Positions 1 through 64,000 of a stretch of DNA of 64,000 nucleotides are shown one piece after another; positions within the stretch are counted from its first letter, which is position 1; every line of letters begins with the position of its first letter. A program made the translations under genes and the position numbers. A model generated the notes under the pieces. That model had not been told where the DNA came from. It searched no databases and worked only from the letters and a program-made list of their open reading frames with translations. The DNA is from Stenotrophomonas sp. 24(2023) (GTDB lineage Bacteria > Pseudomonadota > Gammaproteobacteria > Xanthomonadales > Xanthomonadaceae). The stretch is taken from NCBI RefSeq assembly GCF_030913365.1, contig NZ_CP133160.1, positions 434,001-498,000 of the forward strand, in the 5' to 3' direction.

Positions 1-82
1 GGATGTGCAGCATGTTCGGGCCGGGCGTGCCGCACAGCACGAACACCGTCACCGTGAACAGCCACCAGGTATGCAGGGCCAC
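1..82 (-). CDS. LysE-family amino-acid exporter, N-terminal fragment
   Basis: Only the first 27 codons lie in the window; the gene runs off the left edge. The visible peptide is a hydrophobic first membrane segment followed by a TPGPNML-like motif, which is the hallmark of LysE/RhtB exporters in the inner membrane. The start is a GTG at 80-82; a stop codon lies two codons upstream in frame and a GGAG ribosome-binding site sits about 6 bases before it, so the start is well fixed. The gene is transcribed divergently from the racemase-like gene. The substrate cannot be told from this piece. Confidence 0.72.
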   Translation of the reverse strand, partial: MALHTWWLFTVTVFVLCGTPGPNMLHI

Positions 83-228
83 GCGTCACTCCAGGCAATG
101 GAAAACAGCCCCCAGCTTACGGCCGGCGGAACGGCCTGCCCATGGACAGTCGTGCTGCCGTTCGATGGGTACAGCACAGGCACCCGGCCTGTGTTTCAAT
201 CCAGGGCTGGGCAACGATGTGGATGGAC

Positions 229-924
229 ATGAAGACTCTGGGCCTGATCGGCGGCATGAGCTGGGAAAGCTCCGCGCAGTACTACCGCATCCTCAACGAG
301 GAAGTCCGGCGCCGACGGGGCGGCACCCACTCGGCGCAGCTGCTGTTGTGGTCGTTCGACTTCCACCGCATCGAACAGCTGCAGCATGCCGGCCAATGGG
401 ATGCCCTGGCCGTGGAGATGGCCGAGGGCGCGCGTCGCCTGCAGGCCGGTGGTGCACAGCTGCTGCTGATCTGCACCAACACCATGCACCGGCTGGCCGA
501 CGCGGTGACCGACGCCGTGCCGGTGCCACTGCTGCATATCGCCGACCCCACCGCCGCGCGCATCAAGGCCGATGGCCTGCAGCGCATCGGCCTGCTGGGC
601 ACTGCGTTCACGATGGAACAGGACTTCTACCGCGGCCGGCTCGAGCGCACGCATGGCCTGGACGTGCTGGTGCCGGACGAGGATGACCGGCGCACCGTGC
701 ACCGGATCATCTACGAGGAACTGATTACCGGCGTGGTGCGCGACGCCTCGCGCCAGGCGTATGTCGAGGTCATCCAGCGGCTGGTGGCGCGCGGGGCGCA
801 GGGCATCATCCTGGGCTGCACGGAAATCATGCTGCTGATCGGCCAGCAGGACAGCCCGGTACCGTTGTTCGACACCACCACCCTGCACGCCCTGGCGGCG
901 ATCGATGCCGCGCTGGACGACTGA
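229..924 (+). CDS. Aspartate/glutamate racemase family protein
   Basis: A 231-residue protein of the Asp/Glu racemase superfamily, cofactor-independent enzymes that move a proton between two cysteines on either face of the substrate. The sequence starts with the family signature MKTLGLIGGMSWESS and carries both cysteines: Cys82 in a CTNTMH motif and Cys197 in a GCTEI motif. ATG codons also exist in frame at 217 and 223, but 229 gives the usual family N-terminus. Length is typical of YgeA/RacX-type amino-acid racemases. It lies head to head with a LysE-type exporter, which could fit D-amino-acid or aspartate handling, but the substrate is not shown by the sequence. Confidence 0.85.
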   Translation: MKTLGLIGGMSWESSAQYYRILNEEVRRRRGGTHSAQLLLWSFDFHRIEQLQHAGQWDALAVEMAEGARRLQAGGAQLLLICTNTMHRLADAVTDAVPVPLLHIADPTAARIKADGLQRIGLLGTAFTMEQDFYRGRLERTHGLDVLVPDEDDRRTVHRIIYEELITGVVRDASRQAYVEVIQRLVARGAQGIILGCTEIMLLIGQQDSPVPLFDTTTLHALAAIDAALDD

Positions 925-939
925 TCCGGCCGGGTCGGC

Positions 940-1344
940 TCAGGCCGGCCGCAGGGTGATGTGCGGGTGGCTGGCCAGGATCTCCAGCACGATGTCGAAA
1001 TAGGTCGGGCCACCGGCCTGCAGCGCCTGCAGCTGGCGCTGCACGCCTTCGGCATTGAAGTGGTCCGGCTGCGCGAGTTTGGCCTGCAGCCAGTCGCGCG
1101 TGGCCGCCACGCCCAGCGCCTGCCGGCTCTTCTCGAACTGCAGCCAGGTCAACTGTACCGCAGAAGCATCCCGGGCCACGCCGTAGCTGCCATATAGCAG
1201 ATCATCCAGCGCATCCAGGCTGGGGCCGAGCTGCCAGTCCTCATCGGCCATGAAAACGCGGTTGATCTCGGCATAGAAGCCGCCGATGTCCTGGAAACGG
1301 TCGCCATCCAGGGTGAGGGAAAGGGGCGTGGGCGGGCTCGGCAT
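940..1344 (-). CDS. Barstar-like ribonuclease inhibitor family protein
   Basis: A 134-residue protein matching the barstar fold: a short first strand (LTLDG), a helix beginning DIGGFYAEINRVF, then a DWQLGPSLDALDDLLYG stretch that corresponds to the barstar region contacting barnase. Barstar binds and blocks extracellular ribonucleases of the barnase type. No barnase-like gene is visible next to it. It is the second gene of a probable two-gene unit, 18 bases after the 116-residue orphan. The C-terminal half (YFDIVLEILASHPHITLR) is an extension seen in proteobacterial barstar-like proteins. Whether it inhibits a nuclease is inference. Confidence 0.72.
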   Translation of the reverse strand: MPSPPTPLSLTLDGDRFQDIGGFYAEINRVFMADEDWQLGPSLDALDDLLYGSYGVARDASAVQLTWLQFEKSRQALGVAATRDWLQAKLAQPDHFNAEGVQRQLQALQAGGPTYFDIVLEILASHPHITLRPA

Positions 1345-1362
1345 GCCCCCATGGTACCCGGC

Positions 1363-1713
1363 TCAGTCCGGCACGATCGCCAGCGCCGACAGCAGCCATT
1401 CCACCACGTCCTGCGAATCGCACAGGAAGAACACCGCATCCCCCGCCGCCGCATTGCTGAGCTGGGTGTGGATGCTGATCGCCACGGCGATCTGGTTGGC
1501 GACGAAAACCTCATGCAGGCGCGGCTCGCCTGCATGGCCGGACACGGCCGACAATGCGCGCCGCGCCGCCTTGGTCGCCGCCGGCTCGGCGGCCTTGCGC
1601 AGTTCGGGGCCGCGCACGCCCCAGGACACGGTGACATGCTTGCCTTTGAACACGGTGTCCAGGACCGGTGCGGCCGTGGCCGCGCCTTGGATGAAACGAC
1701 TGCTGATCAACAC
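1363..1713 (-). CDS. Small hypothetical protein upstream of barstar-like gene
   Basis: A 116-residue protein that I do not recognise. It has an N-terminal strand-rich segment (VFKGKHVTVSWG), an alanine/arginine-rich middle and a hydrophobic C-terminus (DAVFFLCDSQDVVEWLLSALAIV). There is no signal peptide or clear membrane segment. Codon use (G/C at third positions) fits a real gene, and it is followed closely by the barstar-like gene on the same strand, suggesting co-transcription. Because barstar proteins usually pair with a toxin, this could be a partner, but it does not resemble barnase, and that link is speculation. Other reading frames over this stretch look less gene-like. Confidence 0.5.
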   Translation of the reverse strand: MLISSRFIQGAATAAPVLDTVFKGKHVTVSWGVRGPELRKAAEPAATKAARRALSAVSGHAGEPRLHEVFVANQIAVAISIHTQLSNAAAGDAVFFLCDSQDVVEWLLSALAIVPD

Positions 1714-1863
1714 AACCCCCTGTGGTTGGTTTCGAGGGGCAGTGTCCCATCAGAGGTTCGGGTGCGACAGTGCCGTGATGGAGCTCACGCTTTCACGGGC
1801 TCCCTGCACTAGACGGCAGCGACGGCGGAAACTTTAGGGTTGCGTCGCTTTTCCTGCGCCAAC

Positions 1864-1893
1864 AAAAAAGCCCACGCATCGCTGCGCAGGCTT
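1864..1893 (-). terminator. Terminator after tRNA-Pro
   Basis: On the minus strand, an imperfect stem (AAGCC/GGCTT plus TGCG/CGCA with a two-base internal loop) closes a GCGA-type loop and is followed by a run of six T. It starts 16 bases after the CCA end of tRNA-Pro, so it probably ends that transcript. Confidence 0.7.
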
Positions 1894-1909
1894 GATTGAT
1901 CCATCACAG

Positions 1910-1986
1910 TGGTCGGGACGGCCGGATTCGAACCGACGACCCTCTGCCCCCCAGGCAGATGCGCTACCAGGCTGCGCTACGCCCCG
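1910..1986 (-). tRNA. tRNA-Pro (GGG anticodon)
   Basis: A 77-base cloverleaf on the minus strand. The acceptor arms CGGGGCG and CGTCCCG pair (one G-U), the D-loop reads AGCGCAGCCTGGTAGCGC, the anticodon loop CTGGGGG gives GGG, and the T-loop is GGTTCGAATCC. The CCA end is encoded. The gene follows the MerR-type gene at the end of the pheST-ihfA cluster, the usual place for a proline tRNA near ihfA in xanthomonads. Confidence 0.95.
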
Positions 1987-2053
1987 ACTGATGCTGCGAT
2001 GTACCCGCCGTTGGGCGGGCCGTGAAGTATAGCGGATAACGCGGAGAAATGAA

Positions 2054-2410
2054 TCAGCGCCGCAGCAATTGCAGCACTTCTTCCAGCTCCATGCGTACCT
2101 GCTTGATGATCTGGTTGCTCAGCGCCGATTCCTCGCGGGCATCGGGGCCATCCAGCCGCAGGCGCGCACCGCCGATCGTGTAGCCCTGTTCGTACAGCAG
2201 GCTGCGGATCTGCCGCACCATCAGCACATCATGGCGCTGGTAGTAGCGGCGGTTGCCACGGCGCTTGGCCGGTTCAAGGCTGGGAAACTCGGTCTCCCAG
2301 TAGCGCAGCACGTGCGGTTTGACGTCGCACAGCTCGCTGACTTCACCGATGGTGAAGTAGCGCTTGGCCGGTATCGGCGGAAGTTCTCGGTTACTGCCCG
2401 GATCCAGCAT
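2054..2410 (-). CDS. MerR-family transcriptional regulator
   Basis: A 118-residue protein with an N-terminal MerR-type winged helix: [21 protein letters not shown] at about residues 18-38 is the recognition helix, followed by the wing RRGNRRYY. The C-terminal helix is short, with no metal-binding cysteines and no large effector domain, so this is the small MerR-like type found downstream of ihfA in many proteobacteria. Its start codon overlaps the end of ihfA by 20 bases, so translation is coupled. The target genes are unknown. Confidence 0.85.
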
Positions 2411-2690
2411 ACGCTTCCACCCTCTCCTTGAGCTTCTGGCCCGGACGGAACGTGACCACCGTACGGGCGGAAATCGGAATTTCCTCGCCGGTCTTGGGGT
2501 TGCGACCCGGGCGCTGGTTCTTGCGCCGCAGGTCGAAATTGCCGAAGCCCGACAGCTTCACCTGACGTCCCTGTTCCAATGCTTCGCGCAGCACATCGAA
2601 GAATGCGTCGACGAATTCCTTGGCTTCACGCTTGTTCAGACCGACTTCGTCGAACAGCTTTTCCGCCATCTCCGCCTTGGTCAATGCCAT
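2391..2690 (-). CDS. ihfA: Integration host factor subunit alpha
   Basis: A 99-residue histone-like DNA-bending protein. With IhfB it forms the IHF heterodimer, which kinks DNA in promoters, replication origins and recombination sites. The start [18 protein letters not shown] is the standard N-terminus; an upstream in-frame ATG would add 19 non-conserved residues and is rejected. The DNA-binding arm is seen as [12 protein letters not shown] with the intercalating proline region, followed by the usual C-terminal [10 protein letters not shown]. It follows pheT by 28 bases, the classical pheST-ihfA order shared with Escherichia coli. Confidence 0.97.
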
Positions 2691-2718
2691 TGCCTGCTTA
2701 CCCCCGAGTGCTGCCCGC

Positions 2719-5100
2719 TCAGCCGCGGATCCGGGCGTGGTGTTCACGCTCGATGGCAGTGACCGCCTCGGCCACCACCGCTTCCACGTCGCGGTCCGTC
2801 AGAGTGCGCGACTTGTCCTGCAAAATCAAGCCCATAGCGAGACTCTTGAAGCCCGGCTCGACCCCCTGGCCGACATAGCGGTCGAACAGGTTGACCTCGC
2901 GCAGCAGCGGACCGGCCGCCTGCCGCACGGTGGCGGCCAGGGCCGCCCAGCTGACCTGTTCAGGCACCAGGAAGGCCAGGTCGCGGCGTACCGCCGGGAA
3001 GCGCGACAGCTCGCCGGCACGCGGCAGCTGGCGGGCCGACAGGCCGGCCAGGTCCAGTTCCACCGCATAGACGTCCACGTCGAGGTCCAGCGCCTTGGCC
3101 AGGCGCGGGTGGATCTGGCCGATCCAGCCGATCACCGCGCCATCGCGCAGCACCTCGGCCGAGCGGGCCGGGTGGCCATACGGGCGCTGCGAAGGCTCGA
3201 ACGCCAGCACCGCGCCACTGGCCGCGGCCAGCGATTCCAGGTCGCCCTTGAGGTCATGGAAATCAACCTTGCGGGCCGGCAGGCCCCACTGCACGGTCTC
3301 GGCATCGCCGCAGACCGCGGCAGCCACGCGGGTGGTTTCCAGCGGTGCCGGCTGACCGTCGCCGGCCTGCTGGGCGAACACGCGGCCGACCTCGAACAGG
3401 CGCACGCGCCCCTGCTGGCGGGCGGCATTGCGGCCCAGCGTGGCCACCAGGCCCGGCAGCAGCGACGGGCGCATGACCGCCAGTTCGGCCGACAGCGGGT
3501 TGGCCAGCGGCACCAGGCCCTCGGTCAGCTGCCACTGCGACAGCAGCGCGGCATCGACGAAGGCGTAGTTGATGGTTTCCTGCAGGTCACGGGCGACCAA
3601 CTGGCGGCGCACGCTCAGCGTGTCCAGCACGGTCTCGGTCGGCATCGCCACGCGGCTGGCACCGCCCGGCAGCGTGGTCGGGATCTGCTCGTAGCCGTGG
3701 ATGCGTGCCAGCTCTTCGATCAGGTCTTCCTCGATGGCGATATCGAAGCGGCGGCTCGGTGCGGTGACCTGCCAGCCTTCGCCGGCGGCGACCACGTCCA
3801 TGCCCAGTGCGCGCAGGATGCGCTCGACCTCGGCATCGTCGATGCGGATGCCGAGCACGCGGGTGATGCGGGCGCGGCGCAGGAGGATCGTGGCCGGCTG
3901 CGGCAGATCCTCGGCACGCACGGCCTCGGTCACCGGCGACGGCGTGCCACCGGCCAGGTCCAGCACCAGGCGGGTGGCGTATTCGATGGCGGTGCGCGGC
4001 AGCGCCGGGTCGACCCCGCGCTCGAAACGGTGGCCGGCATCGGTGTGCAGGCCCAGCTTGCGGCCCCGGCCCATGATCGCGGCCGGCGCGAAGTGCGCCG
4101 CTTCCAGGAACACGTCGGTGGTGGCGTCGGTGACGCGGCTGTCGAAACCGCCCATCAGGCCGGCCAGGCCCACCGGGCGGTCAGCGTCGGTCACCACCAG
4201 GAAGCTGTCATCCAGCACCACCTCGCGGCTGTCGAGCAGCGTGGTGGTTTCACCGGCACGCGAGCGGCGCACGGCGATGCTGCCCTTCAGCGTACCCAGG
4301 TCGTAGGCATGCATCGGCTGGCCCAGTTCCAGCATCACGTACTGGGTGATGTCCACCAGCAGCGACACCGGACGCACGCCGCTGCGGCGCAGGCGCTCGG
4401 CCATCCACAGCGGGGTGCTGGCGGCGGCGTTGACGCCTTCGATCACCCGGCCCAGGTAACGCGGCGCATCCGCGCCCGCCGCCAGCTGGATCGACAGCTC
4501 GCGGCTGCCCACCGCAGCGACCGGCGCGGCAGCGAACGGCCGCACTTCGCTGTGGGCCGCAGCAGCCACGTCATAGGCGATGCCGCGCACGCTGAAGCAG
4601 TCAGCGCGGTTCGGAGTCAGCTTGATCTCGATGCTGGCGTCAGGCAGGCCCAGGTAGTCCACCAGCGCCTGGCCAACCGGCGCATCATCGGGCAGTTCCA
4701 GCAGGCCCGAGGCATCGTTGTCCAGGCCCAGCTCCTTGGCCGAGCACAGCATGCCGTTGGATTCCACGCCACGCAGCTTGGCCGGCTTGATCTTCAGCTC
4801 GCCGATCTGCGCGCCGACCATCGCCAGCGGCGCGACCAGGCCCGGGCGTGCGTTCGGTGCACCACAGACGATCTGCAGCAGCTCGCCCTGCCCGGCATCG
4901 ACCCTGCACACCTGCAGACGGTCCGCTTCGGGATGGCGCTGGGCCTCGACGATACGTGCCACGACCACGTGATCGAGGCCATCGCCCAGCGCGGTCACCT
5001 CCTCCACTTCCAGCCCGATGGCGGTCAGCACCGCGCTCAGTTCATCGCGCGAGGCGGAGGTGGGAACGTGGCTGCGCAGCCAGTTTTCGGAGAATTTCAT
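2719..5100 (-). CDS. pheT: Phenylalanine--tRNA ligase beta subunit
   Basis: A 793-residue protein, the usual length. It forms the alpha2-beta2 enzyme with PheS that charges tRNA-Phe. Domains in order: an N-terminal EMAP-like tRNA-binding domain ([21 protein letters not shown], about residues 45-65), the B3/B4 domain that edits mischarged Tyr, the B5 DNA-binding-like domain, a class II-like inactive core, and a C-terminal ferredoxin-fold anticodon-binding domain ending in [12 protein letters not shown]. The start [13 protein letters not shown] is the conserved one, with an AGGGTGACACC-type upstream region. It lies 120 bases downstream of pheS, with a REP element in that gap. Confidence 0.98.
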
Positions 5101-5186
5101 GGTGTCACCCTGGTGGGAGGCGCGCCTCCCGTTGCGGTTTTGTGGTCGCCCAGCGCATGCGCAAGGAGGCGTCCATCCGGAAATGC

Positions 5187-5209
5187 AGCCGAGCATGGCC
5201 CGGCTCTAC
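5187..5209 (-). repeat. GTAG-type REP element between pheS and pheT
   Basis: Read on the minus strand: GTAG followed by an 8-base stem AGCCGGGC, a CAT loop and the returning arm GCTCGGCT. A GTAG tetranucleotide at the foot of a hairpin is the mark of the SMAG/REP family described from Stenotrophomonas maltophilia genomes. It sits in the 120-base pheS-pheT gap, where it may act as an RNA hairpin that affects pheT expression. Confidence 0.75.
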
Positions 5210-5220
5210 ACGGTTGCGGC

Positions 5221-6411
<1,191 letters not shown>

Positions 6412-6771
6412 TTATGCCGCCAGCGCGCCCTTGGCCTTTTCGGCCAGTGCGGCAAAACCGGCTGCGTCGTGCACGGCGATGTCAGCCAGGACCTTGCGGT
6501 CCAGGGTGATGCCAGCCTTCAGCAGGCCGTTCATGAAGCGGCTGTAGCTCAGGCCGTTGATGCGGGCAGCCGCATTGATGCGGGTGATCCACAGCGAACG
6601 GAAGTTGCGCTTCTTCTGCTTACGGCCGATGTAGGCGTACTGCTGTGCCTTGATGACCGCCTGCTTGGCAACGCGGAAGACCTTGCGACGGGCGTTGTAG
6701 TAGCCCTTGGCCAGATCCAGAATTTTCTTGTGACGGCGACGCGCCTGTACGCCACGCTTAACTCGTGCCAT
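6412..6771 (-). CDS. rplT: 50S ribosomal protein L20
   Basis: A 119-residue basic protein that binds 23S rRNA early in large-subunit assembly. The N-terminus [39 protein letters not shown] is the long helical extension of L20, followed by the globular domain with [10 protein letters not shown] and YSRFMNGL. In other bacteria L20 also represses its own operon by binding the mRNA ahead of rpmI. It follows rpmI by 11 bases. Confidence 0.98.
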
Positions 6772-6782
6772 TTTTCAGTTCC

Positions 6783-6980
6783 TCAGAGGTAGGGCAGCAT
6801 GCGGTCCAGACGGCCTGCGTCTTCTGCGCGGACGTGGTTCGTCTGACGCAGGTTACGCTTCCGCTTGGTCGCCTTCTTGGTGAGGATGTGGCTACGGTTG
6901 GCGTGGCCAGCCTTGTACTTGCCGGATGCGGTCTTGCGGAAACGCTTGGCCGCCGCCCGGTTGGTCTTGATCTTGGGCAT
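6783..6980 (-). CDS. rpmI: 50S ribosomal protein L35
   Basis: A 65-residue basic protein, [17 protein letters not shown] at the start and a C-terminus rich in Lys, Arg and Asn, matching bacterial L35 in length and sequence. It is part of the large ribosomal subunit. A good AAGGA ribosome-binding site precedes the ATG. It is co-transcribed with rplT; the 364 bases between infC and this gene contain terminator-like hairpins, so expression may be partly separate from infC. Confidence 0.98.
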
Positions 6981-7344
6981 TGCTATGTCCTTGATGGTGT
7001 TTTTTTACTGACCAGGGCGGTGGCGATGCCACACTTTCCGTCCGTGCCCGTGCCTGCTTGTAAGCCCATCTCCTCAAAGGAGCGGGCCGGTCCTGTTGCC
7101 GTATTCATCAAAGCAAAGAAAACAGCACCCGGCGAACCGGGCCGCCCATTATGCCCGCCCTGCCCGGCTGATGCAAACCCTTGATCGAGCGGGCATTGCC
7201 GGGGCGGTGCTCCTGCGGGCCGCAGGATTGCGTCTCAATGGAAAACGAGACGATATGGCGGCAAAGTGAAGCCGCCACAATGCACAAAGCCGGGCCCGGG
7301 GCCCGGCTGTGCTGGACGCGGCCGGGCAAGCGCCCGACGCTGCC
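6981..7344 (-). other. Non-coding spacer between infC and rpmI with hairpins
   Basis: No convincing gene is seen in these 364 bases. On the minus strand two strong GC hairpins stand out: one just after infC (7289-7307, arms GCCGGGCCC/GGGCCCGGC, then TTTGTG) and one in the middle (7128-7141, CCCGG-TTCG-CCGGG, then TGCTGTTTTCTTT). Smaller inverted repeats lie at 7230-7251 (CGTCTC/GAGACG) and 7259-7276 (GGCGGC/GCCGCC). This resembles a leader where L20 autoregulation could act, but no known L20-binding fold was confirmed. Confidence 0.5.
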
Positions 7345-7869
7345 TTACTTCTTCTTCGGCGCGATCATCATCACCATCTGGCGGCCTTCCAGGCGCGGAC
7401 GGGATTCGATCACGATGTCTTCGCCGAGATCCGCCTCGATGCGGGCGGCCATTTCACGGCCCAGCTCCTGGTGGCTCATTTCACGGCCACGGAAGCGGAT
7501 GTTGACCTTGATCTTGTCGCCATCTTCGAGGAAACCGCGCATCTTGCGCAGCTTGATCTGGTAGTCGCCCTCGTCCGTGACCGGACGGAACTTCACTTCC
7601 TTGATCTCGACCTGCTTGGTCTTCTTCTTGGCCTCGCTGGCCTTCTTCTGCGCTTCGAACTTGAACTTGCCGAAGTCCATGATCTTGCAGACCGGCGGAT
7701 CGGCCTGCGGCTGGATCTCGACCAGGTCCAGGCCTTCATCTTCGGCCATGGACAGCGCTTCGTCGCGCGACAACACGCCGATCATTTCACCGTCACTGCC
7801 GATCACGCGGACGCGCGGCACACGGATTTCCTGATTCTTGCGGTTCTGTTTGTTGTCAGGGGTGCTGAT
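7345..7869 (-). CDS. infC: Translation initiation factor IF-3
   Basis: A 174-residue protein that keeps the 30S subunit free and checks start codon and initiator tRNA pairing. The N-terminal domain has the family motif [18 protein letters not shown], then a Lys-rich linker ([23 protein letters not shown]), then the C-terminal domain ending in [10 protein letters not shown]. The best start is the rare codon ATC at 7867-7869: a GGGAG ribosome-binding site lies 8 bases upstream and the protein then begins [19 protein letters not shown] five codons upstream is in frame but covers the ribosome-binding site. Rare starts on infC let IF-3 repress its own translation. Confidence 0.95.
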
Positions 7870-7932
7870 ATTACATTCTCCCAAGGGTATCGAACCGGCC
7901 CGGGTGCCTGTGCCCCCGGACCGGACCTTTGC

Positions 7933-9834
7933 TTACGCGCCCTCGGCGTGCAGCCGCTCGATGAAGGCCTGGACGCTCATGCTGCCCAGGTCCTCGCCGG
8001 AACGCGTACGCACCGCCACCGCGCCGTTTTCCTTTTCGCGGTCGCCAATGACCACCAGGTACGGCACGCGCTGCAGCGTGTGCTCGCGAATCTTATAGCC
8101 GATCTTCTCGTTACGCAAATCGGCGTTGACCCGGAAGCCTTGATCCGCAAGGGTTTTGGTCACAGCCGAGACGTATTCAGCCTGTGCATCGGTGATGTTG
8201 GCCACCACCACCTGGGTCGGCGCCAGCCAGGTCGGGAACTGCCCGGCGTGGTGCTCGATCAGGATGCCCAGGAAGCGCTCCATCGAACCGACGATGGCCC
8301 GGTGCAGCATGACCGGGTGCTTTTTCTGGCTGTTCTCGTCCACGTACTCGGCGCCCAGGCGGCCCGGCATCATGAAATCGACCTGCATGGTGCCCAGCTG
8401 CCAGGTACGGCCGATGGCGTCCTTCAGGTGGTACTCGATCTTCGGGCCGTAGAAGGCGCCCTCGCCCGGCAGTTCCTGCCACTCCACGCCGCAGCTGGAC
8501 AGCGCCGAGCGCAGCGCGCCTTCGGCCTTGTCCCAGGTGGCGTCGTCGCCCAGGCGCGATTCCGGGCGCAGGGCGATCTTGATCTGGATCTCCTCGAAGC
8601 CGAAGTGCCGGTAGACCGCCAGCGCCTGCTGGTGGAAGGCGGTCACTTCCGATTCGATCTGGCTCTCGGTGCAGAACACGTGGCCGTCGTCCTGGGTGAA
8701 GCCGCGCACGCGCAGGATGCCGTGCAGCGCGCCGGACGGCTCGTTGCGGTGGCACGAACCGAATTCACCGTAGCGGATCGGCAGGTCACGGTAGCTGTGC
8801 AGGCCCTGGTTGAACACCTGGACATGGCCCGGGCAGTTCATCGGCTTGACCGCGTAGGTGCGCTTCTCCGATTCGGTGAAGAACATGTTGTCCTGGTAGT
8901 TGTCCCAGTGGCCGGACTTCTTCCACAGGCTCACGTCCAGGATCTGCGGGCAGCGCACTTCGCCGTAGCCGCTGCTGCGGTAGACCTTGCGCATGTACTG
9001 CTCGACCACCTGCCACAGCGCCCAGCCCTTGGGGTGCCAGAACACCAGGCCCGGGGCCTCTTCCTGCAGGTGAAACAGGTCCTGCTGCTTGCCGATGCGG
9101 CGGTGGTCGCGCATCTCCGCTTCTTCGATGCGCTTGATGTACGCCTCGAGCTGCTTCTTGTCGGCCCAGGCGGTGCCGTAGATGCGCTGCAGCTGCTCGT
9201 TCTGCGCATCGCCACGCCAGTAGGCACCGGAAATGCGGGTCAGCTTGAAGGCCTTCAGGAAGCGCGTGTTCGGCACGTGCGGGCCGCGGCACATGTCCAC
9301 GTATTCCTGGTGGTAGTACATGCCCATGGCCTGGATGTCCTCGGCCATGTCCTCGATCAGGCGCAGCTTGTAGTCCTCGCCACGGGCCTTGAAGATCTCG
9401 ACCACCTCGGCGCGCGGCGTCATCTTCTTGATGACGTCGTAGTCCTGGGCGATCAGCTCGCCCATGCGCTTTTCGATGGCGGCCATGTCGTCCGGGGTGA
9501 ACGGGCGCTCGGAATAGATGTCGTAGTAGAAGCCTTCGGCAATGACCGGGCCGATGACCATCTTCACGTCCGGGTACAGCTGCTTGACCGCATGGCCGAC
9601 CAGGTGGGCACAGGAGTGGCGGATGATCTCCACGCCCTCCTCGTCCTTGGCGGTGATGATGCGCAGGCTGGCATCGCGCTCGATGACGTCGCTGGCATCG
9701 ACCAGCACGCCATCGACCGCACCGGCGATGGTGGCCTTGGCCAGGCCGGCGCCGATCGACTGGGCGACGTCCATGACGCTGGGGGGATTTTCGAATTCGC
9801 GGCGGCTGCCGTCGGGAAGGGTGATCGTGATCAT
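7933..9834 (-). CDS. thrS: Threonine--tRNA ligase
   Basis: A 633-residue class II synthetase that charges tRNA-Thr and edits Ser. Domains in order: TGS domain ([27 protein letters not shown], residues 2-60), the editing/SAD domain with the zinc-type [16 protein letters not shown] motif, the catalytic core (motif 2 near [22 protein letters not shown]; zinc-binding CPGHVQVF), and the C-terminal anticodon-binding domain ([13 protein letters not shown] to the end). Start MITITLPDG is the family start. It heads the thrS-infC-rpmI-rplT-pheST-ihfA cluster; a Thr-codon leader peptide and a terminator lie just upstream. Confidence 0.98.
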
Positions 9835-9901
9835 CGCAATGGCTTCAGGCTGGGCCCGCGGGGCGGGCTGGAATGCGGTGCCGGGCCGGAGCCCGGGCAA
9901 T

Positions 9902-9922
9902 AAAAAAGCGCCACGTGGGCGC
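9902..9922 (-). terminator. thrS leader terminator (attenuator)
   Basis: On the minus strand GGCGCC-type arms (GCGCC at 9918-9922 and GGCGC at 9908-9912) close a 5-base loop and run straight into six T and ATT. It lies between the Thr-rich leader peptide and thrS. The upstream segment CGCCACG (9937-9943) is exactly complementary to the 3' side (9909-9915), giving an alternative pairing that would destroy the terminator. Confidence 0.72.
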
Positions 9923-9948
9923 CTGGAACACAGGGCCGTGGCGGCAGG

Positions 9949-9975
9949 TCAGCGGTGGGCGGTGGTAGTGCTCAT
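9949..9975 (-). CDS. thrS leader peptide, eight residues with three Thr codons
   Basis: A tiny open frame coding M-S-T-T-T-A-H-R then TGA, with three successive threonine codons (ACT ACC ACC). It ends 24 bases before the competing arm and terminator that precede thrS. Ribosome stalling on the Thr codons when charged tRNA-Thr is scarce would be expected to favour read-through into thrS. No strong ribosome-binding site is seen, which weakens the call. The role is inferred from arrangement; leader-peptide attenuation itself is well established for amino-acid operons of proteobacteria. Confidence 0.55.
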   Translation of the reverse strand: MSTTTAHR

Positions 9976-10035
9976 GTCGCACGCTCGGCCGGCGCAGGGC
10001 GCGGGCCACCTTGTTCCAGGAAGGCTGTGCCCACG

Positions 10036-10064
10036 ATCTTAAACCAGCGCGCGACAAAGCCCAA
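10036..10064 (-). promoter_or_regulatory. Candidate thrS promoter
   Basis: On the minus strand TTGGGC (10059-10064) and TAAGAT (10036-10041) are separated by 17 bases. Transcription would start near 10029, about 55 bases before the leader peptide. The boxes are only partial matches to the sigma70 consensus. Confidence 0.35.
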
Positions 10065-10111
10065 GCCAGCCTGCCACACCGCCTGAATGGCCAGGCGCTG
10101 GCGACCCCAAA

Positions 10112-10126
10112 CGCCAATGATTACCA
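10112..10126 (+). promoter_or_regulatory. Candidate Fur-binding site upstream of the DUF3325/DUF3649/PepSY genes
   Basis: CGCCAATGATTACCA matches the 15-base Fur core TGATAATGATTATCA at 11 of 15 positions, including the central AATGATT. It lies about 130 bases before the first gene of a probable iron-uptake trio. The match is moderate and the distance long, so this is tentative. Confidence 0.35.
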
Positions 10127-10257
10127 TGTGCGCGCACGGTTTCCGTGCCCCGCCCCACCACCAGGACCTCCACGATGCCCCCGCTGTTCCGACGGCCCCT
10201 GACCGCCGGGCCGGCCTGCGCAACGCGCGCCCGGCCCGTTCCCTGCACACCCCGCCG

Positions 10258-10554
10258 ATGATTTCCGTTGGATTGTCCAGCCTGGGCCTGAGCAGCCTGG
10301 CCGTACTGGCCTCGGCGTTTTCAGCGGCGGCCTTCTATGGCGCGTCACCGCACTGCCGCTGGCCGCGCCTGCAGCGTGCCAGCCGCCTGGGCGCGCAGAT
10401 CGGCCTGGTGGCCGCCGCCGCCGGGCTGTGGCTGTGGATCGCCGAGCTGGGCTTTGCCGCCGGTACCGTGGCCATGCTGGCCACCTGGATGCTGGTGGCG
10501 ATGCTGCTGCCCTGGCTGGCGGCCTGGCACCGCCCGCGCACGGGCGCACGCTGA
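10258..10554 (+). CDS. DUF3325-like small membrane protein
   Basis: A 98-residue hydrophobic protein with three probable membrane helices. An N-terminal helix ends in FYGASPHCRW, close to the ASPHQ motif of DUF3325 proteins, then come two hydrophobic stretches (LGAQIGLVAAAAGLWLWIAELG and TVAMLATWMLVAMLLPWLAAW). Such proteins are usually found in operons with DUF3649 and PepSY membrane proteins next to siderophore receptors, which is the order seen here. The stop overlaps the start of the next gene (TGATG). An in-frame upstream extension lacks family sequence. Function unknown; a role in iron uptake is inferred from context. Confidence 0.65.
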   Translation: MISVGLSSLGLSSLAVLASAFSAAAFYGASPHCRWPRLQRASRLGAQIGLVAAAAGLWLWIAELGFAAGTVAMLATWMLVAMLLPWLAAWHRPRTGAR

Positions 10555-10817
10555 TGTGGCCGCGCGCCCTGGCCGGCATCATCGCCGGCTTCTTCCTGGC
10601 CGCGGCGGTTACCGGGCTGATCGCCTGGCTGCCACCCGGCCCGTGGCAGCACGCGCTGGTCCCCAGCCTGATCGCCTTCATCCCGCTGTGGATGCTCGCG
10701 GCGCTATGGGCCTTCAGTTTCCGCAGCGGCCTGCACGCCTGGAGCGGCCTGGGCACGGCGGCCATGGCCGGCTTCGCCCTGCTCTGGCTGCTGCGCGCCA
10801 CCGGCGCGGTGCAATGA
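10554..10817 (+). CDS. DUF3649-like small membrane protein
   Basis: An 87-residue protein with three predicted membrane segments: RALAGIIAGFFLAAAVTGLIAWL, ALVPSLIAFIPLWMLAALWAFSF and a C-terminal GTAAMAGFALLWLL. The pattern (AxLWAFxFRSxxxAWxGL in the middle) resembles DUF3649 proteins that accompany PepSY reductase-like proteins in TonB-dependent iron systems. The start is the ATG that overlaps the previous stop; the next gene begins 10 bases after its stop, so all three form one transcription unit. Biochemical function is not known. Confidence 0.6.
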   Translation: MWPRALAGIIAGFFLAAAVTGLIAWLPPGPWQHALVPSLIAFIPLWMLAALWAFSFRSGLHAWSGLGTAAMAGFALLWLLRATGAVQ

Positions 10818-10827
10818 GGTTCCCCGC

Positions 10828-12387
10828 ATGAAATTCAGTTCGCAGACCCTGCGCACGTTCACCACCCTGCACACCTGGGTCGGCCTGGTCGCCGGCTTCG
10901 GGCTGTTCGTGGCCTTCTATGCCGGCGCGCTGACCCTGTTCCACCACGACCTGCCGCTGTGGCAGAACCCGCGCGCGGCCGAAGCCGCGCCGGCCACGCT
11001 GGATGACATGCAGCAGCTGCTGGAAGGCGTGCTGGCGCGCCACCCCGCAGCGCGCGAACACGTGGGCATGACCTTCCCCGGCCCCGACCATCCCGAGCCG
11101 CTGGCCTACTGGCAGAACGCGCAGCACCAATGGCAGTACGCCTGGCGCGATCACTACGAGGGCAGCCCCACGCCACCGCAGACGGGGTTGGCCGAACTGG
11201 TCAACCAGCTGCACTACAGCCTCGGCCTGCCGGTGGCCGGCGCCTACATCATGGGCATCGTCTCGCTGCTGTACGGCATGGCACTGCTCAGCGGCCTGGT
11301 GATCCACCTGCCGAAGCTGGCCGGCGACCTGTTCGCGCTGCGCCCCGGGCGCAACCTCAAGCAGATGTGGCAGGACGCGCACAACGTGATCGGCGTGCTG
11401 AGCCTGCCGTTCCACCTGATGTTCGCCGTCACCGGCGCCCTGTTGTGCCTGGTTGTCCTGCAGATGGCCGCGCTCAATCCCCTGGTGTTCCAGGGCAAGC
11501 TGGAACACGCCGTGGGCCCGGCGATGGATACCGCGCCGGTCCGCGCCGCTGCCGGCCAGCCCGCCGCACCGGGCAGCCTGCAGGCGCTGCATGCGCGGGC
11601 GCTGGATGTCGCCCGCGAGCAGGGGGTGCAGGATTTCAAACCGGCGTACCTGAAGCTGGCCCACGCCAACGACGCCCATGCCACGGTGGAAATCACCGGT
11701 GAATCCTCCGGCACGCTGGGCCCGCTCGGGGCGGTGGCGCTGGATGTGGCGACCGGCACCGTGCTGGCGACCCAGCTGCCGGGCCATCGCGATGCGAACC
11801 ACGCCACGCTGAGCGCGGCCTATGCCCTGCACTTCGGCGAATTCGGCAACGGCGCCATCGCCTGGCTGTACTTCCTGCTCGGCCTGGGCGGTGCGTTCCT
11901 GTTCTATTCGGGCAACCTGCTGTGGATCGAGTCGCGGCGCAGGCGCCGGCAGGTCGAACAGGGCCGCGCGCAGGTCAACATGGCCCGTGCCACCGTCGGG
12001 GTATGCATCGGCCTGTGCGTGGCGATTTCGGTGGCCTTCGTCGCCGCACCGGTGCTGGAGCGCATCGCGCCCACCACCGTGGATGCCGGCATCCGCTGGG
12101 CCTGCTTCGCCACCTGGGCGGTCTGCGCCCTGTGGGCCGCGGTGCGCCGGCCGGCACAGGCCGCGCGTGAACTGCTGTGGGCGGCGGCCATCAGCACCGC
12201 GCTGGTGCCGCTGGTGCATGGCGCACTGACCGGCTACTGGCCGTGGCTGGCCGCAACGCGCGGCCTGTGGCCGCTGTTCTGGGTGGACACCATTGCCCTG
12301 GCCATGGCCTTCGGCTTCGCCACTCTGGCCCGTGCCAGCCATCGGCGTGCGCGCCACGGCGATCCCAACAGCGTCTGGGCCGGCTGA
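10828..12387 (+). CDS. PepSY-associated TM-helix protein (putative siderophore-iron reductase type)
   Basis: A 519-residue inner-membrane protein. It begins RTFTTLHTWVGLVAGFGLFVAFYAGALTLFHHDL, the typical first helix with the His of PepSY_TM proteins, followed by a periplasmic loop, helices near residues 138-158 and 190-215, another periplasmic PepSY-like domain, and a C-terminal group of five or more helices. The conserved histidines suggest haem or metal contact. Related proteins (PiuB/FoxB/FpvG type) release or reduce iron from siderophores in the periplasm. The preceding DUF3325 and DUF3649 genes support an iron role. No TonB receptor gene lies next to it in this window. Confidence 0.82.
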   Translation: MKFSSQTLRTFTTLHTWVGLVAGFGLFVAFYAGALTLFHHDLPLWQNPRAAEAAPATLDDMQQLLEGVLARHPAAREHVGMTFPGPDHPEPLAYWQNAQHQWQYAWRDHYEGSPTPPQTGLAELVNQLHYSLGLPVAGAYIMGIVSLLYGMALLSGLVIHLPKLAGDLFALRPGRNLKQMWQDAHNVIGVLSLPFHLMFAVTGALLCLVVLQMAALNPLVFQGKLEHAVGPAMDTAPVRAAAGQPAAPGSLQALHARALDVAREQGVQDFKPAYLKLAHANDAHATVEITGESSGTLGPLGAVALDVATGTVLATQLPGHRDANHATLSAAYALHFGEFGNGAIAWLYFLLGLGGAFLFYSGNLLWIESRRRRRQVEQGRAQVNMARATVGVCIGLCVAISVAFVAAPVLERIAPTTVDAGIRWACFATWAVCALWAAVRRPAQAARELLWAAAISTALVPLVHGALTGYWPWLAATRGLWPLFWVDTIALAMAFGFATLARASHRRARHGDPNSVWAG

Positions 12388-12457
12388 GCGCGGCTGCCGG
12401 GCGCTGCAGCCAAGGCCGGCACACCCGCCATGCGTGGCCGGCGATACGCTGGCCGGC

Positions 12458-12844
12458 ATGATCGCCATTGACCGACTTGACCATCTGGTCCTCACCGTCG
12501 CCGACATCGAGCGCAGCTGCCGGTTCTACGAGCGTGTGCTCGGCATGCAGGCCGTGCGCTTCGGCGCCGGCCGTACCGCCCTGCAGTTCGGCCAGCAGAA
12601 GATCAACCTGCACCCGGCCAGTGCGCCGCTGGCGCCACATGCACAGCGGCCCACGGCCGGCAGCGCCGACCTGTGCCTGGTCACCCGCATGGGGATCGAG
12701 GCCGTACTGGCCCACCTGCAGCACGAAGGCGTGGCCGTGGAGGAAGGGCCGGTGCCGCGCACCGGCGCCCTGGGGCCGATCGAATCGGTGTACTTCCGCG
12801 ACCCCGACGGCAACCTGATCGAAGTCAGCCGCTACCCGGCATAG
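12458..12844 (+). CDS. VOC-family (glyoxalase/bleomycin resistance fold) protein
   Basis: A 128-residue protein with two babbab modules of the vicinal oxygen chelate fold. It starts MIAIDRLDHLVLTVADIERSCRFYERVLGM, with the metal-binding His in DHLVLTV, and ends with the second metal ligand region IESVYFRDPDGNLIEVSRYPA (Glu ligand). The sequence is close to the 'VOC family virulence protein' subgroup (STM3117-like). The actual substrate is unknown. It is convergent with the chitinase gene, with only 14 bases between the stops. Confidence 0.85.
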   Translation: MIAIDRLDHLVLTVADIERSCRFYERVLGMQAVRFGAGRTALQFGQQKINLHPASAPLAPHAQRPTAGSADLCLVTRMGIEAVLAHLQHEGVAVEEGPVPRTGALGPIESVYFRDPDGNLIEVSRYPA

Positions 12845-12858
12845 GCACGCAGCCCGGC

Positions 12859-14076
12859 TCAATCACCGGGCAGCTTGTCCTCGTAGGGCGACAGCATCGC
12901 GCGCAGCAGACTGGCCTGCTCGTCATCGCCGGTCAGTTCCCACATGAACACCCCGCGCAGGCCTTCGCTGCGCGCGTAGTGCGAGCGGATGGCGATCGAA
13001 CGCGGGTCTTCGTAGCTGATGAAGACCTTCTCGCTGGCGTTGTACAGCCACGGGCTCTGCGCCTGCGCCTGCCAATGCTGCGTCCAGCCGGGCTGGCCCA
13101 GGTAGCGCGTCCTGATCACGCGCCAGTCGCCGGCATCGGCCGGCGCGCTGTAGGGCTGGTACAGGCCATCGGGGGCATCGCCGGTCACCTTGAAGCCGCG
13201 CCCGTAGAACGGCACGCCCAGCACCAGCTTGTCGGCCGGCACCCCGTGTTCGCGGTAGAACTGCACGGCACCGGCCACATTGTTCCAGCGCTTCAGCGCC
13301 GGCTGCAGCGGGTCACCGTCCACCGCGTGCAAGGGCGCGTTGAAGGTGGACACCGACGAGAACCCGGTGCCCATGTCGTAGCTCATCAGGTTGATGAAAT
13401 CGAGCACCTTGGCCAGTGCGGGCAGGTCATAGCTGGCGGCTGGATCGTAGGGGCCATCGGTCTGCAGGCGGCCGGCGGCCAGCGCGGCGGTCAGCAGCAG
13501 CGGCCGCCCCTGCTTGCGGCCGCGGGCGTCCAGCGCGGCACGGAATTCAACGGCCAGGCGGGTGAAATTGGCACGGTCCTGCGGGCGGTGCGCGATCTCC
13601 GTCGGGCCACCGCTGACCGGGAACTCCCAGTCGATATCCACGCCATCGAAACTGCCGGCATGGCGATCGAAGAACAGCGCCATGCACGAGTCGATGAAGC
13701 GCTTGCGGCTGGCCGGCGTCAGCGCGGCATCGGAGAAGCCACCGGCATTCCAGCCACCGATGGAGATCAGCGTCTGCAGGTGCGGGTGCGCGCGCTTGAG
13801 GTCGGCCAGCGCGGCGAAGTTCGCCGGCGCCTCGTCGCCGACCACGCAGCGGCCCTCCTTGATGGTGGAGAAGGCATAGAACAGGTGGGTCAGCCGGTCG
13901 GCCGGAATGGCCGACACCGGGTAGCGGCTGGCCGAACCACCGGGATAGTACGCCCCGAACACCACGGGCGTGGCCGGCGCGGCGACCGCGTCCGGTTCGT
14001 GGCCGGCGGCGCTGGCAACCGTGGGCAGGGTGCTGGCAAGCAGCACGGCGAGAACAGCCGCAGTCTGGCGGAACAT
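12859..14076 (-). CDS. Secreted glycoside hydrolase family 18 (chitinase-like)
   Basis: A 405-residue secreted enzyme. The first 22 residues are a signal peptide (MFRQTAAVLAVLLASTLPTVASA). The TIM barrel follows: YAFSTI near residue 60, SIGGWN near 98 and the catalytic motif FDGVDIDWEFP around residues 144-154, where the last Glu is the acid of the DxxDxDxE signature. Later strands (MSYDMGTGFS, GVPFYGRGF, WELTGDD) complete the GH18 barrel. It should hydrolyse chitin or related N-acetylglucosamine polymers outside the cell. No separate chitin-binding domain is present. It stands alone on the minus strand. Confidence 0.92.
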   Translation of the reverse strand: MFRQTAAVLAVLLASTLPTVASAAGHEPDAVAAPATPVVFGAYYPGGSASRYPVSAIPADRLTHLFYAFSTIKEGRCVVGDEAPANFAALADLKRAHPHLQTLISIGGWNAGGFSDAALTPASRKRFIDSCMALFFDRHAGSFDGVDIDWEFPVSGGPTEIAHRPQDRANFTRLAVEFRAALDARGRKQGRPLLLTAALAAGRLQTDGPYDPAASYDLPALAKVLDFINLMSYDMGTGFSSVSTFNAPLHAVDGDPLQPALKRWNNVAGAVQFYREHGVPADKLVLGVPFYGRGFKVTGDAPDGLYQPYSAPADAGDWRVIRTRYLGQPGWTQHWQAQAQSPWLYNASEKVFISYEDPRSIAIRSHYARSEGLRGVFMWELTGDDEQASLLRAMLSPYEDKLPGD

Positions 14077-14359
14077 GGGATCTCCCGGAGCGAAGGCGCA
14101 GCCACGGTAGCAAACCGATCGCGGGGCGACGACCGTTTCGCACGCCTGTCCCTGCAAGTCGTCCAGTGGACAACCCGGCGCTGCGGCAGCACGCCAACGC
14201 ACCGTCATGCCGATGCCCGCGCAGCGACCGGCAGGACACCGCACGGCCAGCCGGCGGCAAGCGTGCCTGCCGCACAGGGCTTCAGAATTCTTCAGCCGCC
14301 TTTCCTGCACTTCAGACGGCACGCTGGCCGAATGGGGCTCCCTTCATCGGAGCCCGACC

Positions 14360-15430
14360 ATGCGCCTACGTCCGTTCCTCGCCGGCCTGCTGCTGTGTGT
14401 GTGCCTGTTGCCACTGCCCGCCCCGGCCGCTCCCGCCCGCCCCGACCCGGACCGCCTGCTGGCGCTGGAACAGGCCATCGCCCGCGATGAATTCAAGCAG
14501 ATACGCAGCGTGCTGCTGCAGGTCGATGGCCAGGTGGTCTACGAGCGCTACTTCAATGGTGCCGACGCGGACACGCTGCAGGACGTGCGCTCGGCGACCA
14601 AGAGCGTGACCGCGCTGCTGGTGGGCGCCGCCATCGGTGAAGGCCGGCTGCCGGGTGTGCAGGCCCGCATCTACGACTACTTTCCCACCTTCACCGCCCA
14701 CCATGCGGTGGACCCGCGCCTGCGCGCGACCACCGTACAGGATCTGCTGACCATGAGCAGCCTGTGGGAATGCGACGATGAGAATCCGTTTTCCAGCGGC
14801 AACGAAGAACGCATGTACGTCAGCGAGCGCTGGCTGGACTTCGCGCTGTCGCTACCGGTGAAGGGCTTCGCCCCGTGGATGACGCGCCCGCAGGACAGCC
14901 CGCATGGGCGTGCCTTCGCCTACTGCACGGCCGACAGCTTCGTGCTCGGTGCCGTGCTGGAACAGGCGACCGGCCAGGCACTGGCCGACTACGCGGCACA
15001 GGCACTGGAACGGCCACTGGGCATCACCGGCAGCCACTGGAACCGCTCACCGGAGGGCATCGGCATGGGCGGTGGCGGCACGCGCTACCGCAGCCGCGAC
15101 CTGGCCCGGCTGGGCCAGCTGGTGCTCGACGGCGGGCGCTGGCAGGGCCGGCAACTGGTTCCGCGCGACTACATCGCCGCGATGGTCTCGCCGCAGGCGC
15201 GGGCCGGCGATGGCAGCGATTACGGTTACCAGTGGTGGGGACTGCAACTGGACAGTGCCGGGACCCCGCAGACAGTCTGGGCGATGTCCGGCAACGGTGG
15301 CAATTACGTCTTCCTGCTGCCGCAGCAGCGCGCGGTGGCGGTGGTCACCAGCCAGGCCTACAACCGCAGCTTCGCGCACCCGCAGTCGCGGCGCATCCTC
15401 ACCGATTTCCTGCTGCCGGCGCTGCGCTGA
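14360..15430 (+). CDS. Secreted serine hydrolase, class C beta-lactamase fold
   Basis: A 356-residue protein with an N-terminal signal peptide (MRLRPFLAGLLLCVCLLPLPAPAAPA). It has the nucleophile motif SATKS (SxxK, Ser near residue 79) of the penicillin-binding protein/class C beta-lactamase family, a YCTADS stretch in the place of the YxN element, and a C-terminal GNGGNYVFLLP strand. It resembles 6-aminohexanoate-dimer hydrolase-type proteins rather than a true AmpC, so resistance is not implied. Likely periplasmic esterase or amidase of unknown substrate. Its last 32 bases overlap the end of the convergent regulator gene. Confidence 0.85.
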   Translation: MRLRPFLAGLLLCVCLLPLPAPAAPARPDPDRLLALEQAIARDEFKQIRSVLLQVDGQVVYERYFNGADADTLQDVRSATKSVTALLVGAAIGEGRLPGVQARIYDYFPTFTAHHAVDPRLRATTVQDLLTMSSLWECDDENPFSSGNEERMYVSERWLDFALSLPVKGFAPWMTRPQDSPHGRAFAYCTADSFVLGAVLEQATGQALADYAAQALERPLGITGSHWNRSPEGIGMGGGGTRYRSRDLARLGQLVLDGGRWQGRQLVPRDYIAAMVSPQARAGDGSDYGYQWWGLQLDSAGTPQTVWAMSGNGGNYVFLLPQQRAVAVVTSQAYNRSFAHPQSRRILTDFLLPALR

Positions 15431-16958
15431 GGCCGGCCAGTTCGGCCGGTCGCCAAGGGGCAGCCAGCACCTGCGCCCGCTGCCGGGCGACATCGGCATC
15501 GATGCGCGCCAGCACCGCATCAATGCCCGGCGGCGACCGCAACGGCGCGAAGAGCGGGGTCACGCGCAGCCAGGCGGCATCGCGGAAGCCAGCATCCACC
15601 GCCTGCTGCAGCGCCCCCTGTGCGGCATCACGCTGGCCCAGCGCCTGCAGCAGCAGCGCCTGTTCCAGCGCGGCATCGGGCCAGCCATCGGCCTGCTGCG
15701 TGCGCACCTGCTGCAGGCGCTGTTCGATGCCCGCCCTGGCGGCGGGCGTCGTACCGTGCAGCAGCACCAGGGTCTGCCCCAGCGATTGCTGCGGGCGCAG
15801 CTGGGATGCCGCCTCGAAGGCCCGGGCGGCCGCTGGCCGGTCGCCGGCCAACAGCGCCAGCTCTGCCTGCAGCCGCAGCAGCTGCGGGTGTGGCGTGCCA
15901 CGCTGCAGCGCCTGCGCCAGCACCTGGCGCGCCCGCTCCGGCTCACCGGCGGCCAACAGGCTGTGGGGCCAGGCGATGTTGGCGAACACGTTGTCCGGGT
16001 AGAGCAGGAAATTGCGGGCATGCTGTTCGCCGGCCACCCGCGGAAAGCCGAGCAGCTCCAGTTCCCGGGCCACCTGCACATCACGGAAACGCACGCGGCC
16101 GGGCGCTTTCAGGGCCAGGTTGTCACGCAGCGCACGCGCCAGCTGCCCCTGCTCCTGGTACAGGTAGGCCAGTGAGGCGCGGGTGGCTTCATCGCCCGGC
16201 TCCCGCTCCAGCGCCCGCTGGTAATCGGCGATGGCCTGCGGCATCTGCCCCAGGCAATCATGGGCATAGCCCCGCACCGCGTACGTGGCCCCGTCCTGCG
16301 GCTGGCCGGACCGTGCCGGTGCCACCAGCGCCAACGCCTGCCGCGCCGGGCCAGGCCCCCCGTTGTACAGGCAGGTGTCCGCCGCCAGGGCGCGGGCCAG
16401 GCCACGCCGGGCCGCCATGGAATCAGGGTCGGCCTGCAGGGCCTGCCGGTACAGTGCGATGGCGCGTTGGTTGTTGGCCGCCTGGCCAATGCCGGCGTAG
16501 TGGTCCGCGCGCGCCAGCAGGGCCTGTGCCGGACCCGCTGGCGGTGCGTGCGGCCACAGCAGTACACCGGCCAGCACCACTGCCCCGGCCGCCACCGGCC
16601 AAGGCCAGCGCGGGAACCGGCGGGGCGTGCCGATGGCCGGCCGTTCCAGCGGCTGCGGCAGCGCGCACAGCTGGTAGCCCTGTCCCCGCACGGAGCGGAT
16701 GTAGCGTGGTCGGCGGCTGTCATCGCCCAGCGCCTGCCGCAGCAGCTTCACCCGCTGGCTGATGGCATCCTCGCCGACCACCGCGGGCGCCCAGACCTGG
16801 GCGGCCAGGGTATCGAAACCGACCACAGCGACCCCGTGGGCCAGCAGCACCTCCAGCAGCTTCCAGCTCAGGCCGGTCACAGGCAGCACCTGGCCCGCGC
16901 GGCTGACCCGCTGCGCGGGGCGGTCGATATCCAGATCGAGCAGGCGCAGGTGGTCCAT
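15399..16958 (-). CDS. CadC-like membrane regulator: winged helix, one TM helix, TPR domain
   Basis: A 519-residue protein. Residues 1-100 form an OmpR-type winged helix (LSWKLLEVLLAHG, AISQRVKLLRQALGDD, YIRSVRGQGYQL). A single membrane helix spans about residues 119-136 (PWPVAAGAVVLAGVLLW). The rest is periplasmic and made of tetratricopeptide-like repeats (AIALYRQALQADPDSMAARRGLARAL and AIADYQRALEREPGDEATRASLAYLY are clear). Such proteins sense signals outside the membrane and bind DNA directly without phosphorylation. Nearby plus-strand serine hydrolase is convergent, so the target is not obvious. The start at 16958 gives the family N-terminus. Confidence 0.87.
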   Translation of the reverse strand: MDHLRLLDLDIDRPAQRVSRAGQVLPVTGLSWKLLEVLLAHGVAVVGFDTLAAQVWAPAVVGEDAISQRVKLLRQALGDDSRRPRYIRSVRGQGYQLCALPQPLERPAIGTPRRFPRWPWPVAAGAVVLAGVLLWPHAPPAGPAQALLARADHYAGIGQAANNQRAIALYRQALQADPDSMAARRGLARALAADTCLYNGGPGPARQALALVAPARSGQPQDGATYAVRGYAHDCLGQMPQAIADYQRALEREPGDEATRASLAYLYQEQGQLARALRDNLALKAPGRVRFRDVQVARELELLGFPRVAGEQHARNFLLYPDNVFANIAWPHSLLAAGEPERARQVLAQALQRGTPHPQLLRLQAELALLAGDRPAAARAFEAASQLRPQQSLGQTLVLLHGTTPAARAGIEQRLQQVRTQQADGWPDAALEQALLLQALGQRDAAQGALQQAVDAGFRDAAWLRVTPLFAPLRSPPGIDAVLARIDADVARQRAQVLAAPWRPAELAGLSAAPAAGNR

Positions 16959-17012
16959 CACTGCAGCATAGCCTGCCAGCCTGCCCGGCCCACGCAGCGC
17001 GGTAACGCAGGC

Positions 17013-17039
17013 AAAGAAAAAGCGGGCCGAAGCCCGCTT
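17013..17039 (-). terminator. pnp terminator
   Basis: On the minus strand AAGCGGGC-TTCG-GCCCGCTT, an 8-base stem with a stable TTCG loop, is followed by TTTCTTT. It lies 58 bases after the pnp stop. The A-rich other side could also stop transcription on the plus strand. Confidence 0.85.
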
Positions 17040-17096
17040 CTTCATTCCAGCGATGTCAGCGAGAGTGCGTCAACCAAGGTTGACACCTGCCGTCGA

Positions 17097-19205
17097 TCAT
17101 TCGGCGCTGGCGCCTTCGCCTTCTTCCACGGCCTTCATCGACAGGCGGATACGGCCCTGCTTGTCGACTTCCAGCACCTTGACCTTGACCACATCGCCTT
17201 CCTTCAGCTTGTCGCCGACCTTCTCGACGCGCTCGCTGGAGATCTGCGAAACGTGCACCAGGCCGTCCTTGCCCGGCAGGATGGTCACGAACGCACCGAA
17301 GTCCATGATCTTGGCGACCTTGCCTTCGTAGATGCGGCCCGGCTCGACGTCCGAGGTGATCTGCTCGATGCGGGCCTTGGCGGCCTGGGCAGCGATGGCG
17401 TTGACCGAGGCGATGACGATGGTGCCGTCGTCCTGGATGTCGATCTGGGTGCCGGTTTCCTTGGTGATGGCCTGGATGGTCGAGCCACCCTTGCCGATCA
17501 CTTCGCGGATCTTGTCCGGGTGGATCTTGATGGTCAGCAGGCGCGGCGCGTAGTCGGACAGTTCCGAACGCGGGGCGGTCAGGCCGTGGGCCATTTCACC
17601 CAGGATGTGCAGACGGCCAGCCTTGGCCTGCTGCAGGGCCTGCTTCATGATCTCTTCGGTGATGCCTTCGATCTTGATGTCCATCTGCAGGGCGGAGATG
17701 CCCTCGGCAGTACCGGCCACCTTGAAGTCCATGTCGCCCAGGTGATCTTCGTCACCCAGGATGTCGGACAGGACGACGAAGCGATCGCCTTCCTTGACCA
17801 GGCCCATGGCGATACCGGCCACCGGGGCCTTCACCGGCACGCCGGCGTCCATCAGGGCCAGCGACGAGCCGCAGACCGAGGCCATCGACGAGGAACCGTT
17901 CGACTCGGTGATTTCCGAGACGACGCGGATGGTGTACGGGAAGGCTTCCAGCGACGGCATGACAGCCAGCACGCCGCGCTTGGCCAGGCGGCCGTGGCCG
18001 ATTTCACGGCGCTTCGGGCCCATCATGCGGCCGCACTCACCCACCGAGAAGGGGGGGAAGTTGTAATGGAACAGGAAGTTTTCCTTGTACTCACCGGAGA
18101 CGGCATCGATGACCTGGCCGTCACGGGCGGTGCCCAGGGTGATGGTCACGATGGCCTGGGTTTCGCCGCGGGTGAACAGCGAGGAACCGTGGGTACGCGG
18201 CAGCACGCCGGTCTTCACGGCGATCGGGCGGACGGTGTCCAGCGCACGGCCGTCGATGCGGACCTTGGTGTCCAGCACCGAGTCACGCATGGTGCGGTAT
18301 TCCAGCTCGCCGAATTCCTTGGACAGTTCGGCCGGGTTCCAGCCCTCGGCGGCCACGCGGCCAGCCAGGGTTTCGACCACGTCCTTCTTGATCGCCGAGA
18401 TGGCGTCACGGCGCTGCAGCTTGTCGCGCACCTGGAAGGCTTCGCCCAGGCGCGGGCCGATGGCTTCCTTCAGCGCGCCGATCAGCACGTCGTTCTTGGC
18501 CGGGGCTTCCCAGGTCGACGGCTTGGTGCCGGCTTCGACGGTCAGCTCGTTGATGGCGTTGATGACCTTCTGCATTTCGCGGTGACCGAAGGTCACGGCG
18601 CCCAGCATCACTTCTTCGGACAGCAGCTCGGCTTCCGATTCCACCATCAGCACGGCGTTGGCGGTACCGGCAACGACCAGTTCCAGCTGCGAATCAGCCA
18701 GTTCGCTGACGGTCGGGTTCAGCAGGTACTGGCCGTCCTTGTAACCGACCTTGGCAGCGCCGATCGGACCCATGAACGGGGTGCCGGCCAGGGCCAGGGC
18801 CGCCGAGGCACCGATCAGGGCCGGAATGTCACCGTCCACTTCCGGGTTCAGCGACATCACCGTGGCGATGATCTGGACTTCGTTCTTGTAGTCTTCCGGG
18901 AACAGCGGGCGGATCGGACGGTCGATCAGGCGCGAGATCAGGGTTTCCTTCTCGGTCGCACGGCCTTCACGCTTGAAGAAACCACCCGGGATACGGCCGC
19001 CGGCGTAGAACTTCTCCTGATAGTCGACGGTCAGCGGGAAGAAGTCCTGGCCTTCGCGCGCGCTCTTGGCGGCGACGGCGGTGACCAGCAGTACGGTGTC
19101 GTCCATCTTGACGATGACGGAACCGCTGGCCTGGCGGGCGATTTCGCCGGTCTCAAGCGTGACGGTGTGCTTGCCGTACTGGAAGGTTTTGGTGATTTTT
19201 GCCAC
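17097..19205 (-). CDS. pnp: Polynucleotide phosphorylase
   Basis: A 702-residue 3'-5' exoribonuclease that degrades RNA using phosphate and works in the RNA degradosome. Two RNase PH cores are joined by a helical domain, followed by a KH domain ([20 protein letters not shown], about residues 558-577) and a C-terminal S1 domain ([21 protein letters not shown]). The start is GTG at 19203-19205, coding for the conserved [11 protein letters not shown]; an upstream ATG in frame lies in the intergenic hairpin region and is rejected. It follows rpsO by 149 bases with a hairpin between, as in other gammaproteobacteria. Confidence 0.97.
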
Positions 19206-19308
19206 GGAGGGTGTCCTTGGGGATGCTGTCTGCGAATGGACCGTCGGCGACCCTTGCCGCCGTCGGGTGACCGGTTGTCCCGGCCCATAAAAGGAATTGC
19301 GGTACTGC

Positions 19309-19342
19309 AAAAACAAAACCGCGGCGCATCGCTGCGCCGCGG
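19309..19342 (-). terminator. Terminator between rpsO and pnp
   Basis: A perfect 10-base stem (CCGCGGCGCA with TGCGCCGCGG) and a four-base loop, followed on the minus strand by TTTTGTTTTTG. It starts 12 bases after the rpsO stop. The same layout in E. coli is a partial terminator (t1) that lets some transcription reach pnp. Confidence 0.8.
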
Positions 19343-19354
19343 GGGATTCGTTGC

Positions 19355-19615
19355 TTAGCGACGCAGGCCAAGCTTCTCGATCAGGGCCTTGTAACGCTCG
19401 ACGTCCTTCTTCTTCAGGTAGTCGAGCAGGCTGCGGCGGCGGTTGACCATCTGCAGCAGGCCGCGGCGGCTGTGGTGGTCCTTCTTGTGGGTCTTGAAGT
19501 GGCCGGTCAGCAGTTCGATGCGGGCGGTCAGCAGGGCCACCTGGACTTCCGGGGAGCCGGTGTCCGCGGCGCTGCGCTTGTTGTCTTCAATGACCTTCTG
19601 GGTGTCGATCGACAT
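19355..19615 (-). CDS. rpsO: 30S ribosomal protein S15
   Basis: An 86-residue protein that binds the central domain of 16S rRNA and begins platform assembly. [33 protein letters not shown] and [20 protein letters not shown] are the family signatures; length is near the usual 88-89. The ATG at 19615 is the conserved start. It lies between truB and pnp as expected. In E. coli S15 represses its own translation; no structure was assigned here. Confidence 0.97.
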
Positions 19616-19789
19616 GGTGCTTTTCTCTTTGGATGCGGGGCTGGCAGGAACGTGTTCACGCACCGCCATGCTCGCCGATTACGGGAATGATGAACCTGCG
19701 GGACGCAGGCTGCCGGAAAATGGCCGCGAAATTGTAACGGTCCCGGGGGTCCGGGGACAAGGGACCCGGGCTGAACCGCTCTGCCCCGG

Positions 19790-20698
19790 TCAGAGGTTGA
19801 AGCGCCGTTGCGGGGCCAGCAGGCCGCTGTCATCGACCTGGCCCAGGCCCTGGATGGCCTGCGCGGGGCCGTACACGGCCACCACGCCCGGTGCCCAGGC
19901 CGGGTCGCGCAGGCGCTGGCCCATGCAGAACCGGGCCGTCTGGCCGACATCGAGCTCGATACGGGGGAAATGCGCCAATCCGGCCGACAGCGGCAGCAGC
20001 AGCGCGTCCAGCCCGGCTTCGTCACCGGCCTCGGACAGGGCCCGCAGCTGTTCCAGGGTGACCATGGCCGGCGCCTGGAACGGCGTCACCCACAGCCGGC
20101 GCAGGCCGCTGATGTGGGCGCCGCACCCCAGCGCCTCGCCCAGGTCGCGGGCCAGGCTGCGGATGTAGGTGCCCGAGCCACAGGTCACGCGCAGGCGCAG
20201 CCGGGCCGGCTGCTGTTCCAGCACGTCGATGGCCTGCACGTGGACGTCGCGCTCGGGCGCCTCGATGGCCTCGCCACGGCGGGCCTTCACATACAACGGC
20301 TCGCCGCCCTGCTTGAGCGCTGAATAGATCGGGGCACGCTGGCGGATGTGGCCGGTCAGCGGCGCCAGCGCCGCCTGCAGGTCCTGCGCACTGATGGCCG
20401 GCACCGGCCGCTCCAGCAGCACTTGGCCGTCGGCATCGTCGGTGTCGGTGGTCTGGCCCAGCACGATCTCGGCGTCATAGGCCTTGGCCGAGCCCAGCAG
20501 CAGGCCGGCGATCTTGGTGGCTTCACCGAAGCACAGCGGCAGCAGGCCGGTGGCCAGCGGGTCCAGGCTGCCGGTATGGCCGCCCTTCTCGGCCCGGAAC
20601 AGGCGGCGGGCCACCTGCAGCGCGGTGTTGGAGCTCAGCCCGGTCGGCTTGTCGAGCAGCAGGATGCCATCCAGGCGGCGGAACTGAATTCGGGTCAT
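19790..20698 (-). CDS. truB: tRNA pseudouridine(55) synthase
   Basis: A 302-residue enzyme that makes the pseudouridine at position 55 in the T loop of most tRNAs and also acts as a tRNA chaperone. The catalytic Asp46 is in [18 protein letters not shown]; the [15 protein letters not shown] motif precedes it, and a C-terminal PUA domain ends the protein ([13 protein letters not shown]). The start [11 protein letters not shown] is chosen; longer versions read through a REP element. It lies between rbfA and rpsO in the usual order. Confidence 0.96.
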
Positions 20699-20709
20699 GA
20701 CAGGAGGTT

Positions 20710-20732
20710 GTAGAGCCAGGCCATGCCTGGCT
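20710..20732 (+). repeat. GTAG-type REP element between rbfA and truB
   Basis: GTAG followed by AGCCAGGC, loop CAT and GCCTGGCT: the same plan as the element at 5187-5209 but in the opposite orientation. It belongs to the Stenotrophomonas SMAG/REP type by structure. A second hairpin 48 bases downstream may be its partner in a dimer. Confidence 0.75.
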
Positions 20733-20780
20733 GCCGCAGCGCGGCCCGCATCGGGCATCGCGCAGCCGGAATGCAACAAC

Positions 20781-20797
20781 GCCGGGGCATGCCCGGC
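20781..20797. repeat. Second hairpin of REP pair between rbfA and truB
   Basis: GCCGGG-gcatg-CCCGGC, a 6-base stem with the central CAT seen in the neighbouring GTAG element, but without a visible GTAG. It is 9 bases after the rbfA stop on the minus strand. It may be a degenerate REP arm or a weak terminator without a T run. Confidence 0.45.
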
Positions 20798-20806
20798 GAC
20801 GCGCGG

Positions 20807-21190
20807 TTATTCTTCGCCGCCCTCGCGACGCTTTTCCGCGGCCAGCGTATCGGGCAGGTCGCGCAGGAGGTTGTCGATGTGCTCACCACGATCGACCGAA
20901 TCGTCGTAGTGGAAATGCAGCTCGGGCACGTGGCGCAGCTTCATCGCCCGGGCCAGGTCCATGCGCAGCTGCCTGCCCAGCTCCTTCAGTCCGGCCACGG
21001 CCTCGGCCGAACGCTCGGGCATCAGCGCGGTGACGAACACCTTGGCATGGGCCATGTCACGGGTGATTTCCACGTCGGACACGCTCACCGAGGGCAACGC
21101 ATGCTCGCGCACGGCGTTGTGCACCAGGGTGCCGAGTTCACGGCGCAGCTGGGCGGAGACACGGTCGGTTCGATGGAAAGTCTTGGGCAC
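20807..21190 (-). CDS. rbfA: 30S ribosome-binding factor A
   Basis: A 127-residue KH-fold protein needed for late maturation of the 30S subunit and for growth in the cold. The sequence KTFHRTDRVSAQLRRELGTLVHNAVREHA and the conserved ITRDMAHAKVFVTAL are family signatures, with RHVPELHFHYDDSVDRGEHI near the C-terminus. The start is a GTG at 21188-21190 giving MPKTFHRTDRV; an upstream extension in frame would run into the infB end and is rejected. It follows infB by 89 bases that include a strong TTCG hairpin. Confidence 0.95.
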   Translation of the reverse strand: MPKTFHRTDRVSAQLRRELGTLVHNAVREHALPSVSVSDVEITRDMAHAKVFVTALMPERSAEAVAGLKELGRQLRMDLARAMKLRHVPELHFHYDDSVDRGEHIDNLLRDLPDTLAAEKRREGGEE

Positions 21191-21245
21191 GCGGCAGGGC
21201 TCTTCTGTGTTTGCGGTCTGGATCAGGGTACAGCAGGGGGTAACG

Positions 21246-21271
21246 GGAACCGGGCCCGAAGGCCCGGTTCC
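21246..21271 (-). other. Strong TTCG hairpin in infB-rbfA gap
   Basis: An 11-base perfect stem (GGAACCGGGCC with GGCCCGGTTCC) closed by TTCG on the minus strand, 8 bases after the infB stop. There is no T run, so it is not a typical terminator. It may protect infB mRNA from 3' decay or mark an RNA-processing site. Confidence 0.65.
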
Positions 21272-21279
21272 GTGCAGCA

Positions 21280-23928
21280 TTACAGGGTGCGCGGCACTTC
21301 GATGCGCTCGAAGCACTCGATCTGGTCACCCGGCTTGACGTCGTTGTAGGCCTTCACGCCGATACCGCATTCGGTACCGTTGCGGACCTCCTCCACGTTC
21401 TCCTTGAAGCGGCGCAGCGATTCGAGTTCGCCCTCGAACACCACCACGCTGTCGCGCAGCACGCGGATCGGCTTGTTCCGCTTCACCACGCCTTCGACGA
21501 TCATGCAGCCTGCGACCGCGCCGAACTTCGAGCTGCGGAACACGTCGCGGACCTCGGCGATACCGATGATCTCTTCGCGGATCTCCACGCCCAGCAGACC
21601 GGAGGCCACCTGCTTCACCTGGTCGATCACGTCATAGATGATCGAGAAGTAACGCAGGTCCACACCGTTGGATTCGATGATGCGGCGAGCCGAGGCATCC
21701 GCACGCACGTTGAAGCCGATGACGGTGGCCTTGGAGGCAACGGCCGAATTGGCGTCCGATTCGGTGATGCCGCCCACGCCGGAGTGGATCACGTTGATGC
21801 GGATGTCGTCGTTGGACAGGGCCACCAGCGCCTGGCTCAGTGCCTGCACCGAACCCTGCACGTCGGCCTTGATGACCAGGTTGAGGACCTGCTGGCCGTC
21901 ACCCTTGCCCAGCTGGGCCATGATGTCTTCCATGCGGCTGCCGGCGGTGGCGACCAGGCGCGATTCACGGCGCTTGGTCTCACGCTGCTGGGCAACGTCC
22001 TTGGCCAGGCGCTCGTCATCGACGACCACGAAGTCGTCACCGGCTTCGGGCACGCCGGACAGGCCGAGCACCTGCACCGGGATGGACGGGCCGGCGAAGT
22101 CCGGCTGCTTGCCGGTCTCGTCGAACAGCGCACGCACACGGCCGTACTGGATGCCGCACACCAGGTAGTCGCCCTTCTTCAGGCGGCCCTGCTGCACCAG
22201 CACGGTAGCGACCGGGCCGCGGCCCTTGTCCAGCGCCGATTCGATCACCACGCCGGAGGCGCGGCCTTCGTCGACGGCCTTCAGTTCCAGCAGTTCGGCC
22301 TGGATGGAGATGGCGTCCAGCAGGTCGTCGACGCCCAGGCCGGTCTTGGCCGAGATCTCCACCATCTGGGTGTCACCACCGAAGTCTTCGGCCACGACCT
22401 GCTCACCGAGCAGTTCGTTCTTGACCCGCATCGGGTCGGCATCGGACTTGTCGATCTTGTTGATGGCCACGATCAGCGGCACGCCAGCCGAACGGGCATG
22501 CTGGATCGCTTCCTTGGTCTGCGGCATGACACCGTCATCGGCGGCCACCACCAGCACCACGATGTCGGTCAGCTTGGCGCCGCGCGCACGCATCGAGGTG
22601 AAGGCCGCATGGCCGGGGGTATCCAGGAAGCTGATCACGCCCTTGGGCGTATCGACGTGGTAGGCACCGATATGCTGGGTGATGCCGCCGGCTTCGCCGG
22701 TGGCGACCTTGGTGCGGCGGATGTAATCCAGCAGCGAGGTCTTGCCGTGGTCGACGTGACCCATGATGGTGACCACCGGCGGACGCTGCACGGCGTCGCC
22801 CTGGTCATCACCGGTTGCCGCCAGCAGCGCGTCTTCGGCGTCGTTGTTGTCGGCACGGCTGGCCTTGTGGCCCAGTTCCTCGGTCACCAGCACGGCGGTG
22901 TCGTGGTCGATGGACTGGGTGATGGTAGCCATCACGCCCATCTTGAACAGCGCCTTGACCACCTCGCCGCCCTTCAGCGCAAGCTTCTGCGCCAGGTCGG
23001 CCACGGTGATCGTGTCGCCGATCGACACTTCGCGCACCACCGGTGCGGTCGGACGCTCGAACCCATGGCTGCCACCCCCGTTGCTGCCGCCACGGCCGGT
23101 GTCGCCACGACGGCCCGGTGCATTGCGGCCGCCACCGGGACGACCCCGGTTGTTGCCGGTGTTGCTGCCGCGGCGGGCACGGTCGGCCGCCGACAGGTGC
23201 AGCTGGCCGGAGAAGCGGTCATCGCCGCCACGTTCGTTGCGGCCACCACGGCTGTTGCGGTCGTTGCGGTCATCGGCACGCGGCGCGGCGCGCGACGGCG
23301 CCGGGGCGGCCGGCGCAGCCGGACGCGGCGCACGCGGGGCAGCGGCGTCGGCCGCCGGGCGCGGCGCCGGGCGGCTGGCCGCTTCCTGCTCGGCGCGCTT
23401 GGCGGCTTCGGCCGCTTCGGCCGCAGCCTTCTTCTCGGCCTCGGCACGCTCGCGTGCAGCGATTTCCTCTTCGCGCTTGCGGGCGATTTCCTCGTCACGC
23501 AGGCGGTCCTTTTCCGCCAGCGCCTGCTGCTCGGCCAGGTTGCGCTGGCGCGATTCCTCCAGCTTGCGCAGGATGTCGGCGCGCTCCTCATCCGGGGTCA
23601 TGCGCGTGGCCGCCTTGTCGTAGGTGCGCTTCTGGCGCACTTCCACGTTCACGGTGGTCTTGCTGCGACCCGCGTTCACCGTCACTTCCTGGTGCTTGCG
23701 GCGGTTCAGGGTGATTTTCTTGGAAGCGGCTTCGGCTTCCTCGGCGGCCTGCTCGGGCTTGCCATGGGCACGGCGAAGGAAGCCCAGGAGCTTCACCTTC
23801 TCGGTGCTGGTCACGACCTGGTCTGGGCCACTGAACTTCATGCCGGCACCGGCCAGCTGTTCCAGCAGTTTTTCAACCGGCGTATTGACCAGTTCGGCAA
23901 GCTTGCGGATGGTGGTTTGCTGCGACAT
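21280..23928 (-). CDS. infB: Translation initiation factor IF-2
   Basis: An 882-residue GTPase that brings fMet-tRNA to the ribosome. It has the N-terminal IF2_N domain ([25 protein letters not shown]), a long Ala/Glu/Arg-rich coiled segment, a low-complexity Arg-Gly-Asn-rich stretch near residues 215-290, a second IF2_N domain, then the G domain with [15 protein letters not shown] (G1), a DTPGHAAF motif (G3) and NKIDKSD (G4), followed by domains II-IV. The C-terminus ends in [13 protein letters not shown]. It lies between nusA and rbfA. Confidence 0.97.
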
Positions 23929-24020
23929 TCGGATCCTAGGTTCTTGTGAGCGCCCCCTCGCCGTAGGAGGTGACGCGGATTCTACGCCCTGAGCGGCTCA
24001 GGGCCCTGTTCATTGCCGGC

Positions 24021-25532
24021 TCATTCGCCGCGTTCCAGCCGGGCGATCTCTTCGGCGCGGGCGGCCAGGATCAGCGCCGCGGCGCGCGCCTGGTCCAGGC
24101 CTTCGATGCCGAACTCCACCACCTCGTCAGCGGCCAGGTCCGACAGGTCCTCGCCCGTACGCACGCCGTGGCTGGCCAAGGCGTAGGCGGTCGCCTCGTC
24201 CATGCCGGCCAGGGCCAGCAGGTCGTCGGACGGAGCGCCCTCTTCCAGGCCCTCTTCCACGGCCAGTGCATCGTTGAGCAGCGCATCGCGGGCACGCGCA
24301 CGCAGTTCCTCGACGATGTCCTCGTCGAAGCCTTCCACGGCCAGCAGTTCGCCGACCGGCACGTATGCGATTTCCTCGACGGTGCCGAAGCCTTCGCTGA
24401 CCAGGATGCCGGCGATTTCCTCGTCCACTTCCAGCTTGTCCATGAACAGCTGGCGGGCCGAGGCCTGCTCGGCTTCGGACTTGGCGGTGACCTGGTCCTG
24501 GGTCATCACGTTGAGCTGCCAACCGGTCAGGCGGCTGGCCAGGCGCACGTTCTGGCCGCCCTTGCCGATGGCCTGGGCCAGGCGGTCTTCGGCCACGGCC
24601 AGGTCCATCGAGTGCTTGTCTTCATCGACGATGATCGACTGCACTTCGGCCGGCGCCATCGCGTTGATGACGAAGTTGGCCGGGTTCTCGTTCCACAGCA
24701 CGATGTCCACGCGCTCGCCATTGAGCTCGTTGGACACGGCCTGGACGCGCGAACCGCGCATGCCGATGCAGGCGCCGATCGGATCGGTACGGGTGTCGTG
24801 GGCCAGCACGGCGATCTTGGCGCGGTCGCCCGGGTCACGGGCACAGGCCATGATTTCCACCAGGCCCTGGCCGACTTCCGGCACTTCCAGCTTGAACAGC
24901 TCGATCATGAACTCCGGCGCGGCGCGGCTGATGAACAGCTGCGGGCCACGCGGCTCCGAACGCACTTCGGCCAGGTAGCCGCGCACGCGGTCGCCGGCGC
25001 GCAGCACGTCGCGCGGAATGCCCTTGTCCTTCGGAATGAAGCCTTCGGCGTTGCCGCCCAGGTCCACGTAGATGTTGCCACGCTCGGCACGCTTGACCAC
25101 ACCGGTGATCAGCTCGCCCACGCGGTCCTTCCACGCATCGACCACCTGCTGGCGCTCGGCTTCGCGCACGCGCTGCACGATTACCTGCTTGGCGGCCTGG
25201 GCGGCGATACGGCCGAAATCGGGATTTTCGATCTGCTCTTCGATGTAATCGCCGACGTCCACGCCTTCGGCTTCATCGACGGCGTCCATCAGGCGGATCT
25301 GCCGGTCGGGCGATTCCATCACCACGTCATCGGCCACCACTTCCCAGCGGCGGAAGGTTTCGTAGCTGCCATCCTTGTGGTCGATCGCCACGCGGGTCAG
25401 CACTTCCTCGTCGGGATAGCGCTTCTTGGCGGCCGATGCCAGTGCGGCCTCGATCGCATCGAAGATCACTTCACGCGGCACGCCCTTCTCGTTGGCGACC
25501 GCGTCCACTACCAGCAACAGTTCCTTGCTCAT
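24021..25532 (-). CDS. nusA: Transcription termination/antitermination factor NusA
   Basis: A 503-residue RNA polymerase-binding factor. In order: N-terminal polymerase-binding domain (MSKELLLVVDAVANEKGVPREVIFDAIEAALASAAKKRY), S1 domain (ITGVVKRAERGNIYVDLGGNAEGFI), two KH domains (IGACIGMRGSRVQAVSNELNGE and LAQAIGKGGQNVRLASRLTGW), and two C-terminal acidic repeats that end in LILAARAEEIARLE. Such repeats bind alpha-CTD and NusG in gammaproteobacteria. The start at 25532 is the family start. It is 4 bases downstream of rimP. Confidence 0.98.
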   Translation of the reverse strand: MSKELLLVVDAVANEKGVPREVIFDAIEAALASAAKKRYPDEEVLTRVAIDHKDGSYETFRRWEVVADDVVMESPDRQIRLMDAVDEAEGVDVGDYIEEQIENPDFGRIAAQAAKQVIVQRVREAERQQVVDAWKDRVGELITGVVKRAERGNIYVDLGGNAEGFIPKDKGIPRDVLRAGDRVRGYLAEVRSEPRGPQLFISRAAPEFMIELFKLEVPEVGQGLVEIMACARDPGDRAKIAVLAHDTRTDPIGACIGMRGSRVQAVSNELNGERVDIVLWNENPANFVINAMAPAEVQSIIVDEDKHSMDLAVAEDRLAQAIGKGGQNVRLASRLTGWQLNVMTQDQVTAKSEAEQASARQLFMDKLEVDEEIAGILVSEGFGTVEEIAYVPVGELLAVEGFDEDIVEELRARARDALLNDALAVEEGLEEGAPSDDLLALAGMDEATAYALASHGVRTGEDLSDLAADEVVEFGIEGLDQARAAALILAARAEEIARLERGE

Positions 25533-25536
25533 TGGC

Positions 25537-26127
25537 TCACTCCGCGCGCGGCTTCTTTGCCGCCGGCTCGTTGGAAGAAGAATTCGTGTTCGGCTTCGGG
25601 CGCTTCGGTGCCGGACCGGTCGGCTTGCTCGGGGCCAGGCCCAGGGCAACCCAGTCAGGCATGATGCGCGCCTTGTCGATGTTGTCCGCCGACACCACCA
25701 CGGTGGCCTTGTCGACGGTGAAGGTAATGGTGCCCTGCTCCGCATCGACCGATTCGATTCGGCCCTGCAGGCGGCGGCGGTTGTCCTGCGGCAGCTTCAG
25801 CTGCACCTTGGCGTTCTGCCCCAGGTGCTGGCCGAACTGCTGCAGGTTGAACAGCGGACGGTCCACGCCGGGCGAGGACACTTCCAGCGTGTAGTTGCCG
25901 CTGATCGGATCCTCGACGTCCAGCTGCGCGGAGACTTCGCGGCTCACGCGCTCGCAGTCCTCGACGTTGATCACTCGCTCGTCCTGCTCGGCGATCAGCA
26001 CATCGATGTACAGGCGCAGGGTCGCGCCGCCCGGTGCGGGCAGGTATTCGACGCCCAGCAGCTCCAGGCCCAGCGCATCGACGGTGGGGCCGAGCAGAGT
26101 CGCGATTTCGGTTGCCTTGTCGCTCAC
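25537..26127 (-). CDS. rimP: Ribosome maturation factor RimP
   Basis: A 196-residue protein needed for 30S maturation. The N-terminal domain has [32 protein letters not shown], followed by the [19 protein letters not shown] signature and an SH3-like C-terminal domain. The end carries an unusual basic tail of about 25 residues ([23 protein letters not shown]) beyond the E. coli length of about 150. The start is GTG at 26125-26127 with AGG about 8 bases upstream. It is the first protein gene after the tandem initiator tRNAs, as with metY-rimP in E. coli. Confidence 0.94.
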
Positions 26128-26181
26128 AGCCTGCCTTGTTCTTGAATGAGGAAAATGACCGGGCCAGCGGTGGGCCCGTTC

Positions 26182-26212
26182 CGGAAACAACAAAGGGCCC
26201 GCTGGGCCCCTT
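26182..26212 (-). terminator. Terminator-like hairpin before rimP
   Basis: On the minus strand AAGGGGCCC-AGC-GGGCCCTT (one bulged base) is followed by TGTTGTTTCC. It lies 55 bases ahead of the rimP start and downstream of the promoter at 26392-26420. It could end a short RNA of about 200 bases or attenuate the rimP-nusA-infB operon. Confidence 0.5.
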
Positions 26213-26391
26213 GTCCGGTGGAAATCCGGTCACTGGATTCCGGCCGCAGGGCGCGCTGACGCGATCCCCTGCGAAGCCCAGCCGCCCGGCCTGTCCATGC
26301 GTGACGCAGGGGGACCGGCCCGGGGCGCTGGTGGCGGGATGGACGCCCTCCCCGTGGGGAGCCGACCATCAGGTATACCGCCAGCCCGTGG
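26213..26391 (-). ncRNA. Candidate small RNA or operon leader ahead of rimP
   Basis: About 180-200 bases between a sigma70-like promoter and a terminator-like hairpin, with no credible open frame. It contains several inverted repeats (for example CTCCCC/GGGGAG near 26346-26361). It does not match any RNA family I can recognise by eye (not 6S, SRP RNA or tmRNA). It may simply be the 5' leader of rimP-nusA-infB. Confidence 0.3.
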
Positions 26392-26422
26392 ATGATAGCC
26401 CTTGCACCGTGCTGGTGCAAGG
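26392..26422 (-). promoter_or_regulatory. Sigma70-like promoter overlapped by a perfect NtrC-type palindrome
   Basis: On the minus strand TTGCAC (26415-26420) and TATCAT (26392-26397) are 17 bases apart. A 23-base inverted repeat (26400-26422, nine-base arms CCTTGCACC and GGTGCAAGG) covers the -35 box and most of the spacer. Its core, TGCACC-N5-GGTGCA at 26403-26419, equals the classical NtrC consensus. Binding there would be expected to block RNA polymerase. No sigma54 promoter was found beside it. Confidence 0.6.
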
Positions 26423-26498
26423 TTGGGGGCCACTCTCCCGCCTGCCGCAGCAACCGCCGGGCCCGGCGCGGCGACGCGACGGCCACACCGGAACCACA

Positions 26499-26533
26499 AA
26501 GAAAAACGCCTTCGAAACAGAGCTTCGAAGGCG
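26499..26533 (-). terminator. Terminator after the initiator tRNA genes
   Basis: On the minus strand a 10-base stem (CGCCTTCGAA with TTCGAAGGCG), 7-base loop, then TTTTTCTTT. It begins 12 bases beyond the CCA end of the second tRNA and should release most tRNA transcripts before rimP. Confidence 0.85.
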
Positions 26534-26544
26534 CATTCTTTACT

Positions 26545-26621
26545 TGGTAGCGGGGGCAGGATTTGAACCTGCGACCTTCGGGTTATGAGCCCGACGAGCT
26601 GCCAGACTGCTCCACCCCGCA
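26545..26621 (-). tRNA. Initiator tRNA-fMet (CAT), copy 2
   Basis: A 77-base gene with CCA encoded. The anticodon stem has the three G-C pairs (GGG/CCC) around CTCATAA that mark initiator tRNA, and position 1 does not pair with position 72 (T opposite T; E. coli has C opposite A). It is identical to the copy at 26705-26781 and co-transcribed with it. Confidence 0.96.
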
Positions 26622-26704
26622 TCAGAAGCGGAATTATGAGTGATGGCTTCAGAAGATGCAAGCCTTCCCTCATTCATCCAACCGGTTGGCGCCGGCGCGG
26701 ATGT

Positions 26705-26781
26705 TGGTAGCGGGGGCAGGATTTGAACCTGCGACCTTCGGGTTATGAGCCCGACGAGCTGCCAGACTGCTCCACCCCGCA
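26705..26781 (-). tRNA. Initiator tRNA-fMet (CAT), copy 1
   Basis: A 77-base initiator tRNA identical base for base to the copy 83 bases downstream, with the GGG/CCC anticodon stem and an unpaired 1:72 end. It is the first gene after the strong promoter at 26877-26905, matching the metY position ahead of rimP-nusA-infB in E. coli. Confidence 0.96.
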
Positions 26782-26876
26782 CCGGAAGTGTTTGAACTGC
26801 TGCATCACCGGTGAGGGTAGACGCGCTGCAACGATGTTCTGGCTGAACCGCTGCAGTGACAACTCAGGCTGCGCAT

Positions 26877-26905
26877 ATTACATGAATTGCGCAGCTTTGT
26901 GTCAA
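26877..26905 (-). promoter_or_regulatory. Promoter of the initiator tRNA genes
   Basis: On the minus strand a perfect TTGACA (26900-26905) is followed after 17 bases by TGTAAT (26877-26882). The start point would be near 26870, about 90 bases before the first tRNA. The region is locally AT-rich and begins right after the nuoN stop at 26909. Confidence 0.72.
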
Positions 26906-26908
26906 CTT

Positions 26909-28369
26909 TTATGCAAGATGCGCAAAAGCCTGCTGGCACCAGACCATGATCGGGTTCCAGCTGACGCCGAGCGCCAGCAGGGCCAGGGCATTGACGCCCA
27001 GCACCACGCCCAGCACGCGGTCGTTGTTGCGCGGCAGGGCCTCGCCCACCGGCTCGTCGAAGTACATGACCTTGATGACGCGCAGGTAGTAGAAGGCACC
27101 GATCACGGCGCAGATCACGCCCAGCAGCGCCAGCCACAGCAGGCCACCGTTGACGGCAGCGCCGAGCACGGCCAGCTTGGTCCAGAAGCCCAGGAACGGC
27201 GGAATGCCGGCCAGCGACGCCATGATGCACAGCACCAGGCCGGCCATCCACGGGTTGCGGGCGTTCAGGCCCTTGAAGTCATCGATGCTCTCAGCCTCGA
27301 AGCCGTTGCGCGACAGCGCGATGATCGCGCCGAAGGCCGCGGTGGACATGATGGCGTAGGCCAGTGCGTAGAACAGCGCGGCGGCATAGCCCTGCGCACC
27401 GCCACCGGCGATGCCCATCAGCAGGAAGCCGATGTGCGAGACGGTGGAGAACGCCAGCATGCGCTTGAGGTTGCTCTGCGCGATGGCCATCAGGTTGCCG
27501 ATGACCAGCGACAGCGCGGCCAGGCCGGCGATCAGGATCTGCAGCTCGCTGGACAGCGGGCCCACGCCCATTTCCAGCAGGCGGTAGGCCATGCCGAACG
27601 CGGCCAGCTTCGGTGCCGAGCTGATGAACAGCGCGATCGGTGCCGGGGCGCCCTGGTAGACGTCCGGCAGCCACATGTGGAACGGTGCCGCGCCGAGCTT
27701 GAAGGCCACGCCGGCGATCATGAACACCGCGCCGGTGATCAGCAGCATGCGCTCTTCCGAGTGCGGGATGGCTTCGCGGATGGCATCCAGGTGCAGGCTG
27801 CCGGTGGCGCCGTAGATCAGCGACATGCCGTACAGCAGCAGACCCGAGGCCAGCGAACCCAGCACGATGTACTTCATCGCCGCTTCCGAGGCCAGGCCGC
27901 TGTCGCGGTTGCTGGCCACCAGCGCGTAGGAGCACAGGGCCAGCAGTTCCAGGCCCAGGTACACCATCAGCAGGCTGCCGGCGGAGACGAGGATCATCAT
28001 GCCGGCGGTGCCGAACAGCACCAGCACCGGGATTTCGCCCTGGAACAGGTTGCGCTCGCGCAGGTAGCTCCAGCCGTAGACCAGGCTCAGGCCGCTGATC
28101 AGCACGATCACGGTCTTCATCACGTCCGCAGCGGTGTCGCGCACGAACATGCCGTGGAAGACCTCGCCCTGCCCGCCCACGCCGGTCGCCAGCATGAACA
28201 GCACCACCGCCAGCGCGGCGATCGAGAACAGGTGGGTGACGATCTTGTTCCGGTTGCTGACGAACAGATCGAGGATCATCAGGGCGAACGCAGCGCCCAC
28301 CAGCACCAGCTCGGGGGCGAGCGGCGGCAGGTCAGCGGCGGTCAGTGGCATCAGCGGCGAGGTGGTCAT
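26909..28369 (-). CDS. nuoN: NADH-quinone oxidoreductase subunit N
   Basis: A 486-residue inner-membrane subunit of complex I with about 14 helices, one of the three Mrp antiporter-like proton pumps. The pumping-channel motifs are visible: a lysine in GVAFKLGAAPFHMWLPDVYQGAP and Lys in SNLKRMLAFSTVSHIGF. The ATG at 28369 is preceded by AGGA; a TTG two codons upstream is in frame but less likely. It is the last gene of the nuo operon. Confidence 0.97.
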   Translation of the reverse strand: MTTSPLMPLTAADLPPLAPELVLVGAAFALMILDLFVSNRNKIVTHLFSIAALAVVLFMLATGVGGQGEVFHGMFVRDTAADVMKTVIVLISGLSLVYGWSYLRERNLFQGEIPVLVLFGTAGMMILVSAGSLLMVYLGLELLALCSYALVASNRDSGLASEAAMKYIVLGSLASGLLLYGMSLIYGATGSLHLDAIREAIPHSEERMLLITGAVFMIAGVAFKLGAAPFHMWLPDVYQGAPAPIALFISSAPKLAAFGMAYRLLEMGVGPLSSELQILIAGLAALSLVIGNLMAIAQSNLKRMLAFSTVSHIGFLLMGIAGGGAQGYAAALFYALAYAIMSTAAFGAIIALSRNGFEAESIDDFKGLNARNPWMAGLVLCIMASLAGIPPFLGFWTKLAVLGAAVNGGLLWLALLGVICAVIGAFYYLRVIKVMYFDEPVGEALPRNNDRVLGVVLGVNALALLALGVSWNPIMVWCQQAFAHLA

Positions 28370-28405
28370 TATCAAATCCTGGAATCAATTCGCTTCACGG
28401 CCCGA

Positions 28406-29914
28406 TCAGAGCAGCTTGCTGGAGGCGATCTGCATCGCCAGCTTGGCGATCGACGGCTCCATCAGGTCGGTCAAGGGCTTCGGGTACAGGCCCAGGGCCA
28501 GCACGCCAATGGCGAACACGCCCAGCACCAGCCACTCGCGGCCGTTGATGTCCTTGAGCTCGGCGACGTGGCTGTTGGCCACTTCGCCGAAGAAGATGCG
28601 CTTGTACAGCCACAGGGTGTAGGCGGCGCCGATGATCAGCGTGGTGGCCGCACCCAGTGCGATCCACGGATTGCGCTGGAACGAGGCCAGGATGACCATG
28701 AACTCGCCCACGAAACCGCTGGTGCCCGGCAGGCCGGCATTGGCCATGAAGAACAGCATGGCGAAGGTGGCAAACCACGGCATCACGTTCACCACGCCGC
28801 CGTAATCGGCGATGCGGCGGCTGTGCATGCGGTCATACAGCACGCCCACGCAGGAGAACATCGCGCCGGACACGAAGCCGTGCGAGATCATCTGCACCAT
28901 CGCACCCTGCAGGCCCAGGCGGGCGGCGTCGGCATTGCCGGCTTCGCGCACCAGCCACAGGGCGATGAAGGTACCCAGGGTGACAAAACCCATGTGCGCG
29001 ATCGACGAATAGGCGATCAGCTTCTTCATGTCGTCCTGCACCAGGGCGACCAGGCCGACGTAGATGACCGCGATCAGGGACAGGGCGATGACCAGCCAGG
29101 CCCACTCATGCGAGGCGTCCGGCACGATCGGCAGGTTGAAGCGCAGGAAGCCGTAGCCACCGATCTTCAGCGCGATGGCGGCCAGGATCACCGAACCGGC
29201 GGTCGGCGCTTCCACGTGCGCGTCCGGCAGCCAGGTGTGCACCGGGAACATCGGCACCTTGACCGCGAAGGCGATCAGGAAGGCGAAGAAGATCCAGGTC
29301 TGTTCCTTGGCGCTCAGCGGCAGCGCGTACAGGTCGGCCAGCTGGAAGCTGCCGCCCTTCAGGTACAGGTAGATCAGCGCCACCAGCATCAGCACCGAGC
29401 CGAGGAAGGTGTACAGGAAGAACTTCAGGGCGGCGTAGATGCGACGCGGACCACCCCAGACACCGATGATGAGGAACATCGGGATCAGCATGGCCTCGAA
29501 GAACACGTAGAACAGCATCGCGTCGGTGGCCGAGAAGATGCCGACGGTGACGCCTTCCAGGATCAGGAAGGCCGCCACGTACTGGTTCACGCGCTTGTCG
29601 ATGGCGCTCCAGGCACCGATCAGGGCCAGCACGCCGACCAGGGTGGTCAGCAGGATCAGGGCAACGGCGATGCCGTCCACGCCAAGGTTGTAGCCGATCT
29701 TGTACGCCGGGATCCACGCATGGGTCTCGACGAACTGCAGGCCCTCGGCCGCCGGGTTGTAGCCGCTGAGCAGCGACAGGCTGGCGACGAAGGTCAGCAC
29801 GGCGACGCCCAGCGACGCCCAGCGGGCGGTCTGTGCGTCACGGATGGCAAGGATCAGGGCACCGCCGAAGATCGGCAGCCAGATGAGGACACTGAGTAGA
29901 GGCCAGTTCGACAC
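28406..29914 (-). CDS. nuoM: NADH-quinone oxidoreductase subunit M
   Basis: A 502-residue antiporter-like proton-pumping subunit of complex I. It shows the conserved Glu in FFEAMLIPMFLIIGVWGG, the Lys in FAVKVPMFPVHTWLPDAHVEAPT and KKLIAYSSIAHMGFV, typical of NuoM. About 14 membrane helices are expected. The start MSNWPLLSVLIWLPIFGG is normal. It lies 23 bases after nuoL and 36 bases before nuoN. Confidence 0.98.
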   Translation of the reverse strand: MSNWPLLSVLIWLPIFGGALILAIRDAQTARWASLGVAVLTFVASLSLLSGYNPAAEGLQFVETHAWIPAYKIGYNLGVDGIAVALILLTTLVGVLALIGAWSAIDKRVNQYVAAFLILEGVTVGIFSATDAMLFYVFFEAMLIPMFLIIGVWGGPRRIYAALKFFLYTFLGSVLMLVALIYLYLKGGSFQLADLYALPLSAKEQTWIFFAFLIAFAVKVPMFPVHTWLPDAHVEAPTAGSVILAAIALKIGGYGFLRFNLPIVPDASHEWAWLVIALSLIAVIYVGLVALVQDDMKKLIAYSSIAHMGFVTLGTFIALWLVREAGNADAARLGLQGAMVQMISHGFVSGAMFSCVGVLYDRMHSRRIADYGGVVNVMPWFATFAMLFFMANAGLPGTSGFVGEFMVILASFQRNPWIALGAATTLIIGAAYTLWLYKRIFFGEVANSHVAELKDINGREWLVLGVFAIGVLALGLYPKPLTDLMEPSIAKLAMQIASSKLL

Positions 29915-29937
29915 GTCTTCTTATTCCGTACAGGTCA

Positions 29938-32112
29938 TCAACGCAGGTAATGCATCAGCGCGCCCAGCAGGGCAATCAGGCCGATGATCATCGCGAAGGC
30001 GTAGTGATAGAGGAAACCGGATTGGGTACGACGCAGCACGCCGGCTGCGACGTCCACAACACGTGCCGAGAGATTGACCGCACCGTCGACGATGTTGCTG
30101 TCGATCCAGCGCGAGACCTTGCCCAGCTTGACGCTGCCGCCGGCAAAGCCATCGATCCACAGCTTGTCGAAGCCGTACTTGTTTTCCAGCACCGACACCA
30201 GCGGAGCGAAGGCCTTGCGTGCCTTGCCCGACAGGTCCGGCTTCCACAGGTAGAACAGCGCCGCCAGCAGGAAGCCTGCCACGGTCAGCCAGAAGGCCGG
30301 CGCCATCATGCCGTGGATCGCGAAGGCGACCGGGCCATGGAACTCTTCGCCCAGGAAGCCGATGGTGTTCCTCGCCGGGTCGTAGAAATCAACGATGCCG
30401 GTGAAGAAGGTATGCGCCTGGCCCTTGATCGCGTCGTGGGCGTGGTGGCCGGCCCAGTCGGTGCCGTACAGCATCGGACCGACGCTGAAGAAGCCGATGG
30501 CGATCGACGGGATGGCCAGCAGGATCAGCGGCAGGGTCACCACCCACGGGGTTTCGTGCGGCTCGTGCGCGCCATGGCCATGGTGGCCGTGGTCGTCATG
30601 GGCGGCGCCGTGGTGGGCATCGGCAGCGTGGTGGTCGTCATGGCCATGGCTGTCGTGGCCGTGGTCATCGTGGTGCGCATCACGGAAGCGTTCCGGACCA
30701 TGGAAGGTCATGAACAGCAGGCGGAAGCTGTAGAAGCTGGTCACGATCACGCCGCCCAGCACCGCCCAGTAGCCGTAGGTGGCCACCCAGGTGTGCGACA
30801 GGTGCGCGTGGACCTCGGCCGCCTCGATGATGGTGTCCTTCGAGTAGAAGCCGGAGAAGAACGGCGTACCGACCAGGGCCAGCGTACCGATCCACATGGT
30901 GATGAAGGTGATCGGCATGTACTTGCGCAGGCCGCCCATCTTGCGCATGTCCTGCTCGTGGTGCATGGCGATGATGACCGAGCCGGCACCGAGGAACAGC
31001 AGCGCCTTGAAGAAGGCGTGGGTCATCAGGTGGAACACGGCGGCCGAATAGGCCGACACGCCCAGGGCGACGGTCATGTAGCCTAGCTGCGACAGCGTGG
31101 AATACGCGACGACGCGCTTGATGTCGTTCTGCACGATGCCGATCAGGCCGGTGAAGAACGCGGTGGTGGCACCGATGAACAGCACGAAGTTCAGCGCGGT
31201 CTGCGACAGCTCGAACAGCGGCGACATGCGGGTGACCATGAAGATACCGGCGGTCACCATCGTCGCGGCGTGGATCAGTGCCGAGATCGGGGTCGGGCCT
31301 TCCATCGAGTCCGGCAGCCACACGTGCAGCGGCACCTGGGCCGACTTGCCCATGGCACCGATGAACAGGCAGATGCAGATCAGGGTGGCGATCGACCAGA
31401 CCACCGGCTCGCTCATCAGCTGCAGGCCGAACAGGTTGCCGTCCCAGATCTGCAGCTGGGCGCGCGGATCACCCAGGATGCTGGCGTGCGAGAACACTTC
31501 GGAGTAGTCCAGGGTGCCGAACACCCACAGCACGCCGGCGATGCCCAGCAGGAAGCCGAAGTCACCCACACGGTTGACCAGGAACGCCTTCATGTTGGCG
31601 AAGATCGCGGTCGGGCGCTTGAACCAGAAGCCGATCAGCAGGTACGACACCAGGCCCACCGCTTCCCAGCCGAAGAACAGCTGCAGGAAGTTGTTGCTCA
31701 TCACCAGGGTGAGCATCGAGAAGGTGAACAGCGAGATGTAGCTGAAGAAGCGCTGGTAGCCCGGGTCTTCTTCCATGTAGCCGATGGTGTAGATGTGCAC
31801 CAGCAGCGACACGAAGGTGACCACCACCATCATCATGGCGGTGAGCTTGTCGACCATGAACCCGACGTGGGCCGAATACTGGCCGACTTCGAAGAAGGTG
31901 TAGATGTTCTGGTTGAACGGCTGCGCGCCGCCCCAGAGCAGCTGGTACAGCGTGTACATCGACAGGGCGCAGCTGATGGCCACGCCGAGGATGGTGACGG
32001 TCTGCGCGCCGAAGCGCTTGACCTGGCGACCGAACAGGCCGGCGATGATGCTGCCGAACAGCGGTGCGAGCACCACTGCGATCAACAGACTCTTGGAGAG
32101 AGTGATTTCCAT
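29938..32112 (-). CDS. nuoL: NADH-quinone oxidoreductase subunit L
   Basis: A 724-residue subunit, about 110 longer than the E. coli protein. It is the distal antiporter-like proton pump and carries the long amphipathic C-terminal helix that lies along the membrane arm. Motifs: FGWEAVGLVSYLLIGFW, MGKSAQVPLHVWLPDSMEGPTP and DIKRVVAYSTLSQLGYM. Residues 478-520 form a loop with 17 histidines in 43 residues, mixed with Asp and Gly, before a hydrophobic helix (WVVTLPLILLAIPSIAIGFF). It follows nuoK by 7 bases. Confidence 0.98.
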   Translation of the reverse strand: MEITLSKSLLIAVVLAPLFGSIIAGLFGRQVKRFGAQTVTILGVAISCALSMYTLYQLLWGGAQPFNQNIYTFFEVGQYSAHVGFMVDKLTAMMMVVVTFVSLLVHIYTIGYMEEDPGYQRFFSYISLFTFSMLTLVMSNNFLQLFFGWEAVGLVSYLLIGFWFKRPTAIFANMKAFLVNRVGDFGFLLGIAGVLWVFGTLDYSEVFSHASILGDPRAQLQIWDGNLFGLQLMSEPVVWSIATLICICLFIGAMGKSAQVPLHVWLPDSMEGPTPISALIHAATMVTAGIFMVTRMSPLFELSQTALNFVLFIGATTAFFTGLIGIVQNDIKRVVAYSTLSQLGYMTVALGVSAYSAAVFHLMTHAFFKALLFLGAGSVIIAMHHEQDMRKMGGLRKYMPITFITMWIGTLALVGTPFFSGFYSKDTIIEAAEVHAHLSHTWVATYGYWAVLGGVIVTSFYSFRLLFMTFHGPERFRDAHHDDHGHDSHGHDDHHAADAHHGAAHDDHGHHGHGAHEPHETPWVVTLPLILLAIPSIAIGFFSVGPMLYGTDWAGHHAHDAIKGQAHTFFTGIVDFYDPARNTIGFLGEEFHGPVAFAIHGMMAPAFWLTVAGFLLAALFYLWKPDLSGKARKAFAPLVSVLENKYGFDKLWIDGFAGGSVKLGKVSRWIDSNIVDGAVNLSARVVDVAAGVLRRTQSGFLYHYAFAMIIGLIALLGALMHYLR

Positions 32113-32119
32113 CTGTGGA

Positions 32120-32425
32120 TCAGCCCTTCAACGAATCGACTTCGCCGACATTGATCGTGCGGCGGGTGCGGAACAGGGTCACCAGGATCGCCAGGCCGAT
32201 GGCGGCCTCGGCTGCGGCGACGGTCAGGATGAAGAACACGAACAGCTGGCCGGACGGATCACCCAGCTCGCGCGAGAACCCGACGAAGTTGATGTTCACC
32301 GACAGCAGCATCAACTCGATGGACATCAGCAGGACGATGATGTTCTTGCGGTTGAGGAAGATGCCGGCAAGGCTGATGCAGAACAGCACCGCGCCCAGCG
32401 CCAGGATGTGGCCCAGAGTGATCAT
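32120..32425 (-). CDS. nuoK: NADH-quinone oxidoreductase subunit K
   Basis: A 101-residue subunit with three membrane helices, homologous to the MrpC/ND4L type. The two membrane glutamates needed for proton transfer are visible in [16 protein letters not shown] and in [13 protein letters not shown]. Length is the usual 100-102. Its start overlaps the nuoJ stop by four bases. Confidence 0.97.
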
Positions 32426-33081
32426 GCCTTGGTCTCCTCGTCGCCCGCGACCGGCTTGGTGTTGCTGTGGACCAGCGGCTGTTCGGCGTCCATCTTGACC
32501 ATGCGCAGGCGCTGGCCGGCCTTGACCATCGTCTGGTCGCCCGGGTTCTGGCTCTTCACGCCGGTACGGCGGCGCAGGGTCAGCATGACGGCGGCCACCA
32601 CGGCCACGGTCAGGATGACGGCGGCGAACTCGAACGGCAGCAGGTATTCGGTGAACAGGCTGCGTGCCAGCCAGGTGATGTTGGAGCTGTCCGCGGCCAG
32701 CGCGGCGGCGTTGTCGGCCGGGAACGGGTTGACCGCCCTGCCCTTCACGCCGATCAGCATCAGCATCTGCACCAGCATGGCCACGGCCACGATCAGGCCG
32801 ACCGGCAGGTAGCGCACCCAGCCTTCACGCAGGTTCGCCGGATCGATGTCGAGCATCATCACCACGAACAGGAACAGCACCATCACCGCGCCGACGTAGA
32901 CCAGCACCAGCGCCACACCGAGGAACTCGGCGCCCACCAGCAGCCACACGCAGGCGATGGAGAAGAAGGTCAGCACCAGGCAGAGCACGGCGTGAACCGG
33001 GTTGCGCACGCTGATCACCGCACCGGCCGAAACCGTTGCCGCGATGGCGAACACCCAGAAAGCGATATTTACCCAATCCAT
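32422..33081 (-). CDS. nuoJ: NADH-quinone oxidoreductase subunit J
   Basis: A 219-residue membrane subunit (ND6 type) with five helices in the first 165 residues, including the [18 protein letters not shown] region that carries the pi-bulge helix of TM3. The C-terminal 50 residues are polar (a cytoplasmic tail with [12 protein letters not shown] and a final [11 protein letters not shown]). It lies 9 bases after nuoI and overlaps nuoK. Confidence 0.96.
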
Positions 33082-33090
33082 CTCTCGACC

Positions 33091-33579
33091 TCAGCGGTAA
33101 GCGGCATCGGCGGCGCGACGCTCGGCGATCTCGGCTTCAAGCCGGTCACCGATGGCCAGCAGCTGCGGCTTGGTAACGATGTTCTCGCCACGATTCTCGA
33201 AGTGGTACTCGAGGATGTGGGTCTCCACGATCGAGTCCACCGGGCAGCTTTCTTCGCAGAAGCCGCAGAAGATGCACTTGAACAGATCGATGTCGTAGCG
33301 GGTGGTACGGCGGGTGCCGTCCTCGCGCTTGGCCGAGTCGATGGTGATGGCCAGCGCCGGGCACACCGCTTCGCACAGCTTGCAGGCGATGCAGCGCTCT
33401 TCGCCGTTGGGGTAACGGCGCAGCGCGTGCAGGCCACGGAAGCGCGGCGACTGCGGGAACTTCTCCATCGGGTACATCATCGTGTACTTGGGCTTGAAGC
33501 TGTACTTCAGCGTCAGCCACAGGCCGGCCAGCAGTTCGAGCAGCAGCAGGCTCTTGAAGTAATGGGTAATCCTGTTCAT
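33091..33579 (-). CDS. nuoI: NADH-quinone oxidoreductase subunit I (2x 4Fe-4S)
   Basis: A 162-residue subunit that carries clusters N6a and N6b on the electron path from NuoG to NuoB. Both ferredoxin motifs are complete: [12 protein letters not shown] and [12 protein letters not shown]. The N-terminus is an amphipathic helix ([23 protein letters not shown]) that sits on the membrane. The ATG at 33579 gives the usual MNxITHYF start; an in-frame GTG directly upstream at 33582, right after the nuoH stop, is possible but less likely. Confidence 0.96.
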
Positions 33580-33582
33580 CAC

Positions 33583-34677
33583 TTAGACGCCCTTTTGAAT
33601 CACGCCGAAGAACACCATGACGGCGGTAACCGCGATCCACAGAATGGCCAGCGGAATGAAGACCTTCCAGCCCAGGCGCATGATCTGGTCATAGCGGAAG
33701 CGCGGGAAGCTGGCACGGAACCAGATGTAGGCACTGGCGAAGAAGAACACCTTGACGAACAGCCACGGTGCGCCGCCCTTCCAGATCCAGTCGACCAGCG
33801 GCGAGACATCGCCCGGGTTGACCCAGCCCTGGATCGGGCTCAGCCAGCCGCCGAGGAAGAAGATCGAGATCAGGAAGCTGATCAGGATCATGTTCGCGTA
33901 CTCGGCCAGGAAGAACAGCGCGAAGGCGCCGCCGGAGTACTCGACCATGTGGCCGGCCACGATTTCCGATTCGCCTTCCACCACGTCGAACGGCGCGCGG
34001 TTGGTTTCGGCCACGCCCGACACCCAGTAGATGACGAACAGCGGGAACAGCGGGATCAGGAACCAGTCGAAGAAGCCGGAGCTGCCGGCCTGCGCCATCA
34101 CGATGGTGCTCAGGTTCAGGCTGCCCGACGCGATCATCACGCCGACCAGGGCGAAGCCCATGGCGATTTCGTAACTGATCATCTGCGCCGAGGCGCGCAT
34201 GGCACCGAGGAACGCGTACTTCGAGTTGGACGCCCAGCCGGCCAGGATGATGCCGTAGATGCCCAGCGAGGTCATCGCCAGCAGGTACAGCAGGCCGGCA
34301 TTGGCGTTGGACAGCACCACCTGCGAGTCGAACGGCACCACCGACCAGGCCGCGAAGGCCGGGGCCAGGGTGATCAGCGGCGCCAGCAGGTAGATCGCCT
34401 TGTTGGCGCTGCTGGGCTGCACGACTTCCTTGAACAGCAGCTTGAAGACGTCGGCGAAGGCCTGGAAGATGCCCATGCCCACGTACATCGGGCCGTGGCG
34501 GACGTGCATCCAGCCGATCAGCTTGCGTTCCCAGACCACGTAGAAGGCCACCGAGACGATCACCGGCACGGCGATCACCAGGATCTTCAGGATGATCCAG
34601 ATCAGCGCGCCGATGTCACCGAGGCCAAGCAGCCACTGGTGCAGCGGATCGACGGCGTTAATCAGCAATTCGTTCAT
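33583..34677 (-). CDS. nuoH: NADH-quinone oxidoreductase subunit H
   Basis: A 364-residue membrane subunit (ND1 type) that with NuoB and NuoD forms the quinone-binding chamber. Signature stretches are [43 protein letters not shown] and [26 protein letters not shown], the last two lining the E-channel. Nine helices are expected. The stop touches the nuoI start region and the start overlaps the nuoG stop (ATGA). Confidence 0.98.
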
Positions 34678-36923
34678 GCAGCCACCACCGTTACGCGAGC
34701 GGCGCCCAGCGGTGCGGTCGCACCGTGGCCCGACTCAATCCAGACCGAACCCGCGGCGACGCGGGCGTCGACCACCACCGGCAGGGTGGCGCGGCCGGCG
34801 TCGGTGCCGACCTTGGCCATCTGCCCTTCCTGCAGCTGCAGGCGCGCAGCGTCATCGGCGTTGAGCACGATGCGCGGAGCGTTGTTGAGCGGGTGCGACT
34901 GCAGCGCCGGGGCGCGACGGACCACCGCATCGGTGCGGTAGATCGCGGCGGTCGACGCCACTTCCAGGCCTTCACCGGCCACGGCCGGCTGGGCCGAGGC
35001 GGCCACGTTGACCGACACCGGGGCCAGGCTGGCGCGCAGGCCGGCCAGATCGGTGAACTCGAAACCGGCCACGGCCAGCTCGCCACCCAGGGCACGCAGC
35101 ACGCGCCAGCCTTCACGGGCTTCGCCCGGCAGCTTGCCGCCGGCACGGGCCGACTGCTGGCGACCGTCGAGGTTGGTCAGGGTGGCGTCCACTTCCGGCA
35201 GCGCGCCGATCGGCAGGATCACATCGGCAACGTCGCGGGTCGAAGCGCAGGCGAAGTGGCTGAAGGCCACGACCTGGGCACCGGCCAGCGCCTTGCGCGC
35301 GGCGGGGGCATCGGCGAAGTCCAGGCCCGGCTCCAGGCCGTACACCACGTAGGCCTGGCGCGGCTGCGCCAGCATCGCGGCGACGTCCTTGCCGGCCGGC
35401 AGCACGCCGGCGCGGGTCAGGCCGATGGCGTTGGCACCCTGCGGGATGCGGCACAGCTTGGCACCGGTGGCAGCGGCGAAATCACGCGCGGCAGCGCGGA
35501 TGGCGGCGGCCTGCGGGTGGTTTTCGGCGATGCCGCCGACGATCAGCACGGTGTTGCTGCCGCCCTGCACGGCCGAACGCAGCTCGGCGTTGGACAGCGC
35601 GTTGACGAACTGCGACGGCGCGACGATCTGCTTGCCGGCGATGCCGAAGGCGAAGTCGAAATCCACCGGGTTGATGACGTGGATCTTCGCGCCCTGGGTG
35701 GTCTGTGCCTTGCGCAGGCGGGCGTGCAGCAGCGGCAGCTCGTGGCGGATGTTGCTGCCGAGCACGACGATGCGGTCCGCGGCTTCGATCTCGGCCAGCG
35801 GCAGGCCGAACACTTCGGCGGTGGCGGCGTCGGAGAAGTCGCGGTTGTTGATGCGGTGGTCGATGTTGCCGGTGCCCAGGCCGGTGGCCAGGCGGGCCAG
35901 CAGCGCGCCTTCCTCGTTGGAGGTCGACGGGTGCACCAGCACGCCCAGGGTGTCGCCCTGGTTCGCCTTGAGGATCTCGGCCGCGGCAGCCAGGCCTTCA
36001 GCCCAGCTCACTTCCTTCCACTCGCCATTGACCTTGCGCAGCGGCTTGACCGCACGGTCTTCGCTGTACAGGCCCTGGTGCGAGTAGCGGTCGCGGTCGG
36101 ACAGCCAGCATTCGTTGACGGCCTCGTTGTCACGCGGCACGGTGCGCAGCACTTCGCCGCGACGCACGTGCAGGAACAGGTTCGAGCCCATCGCGTCGTG
36201 GTAGCCCAGCGATTCGCGCGCGGTCAGTTCCCACGGGCGGGCGCGGAACTGGAACACCTTGTTGGTCAGCGCGCCGACCGGGCAGACGTCGACGACGTTG
36301 CCGGACAGCTCGGTGGTCAGCGGCTTGCCGTCGTAGGTACCGATCTGCAGGTTCTCGCCACGGTACATGCCACCCAGTTCATAGGTGCCTGCCACGTCGG
36401 CGGTGAAGCGCACGCAGCGCGTGCACTGGATGCAGCGGGTCATCTCGGTGGCGACCAGCGGGCCCATGTCCTCGTCCGGCACCACGCGCTTGCGCTCGTT
36501 GAAGCGGCTGACCGAACGGCCATAGCCCAGCGATACGTCCTGCAGCTCGCACTCGCCGCCCTGGTCACAGATCGGGCAGTCCAGCGGGTGGTTGATGAGC
36601 AGGAACTCCATCACCGAGCGCTGGAACTTCAGTGCCTTCTCGCTGCGGGTGGCGACCTTCATGCCGTCCATCACCGGGGTGGCGCAGGCCGGCGCCGGCT
36701 TCGGCGACTTCTCCACGTCCACCAGGCACATGCGGCAGTTGGCGGCGATCGGCAGCTTCTCGTGGTAGCAGAAGCGCGGAATGGAGATGCCGGCCTTGTC
36801 GGCGGCCTGGATGATCATCGAGCCCTTGGGCACGACCAGGGAACGGCCGTCGATCTCGACGGTGACATGCCCTTCCGGCACGACCGCCGGGGTCACGCCC
36901 GGGTTGTTGGGTTGCGCGCTCAT
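34674..36923 (-). CDS. nuoG: NADH-quinone oxidoreductase subunit G
   Basis: A 749-residue iron-sulfur subunit of the hydrophilic arm. The N-terminal 2Fe-2S ferredoxin has Cys in [17 protein letters not shown] and CATPV (N1b); then the His/Cys 4Fe-4S site [17 protein letters not shown] (N5) and [10 protein letters not shown]...CPVGALT (N4). The C-terminal part is a molybdopterin-oxidoreductase fold without cofactor. The four Cys that bind cluster N7 in E. coli are absent: after RARPWELT comes [14 protein letters not shown] without CxxC. It overlaps nuoF by 4 bases. Confidence 0.97.
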
Positions 36924-38260
36924 GCGGCGGCTGCCTCCACCTTCTTGCCGTCAACCATCGAATGACCGTTGACGATGTAGTACTCGAATTCGTCCCAGAA
37001 CTGGCGCAGGAAGCCCTGGATGGGCCATGCCGCCGCTTCGCCGAAGGCGCAGATGGTGTGGCCTTCGATCTGGCCGGCCACGGCCTTCAGCTGGTGCAGG
37101 TCTTCCATCGTGGCCTTGCCGGCGACGATGCGCTCCAGCACGCGGTGCATCCAGCCGGTGCCTTCACGGCACGGGGTGCACTGGCCGCAGGATTCCTTGT
37201 GGAAGAACTGGCTGATGCGGCAGGCGAACTTCACGCAGCACACGCTGTCATCCAGCACCACGACGGCGCCCGAACCCAGGCCGGAGCCCAGTGCACGGAT
37301 GGTGTCGTAGTCCATCGGCAGGCCCTTCAGCTCGGCCGCGGTCAGCACCGGCATCGACACGCCGCCGGGGATCGCGCCCTTGAGGGTGCGGCCCGGACGC
37401 AGGCCACCGGCCATTGCCAGCAGGTCGTCGAAGGTGGTGCCCAGCGGCACTTCGAAGTTGCCGCCGTTCTGCACGCAGCCGGACACCGAGAAGCACTTCG
37501 GGCCGCCGTTGGCGGTCAGGCTCAGGCCCTTGAACCACTCCGGGCCGTTGCGGATGATCGCCGGCACTGAACCATAGGTTTCGGTGTTGTTGATCGTCGA
37601 CGGCTTGCCGTACAGGCCGAAGTTGGCCGGGAACGGCGGCTTGTAGCGCGGCTGGCCCTTCTTGCCTTCCAGCGATTCCATCAGGGCGGTTTCTTCGCCG
37701 CAGATGTAGGCGCCGGCGCCCAGGGCACCGTAGATGTCGATGTCCACGCCCGAGCCCATCACGTTCTTGCCCAGCCAGCCGTTCGCATAGGCGTCGGCCA
37801 GGGCCTGCTCGAAGTGCTCGAACGGCTCGTGGTGGAACTCACCGCGCAGGTAGTTGTAGCCCACGGTCGAGCCGGTGGCGTAGCAGGCGATCGCCATGCC
37901 TTCCACGACCGAATGCGGGTTGTAGCGCAGGATGTCGCGGTCCTTGCAGGTGCCCGGCTCGGATTCGTCCGAGTTGCAGAGGATGTACTTCTGCATGTTG
38001 CCCTTGGGCATGAAGGACCACTTCAGGCCGGTCGGGAAGCCTGCGCCGCCGCGGCCGCGCAGGCCCGAGGCCTTGACCATCTCGATGACCTGCTCCGGCG
38101 GGATCTTCTCTTCGAGGATCCTGCGCAGGGCGGCATAGCCACCGGTCTTGAGGTAGCTTTCGTACGACCACGGGGTGTCGTAATGCAGGGTGGTGTAGAC
38201 CACCTGGTGCGGCAGCGGCGCCGGGCCGACCGGACCCTTGGATTCGTGGTGATGTGCCAT
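36920..38260 (-). CDS. nuoF: NADH-quinone oxidoreductase subunit F (NADH, FMN, 4Fe-4S)
   Basis: A 446-residue subunit where NADH is oxidised. Visible sites: the Gly-rich NADH/FMN loop [16 protein letters not shown] (about residues 67-82), the FMN-binding [13 protein letters not shown], the [25 protein letters not shown] stretch, and the 4Fe-4S N3 ligands [12 protein letters not shown] plus a downstream Cys (TICAFGEA). The N-terminal MAHHHESKG is a short polar tail. It is four bases after nuoE. Confidence 0.98.
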
Positions 38261-38264
38261 GCCC

Positions 38265-38792
38265 TTACTCCAGCCCGTCCAGCAGCTCGTCGACCTTTTC
38301 CAGGGTCAGACGCTCATGGTAGTGACCGTTGATGACCATCATCGGCGCGCCACCGCAGCCGGCCAGGCACTCTTCCTCGCGCTTGAGGTAGACGCGGCCG
38401 TCCGGGGTCGATTCACCGTGCTTGATGCCCAGCTTCTTCTCGCAATGGCGCACGATGTCCTCGGCGCCATTGAGCCAGCAGCTGATGTTGGTGCAGATGG
38501 CCACGTTGTTGCGGCCCACCTTCTCGGTCTCGAACATCGAGTAGAAGCTGGCGACCTCGTAGGCCCACACCGGCGGCAGGTCCAGGTACTTGGCGACGCC
38601 GGCGATCAGCTCGTCGGTCAGCCAGCCTTCGTTCTGTTCCTGGGCAGCGTGCAGCCCTTGCAGCACCGCCGAACGCTTGCGGTCCGGCGGGAACTTGGAC
38701 AGCCAGTGATCGATGTGAGCGCGGGTCTTGTCGCTCAGCACCACCATCGGGTCGACGTCGCGCGCCGCCTCGAAATTACCTGTCGCCTTCAT
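38265..38792 (-). CDS. nuoE: NADH-quinone oxidoreductase subunit E (2Fe-2S)
   Basis: A 175-residue thioredoxin-fold subunit carrying cluster N1a. All four ligands are present: Cys in ICTNISCWL and in [12 protein letters not shown]. An N-terminal helical domain ([26 protein letters not shown]) precedes. It pairs with NuoF in the NADH-oxidising module. A 97-base gap separates it from nuoD, the longest inside the operon, holding a GC-rich hairpin. Confidence 0.97.
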
Positions 38793-38835
38793 CGGCCGAC
38801 CTCAGCGAAATGCATAACGTGAAATTCCAGAAACT

Positions 38836-38897
38836 GCGGCGCCGGCTTGCGCCGGCTGCCAGCAGCAGGCGTTGGCGTGGCGACCGGCATTACCGGT
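38836..38897 (-). repeat. Hairpin/REP-like sequence in nuoD-nuoE gap
   Basis: On the minus strand GTAATGCCGG (38884-38893, overlapping the nuoD stop) is followed by a hairpin GCCGGC-GCAA-GCCGGC (38841-38856). The GTAATGCCGG word recurs at 42585 and 54943, so this may be a GTAA variant of the REP family. It could set the ratio of nuoA-D to downstream subunits. The partial overlap with coding sequence makes the assignment weak. Confidence 0.35.
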
Positions 38898-40197
38898 CAA
38901 CCTCGCCGAACACCAGGTCGTAGGTACCGATCATCGCCACCACGTCGGCCAGCATGTGGCCGCGCACGATCGAATCGATCGAGGACAGGTGGGCGAAGCC
39001 CGGGGCGCGCAGGTGGACGCGGAACGGCTTGTTGGCGCCGTCGGAAACCAGGTAGCAGCCGAATTCACCCTTCGGGGCTTCCACGGCCGAGTAGGTCTCG
39101 CCTGCCGGCACGCAGTAGCCTTCGCTGAACAGCTTGAAGTGGTGGATCAGCGCTTCCATGTCGTCCTTCATGTCCTCGCGGCTCGGCGGCGCGACCTTGA
39201 AGTTCTTCACCATCACCGGGCCCGGGTTGGCCTTCAGCCACGCCACGCACTGCTTGATGATGCGGTTGGATTCGCGCATTTCAGCGACGCGGACCAGGTA
39301 ACGGTCGTAGCAGTCGCCTTCCTTGCCCAGCGGGATGTCGAAATCGACGGCATCGTACTTGGCGTACGGACGCTTCTTGCGCAGGTCCCAGGCGATGCCC
39401 GAACCGCGCAGCATCACGCCGGTCATGCCCCAGGCGTTAGCCAGTTCCGGGGTGACCACGCCGATGCCGACGGTACGCTGCTTCCAGATGCGGTTGTCGG
39501 TCAGCAGGGTTTCGTATTCGTCGACGCGCTTGGGGAACTCGACGGTGAAGTTCTCCAGGAAGTCCAGCAGCGAACCTTCGCGCGAGGCGTTGAGGTTCTT
39601 CAGGGCCTTGCCCTTGTGCCAGCGCGATTCCTTGTACTTCGGCATCTGGTCCGGCAGGTCGCGGTAGACGCCGCCCGGACGGTAGTACGCCGCGTGCATG
39701 CGCGCGCCGGAGACCGCTTCATAGCAGTCCATCAGCTCTTCGCGTTCGCGGAAGGCGTACAGCATGACCGCCATCGCGCCCAGGTCGAGCGCGTTGGAGC
39801 CCAGCCACATCAGGTGGTTCAGGATGCGGGTGATTTCATCGAACATGGTGCGGATGTACTGCGCACGCTCCGGCGCCTCGATGCCCATCAGGGTCTCGAT
39901 CGCGCGCACGTAGGCGTGCTCGTTGCACATCATCGACACGTAATCCAGGCGATCCATGTAGCCGATCGACTGGTTGAACGGCTTGGACTCGGCCAGCTTC
40001 TCGGTACCACGGTGCAGCAGGCCCACGTGCGGGTCCGCGCGCATGATGGTTTCGCCGTCCATTTCCAGGATCAGGCGCAGCACGCCGTGGGCCGCAGGGT
40101 GCTGCGGACCGAAGTTCATCGTGTAGTTGCGGATTTCCTGCCGTGCTTCGGCGGGATTGCTGGCGAAGGCTTCGCCGGCCTGGTGTACGTGGCTCAC
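38890..40197 (-). CDS. nuoD: NADH-quinone oxidoreductase subunit D
   Basis: A 435-residue subunit of the 49-kDa type that lines the quinone site with NuoB. Signature stretches are [25 protein letters not shown] (His and Tyr at the quinone head), [26 protein letters not shown] and the C-terminal [31 protein letters not shown]. NuoC and NuoD are separate proteins here, unlike the NuoCD fusion of enterobacteria. The start overlaps the nuoC stop by 4 bases. Confidence 0.98.
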
Positions 40198-40943
40198 TTC
40201 ACTGCCTCCTGCGAACGCTCGCCTTCTGCGGTCTGCAGGCGCGGGTCGTCACGGATCACGCGCGGAACATTGACGCGCGGCTCGACCGAGGTCACCGGCT
40301 CATAGATCACGCGCTTCTTTTCTTCGTCGTAACGCACTTCCACGTTGCCGATCAGCGGGAAGTCCTTGCGGAACGGATGGCCGACGAAACCGTAGTCGGT
40401 CAGGATGCGACGCAGGTCGGGGTGACCTTCGAAGATCACGCCGTACAGATCGAAGGCTTCACGCTCGAACCAGTTCAGGCCCGGCCAGATATCGGTCAGC
40501 GAGGCCACCACCGGCAGCGCTTCGTCAGGGGCGAAGCAGCGCAGGTGCAGCATCAGGTTGTGCTGGAGCGAACGCAGCTGGGCGACCACGGCGAAACGCT
40601 GGGTCGGCATGTGCTGGGCGCTGACGCCGCCGGCGCCGTTTTCCTCGGTGGGGAATTCACCCCACGCGAAACGGCCCTGGGCCTTGCCCTCGACGCCACG
40701 GCTGAAGCCCTGCGAGGACACATCGGCGGTGTCCCATTCGTCGGAGCCATAGCCCAGGTAGTCGACGCCGCAGAGGTCCACGGCCTGCTCGAACGCGAAC
40801 TCGTCACGCAGGGCCAGGGCGGCGGCATGCCAATCGGCGGCAGGCACCTCCAGCGTCACTTCGCCGCGGGGTTCGACCACGATGACCTTCGCACCAGCGA
40901 AACGTGCGGAGAGTCGGTCGATGAAGGATGCTTGCTCTGCCAT
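40194..40943 (-). CDS. nuoC: NADH-quinone oxidoreductase subunit C
   Basis: A 249-residue subunit of the 30-kDa type in the connecting module of complex I. The family signature [40 protein letters not shown] is intact. The N-terminal 50 residues are more variable, and a loop around residues 75-110 ([23 protein letters not shown]) is longer than in the shortest homologues. Translation is coupled to nuoD. Confidence 0.97.
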
Positions 40944-40976
40944 GGGGGCTTGGCGCGCTCTTGTAGTGTGGAAGGG

Positions 40977-41531
40977 TCAGCGGGCGATGGTCTGTGTACG
41001 CCAGATCTTCTTCTGCAGCTGCAGGATCCCGTACACCAGCGCCTCGGCGGTCGGCGGGCAACCGGGGACGTAGACGTCCACCGGCACCACGCGGTCACAG
41101 CCGCGCACGACCGAATACGAATAGTGGTAATAGCCGCCGCCGTTGGCGCAGCTGCCCATCGAGATGACCCACTTCGGGTCCGGCATCTGGTCATAGACCT
41201 TGCGCAGCGCCGGGGCCATCTTGTTGACCAGGGTACCGGCGACGATCATCACGTCGGACTGGCGCGGCGACGGACGGAACACCACACCGTAGCGGTCAAG
41301 GTCCAGGCGCGCCGCGCCGGCGTGCATCATTTCGACCGCGCAGCAGGCCAGGCCGAAGGTCATCGGCCACAGCGAGCCGGTACGCGCCCAGTTCAGCAGG
41401 GCGTCGACGCTGGTGGTGACGTAGCCCTTTTCCAGCAGCGGGTTGTCGCCCTGGGGCCGCAGGATGTCATCAACCCGCCCTTCCGGGGTCGGATTGTTCA
41501 TCAGGCCATCGAGAGTCTGAATCACTCCCAT
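40977..41531 (-). CDS. nuoB: NADH-quinone oxidoreductase subunit B (cluster N2)
   Basis: A 184-residue subunit that holds the terminal 4Fe-4S cluster N2, which passes electrons to quinone. The unusual tandem cysteines are present in [11 protein letters not shown], with the other ligands in [10 protein letters not shown] and [11 protein letters not shown]. The ATG at 41531 begins [14 protein letters not shown] and lies inside the end of nuoA, overlapping it by 10 bases. Longer in-frame starts would cover all of nuoA and are rejected. Confidence 0.97.
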
Positions 41532-41878
41532 TCCAGCGCTCCCTTCTTCCAGACGTAAATGAAACCGAGGAACAGCATGCCCACGAACAGGCCCATGGTG
41601 ACCAGCGAACGGGCGCCGATTTCCATGAACACCTGGGTCCAGGGCACGATGAAGATGATTTCCAGGTCGAAGACGATGAACTGGATCGCGATCAGGTAGT
41701 AGCGCACATCGAACTTCATGCGCGCATCCTCGAAAGCCTCGAAGCCGCACTCGTACGGCGAGAGCTTTTGCAGATCGGGGCGGCGGGGACCGAGGAATCG
41801 GCCTACCAGCATCAGCGTCACGCCGATACCGGTGGCAACGATCAGAAACAGCAGGGACGGCAAATATTCGGCCAGCAC
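41522..41878 (-). CDS. nuoA: NADH-quinone oxidoreductase subunit A
   Basis: A 118-residue membrane subunit (ND3 type) with three helices. The conserved cytoplasmic loop [21 protein letters not shown], with the Cys that reports active/deactive states in related enzymes, is intact. The start is GTG at 41876-41878 with AGAG about 8 bases upstream, giving [12 protein letters not shown]; the ATG 16 codons further upstream adds a charged, non-conserved stretch. First gene of the nuo operon, 112 bases after tRNA-Leu. Confidence 0.95.
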
Positions 41879-41990
41879 AGCGATTCTCTCTTGCCTCTGC
41901 CGCCGCGCCTGCAGGCGCTTTGGCATGGGGGAGTGGACGGGAACCGGCCTGACACCTTGCGCGCCAGGCCAAACCCGCTTTACTTACAAA

Positions 41991-42075
41991 TGGTGCCCAA
42001 GAGGGGACTCGAACCCCTACGACCTAAGTCGCTACCACCTCAAGGTAGTGCGTCTACCAATTCCGCCACCTGGGC
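41991..42075 (-). tRNA. tRNA-Leu (GAG anticodon)
   Basis: An 85-base class II tRNA with a long variable arm and encoded CCA. The anticodon loop CTTGAGG gives GAG; the acceptor pairs GCCCAGG with the 3' arm, and the T loop is GGTTCGAGTCC. It sits between secG and nuoA, the usual place for a leucine tRNA in gammaproteobacteria. No clear terminator follows, so nuo may be partly transcribed through it. Confidence 0.95.
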
Positions 42076-42128
42076 AAACGATCACATCACACTATGGAGT
42101 CGCGATGCGCCGCATATTGTAACCGGCT

Positions 42129-42563
42129 TCAGTGTTTCTGGGAGCCTTCCGACGGCTTTTCTTCACCCGAAACCGAAGATTCCGCCTTGGCCGGCTCGGC
42201 AGCGGCCGGAACGACCGGCTGGGCCGGGGCCGGATCGGCCTTCGGCACGACCGGCATCTCGCCAGCCGGCACGGAAGCGGCCGGCGCGGCCGACATCAGA
42301 CCCAGGTCCTGGGTGGCGGCCGGGCGGGAGCCATGACCGGCGTACCAGGCCATGAACAGGCTGATGCCGAAGAACACCACGGCCAGCCACTTGGTCGACT
42401 TGGACAGGAAGTTGGAGGCGCCGCGCGCACCGAACACCGTCCCCGAGGCGCCGGCGCCGAAGCCCGACCCTGCCGCCGCACCGGAGCCACGCTGCATCAG
42501 GATCAGCGCGATCATGGCCACCGCGACCAGCACGTAGACGACATTGAGGATCAACATCAGCAT
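42129..42563 (-). CDS. secG: Preprotein translocase subunit SecG
   Basis: A 144-residue inner-membrane protein that assists SecYE in protein export. Two membrane helices are visible (ILNVVYVLVAVAMIALILM and STKWLAVVFFGISLFMAWYA) with the conserved loop LMQRGSGAAAGSGFGAGASGTVFGARGASNFLSK between. The C-terminal 60 residues are an Ala/Pro/Glu-rich tail that is longer than in E. coli (110 residues total) but common in xanthomonads. It follows tpiA in the same orientation. Confidence 0.95.
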   Translation of the reverse strand: MLMLILNVVYVLVAVAMIALILMQRGSGAAAGSGFGAGASGTVFGARGASNFLSKSTKWLAVVFFGISLFMAWYAGHGSRPAATQDLGLMSAAPAASVPAGEMPVVPKADPAPAQPVVPAAAEPAKAESSVSGEEKPSEGSQKH

Positions 42564-42584
42564 TTCGAATCCGCCCTCGGACAG

Positions 42585-42613
42585 GTAATGCCGGCCTGGG
42601 CCGGCAGCATTAC
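42585..42613. repeat. Inverted repeat between tpiA and secG
   Basis: GTAATGCCGGC and its near-inverse GCCGGCAGCATTAC flank a TGG loop, giving a 6-base GC stem with an outer AT-rich arm and a small bulge. There is no T run. The GTAATGCCGGCC word also occurs at 54940-54951 in reverse orientation. Possible REP-like element. Confidence 0.5.
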
Positions 42614-42617
42614 GGGA

Positions 42618-43373
42618 TTAGTGCCCGACCGCCGCTTCGGCGATGGCCAGGAAGTCCGCGGCGACCAGCGAGGCGCCACCGACCAACCCACCATCGACAT
42701 CCGGCTGCGCGAACAGTTCCCGGGCATTGTCGGGCTTCACGCTGCCGCCGTAAAGGATGGGCAGTGAATCAGCGATTCTAGCATCGAACCTGGCCACTTC
42801 GCCACGGATGAAGGCGTGCACCTGTTGCGCCTGCTCCTTGCTGGCGGTACGCCCGGTACCGATCGCCCACACCGGCTCGTAAGCCACCACGGCCCCGGCA
42901 AAGCCTTCGGCCCCGACCAGATCCAGCACAGGCGCCAGCTGGCTGGCGATGACCGCTTCGGTCTGCCCCGCCTCGCGCTGCTCCAGCGTTTCGCCCACGC
43001 ACAACACCGGCACCAGGCCGGCGTGCAGGGCCGCCGCAAACTTGCGTGCCACCAGCTCACTGGTCTCATGGTGGTACTGGCGCCGCTCGGAATGGCCGAC
43101 CAGCCCGTAGCGGGCACCGACCTCATGCAGCATGGCCGCGCACACCTCGCCGGTGTAGGCGCCCTTCTCGTTGCTGCTGACGTCCTGGGCACCGAAGGCC
43201 AGCCCGGTCCCGCCGAAGTCCTCGACCAGCTCCCCCAGGTAGGGCAATGGCGGCAGGATCACGACCTCCACCCCACCCTGCGGCAAGCCGGCCGCCACCT
43301 GGCCCAGCAGGTCCGAGGCGAATTGACGGCTGCCATGCAGCTTCCAGTTTCCGGCGACGATCTTGCGGCGCAT
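42618..43373 (-). CDS. tpiA: Triosephosphate isomerase
   Basis: A 251-residue TIM-barrel enzyme of glycolysis that interconverts dihydroxyacetone phosphate and glyceraldehyde-3-phosphate. The catalytic residues are seen as Lys11 in VAGNWKLHGS, His in GHSERR and Glu in VAYEPVWAIGTG; the phosphate loop GGSVKPDN is near the C-terminus. The ATG at 43373 is chosen; an upstream TTG adds only two residues. It precedes secG as usual. Confidence 0.98.
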   Translation of the reverse strand: MRRKIVAGNWKLHGSRQFASDLLGQVAAGLPQGGVEVVILPPLPYLGELVEDFGGTGLAFGAQDVSSNEKGAYTGEVCAAMLHEVGARYGLVGHSERRQYHHETSELVARKFAAALHAGLVPVLCVGETLEQREAGQTEAVIASQLAPVLDLVGAEGFAGAVVAYEPVWAIGTGRTASKEQAQQVHAFIRGEVARFDARIADSLPILYGGSVKPDNARELFAQPDVDGGLVGGASLVAADFLAIAEAAVGH

Positions 43374-43592
43374 GGGCAATGGTTCCCTTTGAAATCAACG
43401 GGACATGATACCCGGATCGGCAAAAAACCGTTTCGGCGTAATCGGTTACATGCATTTTCCCGCCGATGGCACGGCTCCCTGGGGCGGGATCAGGGGCGGC
43501 TCGGGCCGGCCGGCCCCTTCGCCATTCCGCTGCCTGACAGGTCCCATCCACGCAGGGCGTGGATCTGCCAGCGCCCATCCAACCGCCACCCG

Positions 43593-43625
43593 GAAAATGA
43601 AAAGGCCGCCTCGCGGCGGCCCTTT
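43593..43625 (-). terminator. Terminator after the 2OG oxygenase gene
   Basis: On the minus strand GGGCCGCC-GCGA-GGCGGCC, then TTTTCATTTTCC. It begins 3 bases after the stop of the oxygenase gene. Confidence 0.85.
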
Positions 43626-43627
43626 GG

Positions 43628-44563
43628 TTACTTCAACTTGATCTCGCGCAGGCGCTCTTCCAGGAAACCGTGCGCCGTGATCGGCTCCGGATACCGGCTC
43701 GGGTTGTCCGCGGTGATGCACGACGGCAGCACGTCGATCAGGTAATCCGGGTTCGGGTGCAGGAAGAACGGCACCGAGTAGCGCGGCTGGCGCGCCAGCT
43801 CGCCCGGGGGGTTGACCACGCGGTGGATGGTCGAGGGGTACACGTGGTTGGTCAGGCGCTGCAGCATGTCGCCGATGTTGACCACGATGGTGTCCGCATC
43901 CGAGGTGAACGGCACCCACTCACCCTCGTGCGACTGCACCTCCAGGCCCGCCGCACTGGCACCGACCAGCAGGGTGATGAAGTTGATGTCGCCATGGGCA
44001 CCGGCACGCACGTTCGGAATGTCGTCGGTGGTGATCGGCGGGTAATGGATCGGACGCAGGATCGAGTTGCCGAAGTTGGTCTTGTCGGCGAAGAAATTCT
44101 CCGGCAGGCCGATATGCAGGGCCAGCGCCGACAGCACGCGCGAACCGAGATTGTCCAGCGCCTGGTACAGGCCGTAGCCGCGCTCGCGGAAGCCCTCGAC
44201 CTCGGTCGGCCACAGGTTCGGCGGCATCACTTCGCGGTACTTGGAGTCATCGGCGATCTCGCGGCCGATGTGCCAGAACTCCTTCAGGTCGAAGTGCTTG
44301 GAACCCTTGGCGGTTTCCACGCCGAACGGGGTGTAGCCGCGGGCACCGCCGCCACCGGCGACGTGGTACTGGCGCTTGACCGCTTCCGGCAGTGCAAAGA
44401 ACGCCTTGAACACGTCATAGGCGGCATCGATGTCGGCCTGCGGGATGCCGTGGTTTCGGATGCCGGCGAATCCCCACTGGCGGTAGGCCGCGCCCAGTTC
44501 GGCCACGAAGGCGGCGCGGTCACTGTCGAAACGGGTGATGTCGAGGGTCGGGATCTGGCTCAC
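43628..44563 (-). CDS. Isopenicillin N synthase-like 2-oxoglutarate/Fe(II) oxygenase
   Basis: A 311-residue non-haem iron oxygenase of the IPNS/2OG family. The iron ligands are His190 and Asp192 (AHGDINF) and His247 (STIHRVVNP); Arg261 in RYSVPFF should bind the 2-oxoglutarate carboxylate. The N-terminal DIOX_N domain has GFAGIRNHGIPQADIDAAYDVFKAFFALP. The start is GTG at 44561-44563 with an AGGA site 6 bases upstream. The bacterial members have varied or unknown substrates, so no pathway is assigned. Single-gene unit with its own terminator, divergent from the PbgA-like gene. Confidence 0.9.
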   Translation of the reverse strand: MSQIPTLDITRFDSDRAAFVAELGAAYRQWGFAGIRNHGIPQADIDAAYDVFKAFFALPEAVKRQYHVAGGGGARGYTPFGVETAKGSKHFDLKEFWHIGREIADDSKYREVMPPNLWPTEVEGFRERGYGLYQALDNLGSRVLSALALHIGLPENFFADKTNFGNSILRPIHYPPITTDDIPNVRAGAHGDINFITLLVGASAAGLEVQSHEGEWVPFTSDADTIVVNIGDMLQRLTNHVYPSTIHRVVNPPGELARQPRYSVPFFLHPNPDYLIDVLPSCITADNPSRYPEPITAHGFLEERLREIKLK

Positions 44564-44753
44564 AGCGGTTCCTGGCTTGTCATTGGGTCGACCGGCCCGC
44601 CTGGCGGACAGGCCGGCTGAACATTGTGACAGAACCCTCACAAGGTTCCATCAACGGCCGATGATACAAGTGGATACAATGCGCAACCCTCGCGCAACGT
44701 GACGACGCATTGGCATACCCGATGCGCCGGCCCCACCTCCCGATCCCGGCTGC

Positions 44754-46640
44754 ATGACGAACACGCCCCACTCCCCTGCCCCCGCCCCGGTTCCCCCTGC
44801 TGCCAGCCGATGGCAGCGGTTGGCCTGGTGGAGCCTGTTCATGGTGGCCAACACCGTGCTGGCGATGCTGATCGCGCTGGACAACATTCCGCTGGCGGCC
44901 AACCCCGGCGGGCACCTGGGCCTGGCCTACCTGGCCATCGCCCTGCCGGGCCACCTGCTGGCCCTGGGCGCGCTGGCCGGCCTGCTGCCCCTGCTGCTCG
45001 GGTTGTGGGCGCGCAGCACGCGCCCGCTGACGATCGCCAGCGTGCTGTTCCAGGGCCTGTGGCTGTGCCTGCTGCTGGTCGATGCCAAGGTCTTCGCGCT
45101 GTACCGCTTCCACCTCAATGCGATGGTGGCCAACATGGTGTTCGGCGGGGCGCTGGGCGACCAGGTCAGCCTGGCCTGGCGGACCTGGCTGCAGGTCGGC
45201 GCGATGGGGGCATCGGTCTTCGTCGCCCAGGGCCTGCTGGCCTGGGCCTGCTGGACGTTGCTGCCGGCCCGCGGCCACCGCCGCGCCGTGCGCCTGGTCT
45301 GGGCCGCTGCGCTGATGCTGATGGCGGGCGGCCAGGCGGCCACTGCCTATTACGACGCTCTGGGCGAGCGCTCGGTGACCAGCCAGTGGAACTACCTGCC
45401 GTGGGCCCAGCCGATCACCGCCAAATCCTTCATGCGCCGGCTCGGCGTGGTCGGCGAGGCACAGGCCGGCCTGCCGGACCCGCGCCTGAGCCAGCTGCGC
45501 TACCCGCTTGCGCCCCTGCGCTGCCAGAGCCATGCCCGTCCCAATGTGCTGATGGTGGTGATGGAGTCACTGCGGCATGACATGCTGCAACCGGCAGTGA
45601 TGCCCAACGCCAGCGCCCTGGCCTCCGGGGCACGCGTCTACGACCAGCATTTCAGTACCGGCAACGCTACGCGCTACGGCCTGTTCGGCCTGCTCTACGG
45701 CCTGCCCGGCGGCTACTGGCCCAGCATGCTGGCCGAGCAGCGGGGCTCGGTACTGTTCCAGGTCCTGCAGCAGCAGGGCTACGACCTGCACCTGTACGGC
45801 AGCGCCCCGCTGTACAGCCCCGAATTCGACCGCACCGCCTTCGCCGATGTCCGTGGCCAGTTGCACCAGGGCCCCAGCGCGCTGAGCGTGGACCAGCGTG
45901 ACGCCAGCATCGTCGGCAGCCTGCAGGCCGACATCGCCACCAGCCAGCAGGCGGGCCGCCCCTGGTTCGGTTTCGTGTTCCTCGATTCCACCCACGCGCC
46001 TTACCACACCCCGGCCGACTACCCGGCATTCGCCACGCCGATGGCCGACAAGATCGACTTCCTCTCGCTCGGCCCGGACCACGACCCGACACCGGAACTC
46101 AACCGTTACCGGACCGCCGTGCACTATGCCGACAGCCTGCTGGGCCGGCTGCTTGAAGGCCTGCGGGCACAGGGCCTGGAGCAGGACACCATCGTGCTGG
46201 TCACCGGCGACCACGCCGAAGAGTTCAACGACCTGCACCTGAACTACTGGGGCCACAACGGCAACTTCTCCGACTACCAGCTGCAGGTGCCGTTCGTGCT
46301 GCGCTGGCCCGGCCAGCAGGCCGGCCACGACGCCCGCACCAGTTCGCATGAGGACTGGGTTCCCACCCTGCTGCGCCACGGCCTGGGCTGCGAGAACGCA
46401 CTGGCCGACTTCAGTACCGGCCACGACCTGCTGGCCGCCGCACCGGCCGGGCCACGCGCCCTGATGGTGGAAAGCTGGTCGCAGCGCGCGGTACGCCAGG
46501 GCGATGCCATCTACGTGTTCGACAAGTTCGGCAATGCCACGGCGCTGGATCGCCACTACCTGCCACTGCCACAGCAGGCACCGGACCCGGCTGCCGTGCG
46601 CGGTGCATGGGAAGCGCTGACCCGCTTCCGCAACCGATGA
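44754..46640 (+). CDS. PbgA/YejM-like membrane sulfatase-fold protein (DUF3413)
   Basis: A 628-residue inner-membrane protein. Residues 20-240 contain five hydrophobic helices of the DUF3413 type, with FHLNAMVANMVFGGALGDQVSL in the middle. The C-terminal half is a periplasmic sulfatase-like domain: RPNVLMVVMESLRHDML, STGNATRYGLFGLLYGLPGGYW (position of the nucleophile in active family members) and VLVTGDHAEEFND. PbgA/YejM in E. coli binds lipopolysaccharide and controls LpxC; some relatives transfer phosphoethanolamine. Which role applies here is not clear. It is followed 40 bases later by a glycosyltransferase. Confidence 0.85.
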   Translation: MTNTPHSPAPAPVPPAASRWQRLAWWSLFMVANTVLAMLIALDNIPLAANPGGHLGLAYLAIALPGHLLALGALAGLLPLLLGLWARSTRPLTIASVLFQGLWLCLLLVDAKVFALYRFHLNAMVANMVFGGALGDQVSLAWRTWLQVGAMGASVFVAQGLLAWACWTLLPARGHRRAVRLVWAAALMLMAGGQAATAYYDALGERSVTSQWNYLPWAQPITAKSFMRRLGVVGEAQAGLPDPRLSQLRYPLAPLRCQSHARPNVLMVVMESLRHDMLQPAVMPNASALASGARVYDQHFSTGNATRYGLFGLLYGLPGGYWPSMLAEQRGSVLFQVLQQQGYDLHLYGSAPLYSPEFDRTAFADVRGQLHQGPSALSVDQRDASIVGSLQADIATSQQAGRPWFGFVFLDSTHAPYHTPADYPAFATPMADKIDFLSLGPDHDPTPELNRYRTAVHYADSLLGRLLEGLRAQGLEQDTIVLVTGDHAEEFNDLHLNYWGHNGNFSDYQLQVPFVLRWPGQQAGHDARTSSHEDWVPTLLRHGLGCENALADFSTGHDLLAAAPAGPRALMVESWSQRAVRQGDAIYVFDKFGNATALDRHYLPLPQQAPDPAAVRGAWEALTRFRNR

Positions 46641-46680
46641 GCGCCCGCGGCGCCACTTCCCCTCAAGGACCGTTTCCATC

Positions 46681-47826
46681 ATGAGCCGTGCCCTGCGAAT
46701 CCTGCACACCGAAGCCGCCAAAGGCATGGGGGGCCAGGAGATCTACATCTTCCGCAACATGCAGGCCATGCGCGCGCGCGGGCACGAGGTGTCGCTGCTG
46801 TGCCAGCCCGATGCGCGGCTGGGCACGCTCGCCCGTGAACATGGCTTCACCGTGCACACGCTGAAGATGGGCGGGCTGGCGCGGCTGGTGCGCGGGATCT
46901 GGTCGGTCTCGCGCCTGGTGCGCCGGCACCGTTACGACGTGGTCAACACCACCAGCCGGCGCGACGCGCTGATTGCCGCTGCCGGCGCGCGGCTGGGCGG
47001 AACCCCGCTGGTGGTGCGGTCGCGGCACCTGATGAGCCCGGTCAACTCGCTGTTGACCTATACCGGCCTGCCACACCGGATCATCACCGTCAGCAGCTTC
47101 GTCAAGCAGCTGCTGGTGGACCGTGGCATCGATGCGGCGCGCATCGGCATCGTGCAGCCGATCACTGCGCTGCCCGGCTGGCACCATGCGGACGGCGAGG
47201 CGGCATGGCAGGCGCTGCAGCAGATCCGTGCCGAGGTGCGTGTCGAGCTGGGTTTCTCGGCCGCTGACACCGTGGTCGGCTGCGTGGCGGTACTGCGCGC
47301 GCCGAAGGGCCATGCCGACCTGCTGCAGGCGATGGCGCCGTTGTGCCGGGCCAATCCACGGCTGCAGCTGGTGATCGTCGGCGACGGCAAGGCCGTGATG
47401 GACCAGCTGCTGGCCCTGCGTGCCCAGCATGGCCTGGAGGCGCAGGTGCACCTGCTCGGCTACCGCTGCGATGCCGCCCGGCTGATGGCCGGCTTCGACG
47501 TGTTCGCCCTGCCCTCCCACAAGGAAGCCGCCGGCACCGTGTTCCTGGAAGCCGCCCAGGCAGGTCTTCCGATCGTGGCCACGCGCGTGGGCGGCGTGCC
47601 GGAGATGGTCGTCGATGGCAGCAACGCCATCCTCACCGCTTTGGGTGACAATGACGCCCTGGCGGGCGCGCTGCGCCTGCTGATCGACGATCCGCAGCGG
47701 CGCCAGCTGATGGGGCGTGCCGGCTGGGACTGGATGCGCGCAGCGCAGCGTTTCACCGCCGACGGCCATGCCGAGGCAACCGAACACTATTACCACCAGT
47801 GGTTGAAGGAGCTGGGCCATGGCTGA
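46681..47826 (+). CDS. Glycosyltransferase family 4 (GT-B fold)
   Basis: A 381-residue cytoplasmic glycosyltransferase. The N-terminal acceptor domain begins LRILHTEAAKGMGGQEIYIFRNMQAM, the donor domain has VVGCVAVLRAPKGHADLLQAM and the EX7E-like motif HKEAAGTVFLEAAQAGLPIVATRVGGVPEMV that binds a nucleotide sugar. It resembles glycosyltransferases of lipopolysaccharide core or exopolysaccharide synthesis. An AAGGA ribosome-binding site precedes the ATG. It overlaps the deacetylase gene by 8 bases, so the two are translated together. Confidence 0.9.
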   Translation: MSRALRILHTEAAKGMGGQEIYIFRNMQAMRARGHEVSLLCQPDARLGTLAREHGFTVHTLKMGGLARLVRGIWSVSRLVRRHRYDVVNTTSRRDALIAAAGARLGGTPLVVRSRHLMSPVNSLLTYTGLPHRIITVSSFVKQLLVDRGIDAARIGIVQPITALPGWHHADGEAAWQALQQIRAEVRVELGFSAADTVVGCVAVLRAPKGHADLLQAMAPLCRANPRLQLVIVGDGKAVMDQLLALRAQHGLEAQVHLLGYRCDAARLMAGFDVFALPSHKEAAGTVFLEAAQAGLPIVATRVGGVPEMVVDGSNAILTALGDNDALAGALRLLIDDPQRRQLMGRAGWDWMRAAQRFTADGHAEATEHYYHQWLKELGHG

Positions 47827-48673
47827 CGCCAGGACCGTACCGGTGCTGATGCACCACCATGTGAGCCCCTCGCCGGGCATGATCACCGTGTCGCCGGAAA
47901 ACTTCGAAAGCCAGATCGCCTGGCTGGCCGAGGATGGCTGGACGTCGCTGACGCTGGCGCAGTACGCCGGCTTCCTGGCCGGCAAGCCGGTGCCGCGCAA
48001 GTCCATCGTCATCACCTTCGATGACGGCTACCTGGACAACTGGGTCTACGCACACCCCATCCTGCAGAAGTACGGCATGCGCGCAACCGTGTTCGTGGTC
48101 ACCGGCTGGATGGGCGATGGCCCGCTGCGCCCGCATGCCGGGCAGCCCGGTGCCGCGCTGCCGGCCACCCCTGACCACCGCGGCTGCGAAGCGGCGATCT
48201 ACCAGCAGGGCCGCAGCGACGATGTGATGATGCGCTGGAGCGAAGCCCGCGCGGCCACCGAGGCAGGCACGTTCGAAGTGCACTGCCATACGCACAGCCA
48301 TACCCGCTGGCTGCGCATGGACATCAGCCGCGAGGAGCGCCGCCGGGGCATCGGTGGCGACCTGTCGATGGCACGCCAGGTACTGCAGGAAAAAATGGGC
48401 GGGGTATCGGATACGTTGTGCTGGCCCTATGGCGATTTCGACCAGGACTACATCGAGGTCGCGCGTGAGCAGGGCTTCCGCTACCTGCACACCACCCACC
48501 CGTTCGGCCGCAACGTGGTCGGCGGCGACCCGGAACACATCTACCGCTTCGCGATCCGCAACCGCCCGGCCAGCTGGCTGCGCAAGCGGATCCGCCTGAG
48601 CTACAACCCGGTGATCGGCCCGCTGTTCAATGGCTTCAAGGCACGCCAGAAGAAGATGGTGCCCGGCCCCTGA
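47819..48673 (+). CDS. Polysaccharide deacetylase family protein
   Basis: A 284-residue NodB-fold protein with no signal peptide. Motif 1 SIVITFDDGYLDNW holds the catalytic and metal-binding aspartates; motif 2 FEVHCHTHSHTRW holds the metal-binding histidines; a later LCWPYGDFDQDYIEVA matches motif 3. Such enzymes remove N-acetyl groups from sugar polymers or lipid-linked sugars. Together with the overlapping glycosyltransferase it probably modifies a surface glycan. The start overlaps the upstream stop; the C-terminus is basic. Confidence 0.9.
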   Translation: MADARTVPVLMHHHVSPSPGMITVSPENFESQIAWLAEDGWTSLTLAQYAGFLAGKPVPRKSIVITFDDGYLDNWVYAHPILQKYGMRATVFVVTGWMGDGPLRPHAGQPGAALPATPDHRGCEAAIYQQGRSDDVMMRWSEARAATEAGTFEVHCHTHSHTRWLRMDISREERRRGIGGDLSMARQVLQEKMGGVSDTLCWPYGDFDQDYIEVAREQGFRYLHTTHPFGRNVVGGDPEHIYRFAIRNRPASWLRKRIRLSYNPVIGPLFNGFKARQKKMVPGP

Positions 48674-48727
48674 GACAGCGGCCCCTGACGGCTTGGCCCG
48701 GCCACGAAAGGCCGGCCCTGGAAACAG

Positions 48728-48753
48728 CGACGCCCCGGCAAGCCGGGGCGTCG
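48728..48753 (+). terminator. Terminator-like hairpin between deacetylase and glmM
   Basis: An 11-base perfect stem (CGACGCCCCGG with CCGGGGCGTCG) and CAAG loop, then TGCTTTCT on the plus strand. It lies between two convergent genes and may serve both, though the T runs are weak. Confidence 0.65.
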
Positions 48754-48802
48754 TGCTTTCTGCCGGCGGCCCCCGGGAGGGGCCCGCCAGCGCAGGAACC
48801 GC

Positions 48803-50163
48803 TCAGGCCGCCGCAGCCGCCTTGACCGCCGCCGACAGCCGGTCCAGCGTGTCCTGCATCAACGTGGCTTCATCGGCCTCCACCGTGACCCGCACCACCG
48901 GTTCGGTCCCCGAGGGGCGCAGGAACGCGCGACCGCGACCGGCCACGGCCTGTTGTGCCTGGGCCAAGGCCTGCTGCACGCCCGGCGCCTGCACCGTGGC
49001 CTTGGCCGAGACATCTCCCAACCGCACGTTCACCGTCTTCTGCGGCACCCGCGACAGCGGCTGCAGCGCCTGGCGCAGGGTCTGCCCGCTGCGGCGCAGC
49101 GCGACCAGCACCTGCAGCACGCTGACGATGCCATCACCGGTGGTGGCCCGGTCCAGGCACAGCAGGTGGCCGGAGGCTTCACCGCCCAGCACGCCGCCAC
49201 CTTCGACCAGCGCCTGGTGCACGTAACGGTCGCCGACATTGCTGCGCACGAACGGGATCTGCAGCTCCGCCATGGCCTTTTCAAGGCCGTAGTTGCTCAT
49301 CAGCGTACCGACGACCGGCCCGCGCAGGCGGCCTTCGGCCTGCCAGGCACGGGCCAGGATGTACAGCAGGTCATCGCCATCGACCGGGTTGCCCTGGTCG
49401 TCGGCCATCAGCACGCGATCGCCGTCGCCATCGAAGGCGATGCCCAGCGCAGCACCGGTCTGGCGCACCGTGGTGGCCAGGTTGTCGATGTGGGTCGAGC
49501 CGACGCCATCGTTGATGTTCACGCCATCGGGCGCGGCACCGATGGTGATGACATCCGCCCCCAGTTCGCGGAACAGCAGCGGGGCGATGTGGTAGGTGGC
49601 GCCGTGCGCGCAGTCCAGCACCAGCCGCACGCCACGCAGGTCGAAGCTGCGGGGCACGCTGGCCTTGCAGAACTCGATGTAGCGGCCCACCGCTTCGCGC
49701 GCGCGCGCCGCCTTGCCCAGGGATTCGGACTCGACGGTAAGGAAGGGAAGATCGAGCGCGGCTTCCAGCGCCAGCTCGGTGGCGTCGTCAAGCTTCTCGC
49801 CCTGGGCGGAAAAGAACTTGATGCCGTTGTCGTAGTGCGGGTTGTGCGAGGCGCTGATGACAACGCCCGCGTCCACGCCCAGCGAGCGGGTCAGGAAGGC
49901 CACTGCCGGGGTCGGCATCGGGCCCAGCAGCTGCACGTCGGCACCGGCAGCCACCAGGCCGGCTTCCAGCGCGGCCTCGAACATGTAGCCGGAAATACGG
50001 GTGTCCTTGCCGATCACCACGATCGGCCGCCGCCCGTGCTCCTGCTGCTGTTCCACCAGCACCCGGCCCAGTGCATTGCCCAGGCGCAGCACGAAATCGG
50101 CCGAGATCACGCCCTGGCCGACCCGTCCGCGGATGCCGTCGGTGCCGAAGTAACGGCGCCCCA

Positions 50164-50164
<1 letters not shown>
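48803..50164 (-). CDS. glmM: Phosphoglucosamine mutase
   Basis: A 453-residue enzyme that converts glucosamine-6-phosphate to glucosamine-1-phosphate for peptidoglycan and lipopolysaccharide. The phosphoserine (Ser106) is in [18 protein letters not shown], the magnesium loop is [10 protein letters not shown], the sugar loop GGEASGHL and the phosphate loop [11 protein letters not shown]. The start [15 protein letters not shown] overlaps the accD stop (ATGA), so the two are translationally coupled. Confidence 0.98.
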
Positions 50165-51039
<875 letters not shown>

Positions 51040-51212
51040 GCGGGACGAAACTTCCGTTCAGGGCGGCCCGGGGGCCGCAAAGGCCGACAGTCTAGCGCCG
51101 CTCCCGCCGCCCGTGCACCCCCGCCCGCTCCCCGGCCCGCCAGAAAAAAACCATGCTGGGACGTACGTTTAGCGCCACACCCCCGCCCGGCCGGGCCGGA
51201 CGGGCTGCCGGC

Positions 51213-52022
51213 TCAGCCGTCCAGCGCCTGCCGCAACGGGGCCAGGAATGCCCGGGCACGCTGCACGGCCACCTCGACCGACGGCGCATCGGCCAGCGCG
51301 GCCACCAGGGCGCTGCCGACCACCACGCCATCGGCCTGCTCGGCCATGGCGGCGGCACTGGCGGCATCCTTGATGCCGAACCCGGCCACCACCGGCACCT
51401 GGGCACGGGCACGCAGGCCCTGCAGGCGGGCGCTGGCCGCGGCGCTGTCCAGCCGTTCCGATGCACCGGTGACACCGGCGAAGCTGACGTAGTACAGATA
51501 GCCACGGGCCAGCGACAGCAGCTTTTCGGCGCGGGCCTCGCTGGTGGTCGGCGAGGCCAGCAGCACCAGCGCCAGGCCGGCGGCATCGAAGGCCTGCTGC
51601 GCCTCCCCGGCCTCTTCCGGTGGCAGGTCCACCAGCAGCACGCCATCCACGCCGGCACCGACGGCCGCTGCGGCAAACGCCGCATAGCCGTGGATCTCCA
51701 CGGGATTGAGGTAGCCCATCAGCACCACCGGGGTGGTGCTGTCGCGCTGGCGGAACTCCGACACGGCCTGCAGCACGTAGCGCAGGCCCGCCCCACGGGC
51801 CAGCGCGCGCTCGGAGCTGCGCTGGATGGTCGGGCCATCGGCCATCGGGTCGGAGAACGGCACGCCCAGTTCCAGCACGTCGGCCCCCGCGTCCACCAGC
51901 GCATGCAGTACCGGCACGGTCGCTTCCAGCGAAGGGTCACCGGCGGTGACGAACGGGATCAGCGCCTTGCGGCCGGCGGCACGCAGGCGGGCGAAACAGG
52001 CATCGATACGGTCAACGGACAT
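51213..52022 (-). CDS. trpA: Tryptophan synthase alpha subunit
   Basis: A 269-residue TIM barrel that splits indole-3-glycerol phosphate to indole, which is channelled to TrpB. The catalytic pair is Glu51 in VLELGVPFSDP and Asp62 in MADGPTIQ. The start MSVDRIDACFARLRAAGRKALIPFVTAGDP is the family start; an ATG six codons upstream lies in the preceding gene. Unusually it does not follow trpB directly: a lipoprotein gene ending one base before its start lies between. Confidence 0.97.
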   Translation of the reverse strand: MSVDRIDACFARLRAAGRKALIPFVTAGDPSLEATVPVLHALVDAGADVLELGVPFSDPMADGPTIQRSSERALARGAGLRYVLQAVSEFRQRDSTTPVVLMGYLNPVEIHGYAAFAAAAVGAGVDGVLLVDLPPEEAGEAQQAFDAAGLALVLLASPTTSEARAEKLLSLARGYLYYVSFAGVTGASERLDSAAASARLQGLRARAQVPVVAGFGIKDAASAAAMAEQADGVVVGSALVAALADAPSVEVAVQRARAFLAPLRQALDG

Positions 52023-52023
52023 T

Positions 52024-52727
52024 TCAGGCACATCCTTCATTCAATTCAACGGCGCCGCTGGCGCCCCAGTACATTCTCGATACGACGCCATCGACGATCT
52101 CCACGCGGATCGCCAGGTCCGAGCCCGGGTCCAGCCATACCAGCGTCTGCCCGGCTTCCGGGTCATCGCCATAGGGCTGGGCAACGGTGCCGCGCGGCAA
52201 CCGCTTCAGGGTGCTGGCCAGCGGCATGTCCAGGCGCAGGCCGAAGGGCCCCGGCTGCACCACCACCTGGCCGGAATCGTCGATCGGTGCCAGGTCGAAG
52301 CGGACCACGTGCCCGTCCTGCACCATCATCGATACGCCTTCGGGCAGGGTGCCGCGCTCGTAGTACTCGCAGCGCCCCCTCGTCGCTTCGGCCAGCCCCG
52401 CCGAATGCCATGGACCATCGGCCTCGATCTCGCTGAAGCGCTGGCCGATCAGCACGTCACCGGCATGGTCCAGCGCCACCGACACCACGGCCGGCACCGG
52501 TTCTTCATCGGCGTTTTCTGCCACGCGCGGCGCGGGGGCATCCTCGATCGGCCGGTTGGCCACGTCATCCCCGGCACGGGCCGCATCATCGTTGCTGGCC
52601 GCACGCTGGGCCGGAGCGATCGCCGCCGGCGCGGCGGGGGCCGCGGGCAGCAGCGGCGGGTCCGGGGGCTTGCAGCCGCCCAGGCCGACTGCCAGCACCA
52701 GCGCGCCACCATGGCGCAGCACCGTGT

Positions 52728-52731
<4 letters not shown>
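52024..52731 (-). CDS. Putative lipoprotein between trpB and trpA
   Basis: A 235-residue protein that I cannot assign to a known function. It starts with GTG at 52729-52731, which overlaps the trpB stop (GTGA), and ends one base before trpA, so it is tightly embedded in the trp operon. The N-terminus is a lipoprotein signal with lipobox VGLGGC (Cys20). A Pro/Ala-rich linker follows, then a domain of about 150 residues with [60 protein letters not shown] and [25 protein letters not shown]. This domain looks like a small beta-rich periplasmic module. Confidence 0.8.
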
Positions 52732-53945
<1,214 letters not shown>

Positions 53946-53977
53946 GGGGGAGAGCCGGTGAAGCGGGACAGGTTGAT

Positions 53978-54046
53978 ACTCTAGCGCACAGGTGCAGCCC
54001 GAAAAATCGATATTATCTGGCCGTTCATGTCAGGAAAATTCACATG
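53978..54046 (-). promoter_or_regulatory. trpB promoter and LysR-type operator (TrpI-like box)
   Basis: On the minus strand TTTTCG (54000-54005) and TAGAGT (53978-53983) are 16 bases apart, predicting a start near 53972. An inverted repeat CATGT-N11-ACATG (54026-54046), which has the LysR T-N11-A form, is centred at about -64 and overlaps the trpI-like start codon. That is where LysR activators bind their recognition site. The promoter boxes are weak, as expected for an activated promoter. Confidence 0.45.
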
Positions 54047-54931
54047 TCGGAACCGCAGTTGCCGCCGCTCAACGCCCTGCGTGCGTTCGAGGCCACCGCC
54101 CGCCTGGGCGGGGTGGGTCGGGCCGCGCAGGCCCTGCATGTCACCCACGGTGCGGTCAGCCGTCAGGTGAAGCTGCTGGAAGACCACCTGGGGCTGCTGC
54201 TGTTCCAGCGCGTGGGTCGTGGGCTGCGCCTGACCGAGGCCGGGCAGCGCCTGCAGCAGGCGTGCGCGCAGGGGTTCGGACTGATCGACGACACGGTGCG
54301 CGCCCTCACCCGCGCCGGGCAGGCCCCTGCCCTGGTGCTGGGCTGCAGCGGCAGCGTGCTGGCGCGCTGGATGATTCCGCGCCTGCCGGCCCTGCAGCAG
54401 GCGCTGCCCGGTGTGCCCCTGCAGTGGTCGGCACTGGATGGCAGCTTCACCGATGCGCAGGCCGGGCTGGATGCGGTGCTGTTGCTGGCACAGGGGCCGT
54501 GGCCGCGCGGCTGGCAGGTACGCGAGCTGGCGCCGGAACGGGTCGGGGTGGTGGTGGCCCCGGCGCATCCGGCGGCGGCGCGCCTGCGCCATGCCCCGCC
54601 GGCGGCGCTGCTGGACGAACCGGTGCTGCATACGACCTCGCGGCCGCAAGCCTGGCCGGCCTGGGCCGAAGCGGCAGGGCTGGACCCGTCACGGCTGCAG
54701 CGCGGCGCAGGCTTCGAGCACCTGTACTACCTGCTGGAGGCAGCGGTGGCCGGGCTGGGGCCGGCCATCGCGCCGGAGCCGCTGGTGGCCGAGGACCTGG
54801 CCAATGGACGCCTGCTGGCCCCCTGGGGATTCGCCGCCACCGGCGGCATGTGGGTGCTGGCATGGCCCGATGGCCGCACCGATGCACGGGTGGAGGCGCT
54901 GGCCGCCTGGCTGGCCGACCAGCTGCGCTGA
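54044..54931 (+). CDS. trpI: LysR-type regulator, TrpI-like
   Basis: A 295-residue LysR-family protein. The N-terminal helix-turn-helix is LNALRAFEATARLGGVGRAAQALHVTHGAVSRQVKLLEDHLGLLLFQR (about residues 8-56). The effector domain has CSGSVLARWMIPRLPAL and GAGFEHLYYLLEAAVAGLGPAIAPEPLVAEDL. The GcvA/TrpI subgroup shows these same patterns. Its position, head to head with trpB over 98 bases, supports a role as activator of trpBA that responds to indoleglycerol phosphate, by analogy with Pseudomonas. The symbol is an inference. Confidence 0.8.
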   Translation: MSEPQLPPLNALRAFEATARLGGVGRAAQALHVTHGAVSRQVKLLEDHLGLLLFQRVGRGLRLTEAGQRLQQACAQGFGLIDDTVRALTRAGQAPALVLGCSGSVLARWMIPRLPALQQALPGVPLQWSALDGSFTDAQAGLDAVLLLAQGPWPRGWQVRELAPERVGVVVAPAHPAAARLRHAPPAALLDEPVLHTTSRPQAWPAWAEAAGLDPSRLQRGAGFEHLYYLLEAAVAGLGPAIAPEPLVAEDLANGRLLAPWGFAATGGMWVLAWPDGRTDARVEALAAWLADQLR

Positions 54932-54937
54932 CCCGGA

Positions 54938-54959
54938 CCGGCCGGCATTACCCGGCCGG
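54938..54959. repeat. Palindromic hairpin between trpI-like and TelA genes
   Basis: Two copies of CCGGCCGG six bases apart (loop CATTAC) give an 8-base stem in the 49-base gap between convergent genes. It includes the word GTAATGCCGGCC on the minus strand, also seen at 42585. It may act as a bidirectional terminator without T run or be a REP remnant. Confidence 0.5.
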
Positions 54960-54980
54960 CATCACCGCCGCCCGGTACCG

Positions 54981-56084
54981 TCAGGGCGCCGTGGGGGCCG
55001 CCAGCCGCTGCTGCACATCGTCGCGCAGCCGGGCCAGTTCGACCTCGGCCTTCTGCCGCTGCTGCATGCCTTCGCGATGGATGCTGCGGACCTCTTCCAC
55101 GGTCGCGATCAGCTGATCGTTGACGTGACGCAGGGTGGCCACGTCGATCACGCCACGCTGGTTGCTGCGCGCGGTCGACACCGAGGCCTGCCGCATCAGG
55201 TCGGCATTGCGCCGCATCAGTTCGTTGGTCGCATCGTCGATGGCACTGGTCAGCTCGGCCGCGTTCTTCTGCTCGCCCAGCGACAGCTGGATGGCGAACT
55301 GGCGCTTCCAGGACGGAATGGTGATGTCACGGACGGTGTTGAACTTCTCGATCAGCTGCAGGGCATTGGCCTGGATCAGGCGGATCATCGGCAGCGACTG
55401 GTCGGCGGCATGCTGCATCAGCACCAGATCGGACACGCGCTTCTCGATCAGGCGGATGGCATTGTCGATCTCGGCCTGGCGGATGCGCTGCTGCGGGTCT
55501 TCACTGCCCTGCCCGGCCACTTGCTCGGCCTGCAGTTCGGCCAGGCGCTGCTTGCCCGCCGCCGCATGCAGGCCCAGTGCGTGGCGCTCCTCGCGGACGA
55601 TGTCGTGCATGCGGTCGAACTCGCCCACGCGCTTGCCCATCAGCGCCTGCTGCGCGCTCACATCGCCCATCAACTGCTCGATCTGCGCATTGGTGTCGCT
55701 GAACTTCTGCACCAGCTCGCCCTTGGACGCGCGGAAGCGGTCGATCAGCCCCCCGATGATCGGCACCTTGGAGCGCTCGGAGAAACCGTCCAGCTTCAGG
55801 CTGCGGGCAATGCGCACCACGTCGCCCAGCTTCTCGCCGCTGGCGTCCAGGTCGCTGTTGCGCACCTGGTCCAGCAGCTGGCCGGAGAACGAGGCGGTAC
55901 GGCTGGCGGCTTCGCGTCCGAACACCTGCAGGTTGCCCGGACGCAGGTCCTGCAGCTCACGGCCGATTTCGGCGATGCGCGGCAGATCGTCACGGGCAAG
56001 GCCAAGGGCCTGCAGCGCCCCATCGTCGAGTGCGGAGGCAGGGGGGGTAACGAGGGTGCCGGGGCTCTGGCTGTCCTGGGTCAT
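54981..56084 (-). CDS. TelA/KlaA-family toxic anion resistance protein
   Basis: A 367-residue, largely helical protein of the TelA family (named for plasmid tellurite resistance, true role in chromosomes unclear). Signature parts: KVPIIGGLIDRFRASKGELVQKFSDTNAQIEQL, a long coiled coil rich in Arg and Glu, and IPSWKRQFAIQLSLGEQKNAAELTSAIDDATNELMRRNADLMRQAS near the C-terminus, which is the best-conserved stretch of the family. No membrane segment or signal peptide. It is the last gene in the flotillin-ATPase operon, 44 bases after the coiled-coil gene. Confidence 0.93.
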   Translation of the reverse strand: MTQDSQSPGTLVTPPASALDDGALQALGLARDDLPRIAEIGRELQDLRPGNLQVFGREAASRTASFSGQLLDQVRNSDLDASGEKLGDVVRIARSLKLDGFSERSKVPIIGGLIDRFRASKGELVQKFSDTNAQIEQLMGDVSAQQALMGKRVGEFDRMHDIVREERHALGLHAAAGKQRLAELQAEQVAGQGSEDPQQRIRQAEIDNAIRLIEKRVSDLVLMQHAADQSLPMIRLIQANALQLIEKFNTVRDITIPSWKRQFAIQLSLGEQKNAAELTSAIDDATNELMRRNADLMRQASVSTARSNQRGVIDVATLRHVNDQLIATVEEVRSIHREGMQQRQKAEVELARLRDDVQQRLAAPTAP

Positions 56085-56128
56085 CGAGCGGATTCCTTGC
56101 GGTTGGGAGGCCGGTGGCGGGAACCGGC

Positions 56129-56824
56129 TCAGCGAAGTCTAGCCTGAGCGGCAGCGACCTCGTCATCGATCTGTGCCTGCAGTGCCGCAGCCTGCCCGAC
56201 CAACGCCGCCTGCGCGCGCGCGCGCTGGGCCAGCGCCGCCTGCCGCCAGGCGGGCAGCAGCACATCGTGGATGCGCGTGAAGCGTTGCAGCAATGCCTCG
56301 TCCTGCGCCAGCAACAGCTGCCACTGGCCTGCTTCAAGCGTGCGCAGTGCCGCCAGCCGCTGCAGGTGTTCCATCCGCGCGCCCAGCAGGGACTGCGCAT
56401 GCGCGGGCAACGCTGGCAGCTGCGCGCGCGCATGGTCGGCCCAGTGCTGCAGGGCATCGGCCGCGGCCTGCAGCCAGGCGATCGTGCCGGCACGCTGCTG
56501 AAGCTGCCGCCGCAACGCATGGGCCTGCTCGGTGGCCTGCAGCGCAAGCACGCCCAGCTGCGCCTGCAGCTGCGCCGCCTCGGCCTGGCGGGTGACATCC
56601 CGCCCGAGCAGGCGCCCCCACCACCCTGCCTGCCGACGCAGCCGGGCCGGATCACTGCCCTGCACGGCAAGCGCGATGCGTTCCAGGGCAACGATCAGCG
56701 CCTGGCATCCATCGGTGGCGATTGCAGGCTCCCCGGCAGCCAGGGCCTGCAACAACGGCGCGCCGTACCCGGCCGGATCATCGGCGTCGAGCTGCGGTAA
56801 CGGCAGCGGCGCCGCAGGCATCAT
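56129..56824 (-). CDS. Coiled-coil hypothetical protein in the TelA/flotillin operon
   Basis: A 231-residue, Ala/Gln/Leu-rich helical protein of unknown function. Most of residues 75-231 can form coiled coil (RQAEAAQLQAQLGVLALQATEQ, AQAALVGQAAALQAQIDDEVAAAQ), with several Trp at regular points (WWGRLLG, WLQAAADALQHW, WQLLL, LLPAWRQAAL). There is no signal or membrane helix. Two consecutive ATG codons overlap the stop of the ATPase gene (ATGA), so either could start it; translation is coupled. Its position between the ATPase and TelA suggests it is an adaptor of the same complex. Confidence 0.78.
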   Translation of the reverse strand: MMPAAPLPLPQLDADDPAGYGAPLLQALAAGEPAIATDGCQALIVALERIALAVQGSDPARLRRQAGWWGRLLGRDVTRQAEAAQLQAQLGVLALQATEQAHALRRQLQQRAGTIAWLQAAADALQHWADHARAQLPALPAHAQSLLGARMEHLQRLAALRTLEAGQWQLLLAQDEALLQRFTRIHDVLLPAWRQAALAQRARAQAALVGQAAALQAQIDDEVAAAQARLR

Positions 56825-59800
56825 GTGGCCGGTACGCCCGGGGTCGCGCCATCCTCGCTGTCCGAGGCTGCCGAGGTGCCATAGAAGTGGCGCATCAGGG
56901 CCTCATCCAGCGCGCGTTCCTGCGGCGTGGAGGCACGGCGCACGCGCGGCAGCGGCTCACGTGCGCTGCCACCGGATTCGATCTGCTGGCGGGCCCATCC
57001 CGCGACGATGGCCAGTGACTGCACCACCTGCGCCTGCTGATCCTGGGAGGCGGCCAGCTGCTGCAGCAGCGGTGCAAGTCCTGCGTGCAGATCGTCGGCC
57101 AGCGGCGCGGCCTGCACGATGGCCGGCACCGCCGGCGGCGGCGTGCGGGCATCGGCCAGGCGCTGCAGGGCCGCCAGCACCGCCGGCCAGGGCGCCGGAT
57201 CGGGGGCGCTGGCCGCTGCCGGTGGCGGCAGCTGCAGTGCGCTGGCGATGTCGGCCAACTGCGCGACCACACGCCCGCCCACGTCGCCCTCATCGGCCCC
57301 CATGGCCTTGTTGCGCAGGAAATCACGCTTGATCTGCGCCCAGCGCTGCGCCTGCGCGTCATCCAGCACGCCGCGCAGCTCGGCCAGCTTCAACAGGTTC
57401 TCTTCGGCACCGGTGGTCAGCAGCTGTGCTTCCCCCAGGTAGTGGTCGGCGATCAGCTGCTGCAGCTCGGCATCGTTCATCACCGGCGAGATCTTCTCGG
57501 CCAGCTTGTTCATGTTGCGGTAGCTGCCCTGCAGGCGGAACGGCGGCTCGGTACGGTAGCGGTCGTCCTGCGCGGCACTGGCGATGTACTGCTGGTTGAC
57601 CCGGTAGACCACGTCGCGCACGCGCAGCATGCGCTGCAGGGTCGCGGTGATTTCGTTGATCTCCGCGCCACTGTAGGCATGGCTGAGGCCGTTGGTGGAC
57701 ACGTCCTTGCCCATCGCCCGGTCCACCAGCAGGTACAGGTCGGCCATGTCGCGCGTTGCCAGCGGGGCCAGCACTGCATTGGAGGTCAGGCTGTTCTCGA
57801 TGTAGCTCAGGGTGAAGGCCGCCTCCATGCCGCCCAGCACATCGCCCAGGTTGTAGATGTCGGCACGGTTGGCCAGCATGTCCGGAATCTTGAACACCTC
57901 GCCGGATTCGGTATACGGGTTGCCGGCCATCACCACGCAGAACTTCTTGCCGCGCATGTCATAGGTGCGTGTCTTTCCACGCCAGACGCCTTCGATGCGG
58001 CGGGTGCCGTCGCACAGCGAGATGAACTTCTGCAGGAACTCCGGATGGGTGTGCTGGATGTCATCGACATACAGCATGGTGTTGTTGCCCATTTCCAGGG
58101 CCAGGTTGAGCTTCTCCAGCTCCTGCCGCGAGGTGGCATCGGGTGCCTGCTGCGGGTCCAGCGAACGTACCTCGTGGCCCAGCGCCGGCCCGTTGATCTT
58201 CATGAAGACCAGGCCGAGCCGGTGCGCCACGTACTCCATCAAGGTGGTCTTGCCGTAGCCCGGGGGCGAAATCATCATCAGCAGGCCCATCAGGTCGCTG
58301 CGCTTGTTCTCCCCCACCGTGCCCATCTGCTTGGCCAGGTTGTCACCGATCACGCCCAGGTAGACATCGTTGATGAGCTTGTTGCGCACGAACGAGGACA
58401 GCGGGCGCGGCTTGAATTCGGACAGGCGCAGGACATCGCGTTCGCGCGCGATGATGCCCTGGCGCACGGCCTGGTAAGCGTGGAAGGACGGCACGAAGCG
58501 CTGCTGGTGGTGCTGCAGGCGACCGAGGAAATCATCCAGTGCCAGCACCAGGCTGCCCGTGTGGATGCGCGGGTGCTCGCCGAGCAGCCCGTGCACCTCC
58601 GCGCGCAGCAGTGCATCGCTGGGGCGCGTGCGCAGGTCGCGCTGCACCAGCAGCAGCGCAGCCGCCTCATCGACGTAGCCGGCGTGTGCCGCCTGCGCGG
58701 GCACGCCGGCCAGCGCGCGCAACCATTGCCCGGCCAGCGCCCAGCGCTGGGCCAATGGATCCTGCTGGCGCTGCAGCGCACGCTCGAAGGCCTCGCGCTG
58801 GCCGGCCAGCGCCAGCTGCTGTGCCAGCGCATCCAGCAGCGCCAGCGCATGGCGGCTGGTGCTGAAGACCGGCTCGCCGGCGCGCAGTTCCTCGCCCAGG
58901 TAGGCCGCGGCCTGGCTGGCCACATCCGCATCGAAGGGCAGCGCCTGGGCCTGCACATAGGCCTGCAGCGCCCCGGTCATTTCCGCGCACAACGCCTGGC
59001 GTCCCTCATCGGAGCCGAACAGGCGTGCGATGGCCTCGGCACCCGCCTGCCGGTCGGGCCACTGGGCCACCGCTTCCTGGCGATGCTGCGCGGCCCAGAA
59101 CAGCAGCGCGAGCGCACGCACGCGCGGTGCATGCCGCAGCGGGCCCGCCGCCTGCTGCAGGGGCAGCAGTGCGCGCAGGATCAAGGCCGCATCATGGTCA
59201 TGGATGCCACGCTCGTAGCCCTCGCGGTACCGCGGGGCCGCAAAGGCCCGCAGCCGCTGGTCCAGCGCCTCGGGCTCGGCAGCATCGTGCAGCAGCTGGG
59301 CCAGGTCCAGGCCATCGCGCCCTTCCTCGGCAGCCTGCAGCAGGCAACCGGCCAGATACTCGCCGCGGTAGATCGCTTCGGATTCGGAATCGAGGGTGAC
59401 CGGCCAGAACGGCTTCAGCGCCTCCAGTTCCGGGTCGTGCAGGGGTTCGAGGAAGTCGGTGCCGGTCAGGTGGATGGCCAATGCCTCCCCCCGCGGCAGC
59501 AGGGTCAGGTCCAGCGCCTGGGTATTGACGCTGAAGCGGTGGCGCGGGCCCAGCCGCACCACGTTGCCGCCCGCTTCGTACAGGTCGCTGCGGTCACGCA
59601 GCTGCCGCACCGCCTGGTCACGCACGCCCTTCAGGCGCGCCTCGATGTCATCGGCCTTGACGTTGTCGTACAGCCCGCGCAGCCGCTCGGCCAGTTCGCG
59701 CAGCTTGAGGATCAGCGGATCGCCGGCGAAGAAGGCATTGAGCTCGTCGGCATCGCCGAAGCGCTCGGTACGCCGGGCCAACCCTTCCAGGATGCGGTTG

Positions 59801-62172
59801 GCCGCATCCAGCACCGAACGTGCCTTGCGCTGGCGGTCGTCCAGCAGGGCCTGGCGGTGGGTCTCGAAGGCCTCGACCAGTTCCTCGCGCTTGCTGAGGA
59901 TGTCGCCGAGGAACTGTTCGTGCTCGCCGAACTGGCTTTCCAGCTCCTCCAGCTGCACCAGCAGCCGCGACAGCTGTTCCTCGGCCTTTTCCGGGTCGCT
60001 GGCCATGGCCAGTGCGCTGGTGATGGACTGCGAGAACAGGGCGAACTGGGCGGCGAACTGCGCCACCGATTCGGCACTGCCCAGTGTCCTGCGCCGCTGC
60101 TCGGCGCGTGTCCGTGCCTGGTTCAACCGCCCGTACAGGGTCGAAATGGCTTCGACCACCTGGGTGCGCGCCGTCGCGTCATCGACCTTCAGGCCTGCCA
60201 TCAGCTGCGACAGCATGTCCAGGTCGCTGGCCATGCCGCGCAATCCTTCCAGCTGCTCGTCCAGCTGGCGGGCGCTGGCCGCCTGCTGGGCCGCTTCGTC
60301 CAGCGCCTGCAGCCGTGTGGCCAGCGGGGCCAGCGCCGTGTCCCCGGCAAGAAATGCCCCGGTGGCGGCCCCCACCTGCTCATGCGCCTGCACCAGTGCG
60401 GCGGTCATCGCCTCGATACGCGCGGTATCGATGTAGCGCAGCTCGCGCAGGGTCAGCAGCCGGCCACGCAGGGCGGTGATCGCGTTGAGCGCCTCGACGA
60501 AGTCCTCGATGCCGGTCCAGTTCTCCGGCTGCAGGCGGCCGGTCAGCGTCTTGTACGCCGCTTCTGCGGCGGCCATGGCCTGCGCCGACTGCTGGCGGAT
60601 CGACTGGACCTTCTCGTATTCGTCCAGCACCGATTCACCGGTGGCGCTGATCTGCCGCAGCAGCGCCTCGGCGCCGTTGCAGGCGTCGTCGCCCAGCCAA
60701 TGGTGGGTATCGAACAGGCGGCGGGTATCGGCCACCAGGCGCTGGTAGCGCTGCACCGAGACATCCTGGCCTTCGATCTCGCGCGCCAGGTTGAACAGGT
60801 TGGAAATGCCGCGCACCAGTTCGGCGTTGCCGATGCGGCCCATGAAGGTATTGCCGGGTGGCCGGCTGGCGGCGAATTCGTCACTGCTGAACGGGGTCTG
60901 CCAGACCTGCATCGGGTGGATGCGGGTCGGCTCGCTGCCTTCGGCATGGAACAGCACCATGCGCCCGTCCTGCATGAAGGCGTAGCCATGGCCGAACACC
61001 GGGTTCTGCAGCACGCGCTGGATGGTGTTGTAGACGAACAGGGCCGAGCGCCCGCCTTCGCGCTCGTAGAAGATGTACAGCATGTCCTCGCCGTTGGGCG
61101 AGCGGATGCTGCGCTTGAACTGCATGCCGGCCATCGAGGCGTCGAACGCCTTGTGCTCGCCGCCCTGCAGGTAATAGCCCCCAGGGAAGATCACGCCGTG
61201 GTCTTCGGGCAGCTGCACGCAGGCCTGCACGATGGCATCGTTGCGCACGATGTCGCCGGTCAGGGTGTTGTAGATCAGCCCGCGCCAGACGGTTTCGCGG
61301 TAGGGCAGCACCTTCAGCAGCAGCAGCGAGCCTACGCGGGCAAACGCGAACTGCGCATCATCCAGCGACTGCGTGCTGTCCTCCACCGGCTCGCTGTAGA
61401 TGCCCCGCCCGGTCTCGGTGTTGTTCTCGACCTTGATGGTGAGGTCGCCACCGGTGGTCTCCACGAACAGGGTGTCAAGGATGTTCAGGTGCGCGTGCCG
61501 GCCGCTGACCGCAAGGTCACGGGTGGCCCGGGACCACTCGAAATCGAACGGTGGTGGCAGCGCGATATCGCGCTCGCCGCGGGCGTCGAGGTAGGTCAGC
61601 TCGCCATCGCGCGACAGCGCCCAGCGGAACACGCGCACATCGCTGCTGCGCTCGCCGATCTGGAACGAAGCCAGCAGCTTGTCACCGACCACGATGAGCT
61701 GCAGCAGGCGTGCATGCTTGTAGTAGGCATACAGTTCGTTGAAGTCGTGCACGAAGCCGGGCTGGTCCAGGAAACTGCCCTTCAGCGCCTGCGCGGCCAC
61801 GTCGTAGCCGTCGGGCCCCTGCACCAGCCGGTACAGGCCGAACACATCCTCGATGCGGGTCTGGGTCTTGAGCCCGATGAACACGTTGTAGCCGAACAGC
61901 AGGCGATCCGGACCGACCTGCACGATGTCCCGGCCCACGCAGTTGTTGTCGCTGCGGATGCGGAAGCGGCCGGCGACCTCCATGCGGCTGTCACCGAACT
62001 CGGCCAGGCGCTGCCGGTTCAACCCGTCGGCCAGGGCCTGCAGGCGCTGGCCCTGTTCGCCCAGGCGACGGCGCAGCACATCATAGGCGCCGCCCTGGGC
62101 GACGGCCTGGTCAACGGTGTCGCCGGAGGGCGCCACCGTGGCGCCATCGACGGAAGGATTCGATTCGGACAT
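56821..62172 (-). CDS. Giant AAA+ ATPase (annotated in relatives as DNA repair ATPase)
   Basis: A 1783-residue protein. Residues about 30-470 are strand-rich with repeated patterns (DRLLFGYNVFIGL, DKLLASFQIGE, LLLLKVLPYRETVWRGLIYN) and look like a beta-propeller. Residues about 480-870 are long coiled coils (EQLSRLLVQLEELESQFGEHEQF). A helical middle leads to an AAA+ module: Walker A SPPGYGKTT (G1305-T1310), Walker B MLYVDDIQ (Asp1370, Asp1371) and sensor 1 VMAGNPYTES (Asn1418), closest to MoxR-like ATPases. The C-terminus is Pro/Ala-rich. Nothing in it is specific to DNA repair; a membrane-stress or remodelling role is inferred from its neighbours. Confidence 0.88.
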   Translation of the reverse strand: MSESNPSVDGATVAPSGDTVDQAVAQGGAYDVLRRRLGEQGQRLQALADGLNRQRLAEFGDSRMEVAGRFRIRSDNNCVGRDIVQVGPDRLLFGYNVFIGLKTQTRIEDVFGLYRLVQGPDGYDVAAQALKGSFLDQPGFVHDFNELYAYYKHARLLQLIVVGDKLLASFQIGERSSDVRVFRWALSRDGELTYLDARGERDIALPPPFDFEWSRATRDLAVSGRHAHLNILDTLFVETTGGDLTIKVENNTETGRGIYSEPVEDSTQSLDDAQFAFARVGSLLLLKVLPYRETVWRGLIYNTLTGDIVRNDAIVQACVQLPEDHGVIFPGGYYLQGGEHKAFDASMAGMQFKRSIRSPNGEDMLYIFYEREGGRSALFVYNTIQRVLQNPVFGHGYAFMQDGRMVLFHAEGSEPTRIHPMQVWQTPFSSDEFAASRPPGNTFMGRIGNAELVRGISNLFNLAREIEGQDVSVQRYQRLVADTRRLFDTHHWLGDDACNGAEALLRQISATGESVLDEYEKVQSIRQQSAQAMAAAEAAYKTLTGRLQPENWTGIEDFVEALNAITALRGRLLTLRELRYIDTARIEAMTAALVQAHEQVGAATGAFLAGDTALAPLATRLQALDEAAQQAASARQLDEQLEGLRGMASDLDMLSQLMAGLKVDDATARTQVVEAISTLYGRLNQARTRAEQRRRTLGSAESVAQFAAQFALFSQSITSALAMASDPEKAEEQLSRLLVQLEELESQFGEHEQFLGDILSKREELVEAFETHRQALLDDRQRKARSVLDAANRILEGLARRTERFGDADELNAFFAGDPLILKLRELAERLRGLYDNVKADDIEARLKGVRDQAVRQLRDRSDLYEAGGNVVRLGPRHRFSVNTQALDLTLLPRGEALAIHLTGTDFLEPLHDPELEALKPFWPVTLDSESEAIYRGEYLAGCLLQAAEEGRDGLDLAQLLHDAAEPEALDQRLRAFAAPRYREGYERGIHDHDAALILRALLPLQQAAGPLRHAPRVRALALLFWAAQHRQEAVAQWPDRQAGAEAIARLFGSDEGRQALCAEMTGALQAYVQAQALPFDADVASQAAAYLGEELRAGEPVFSTSRHALALLDALAQQLALAGQREAFERALQRQQDPLAQRWALAGQWLRALAGVPAQAAHAGYVDEAAALLLVQRDLRTRPSDALLRAEVHGLLGEHPRIHTGSLVLALDDFLGRLQHHQQRFVPSFHAYQAVRQGIIARERDVLRLSEFKPRPLSSFVRNKLINDVYLGVIGDNLAKQMGTVGENKRSDLMGLLMMISPPGYGKTTLMEYVAHRLGLVFMKINGPALGHEVRSLDPQQAPDATSRQELEKLNLALEMGNNTMLYVDDIQHTHPEFLQKFISLCDGTRRIEGVWRGKTRTYDMRGKKFCVVMAGNPYTESGEVFKIPDMLANRADIYNLGDVLGGMEAAFTLSYIENSLTSNAVLAPLATRDMADLYLLVDRAMGKDVSTNGLSHAYSGAEINEITATLQRMLRVRDVVYRVNQQYIASAAQDDRYRTEPPFRLQGSYRNMNKLAEKISPVMNDAELQQLIADHYLGEAQLLTTGAEENLLKLAELRGVLDDAQAQRWAQIKRDFLRNKAMGADEGDVGGRVVAQLADIASALQLPPPAAASAPDPAPWPAVLAALQRLADARTPPPAVPAIVQAAPLADDLHAGLAPLLQQLAASQDQQAQVVQSLAIVAGWARQQIESGGSAREPLPRVRRASTPQERALDEALMRHFYGTSAASDSEDGATPGVPAT

Positions 62173-62257
62173 CAGCAGGCTTCCAGCTCACGGGCGGACG
62201 GCCGCGGGTGCAGCCGCCCCGGACAGGCGATGGCCGGTACGGCCACCGCCCGGTGCA

Positions 62258-64000
62258 TCAGCGGACGCTGTCGACCACGGTGGCCGACACGGTCTGCACC
62301 GCATCGGCGGCGTCGCTGATCTGCCGCGGTGCAGGTTCGGGCGCGGCCACGCCCAGGTAGCGCTGCATCAGCTCCTGCACGATCGGGCTCTTGCCGGCGA
62401 AGCCTTCGATCGACTTGCCCAGCGAGACCGCCTTGACCAGGTTCTCGAACATGCCGCCATCGCCGCCCACCAGATCGATGTCGGCATTGCGCAGCGCGCT
62501 GGCGATGACGCTGGCGTTCTCGCGCGAGACGTCCTTGCCCGCCTCGATCGAGGCCAGCGCCTGCTTCAGGCTGCTGTCGAGCATCATGCGGAACTCTTCG
62601 TGGCCACGTGCCTGGTCGCTGAGCGAGGCGATGGCCTCGAACTTGCGCACCAGGCCTTCGGCTTCGGCCAGCAGCTTCTTCTGCACCACGCCGGCCTCGG
62701 CGTTGCCCAGCGATTCGGTGGCGGTGGCGCGGGCCAGGCCCATCTTTTCCTCGCCCTGTGCCTGCGCCTGCAGGGTCTGCGCCAGCACCTGCGCCTCGTT
62801 GCTGCCCTGCTTGAGGGTGGCATCGGCCTTGGCTTCGATCACGCGGGCCTCGGCGATGCCGACCTTCTCGATGGCCAGCGCGGAGGCTTCGCGCACCTGG
62901 GCTTCGGCCAGGCCCGGGGCGGCCTGCTCGGCGCGCAGTGCGTCGGCCAGCAGGCGCTTGGCCTCGGCCTGCTTGCCGGCGGCCTCGTGCTCGGCCTGGG
63001 CCAGCGTGGTCAGTTCCACCGCGCGGTGCTTGGAGGCGGTTTCCCGCGCCTGCGCTTCCTTCACCTCGCGCACCAGCGCTTCCTGCGCCTTGGCTTCGGC
63101 TTCCAGGATCAGCACCTGCTTCTGGCGGTCGGCTTCGGAGACCTCGCGCACTTCCTTGATGCGCTCTTCTTCCTGGGCCACGGTCTTGTCGATGGAGATG
63201 CGCTCACGGGTGATGTTGGCCACGTCCATCTTGCCCTGCTCGACCACCTTGTCGCGCTCCACGCCCTGCAGCTGCACCTCGCGGTCGGTGGTGACCTGCT
63301 CCAGCTGACGCGCGCGCTCGACCCGCTCGGCTTCGATGGCGACCGCACGCTGGCGGTTCTGCTCGGCCACTTCCACTTCGCGCAGGCGGTTCTGTTCGCG
63401 GATGTCGATCAGCTGCTGCGCCTCGATGCGCGCGTTCTCCGACAGCTGGCGCTGTTCTTCCTGCACCTTGGCGGTCTCGGCTTCCTCGCGGGCGCGGATG
63501 GTCTCGATTTCGCGCTTCTGCCGCGCCTCGGCCTCGGCCTGCTGGCGTTCCAGCGCCAGCAGCGCTTCGCGCGCCTCCACGTTCTTCTTGGTGATGGCCA
63601 GCTTTTCGTTCTGTTCCAGTTCGTTGGTCACCACGTTCTGCGCGGCGGTCAGCTCGGTGATCTTGCGGATGCCCTGCGCGTCGAGGATGTTGAACTGGTC
63701 CAGCAGCGCCTTCGGCGTCTGTTCCAGGTAATCGATCGCCACGTCTTCCAGCACGTAGCCGTTGAGGTCGTTGCCGATCACCGCGATGATCTCGTCGCGG
63801 AATTCCTGGCGCTTCTCGAACAGCTCGGTGAAATCGAACTTCTTGCCGACCGTCTTCAGCGCCTCGGAGAACTTGGCGTTGAACAGTTCGTCGACCGCGT
63901 GCTTGTCCGAGGCGCGGTCGGCGCCGATGGCCTTGGCCACGCGCAGCACGTCGGCCTGGGTCTCGTTCACGCGCAGGTAGAAGGCCACGGCGATGTCAGC
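62258..64000 (-). CDS. Flotillin-family (SPFH/band 7) protein, 5' end outside window
   Basis: At least 580 residues of a flotillin-like protein; the frame stays open to the right edge, so the N-terminal membrane anchor is missing. The visible part begins in the SPFH domain (FYLRVNETQADVLRVAKAIG ... YVLEDVAIDYLEQTPKALLDQFNILDAQGIRKI) and continues into the long Glu/Ala-rich coiled coil with EA-repeats typical of flotillins (AEARVIEAKADATLKQ). Flotillins form large oligomeric cages on the inner membrane that organise microdomains. It is the most upstream gene of the operon seen here, 85 bases before the ATPase. Confidence 0.93.
   Translation of the reverse strand, partial: ADIAVAFYLRVNETQADVLRVAKAIGADRASDKHAVDELFNAKFSEALKTVGKKFDFTELFEKRQEFRDEIIAVIGNDLNGYVLEDVAIDYLEQTPKALLDQFNILDAQGIRKITELTAAQNVVTNELEQNEKLAITKKNVEAREALLALERQQAEAEARQKREIETIRAREEAETAKVQEEQRQLSENARIEAQQLIDIREQNRLREVEVAEQNRQRAVAIEAERVERARQLEQVTTDREVQLQGVERDKVVEQGKMDVANITRERISIDKTVAQEEERIKEVREVSEADRQKQVLILEAEAKAQEALVREVKEAQARETASKHRAVELTTLAQAEHEAAGKQAEAKRLLADALRAEQAAPGLAEAQVREASALAIEKVGIAEARVIEAKADATLKQGSNEAQVLAQTLQAQAQGEEKMGLARATATESLGNAEAGVVQKKLLAEAEGLVRKFEAIASLSDQARGHEEFRMMLDSSLKQALASIEAGKDVSRENASVIASALRNADIDLVGGDGGMFENLVKAVSLGKSIEGFAGKSPIVQELMQRYLGVAAPEPAPRQISDAADAVQTVSATVVDSVR

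Follow-up and report, generated by a model that had tools for sequence, protein, structure and literature searches.

Leader-peptide attenuators of the trp/thr/his type are classically found at proteobacterial amino-acid operons and at pheST, and in Firmicutes thrS is under T-box control through direct binding of uncharged tRNA-Thr. A survey by Lopatovskaya et al. 2010 reportedly treats attenuation of amino-acid and aminoacyl-tRNA operons and may list thrS, and for that reason we do not claim a first report. The thrS leaders of two other bacteria offer points of comparison. In E. coli, according to the available text of the source (PMC3858243), ThrRS binds hairpins in the thrS leader, a translational control with a ribosome-binding site that is split by a hairpin. 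In Streptomyces lividans TK24, thrS is preceded by thrL, a leaderless ORF for a threonine leader peptide of 18 aa with two Thr, and the available text of that study describes no clear Rho-independent terminator (PMC8079986). Within the literature searched, itself available in part, thrL is the sole thrS leader peptide that we met. Given these two precedents, as far as the available text describes them, the kind of control considered here is already known. The combination of a thrS attenuator with a conserved split start site in the present lineage was not met in the available parts of the literature searched, outside which the survey of Lopatovskaya et al. 2010 lies.

We describe here a locus of Stenotrophomonas sp. 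24(2023), situated in a 64,000-nucleotide stretch of DNA (the window), in which thrS is preceded by a threonine-rich mini-ORF and an intrinsic terminator. The best reading of this arrangement, at a probability of roughly 0.77, is a ribosome-mediated, threonine-dependent transcription attenuator of thrS. It draws on the parts themselves and how well they are conserved, on the P2 helix, on the association with thrS and on a fold switch in silico. All of the leader parts, and thrS, lie on the minus strand of the window:

10036 to 10064, minus strand: promoter-like sequence seen by eye, TTGGGC (10064-10059) and TAAGAT (10041-10036) with 17 nt between them
10012 to 10020, minus strand: 5' UTR segment CCTGGAACA, exact 9-nt complement of TGTTCCAGG at 9930-9922
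10007 to 10012, minus strand: SD-like AAGGTG of the leader ORF, conserved in the alignment
9987 to 10007, minus strand: P2 hairpin, GGCC-C-GCGC/CCT/GCGC-C-GGCC, between the SD-like AAGGTG and the ATG, from covariation
9973 to 9986, minus strand: conserved box GAGCGTGCGACATG, 5' of and including the leader start, from sequence conservation
9949 to 9975, minus strand: leader ORF MSTTTAHR, 27 nt, ATG AGC ACT ACC ACC GCC CAC CGC TGA
9969-9961, minus strand: Thr codons of the leader ORF
9931 to 9943, minus strand: candidate antiterminator strand CGCCACGGCCCTG, able to pair with the 5' arm and the 3' arm of the terminator
9902 to 9924, minus strand: intrinsic terminator from the terminator scan, AGGCGCC/CACGT/GGCGCTT plus T run, AGGCGCCCACGTGGCGCTTTTTT
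7933 to 9834, minus strand: thrS, threonyl-tRNA synthetase, 633 aa

Like the classical attenuators, this leader has a short ORF of cognate codons, a terminator before the gene and a putative antiterminator strand just after the ORF. It departs from them in that the gene concerned is thrS, in that the ORF is only 6-9 aa long with Thr from codon 3, in the conserved hairpin and box between the SD-like sequence and the start codon, and in an antiterminator strand that pairs with both terminator arms. A T-box likewise lets uncharged tRNA-Thr stop or allow thrS transcription, but senses the tRNA directly. S. lividans thrL, likened to our leader by its description in the available text, is also a Thr leader peptide before thrS. 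The E. coli thrS operator, as the available part of its source presents it, concerns the same gene as in the window and likewise has a hairpin that splits the ribosome-binding site; it is however translational and positioned beside the thrS start, whereas the window has a leader ORF and a terminator in front of the gene.

The preliminary description of positions 9902-10064, which do cover the element, had reported an eight-codon MSTTTAHR frame with three consecutive Thr codons and, before thrS, a GC stem with six T. Both are found as described, the frame at 9975-9949 on the minus strand and the terminator at 9924-9902 with its T run of six at 9907-9902; this is the sole terminator-like site listed on the minus strand between leader and thrS. 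The complementarity that had been pointed out is exact, with CGCCACG (9943-9937) matching CGTGGCG (9915-9909), a segment that overlaps the terminator 3' arm. The promoter-like sequence stands in part: it is visible by eye and its TTTAAGAT recurs in close relatives, but TTGGGC-17-TAAGAT is absent from the output of the consensus promoter scan. Judged from the sequence, transcription would start near 10029. At 96% identity, the window thrS matches a locus of Stenotrophomonas maltophilia, and thrS is present in all 61 genomes searched, the host genome included. In several relatives the thrS leader is immediately preceded by a tRNA gene, tRNA-Val GAC as judged by eye (L011, L016, L024, L027, L028, L042, L061, L180-L182, L192, L195), unlike in the window, where no tRNA gene occupies that position. 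The isolated leader fold is of ordinary stability (z -0.60), so that it is by conservation, not stability, that the leader rises above chance level.

We gathered 110 thrS loci, of which 109 had readable upstream DNA, and found leaders in them with the box AGNGTGYGACATG as search word, allowing up to two substitutions. The box occurs in 83 of the 109 upstream regions, one of these being a chance match in Halomonas (L048) that was dropped. The 82 leaders gathered in this way, through thrS alone, amount to 58 distinct ORFs, in which codon 3 is Thr without exception (ACT in 55, ACC in two, ACG in one) and codon 4 is Thr in 49. Adding 56 leaders from matches to an RNA model of the element (R1, below) gives 138 in all; because R1 includes codons 3-4, we also give the counts without the leaders that it chose. 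The full set comprises 81 distinct ORFs of 6-9 aa, with Thr at codon 3 in 81/81 and at codon 4 in 71/81. Synonymous Thr codons are used, and across the 138 leaders codon 2 is variable (15 different codons), as are the later codons. The alignment of relatives proposed in the preliminary description has thus been run, and in it the Thr codons, the stop codon and the terminator are kept while codon 2 and the later codons vary. Among 300 dinucleotide-shuffled upstream regions, one contains a Thr mini-ORF with a terminator within 320 nt of thrS; the occurrence of this pair before thrS is not chance. One genus of the host's family (G351) has a terminator before thrS and no recognisable Thr leader (L199).

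Beyond what had been described, the leader begins within a conserved 49-nt element made up of the SD-like AAGGTG, the covarying P2 hairpin and GNGTGYGACATG. Between its end and the thrS start are 130 nt, which include the terminator. In 64 aligned sequences the GG of AAGGTG is invariant and its T and final G are kept at 90% or above, whilst 96.7% of P2 cells are paired, seven of the eight P2 pairs show two-sided changes and the P2 loop varies; none of 500 shuffles reaches P2 on any of five measures. Reading 5' to 3', GAGCGTGCGAC sits between the hairpin and the leader ATG. Among 104 distinct upstream sequences, all found with the box as search word, its form G-N-GTG-Y-GAC is invariant except at N and Y (N is C in 82, T in 19, A in two and G in one). 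L063, which is truncated, was left out of alignment A1, and L151 out of A2. Relatives that lack the hairpin (L040; L192, L195) read GAGGTGGCACATG, placing GAGGTGG a few bases from the ATG, a comparison that points to AGGTG as the ribosome-binding site and to P2 as an insertion. AAGGTG is accordingly our candidate for the ribosome-binding site of the leader. The want of a strong site, previously named as a weakness, is therefore answered in part: AAGGTG (10012-10007) may serve, but it is set apart from the ATG by the covarying hairpin.

Other structures considered around the leader start were set aside. A helix GGTGG/CTACC closing the element has no pair with a two-sided change and does not exceed shuffles. 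A hairpin from the leader fold that places the ATG in its loop (GTGC/GCAC) was dropped as codon 2 varies freely. For an NGU anticodon mimic in the GNGTGY box, N can be any base, but by eye no stem puts NGU in a loop, and the mimic was likewise rejected.

In a search of 398 genomes of the host's order, the RNA model R1 has a match in 244; the E value is 0.0018 in one of these (G109) and 1.1e-6 or better in the other 243. The matches take in the host genome and 21 others of its genus, many genomes of a second family and two of a third; among the 20 non-matches listed (134 further), the only members of the host's family are G351 and G361. Second matches, found in five genomes, are weak. In the class as a whole six of 274 genomes match, three of which are members of the order and three at chance level. 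thrS lies directly downstream at all 56 strong-match loci (55 distinct places), and the 12 loci without thrS are all weak matches. Of the Rfam covariance models, only those for tRNAs reach gathering score in the window, and on 9830-10110 there are chance-level matches only, with no leader family among them, Thr leader included. Nor does the T-box model appear among the gathering-score matches of the window or the weak matches of 9830-10110.

In a lenient scan an intrinsic terminator follows the leader ORF in 112 of 119 unique leaders, the seven without one being L013, L022, L025, L122, L129, L131 and L133. U-tracts are weak in L005 and L010, both from Xanthomonas, and in L134 and L141, and the terminator calls of L004, L009 and L019 are poor or misplaced. 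Where the terminator has decayed while ORF, hairpin and box are kept (L005, L010, L129, L131, L133, L134, L141), the leaders come from Xanthomonas and a genus like it.

The two exclusive folds that had been proposed are predicted in the window. In the model, the ribosome masks the 15 nt that follow the first base of its P-site codon, and the predicted probability of the terminator is 0.78 when the ribosome is at the stop codon versus 0.00 when it is stalled at codon 3, 4 or 5. The corresponding means over 107 leaders are 0.87 (stop) versus 0.39 (stalled at codon 4), those of shuffled controls are 0.87 versus 0.68, and in 43 of the 107 the terminator is still dominant with the ribosome stalled at codon 4. 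When the set is cut to 31 leaders that are mutually dissimilar, the equilibrium switch no longer exceeds that of shuffles (p 0.26), and we therefore rejected equilibrium switching as a general proof. Duplexes between a leader's own antiterminator strand and terminator are stronger in these 31 than permuted ones (-16.9 versus -15.6 kcal/mol, p 0.003), the own pairing beating that with foreign terminators in 23 leaders and that with foreign strands in only 18. When the 3' arm has yet to be made, capture of the 5' arm exceeds the shuffled mean in 25 of the 31 (p 2e-4), with p 0.05 reached in two of the 31 taken singly. Duplexes of single leaders have p <0.05 in 20 of 109, the value for the window's own being 0.17. 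L004, L009 and L019, with ambiguous or weak terminator calls, were left out of the single-leader duplex test, and these three together with L008 and L024 out of the ribosome-fold and 31-leader tests. As the pairing tests are positive and the equilibrium test is null on dissimilar leaders, we regard the modelled switch as convincing in the genus and only probably real beyond it. A weakness of the antiterminator reading is the position of the antiterminator hairpin in the window: its end lies one base short of the T run, and it might itself act as a terminator.

Taken as an attenuator, the leader would work as follows. RNA polymerase would start near 10029, and a ribosome would load at AAGGTG, reach the ATG at 9975 across the folded P2 and translate M-S-T-T-T-A-H-R. 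With charged tRNA-Thr plentiful, the ribosome would proceed to the stop codon and cover about ten bases beyond it; the CGCCACGGCCCTG strand could then not pair fully, the terminator would form and thrS would stay untranscribed. With charged tRNA-Thr short, the ribosome would stall on ACT ACC ACC, leaving the CGCCACGGCCCTG strand to capture the terminator arms and the polymerase to read on into thrS. We infer leader translation, ribosome stalling and read-through from the layout of the locus; the leader probably lets the cell make more ThrRS when threonine-loaded tRNA is short. The marks of a classical ribosome-mediated attenuator that sequence can show are in place: a short ORF with cognate codons is present, an intrinsic terminator lies between it and the first gene, although decayed in some Xanthomonas, and a mutually exclusive antiterminator is predicted in silico for the window, with mixed results beyond the genus. 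Conservation and the predicted folding of the window lend support to the earlier proposal that this lineage controls thrS by transcription attenuation.

For an untranslated leader the predicted probability of the terminator is 0.99 when the 5' UTR from 10019 is included, and the antiterminator forms instead in a fold started at 10010. In this model, pairing of CCTGGAACA with TGTTCCAGG may favour the terminator when the leader is not translated. Among 32 close relatives, a set defined by locus number, the 5' UTR complement spans 3-9 nt and is at least 7 nt long in ten. Long-range 5' UTR pairing as a general feature was rejected, the excess over permutation elsewhere being small (72 leaders, p 0.013).

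For the other families of the order we sampled 20 of 24 same-order genomes, leaving out G047, G051, G052 and G056, of which G047 and G056 carry R1. An automatic scan finds a Thr mini-ORF and terminator before thrS in 15 of the 20, a sixteenth Thr leader (L182, MTRVTLSNH) is seen by eye and four genomes are without any. These leaders differ in sequence (MTRT..., MCQQATTTTTP, MKTTTKN, MASTLTTVD and others). Those of MTRT... type have a hairpin of their own between SD-like sequence and ATG, with two-sided changes in two of seven pairs (11 sequences). By eye, the leader ATG of L185, L188, L189, L191, L193 and L196 follows a -10-like hexamer by 6-7 nt, a spacing that suggests attenuation driven by leaderless leader peptides in several of the order's families; the thrL of S. 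lividans, in the available text, is leaderless too. Thr-Arg-Thr is written ACG CGA AC(C/T/G) in otherwise different leaders (L179-L181, L183, L184, L188, L191, L196, L059).

The other families of the class are represented by 80 genomes, drawn from 113 in which thrS was matched. The Thr-leader scan gave one match there, overlapping a tRNA-like sequence (L245), and missed the Thr leader of L236 (MTPRTQEITLPAF). A hairpin with a U-NGU-A/G loop precedes thrS in 37 of the 80, followed in 32 of these by CACT, like the tRNA-Thr anticodon arm. Across L201-L280 the wobble base of NGU in this tRNA-Thr-like hairpin is not constant, and ACATG or CATG often flanks the hairpin on its 5' side (similar to GACATG at the window leader start). 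Among the 20 order members the loop occurs once. A loose scan finds it in 34 of the 138 leaders, L002, L003, L007, L009, L012 and L023 included, and of the 12 matches listed 11 are the terminator hairpin; the window's own terminator lacks the loop, as do 104 of the 138. The anticodon-like operator as a whole, defined by a narrow pattern (hairpin plus CACT) that was written after viewing the sequences and that misses the Halomonas hairpin of L048, is found in 0/138 leaders and 0/20 other order members. That this pattern finds none agrees with the earlier view that E. coli-type control is not used here.

L236 comes from genome G530. When 150 genomes of the order to which G530 belongs are scanned for the word TTATGACACCGCGAACT with at most one mismatch, 13 contain it, against two of 150 for the reversed control word. 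Thirteen of its 14 places are upstream of thrS, encode MTPRT... and continue with a GC stem and T run. An MTPRT... leader with a terminator before thrS is thus seen in another order (L281-L293, L236, L044), and in L281-L284 (4/13) the leader's CGCGAAC is the exact complement of GTTCGCG just after the stop codon.

The leader could instead be one through which ThrRS represses, binding P2 and the box or the terminator hairpin in the manner of the E. coli operator, with the Thr codons secondary. Such repression would fit the hairpin that splits SD-like sequence from start codon, as the available text describes for E. coli thrS (PMC3858243), the U-NGU-A/G loops of 34 of the 138 leaders (loose scan) and a box kept over two families although a simple attenuator does not require its start site to be conserved. 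We nevertheless think it unlikely, for the P2 loop varies, the operator form with CACT is confined to the other families (32/80 versus 0/138 leaders and 0/20 order members), the loop is lacking in the window's terminator and in 104 of the leaders, and a terminator stands within the 130 nt that separate the element from the thrS start. More tentatively, and with the odds clearly against it, the leader may be a two-input device that took over from the class's tRNA-mimic operator: its Thr codons would sense charged tRNA-Thr, and the split start site (GNGTGYGACATG box, P2, SD-like sequence) would sense a second input, ThrRS or some other translation factor, and set how often the leader is translated.

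In other bacteria a terminated leader can have functions in trans, and the ORF-terminator unit might chiefly serve as a small RNA gene or as a terminator close to the promoter, its ORF not sensing threonine. The persistence of ORF and box where the terminator has decayed agrees with this, but Thr at codon 3 in 58/58 ORFs gathered without regard to Thr, along with different Thr leaders before thrS in other families, ties the unit to threonine and thrS, and we rate this account a shade lower than repression by ThrRS. It is highly improbable that the Thr codons are accidental, ACTACC being kept in a conserved RNA for its pairing with GGTGG. That pairing is possible in 93.4% of cells, but the helix shows no two-sided changes, does not rise above shuffles, and Thr recurs in leaders of different sequence.

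With threonine-dependent attenuation as the preferred reading, a single bacterial class apparently controls the essential gene thrS by two RNA mechanisms that are not related to each other, with a tRNA-like operator serving in many of its families and a leader-peptide attenuator in the host's order. The 49-nt element is conserved, structured, without an Rfam match and directly testable. Within the order, the leader start takes the form of a plain SD, of two different hairpin-split sites or of an apparently leaderless start. These several forms, together with the two mechanisms, constitute a natural experiment on the evolution of charged-tRNA control.
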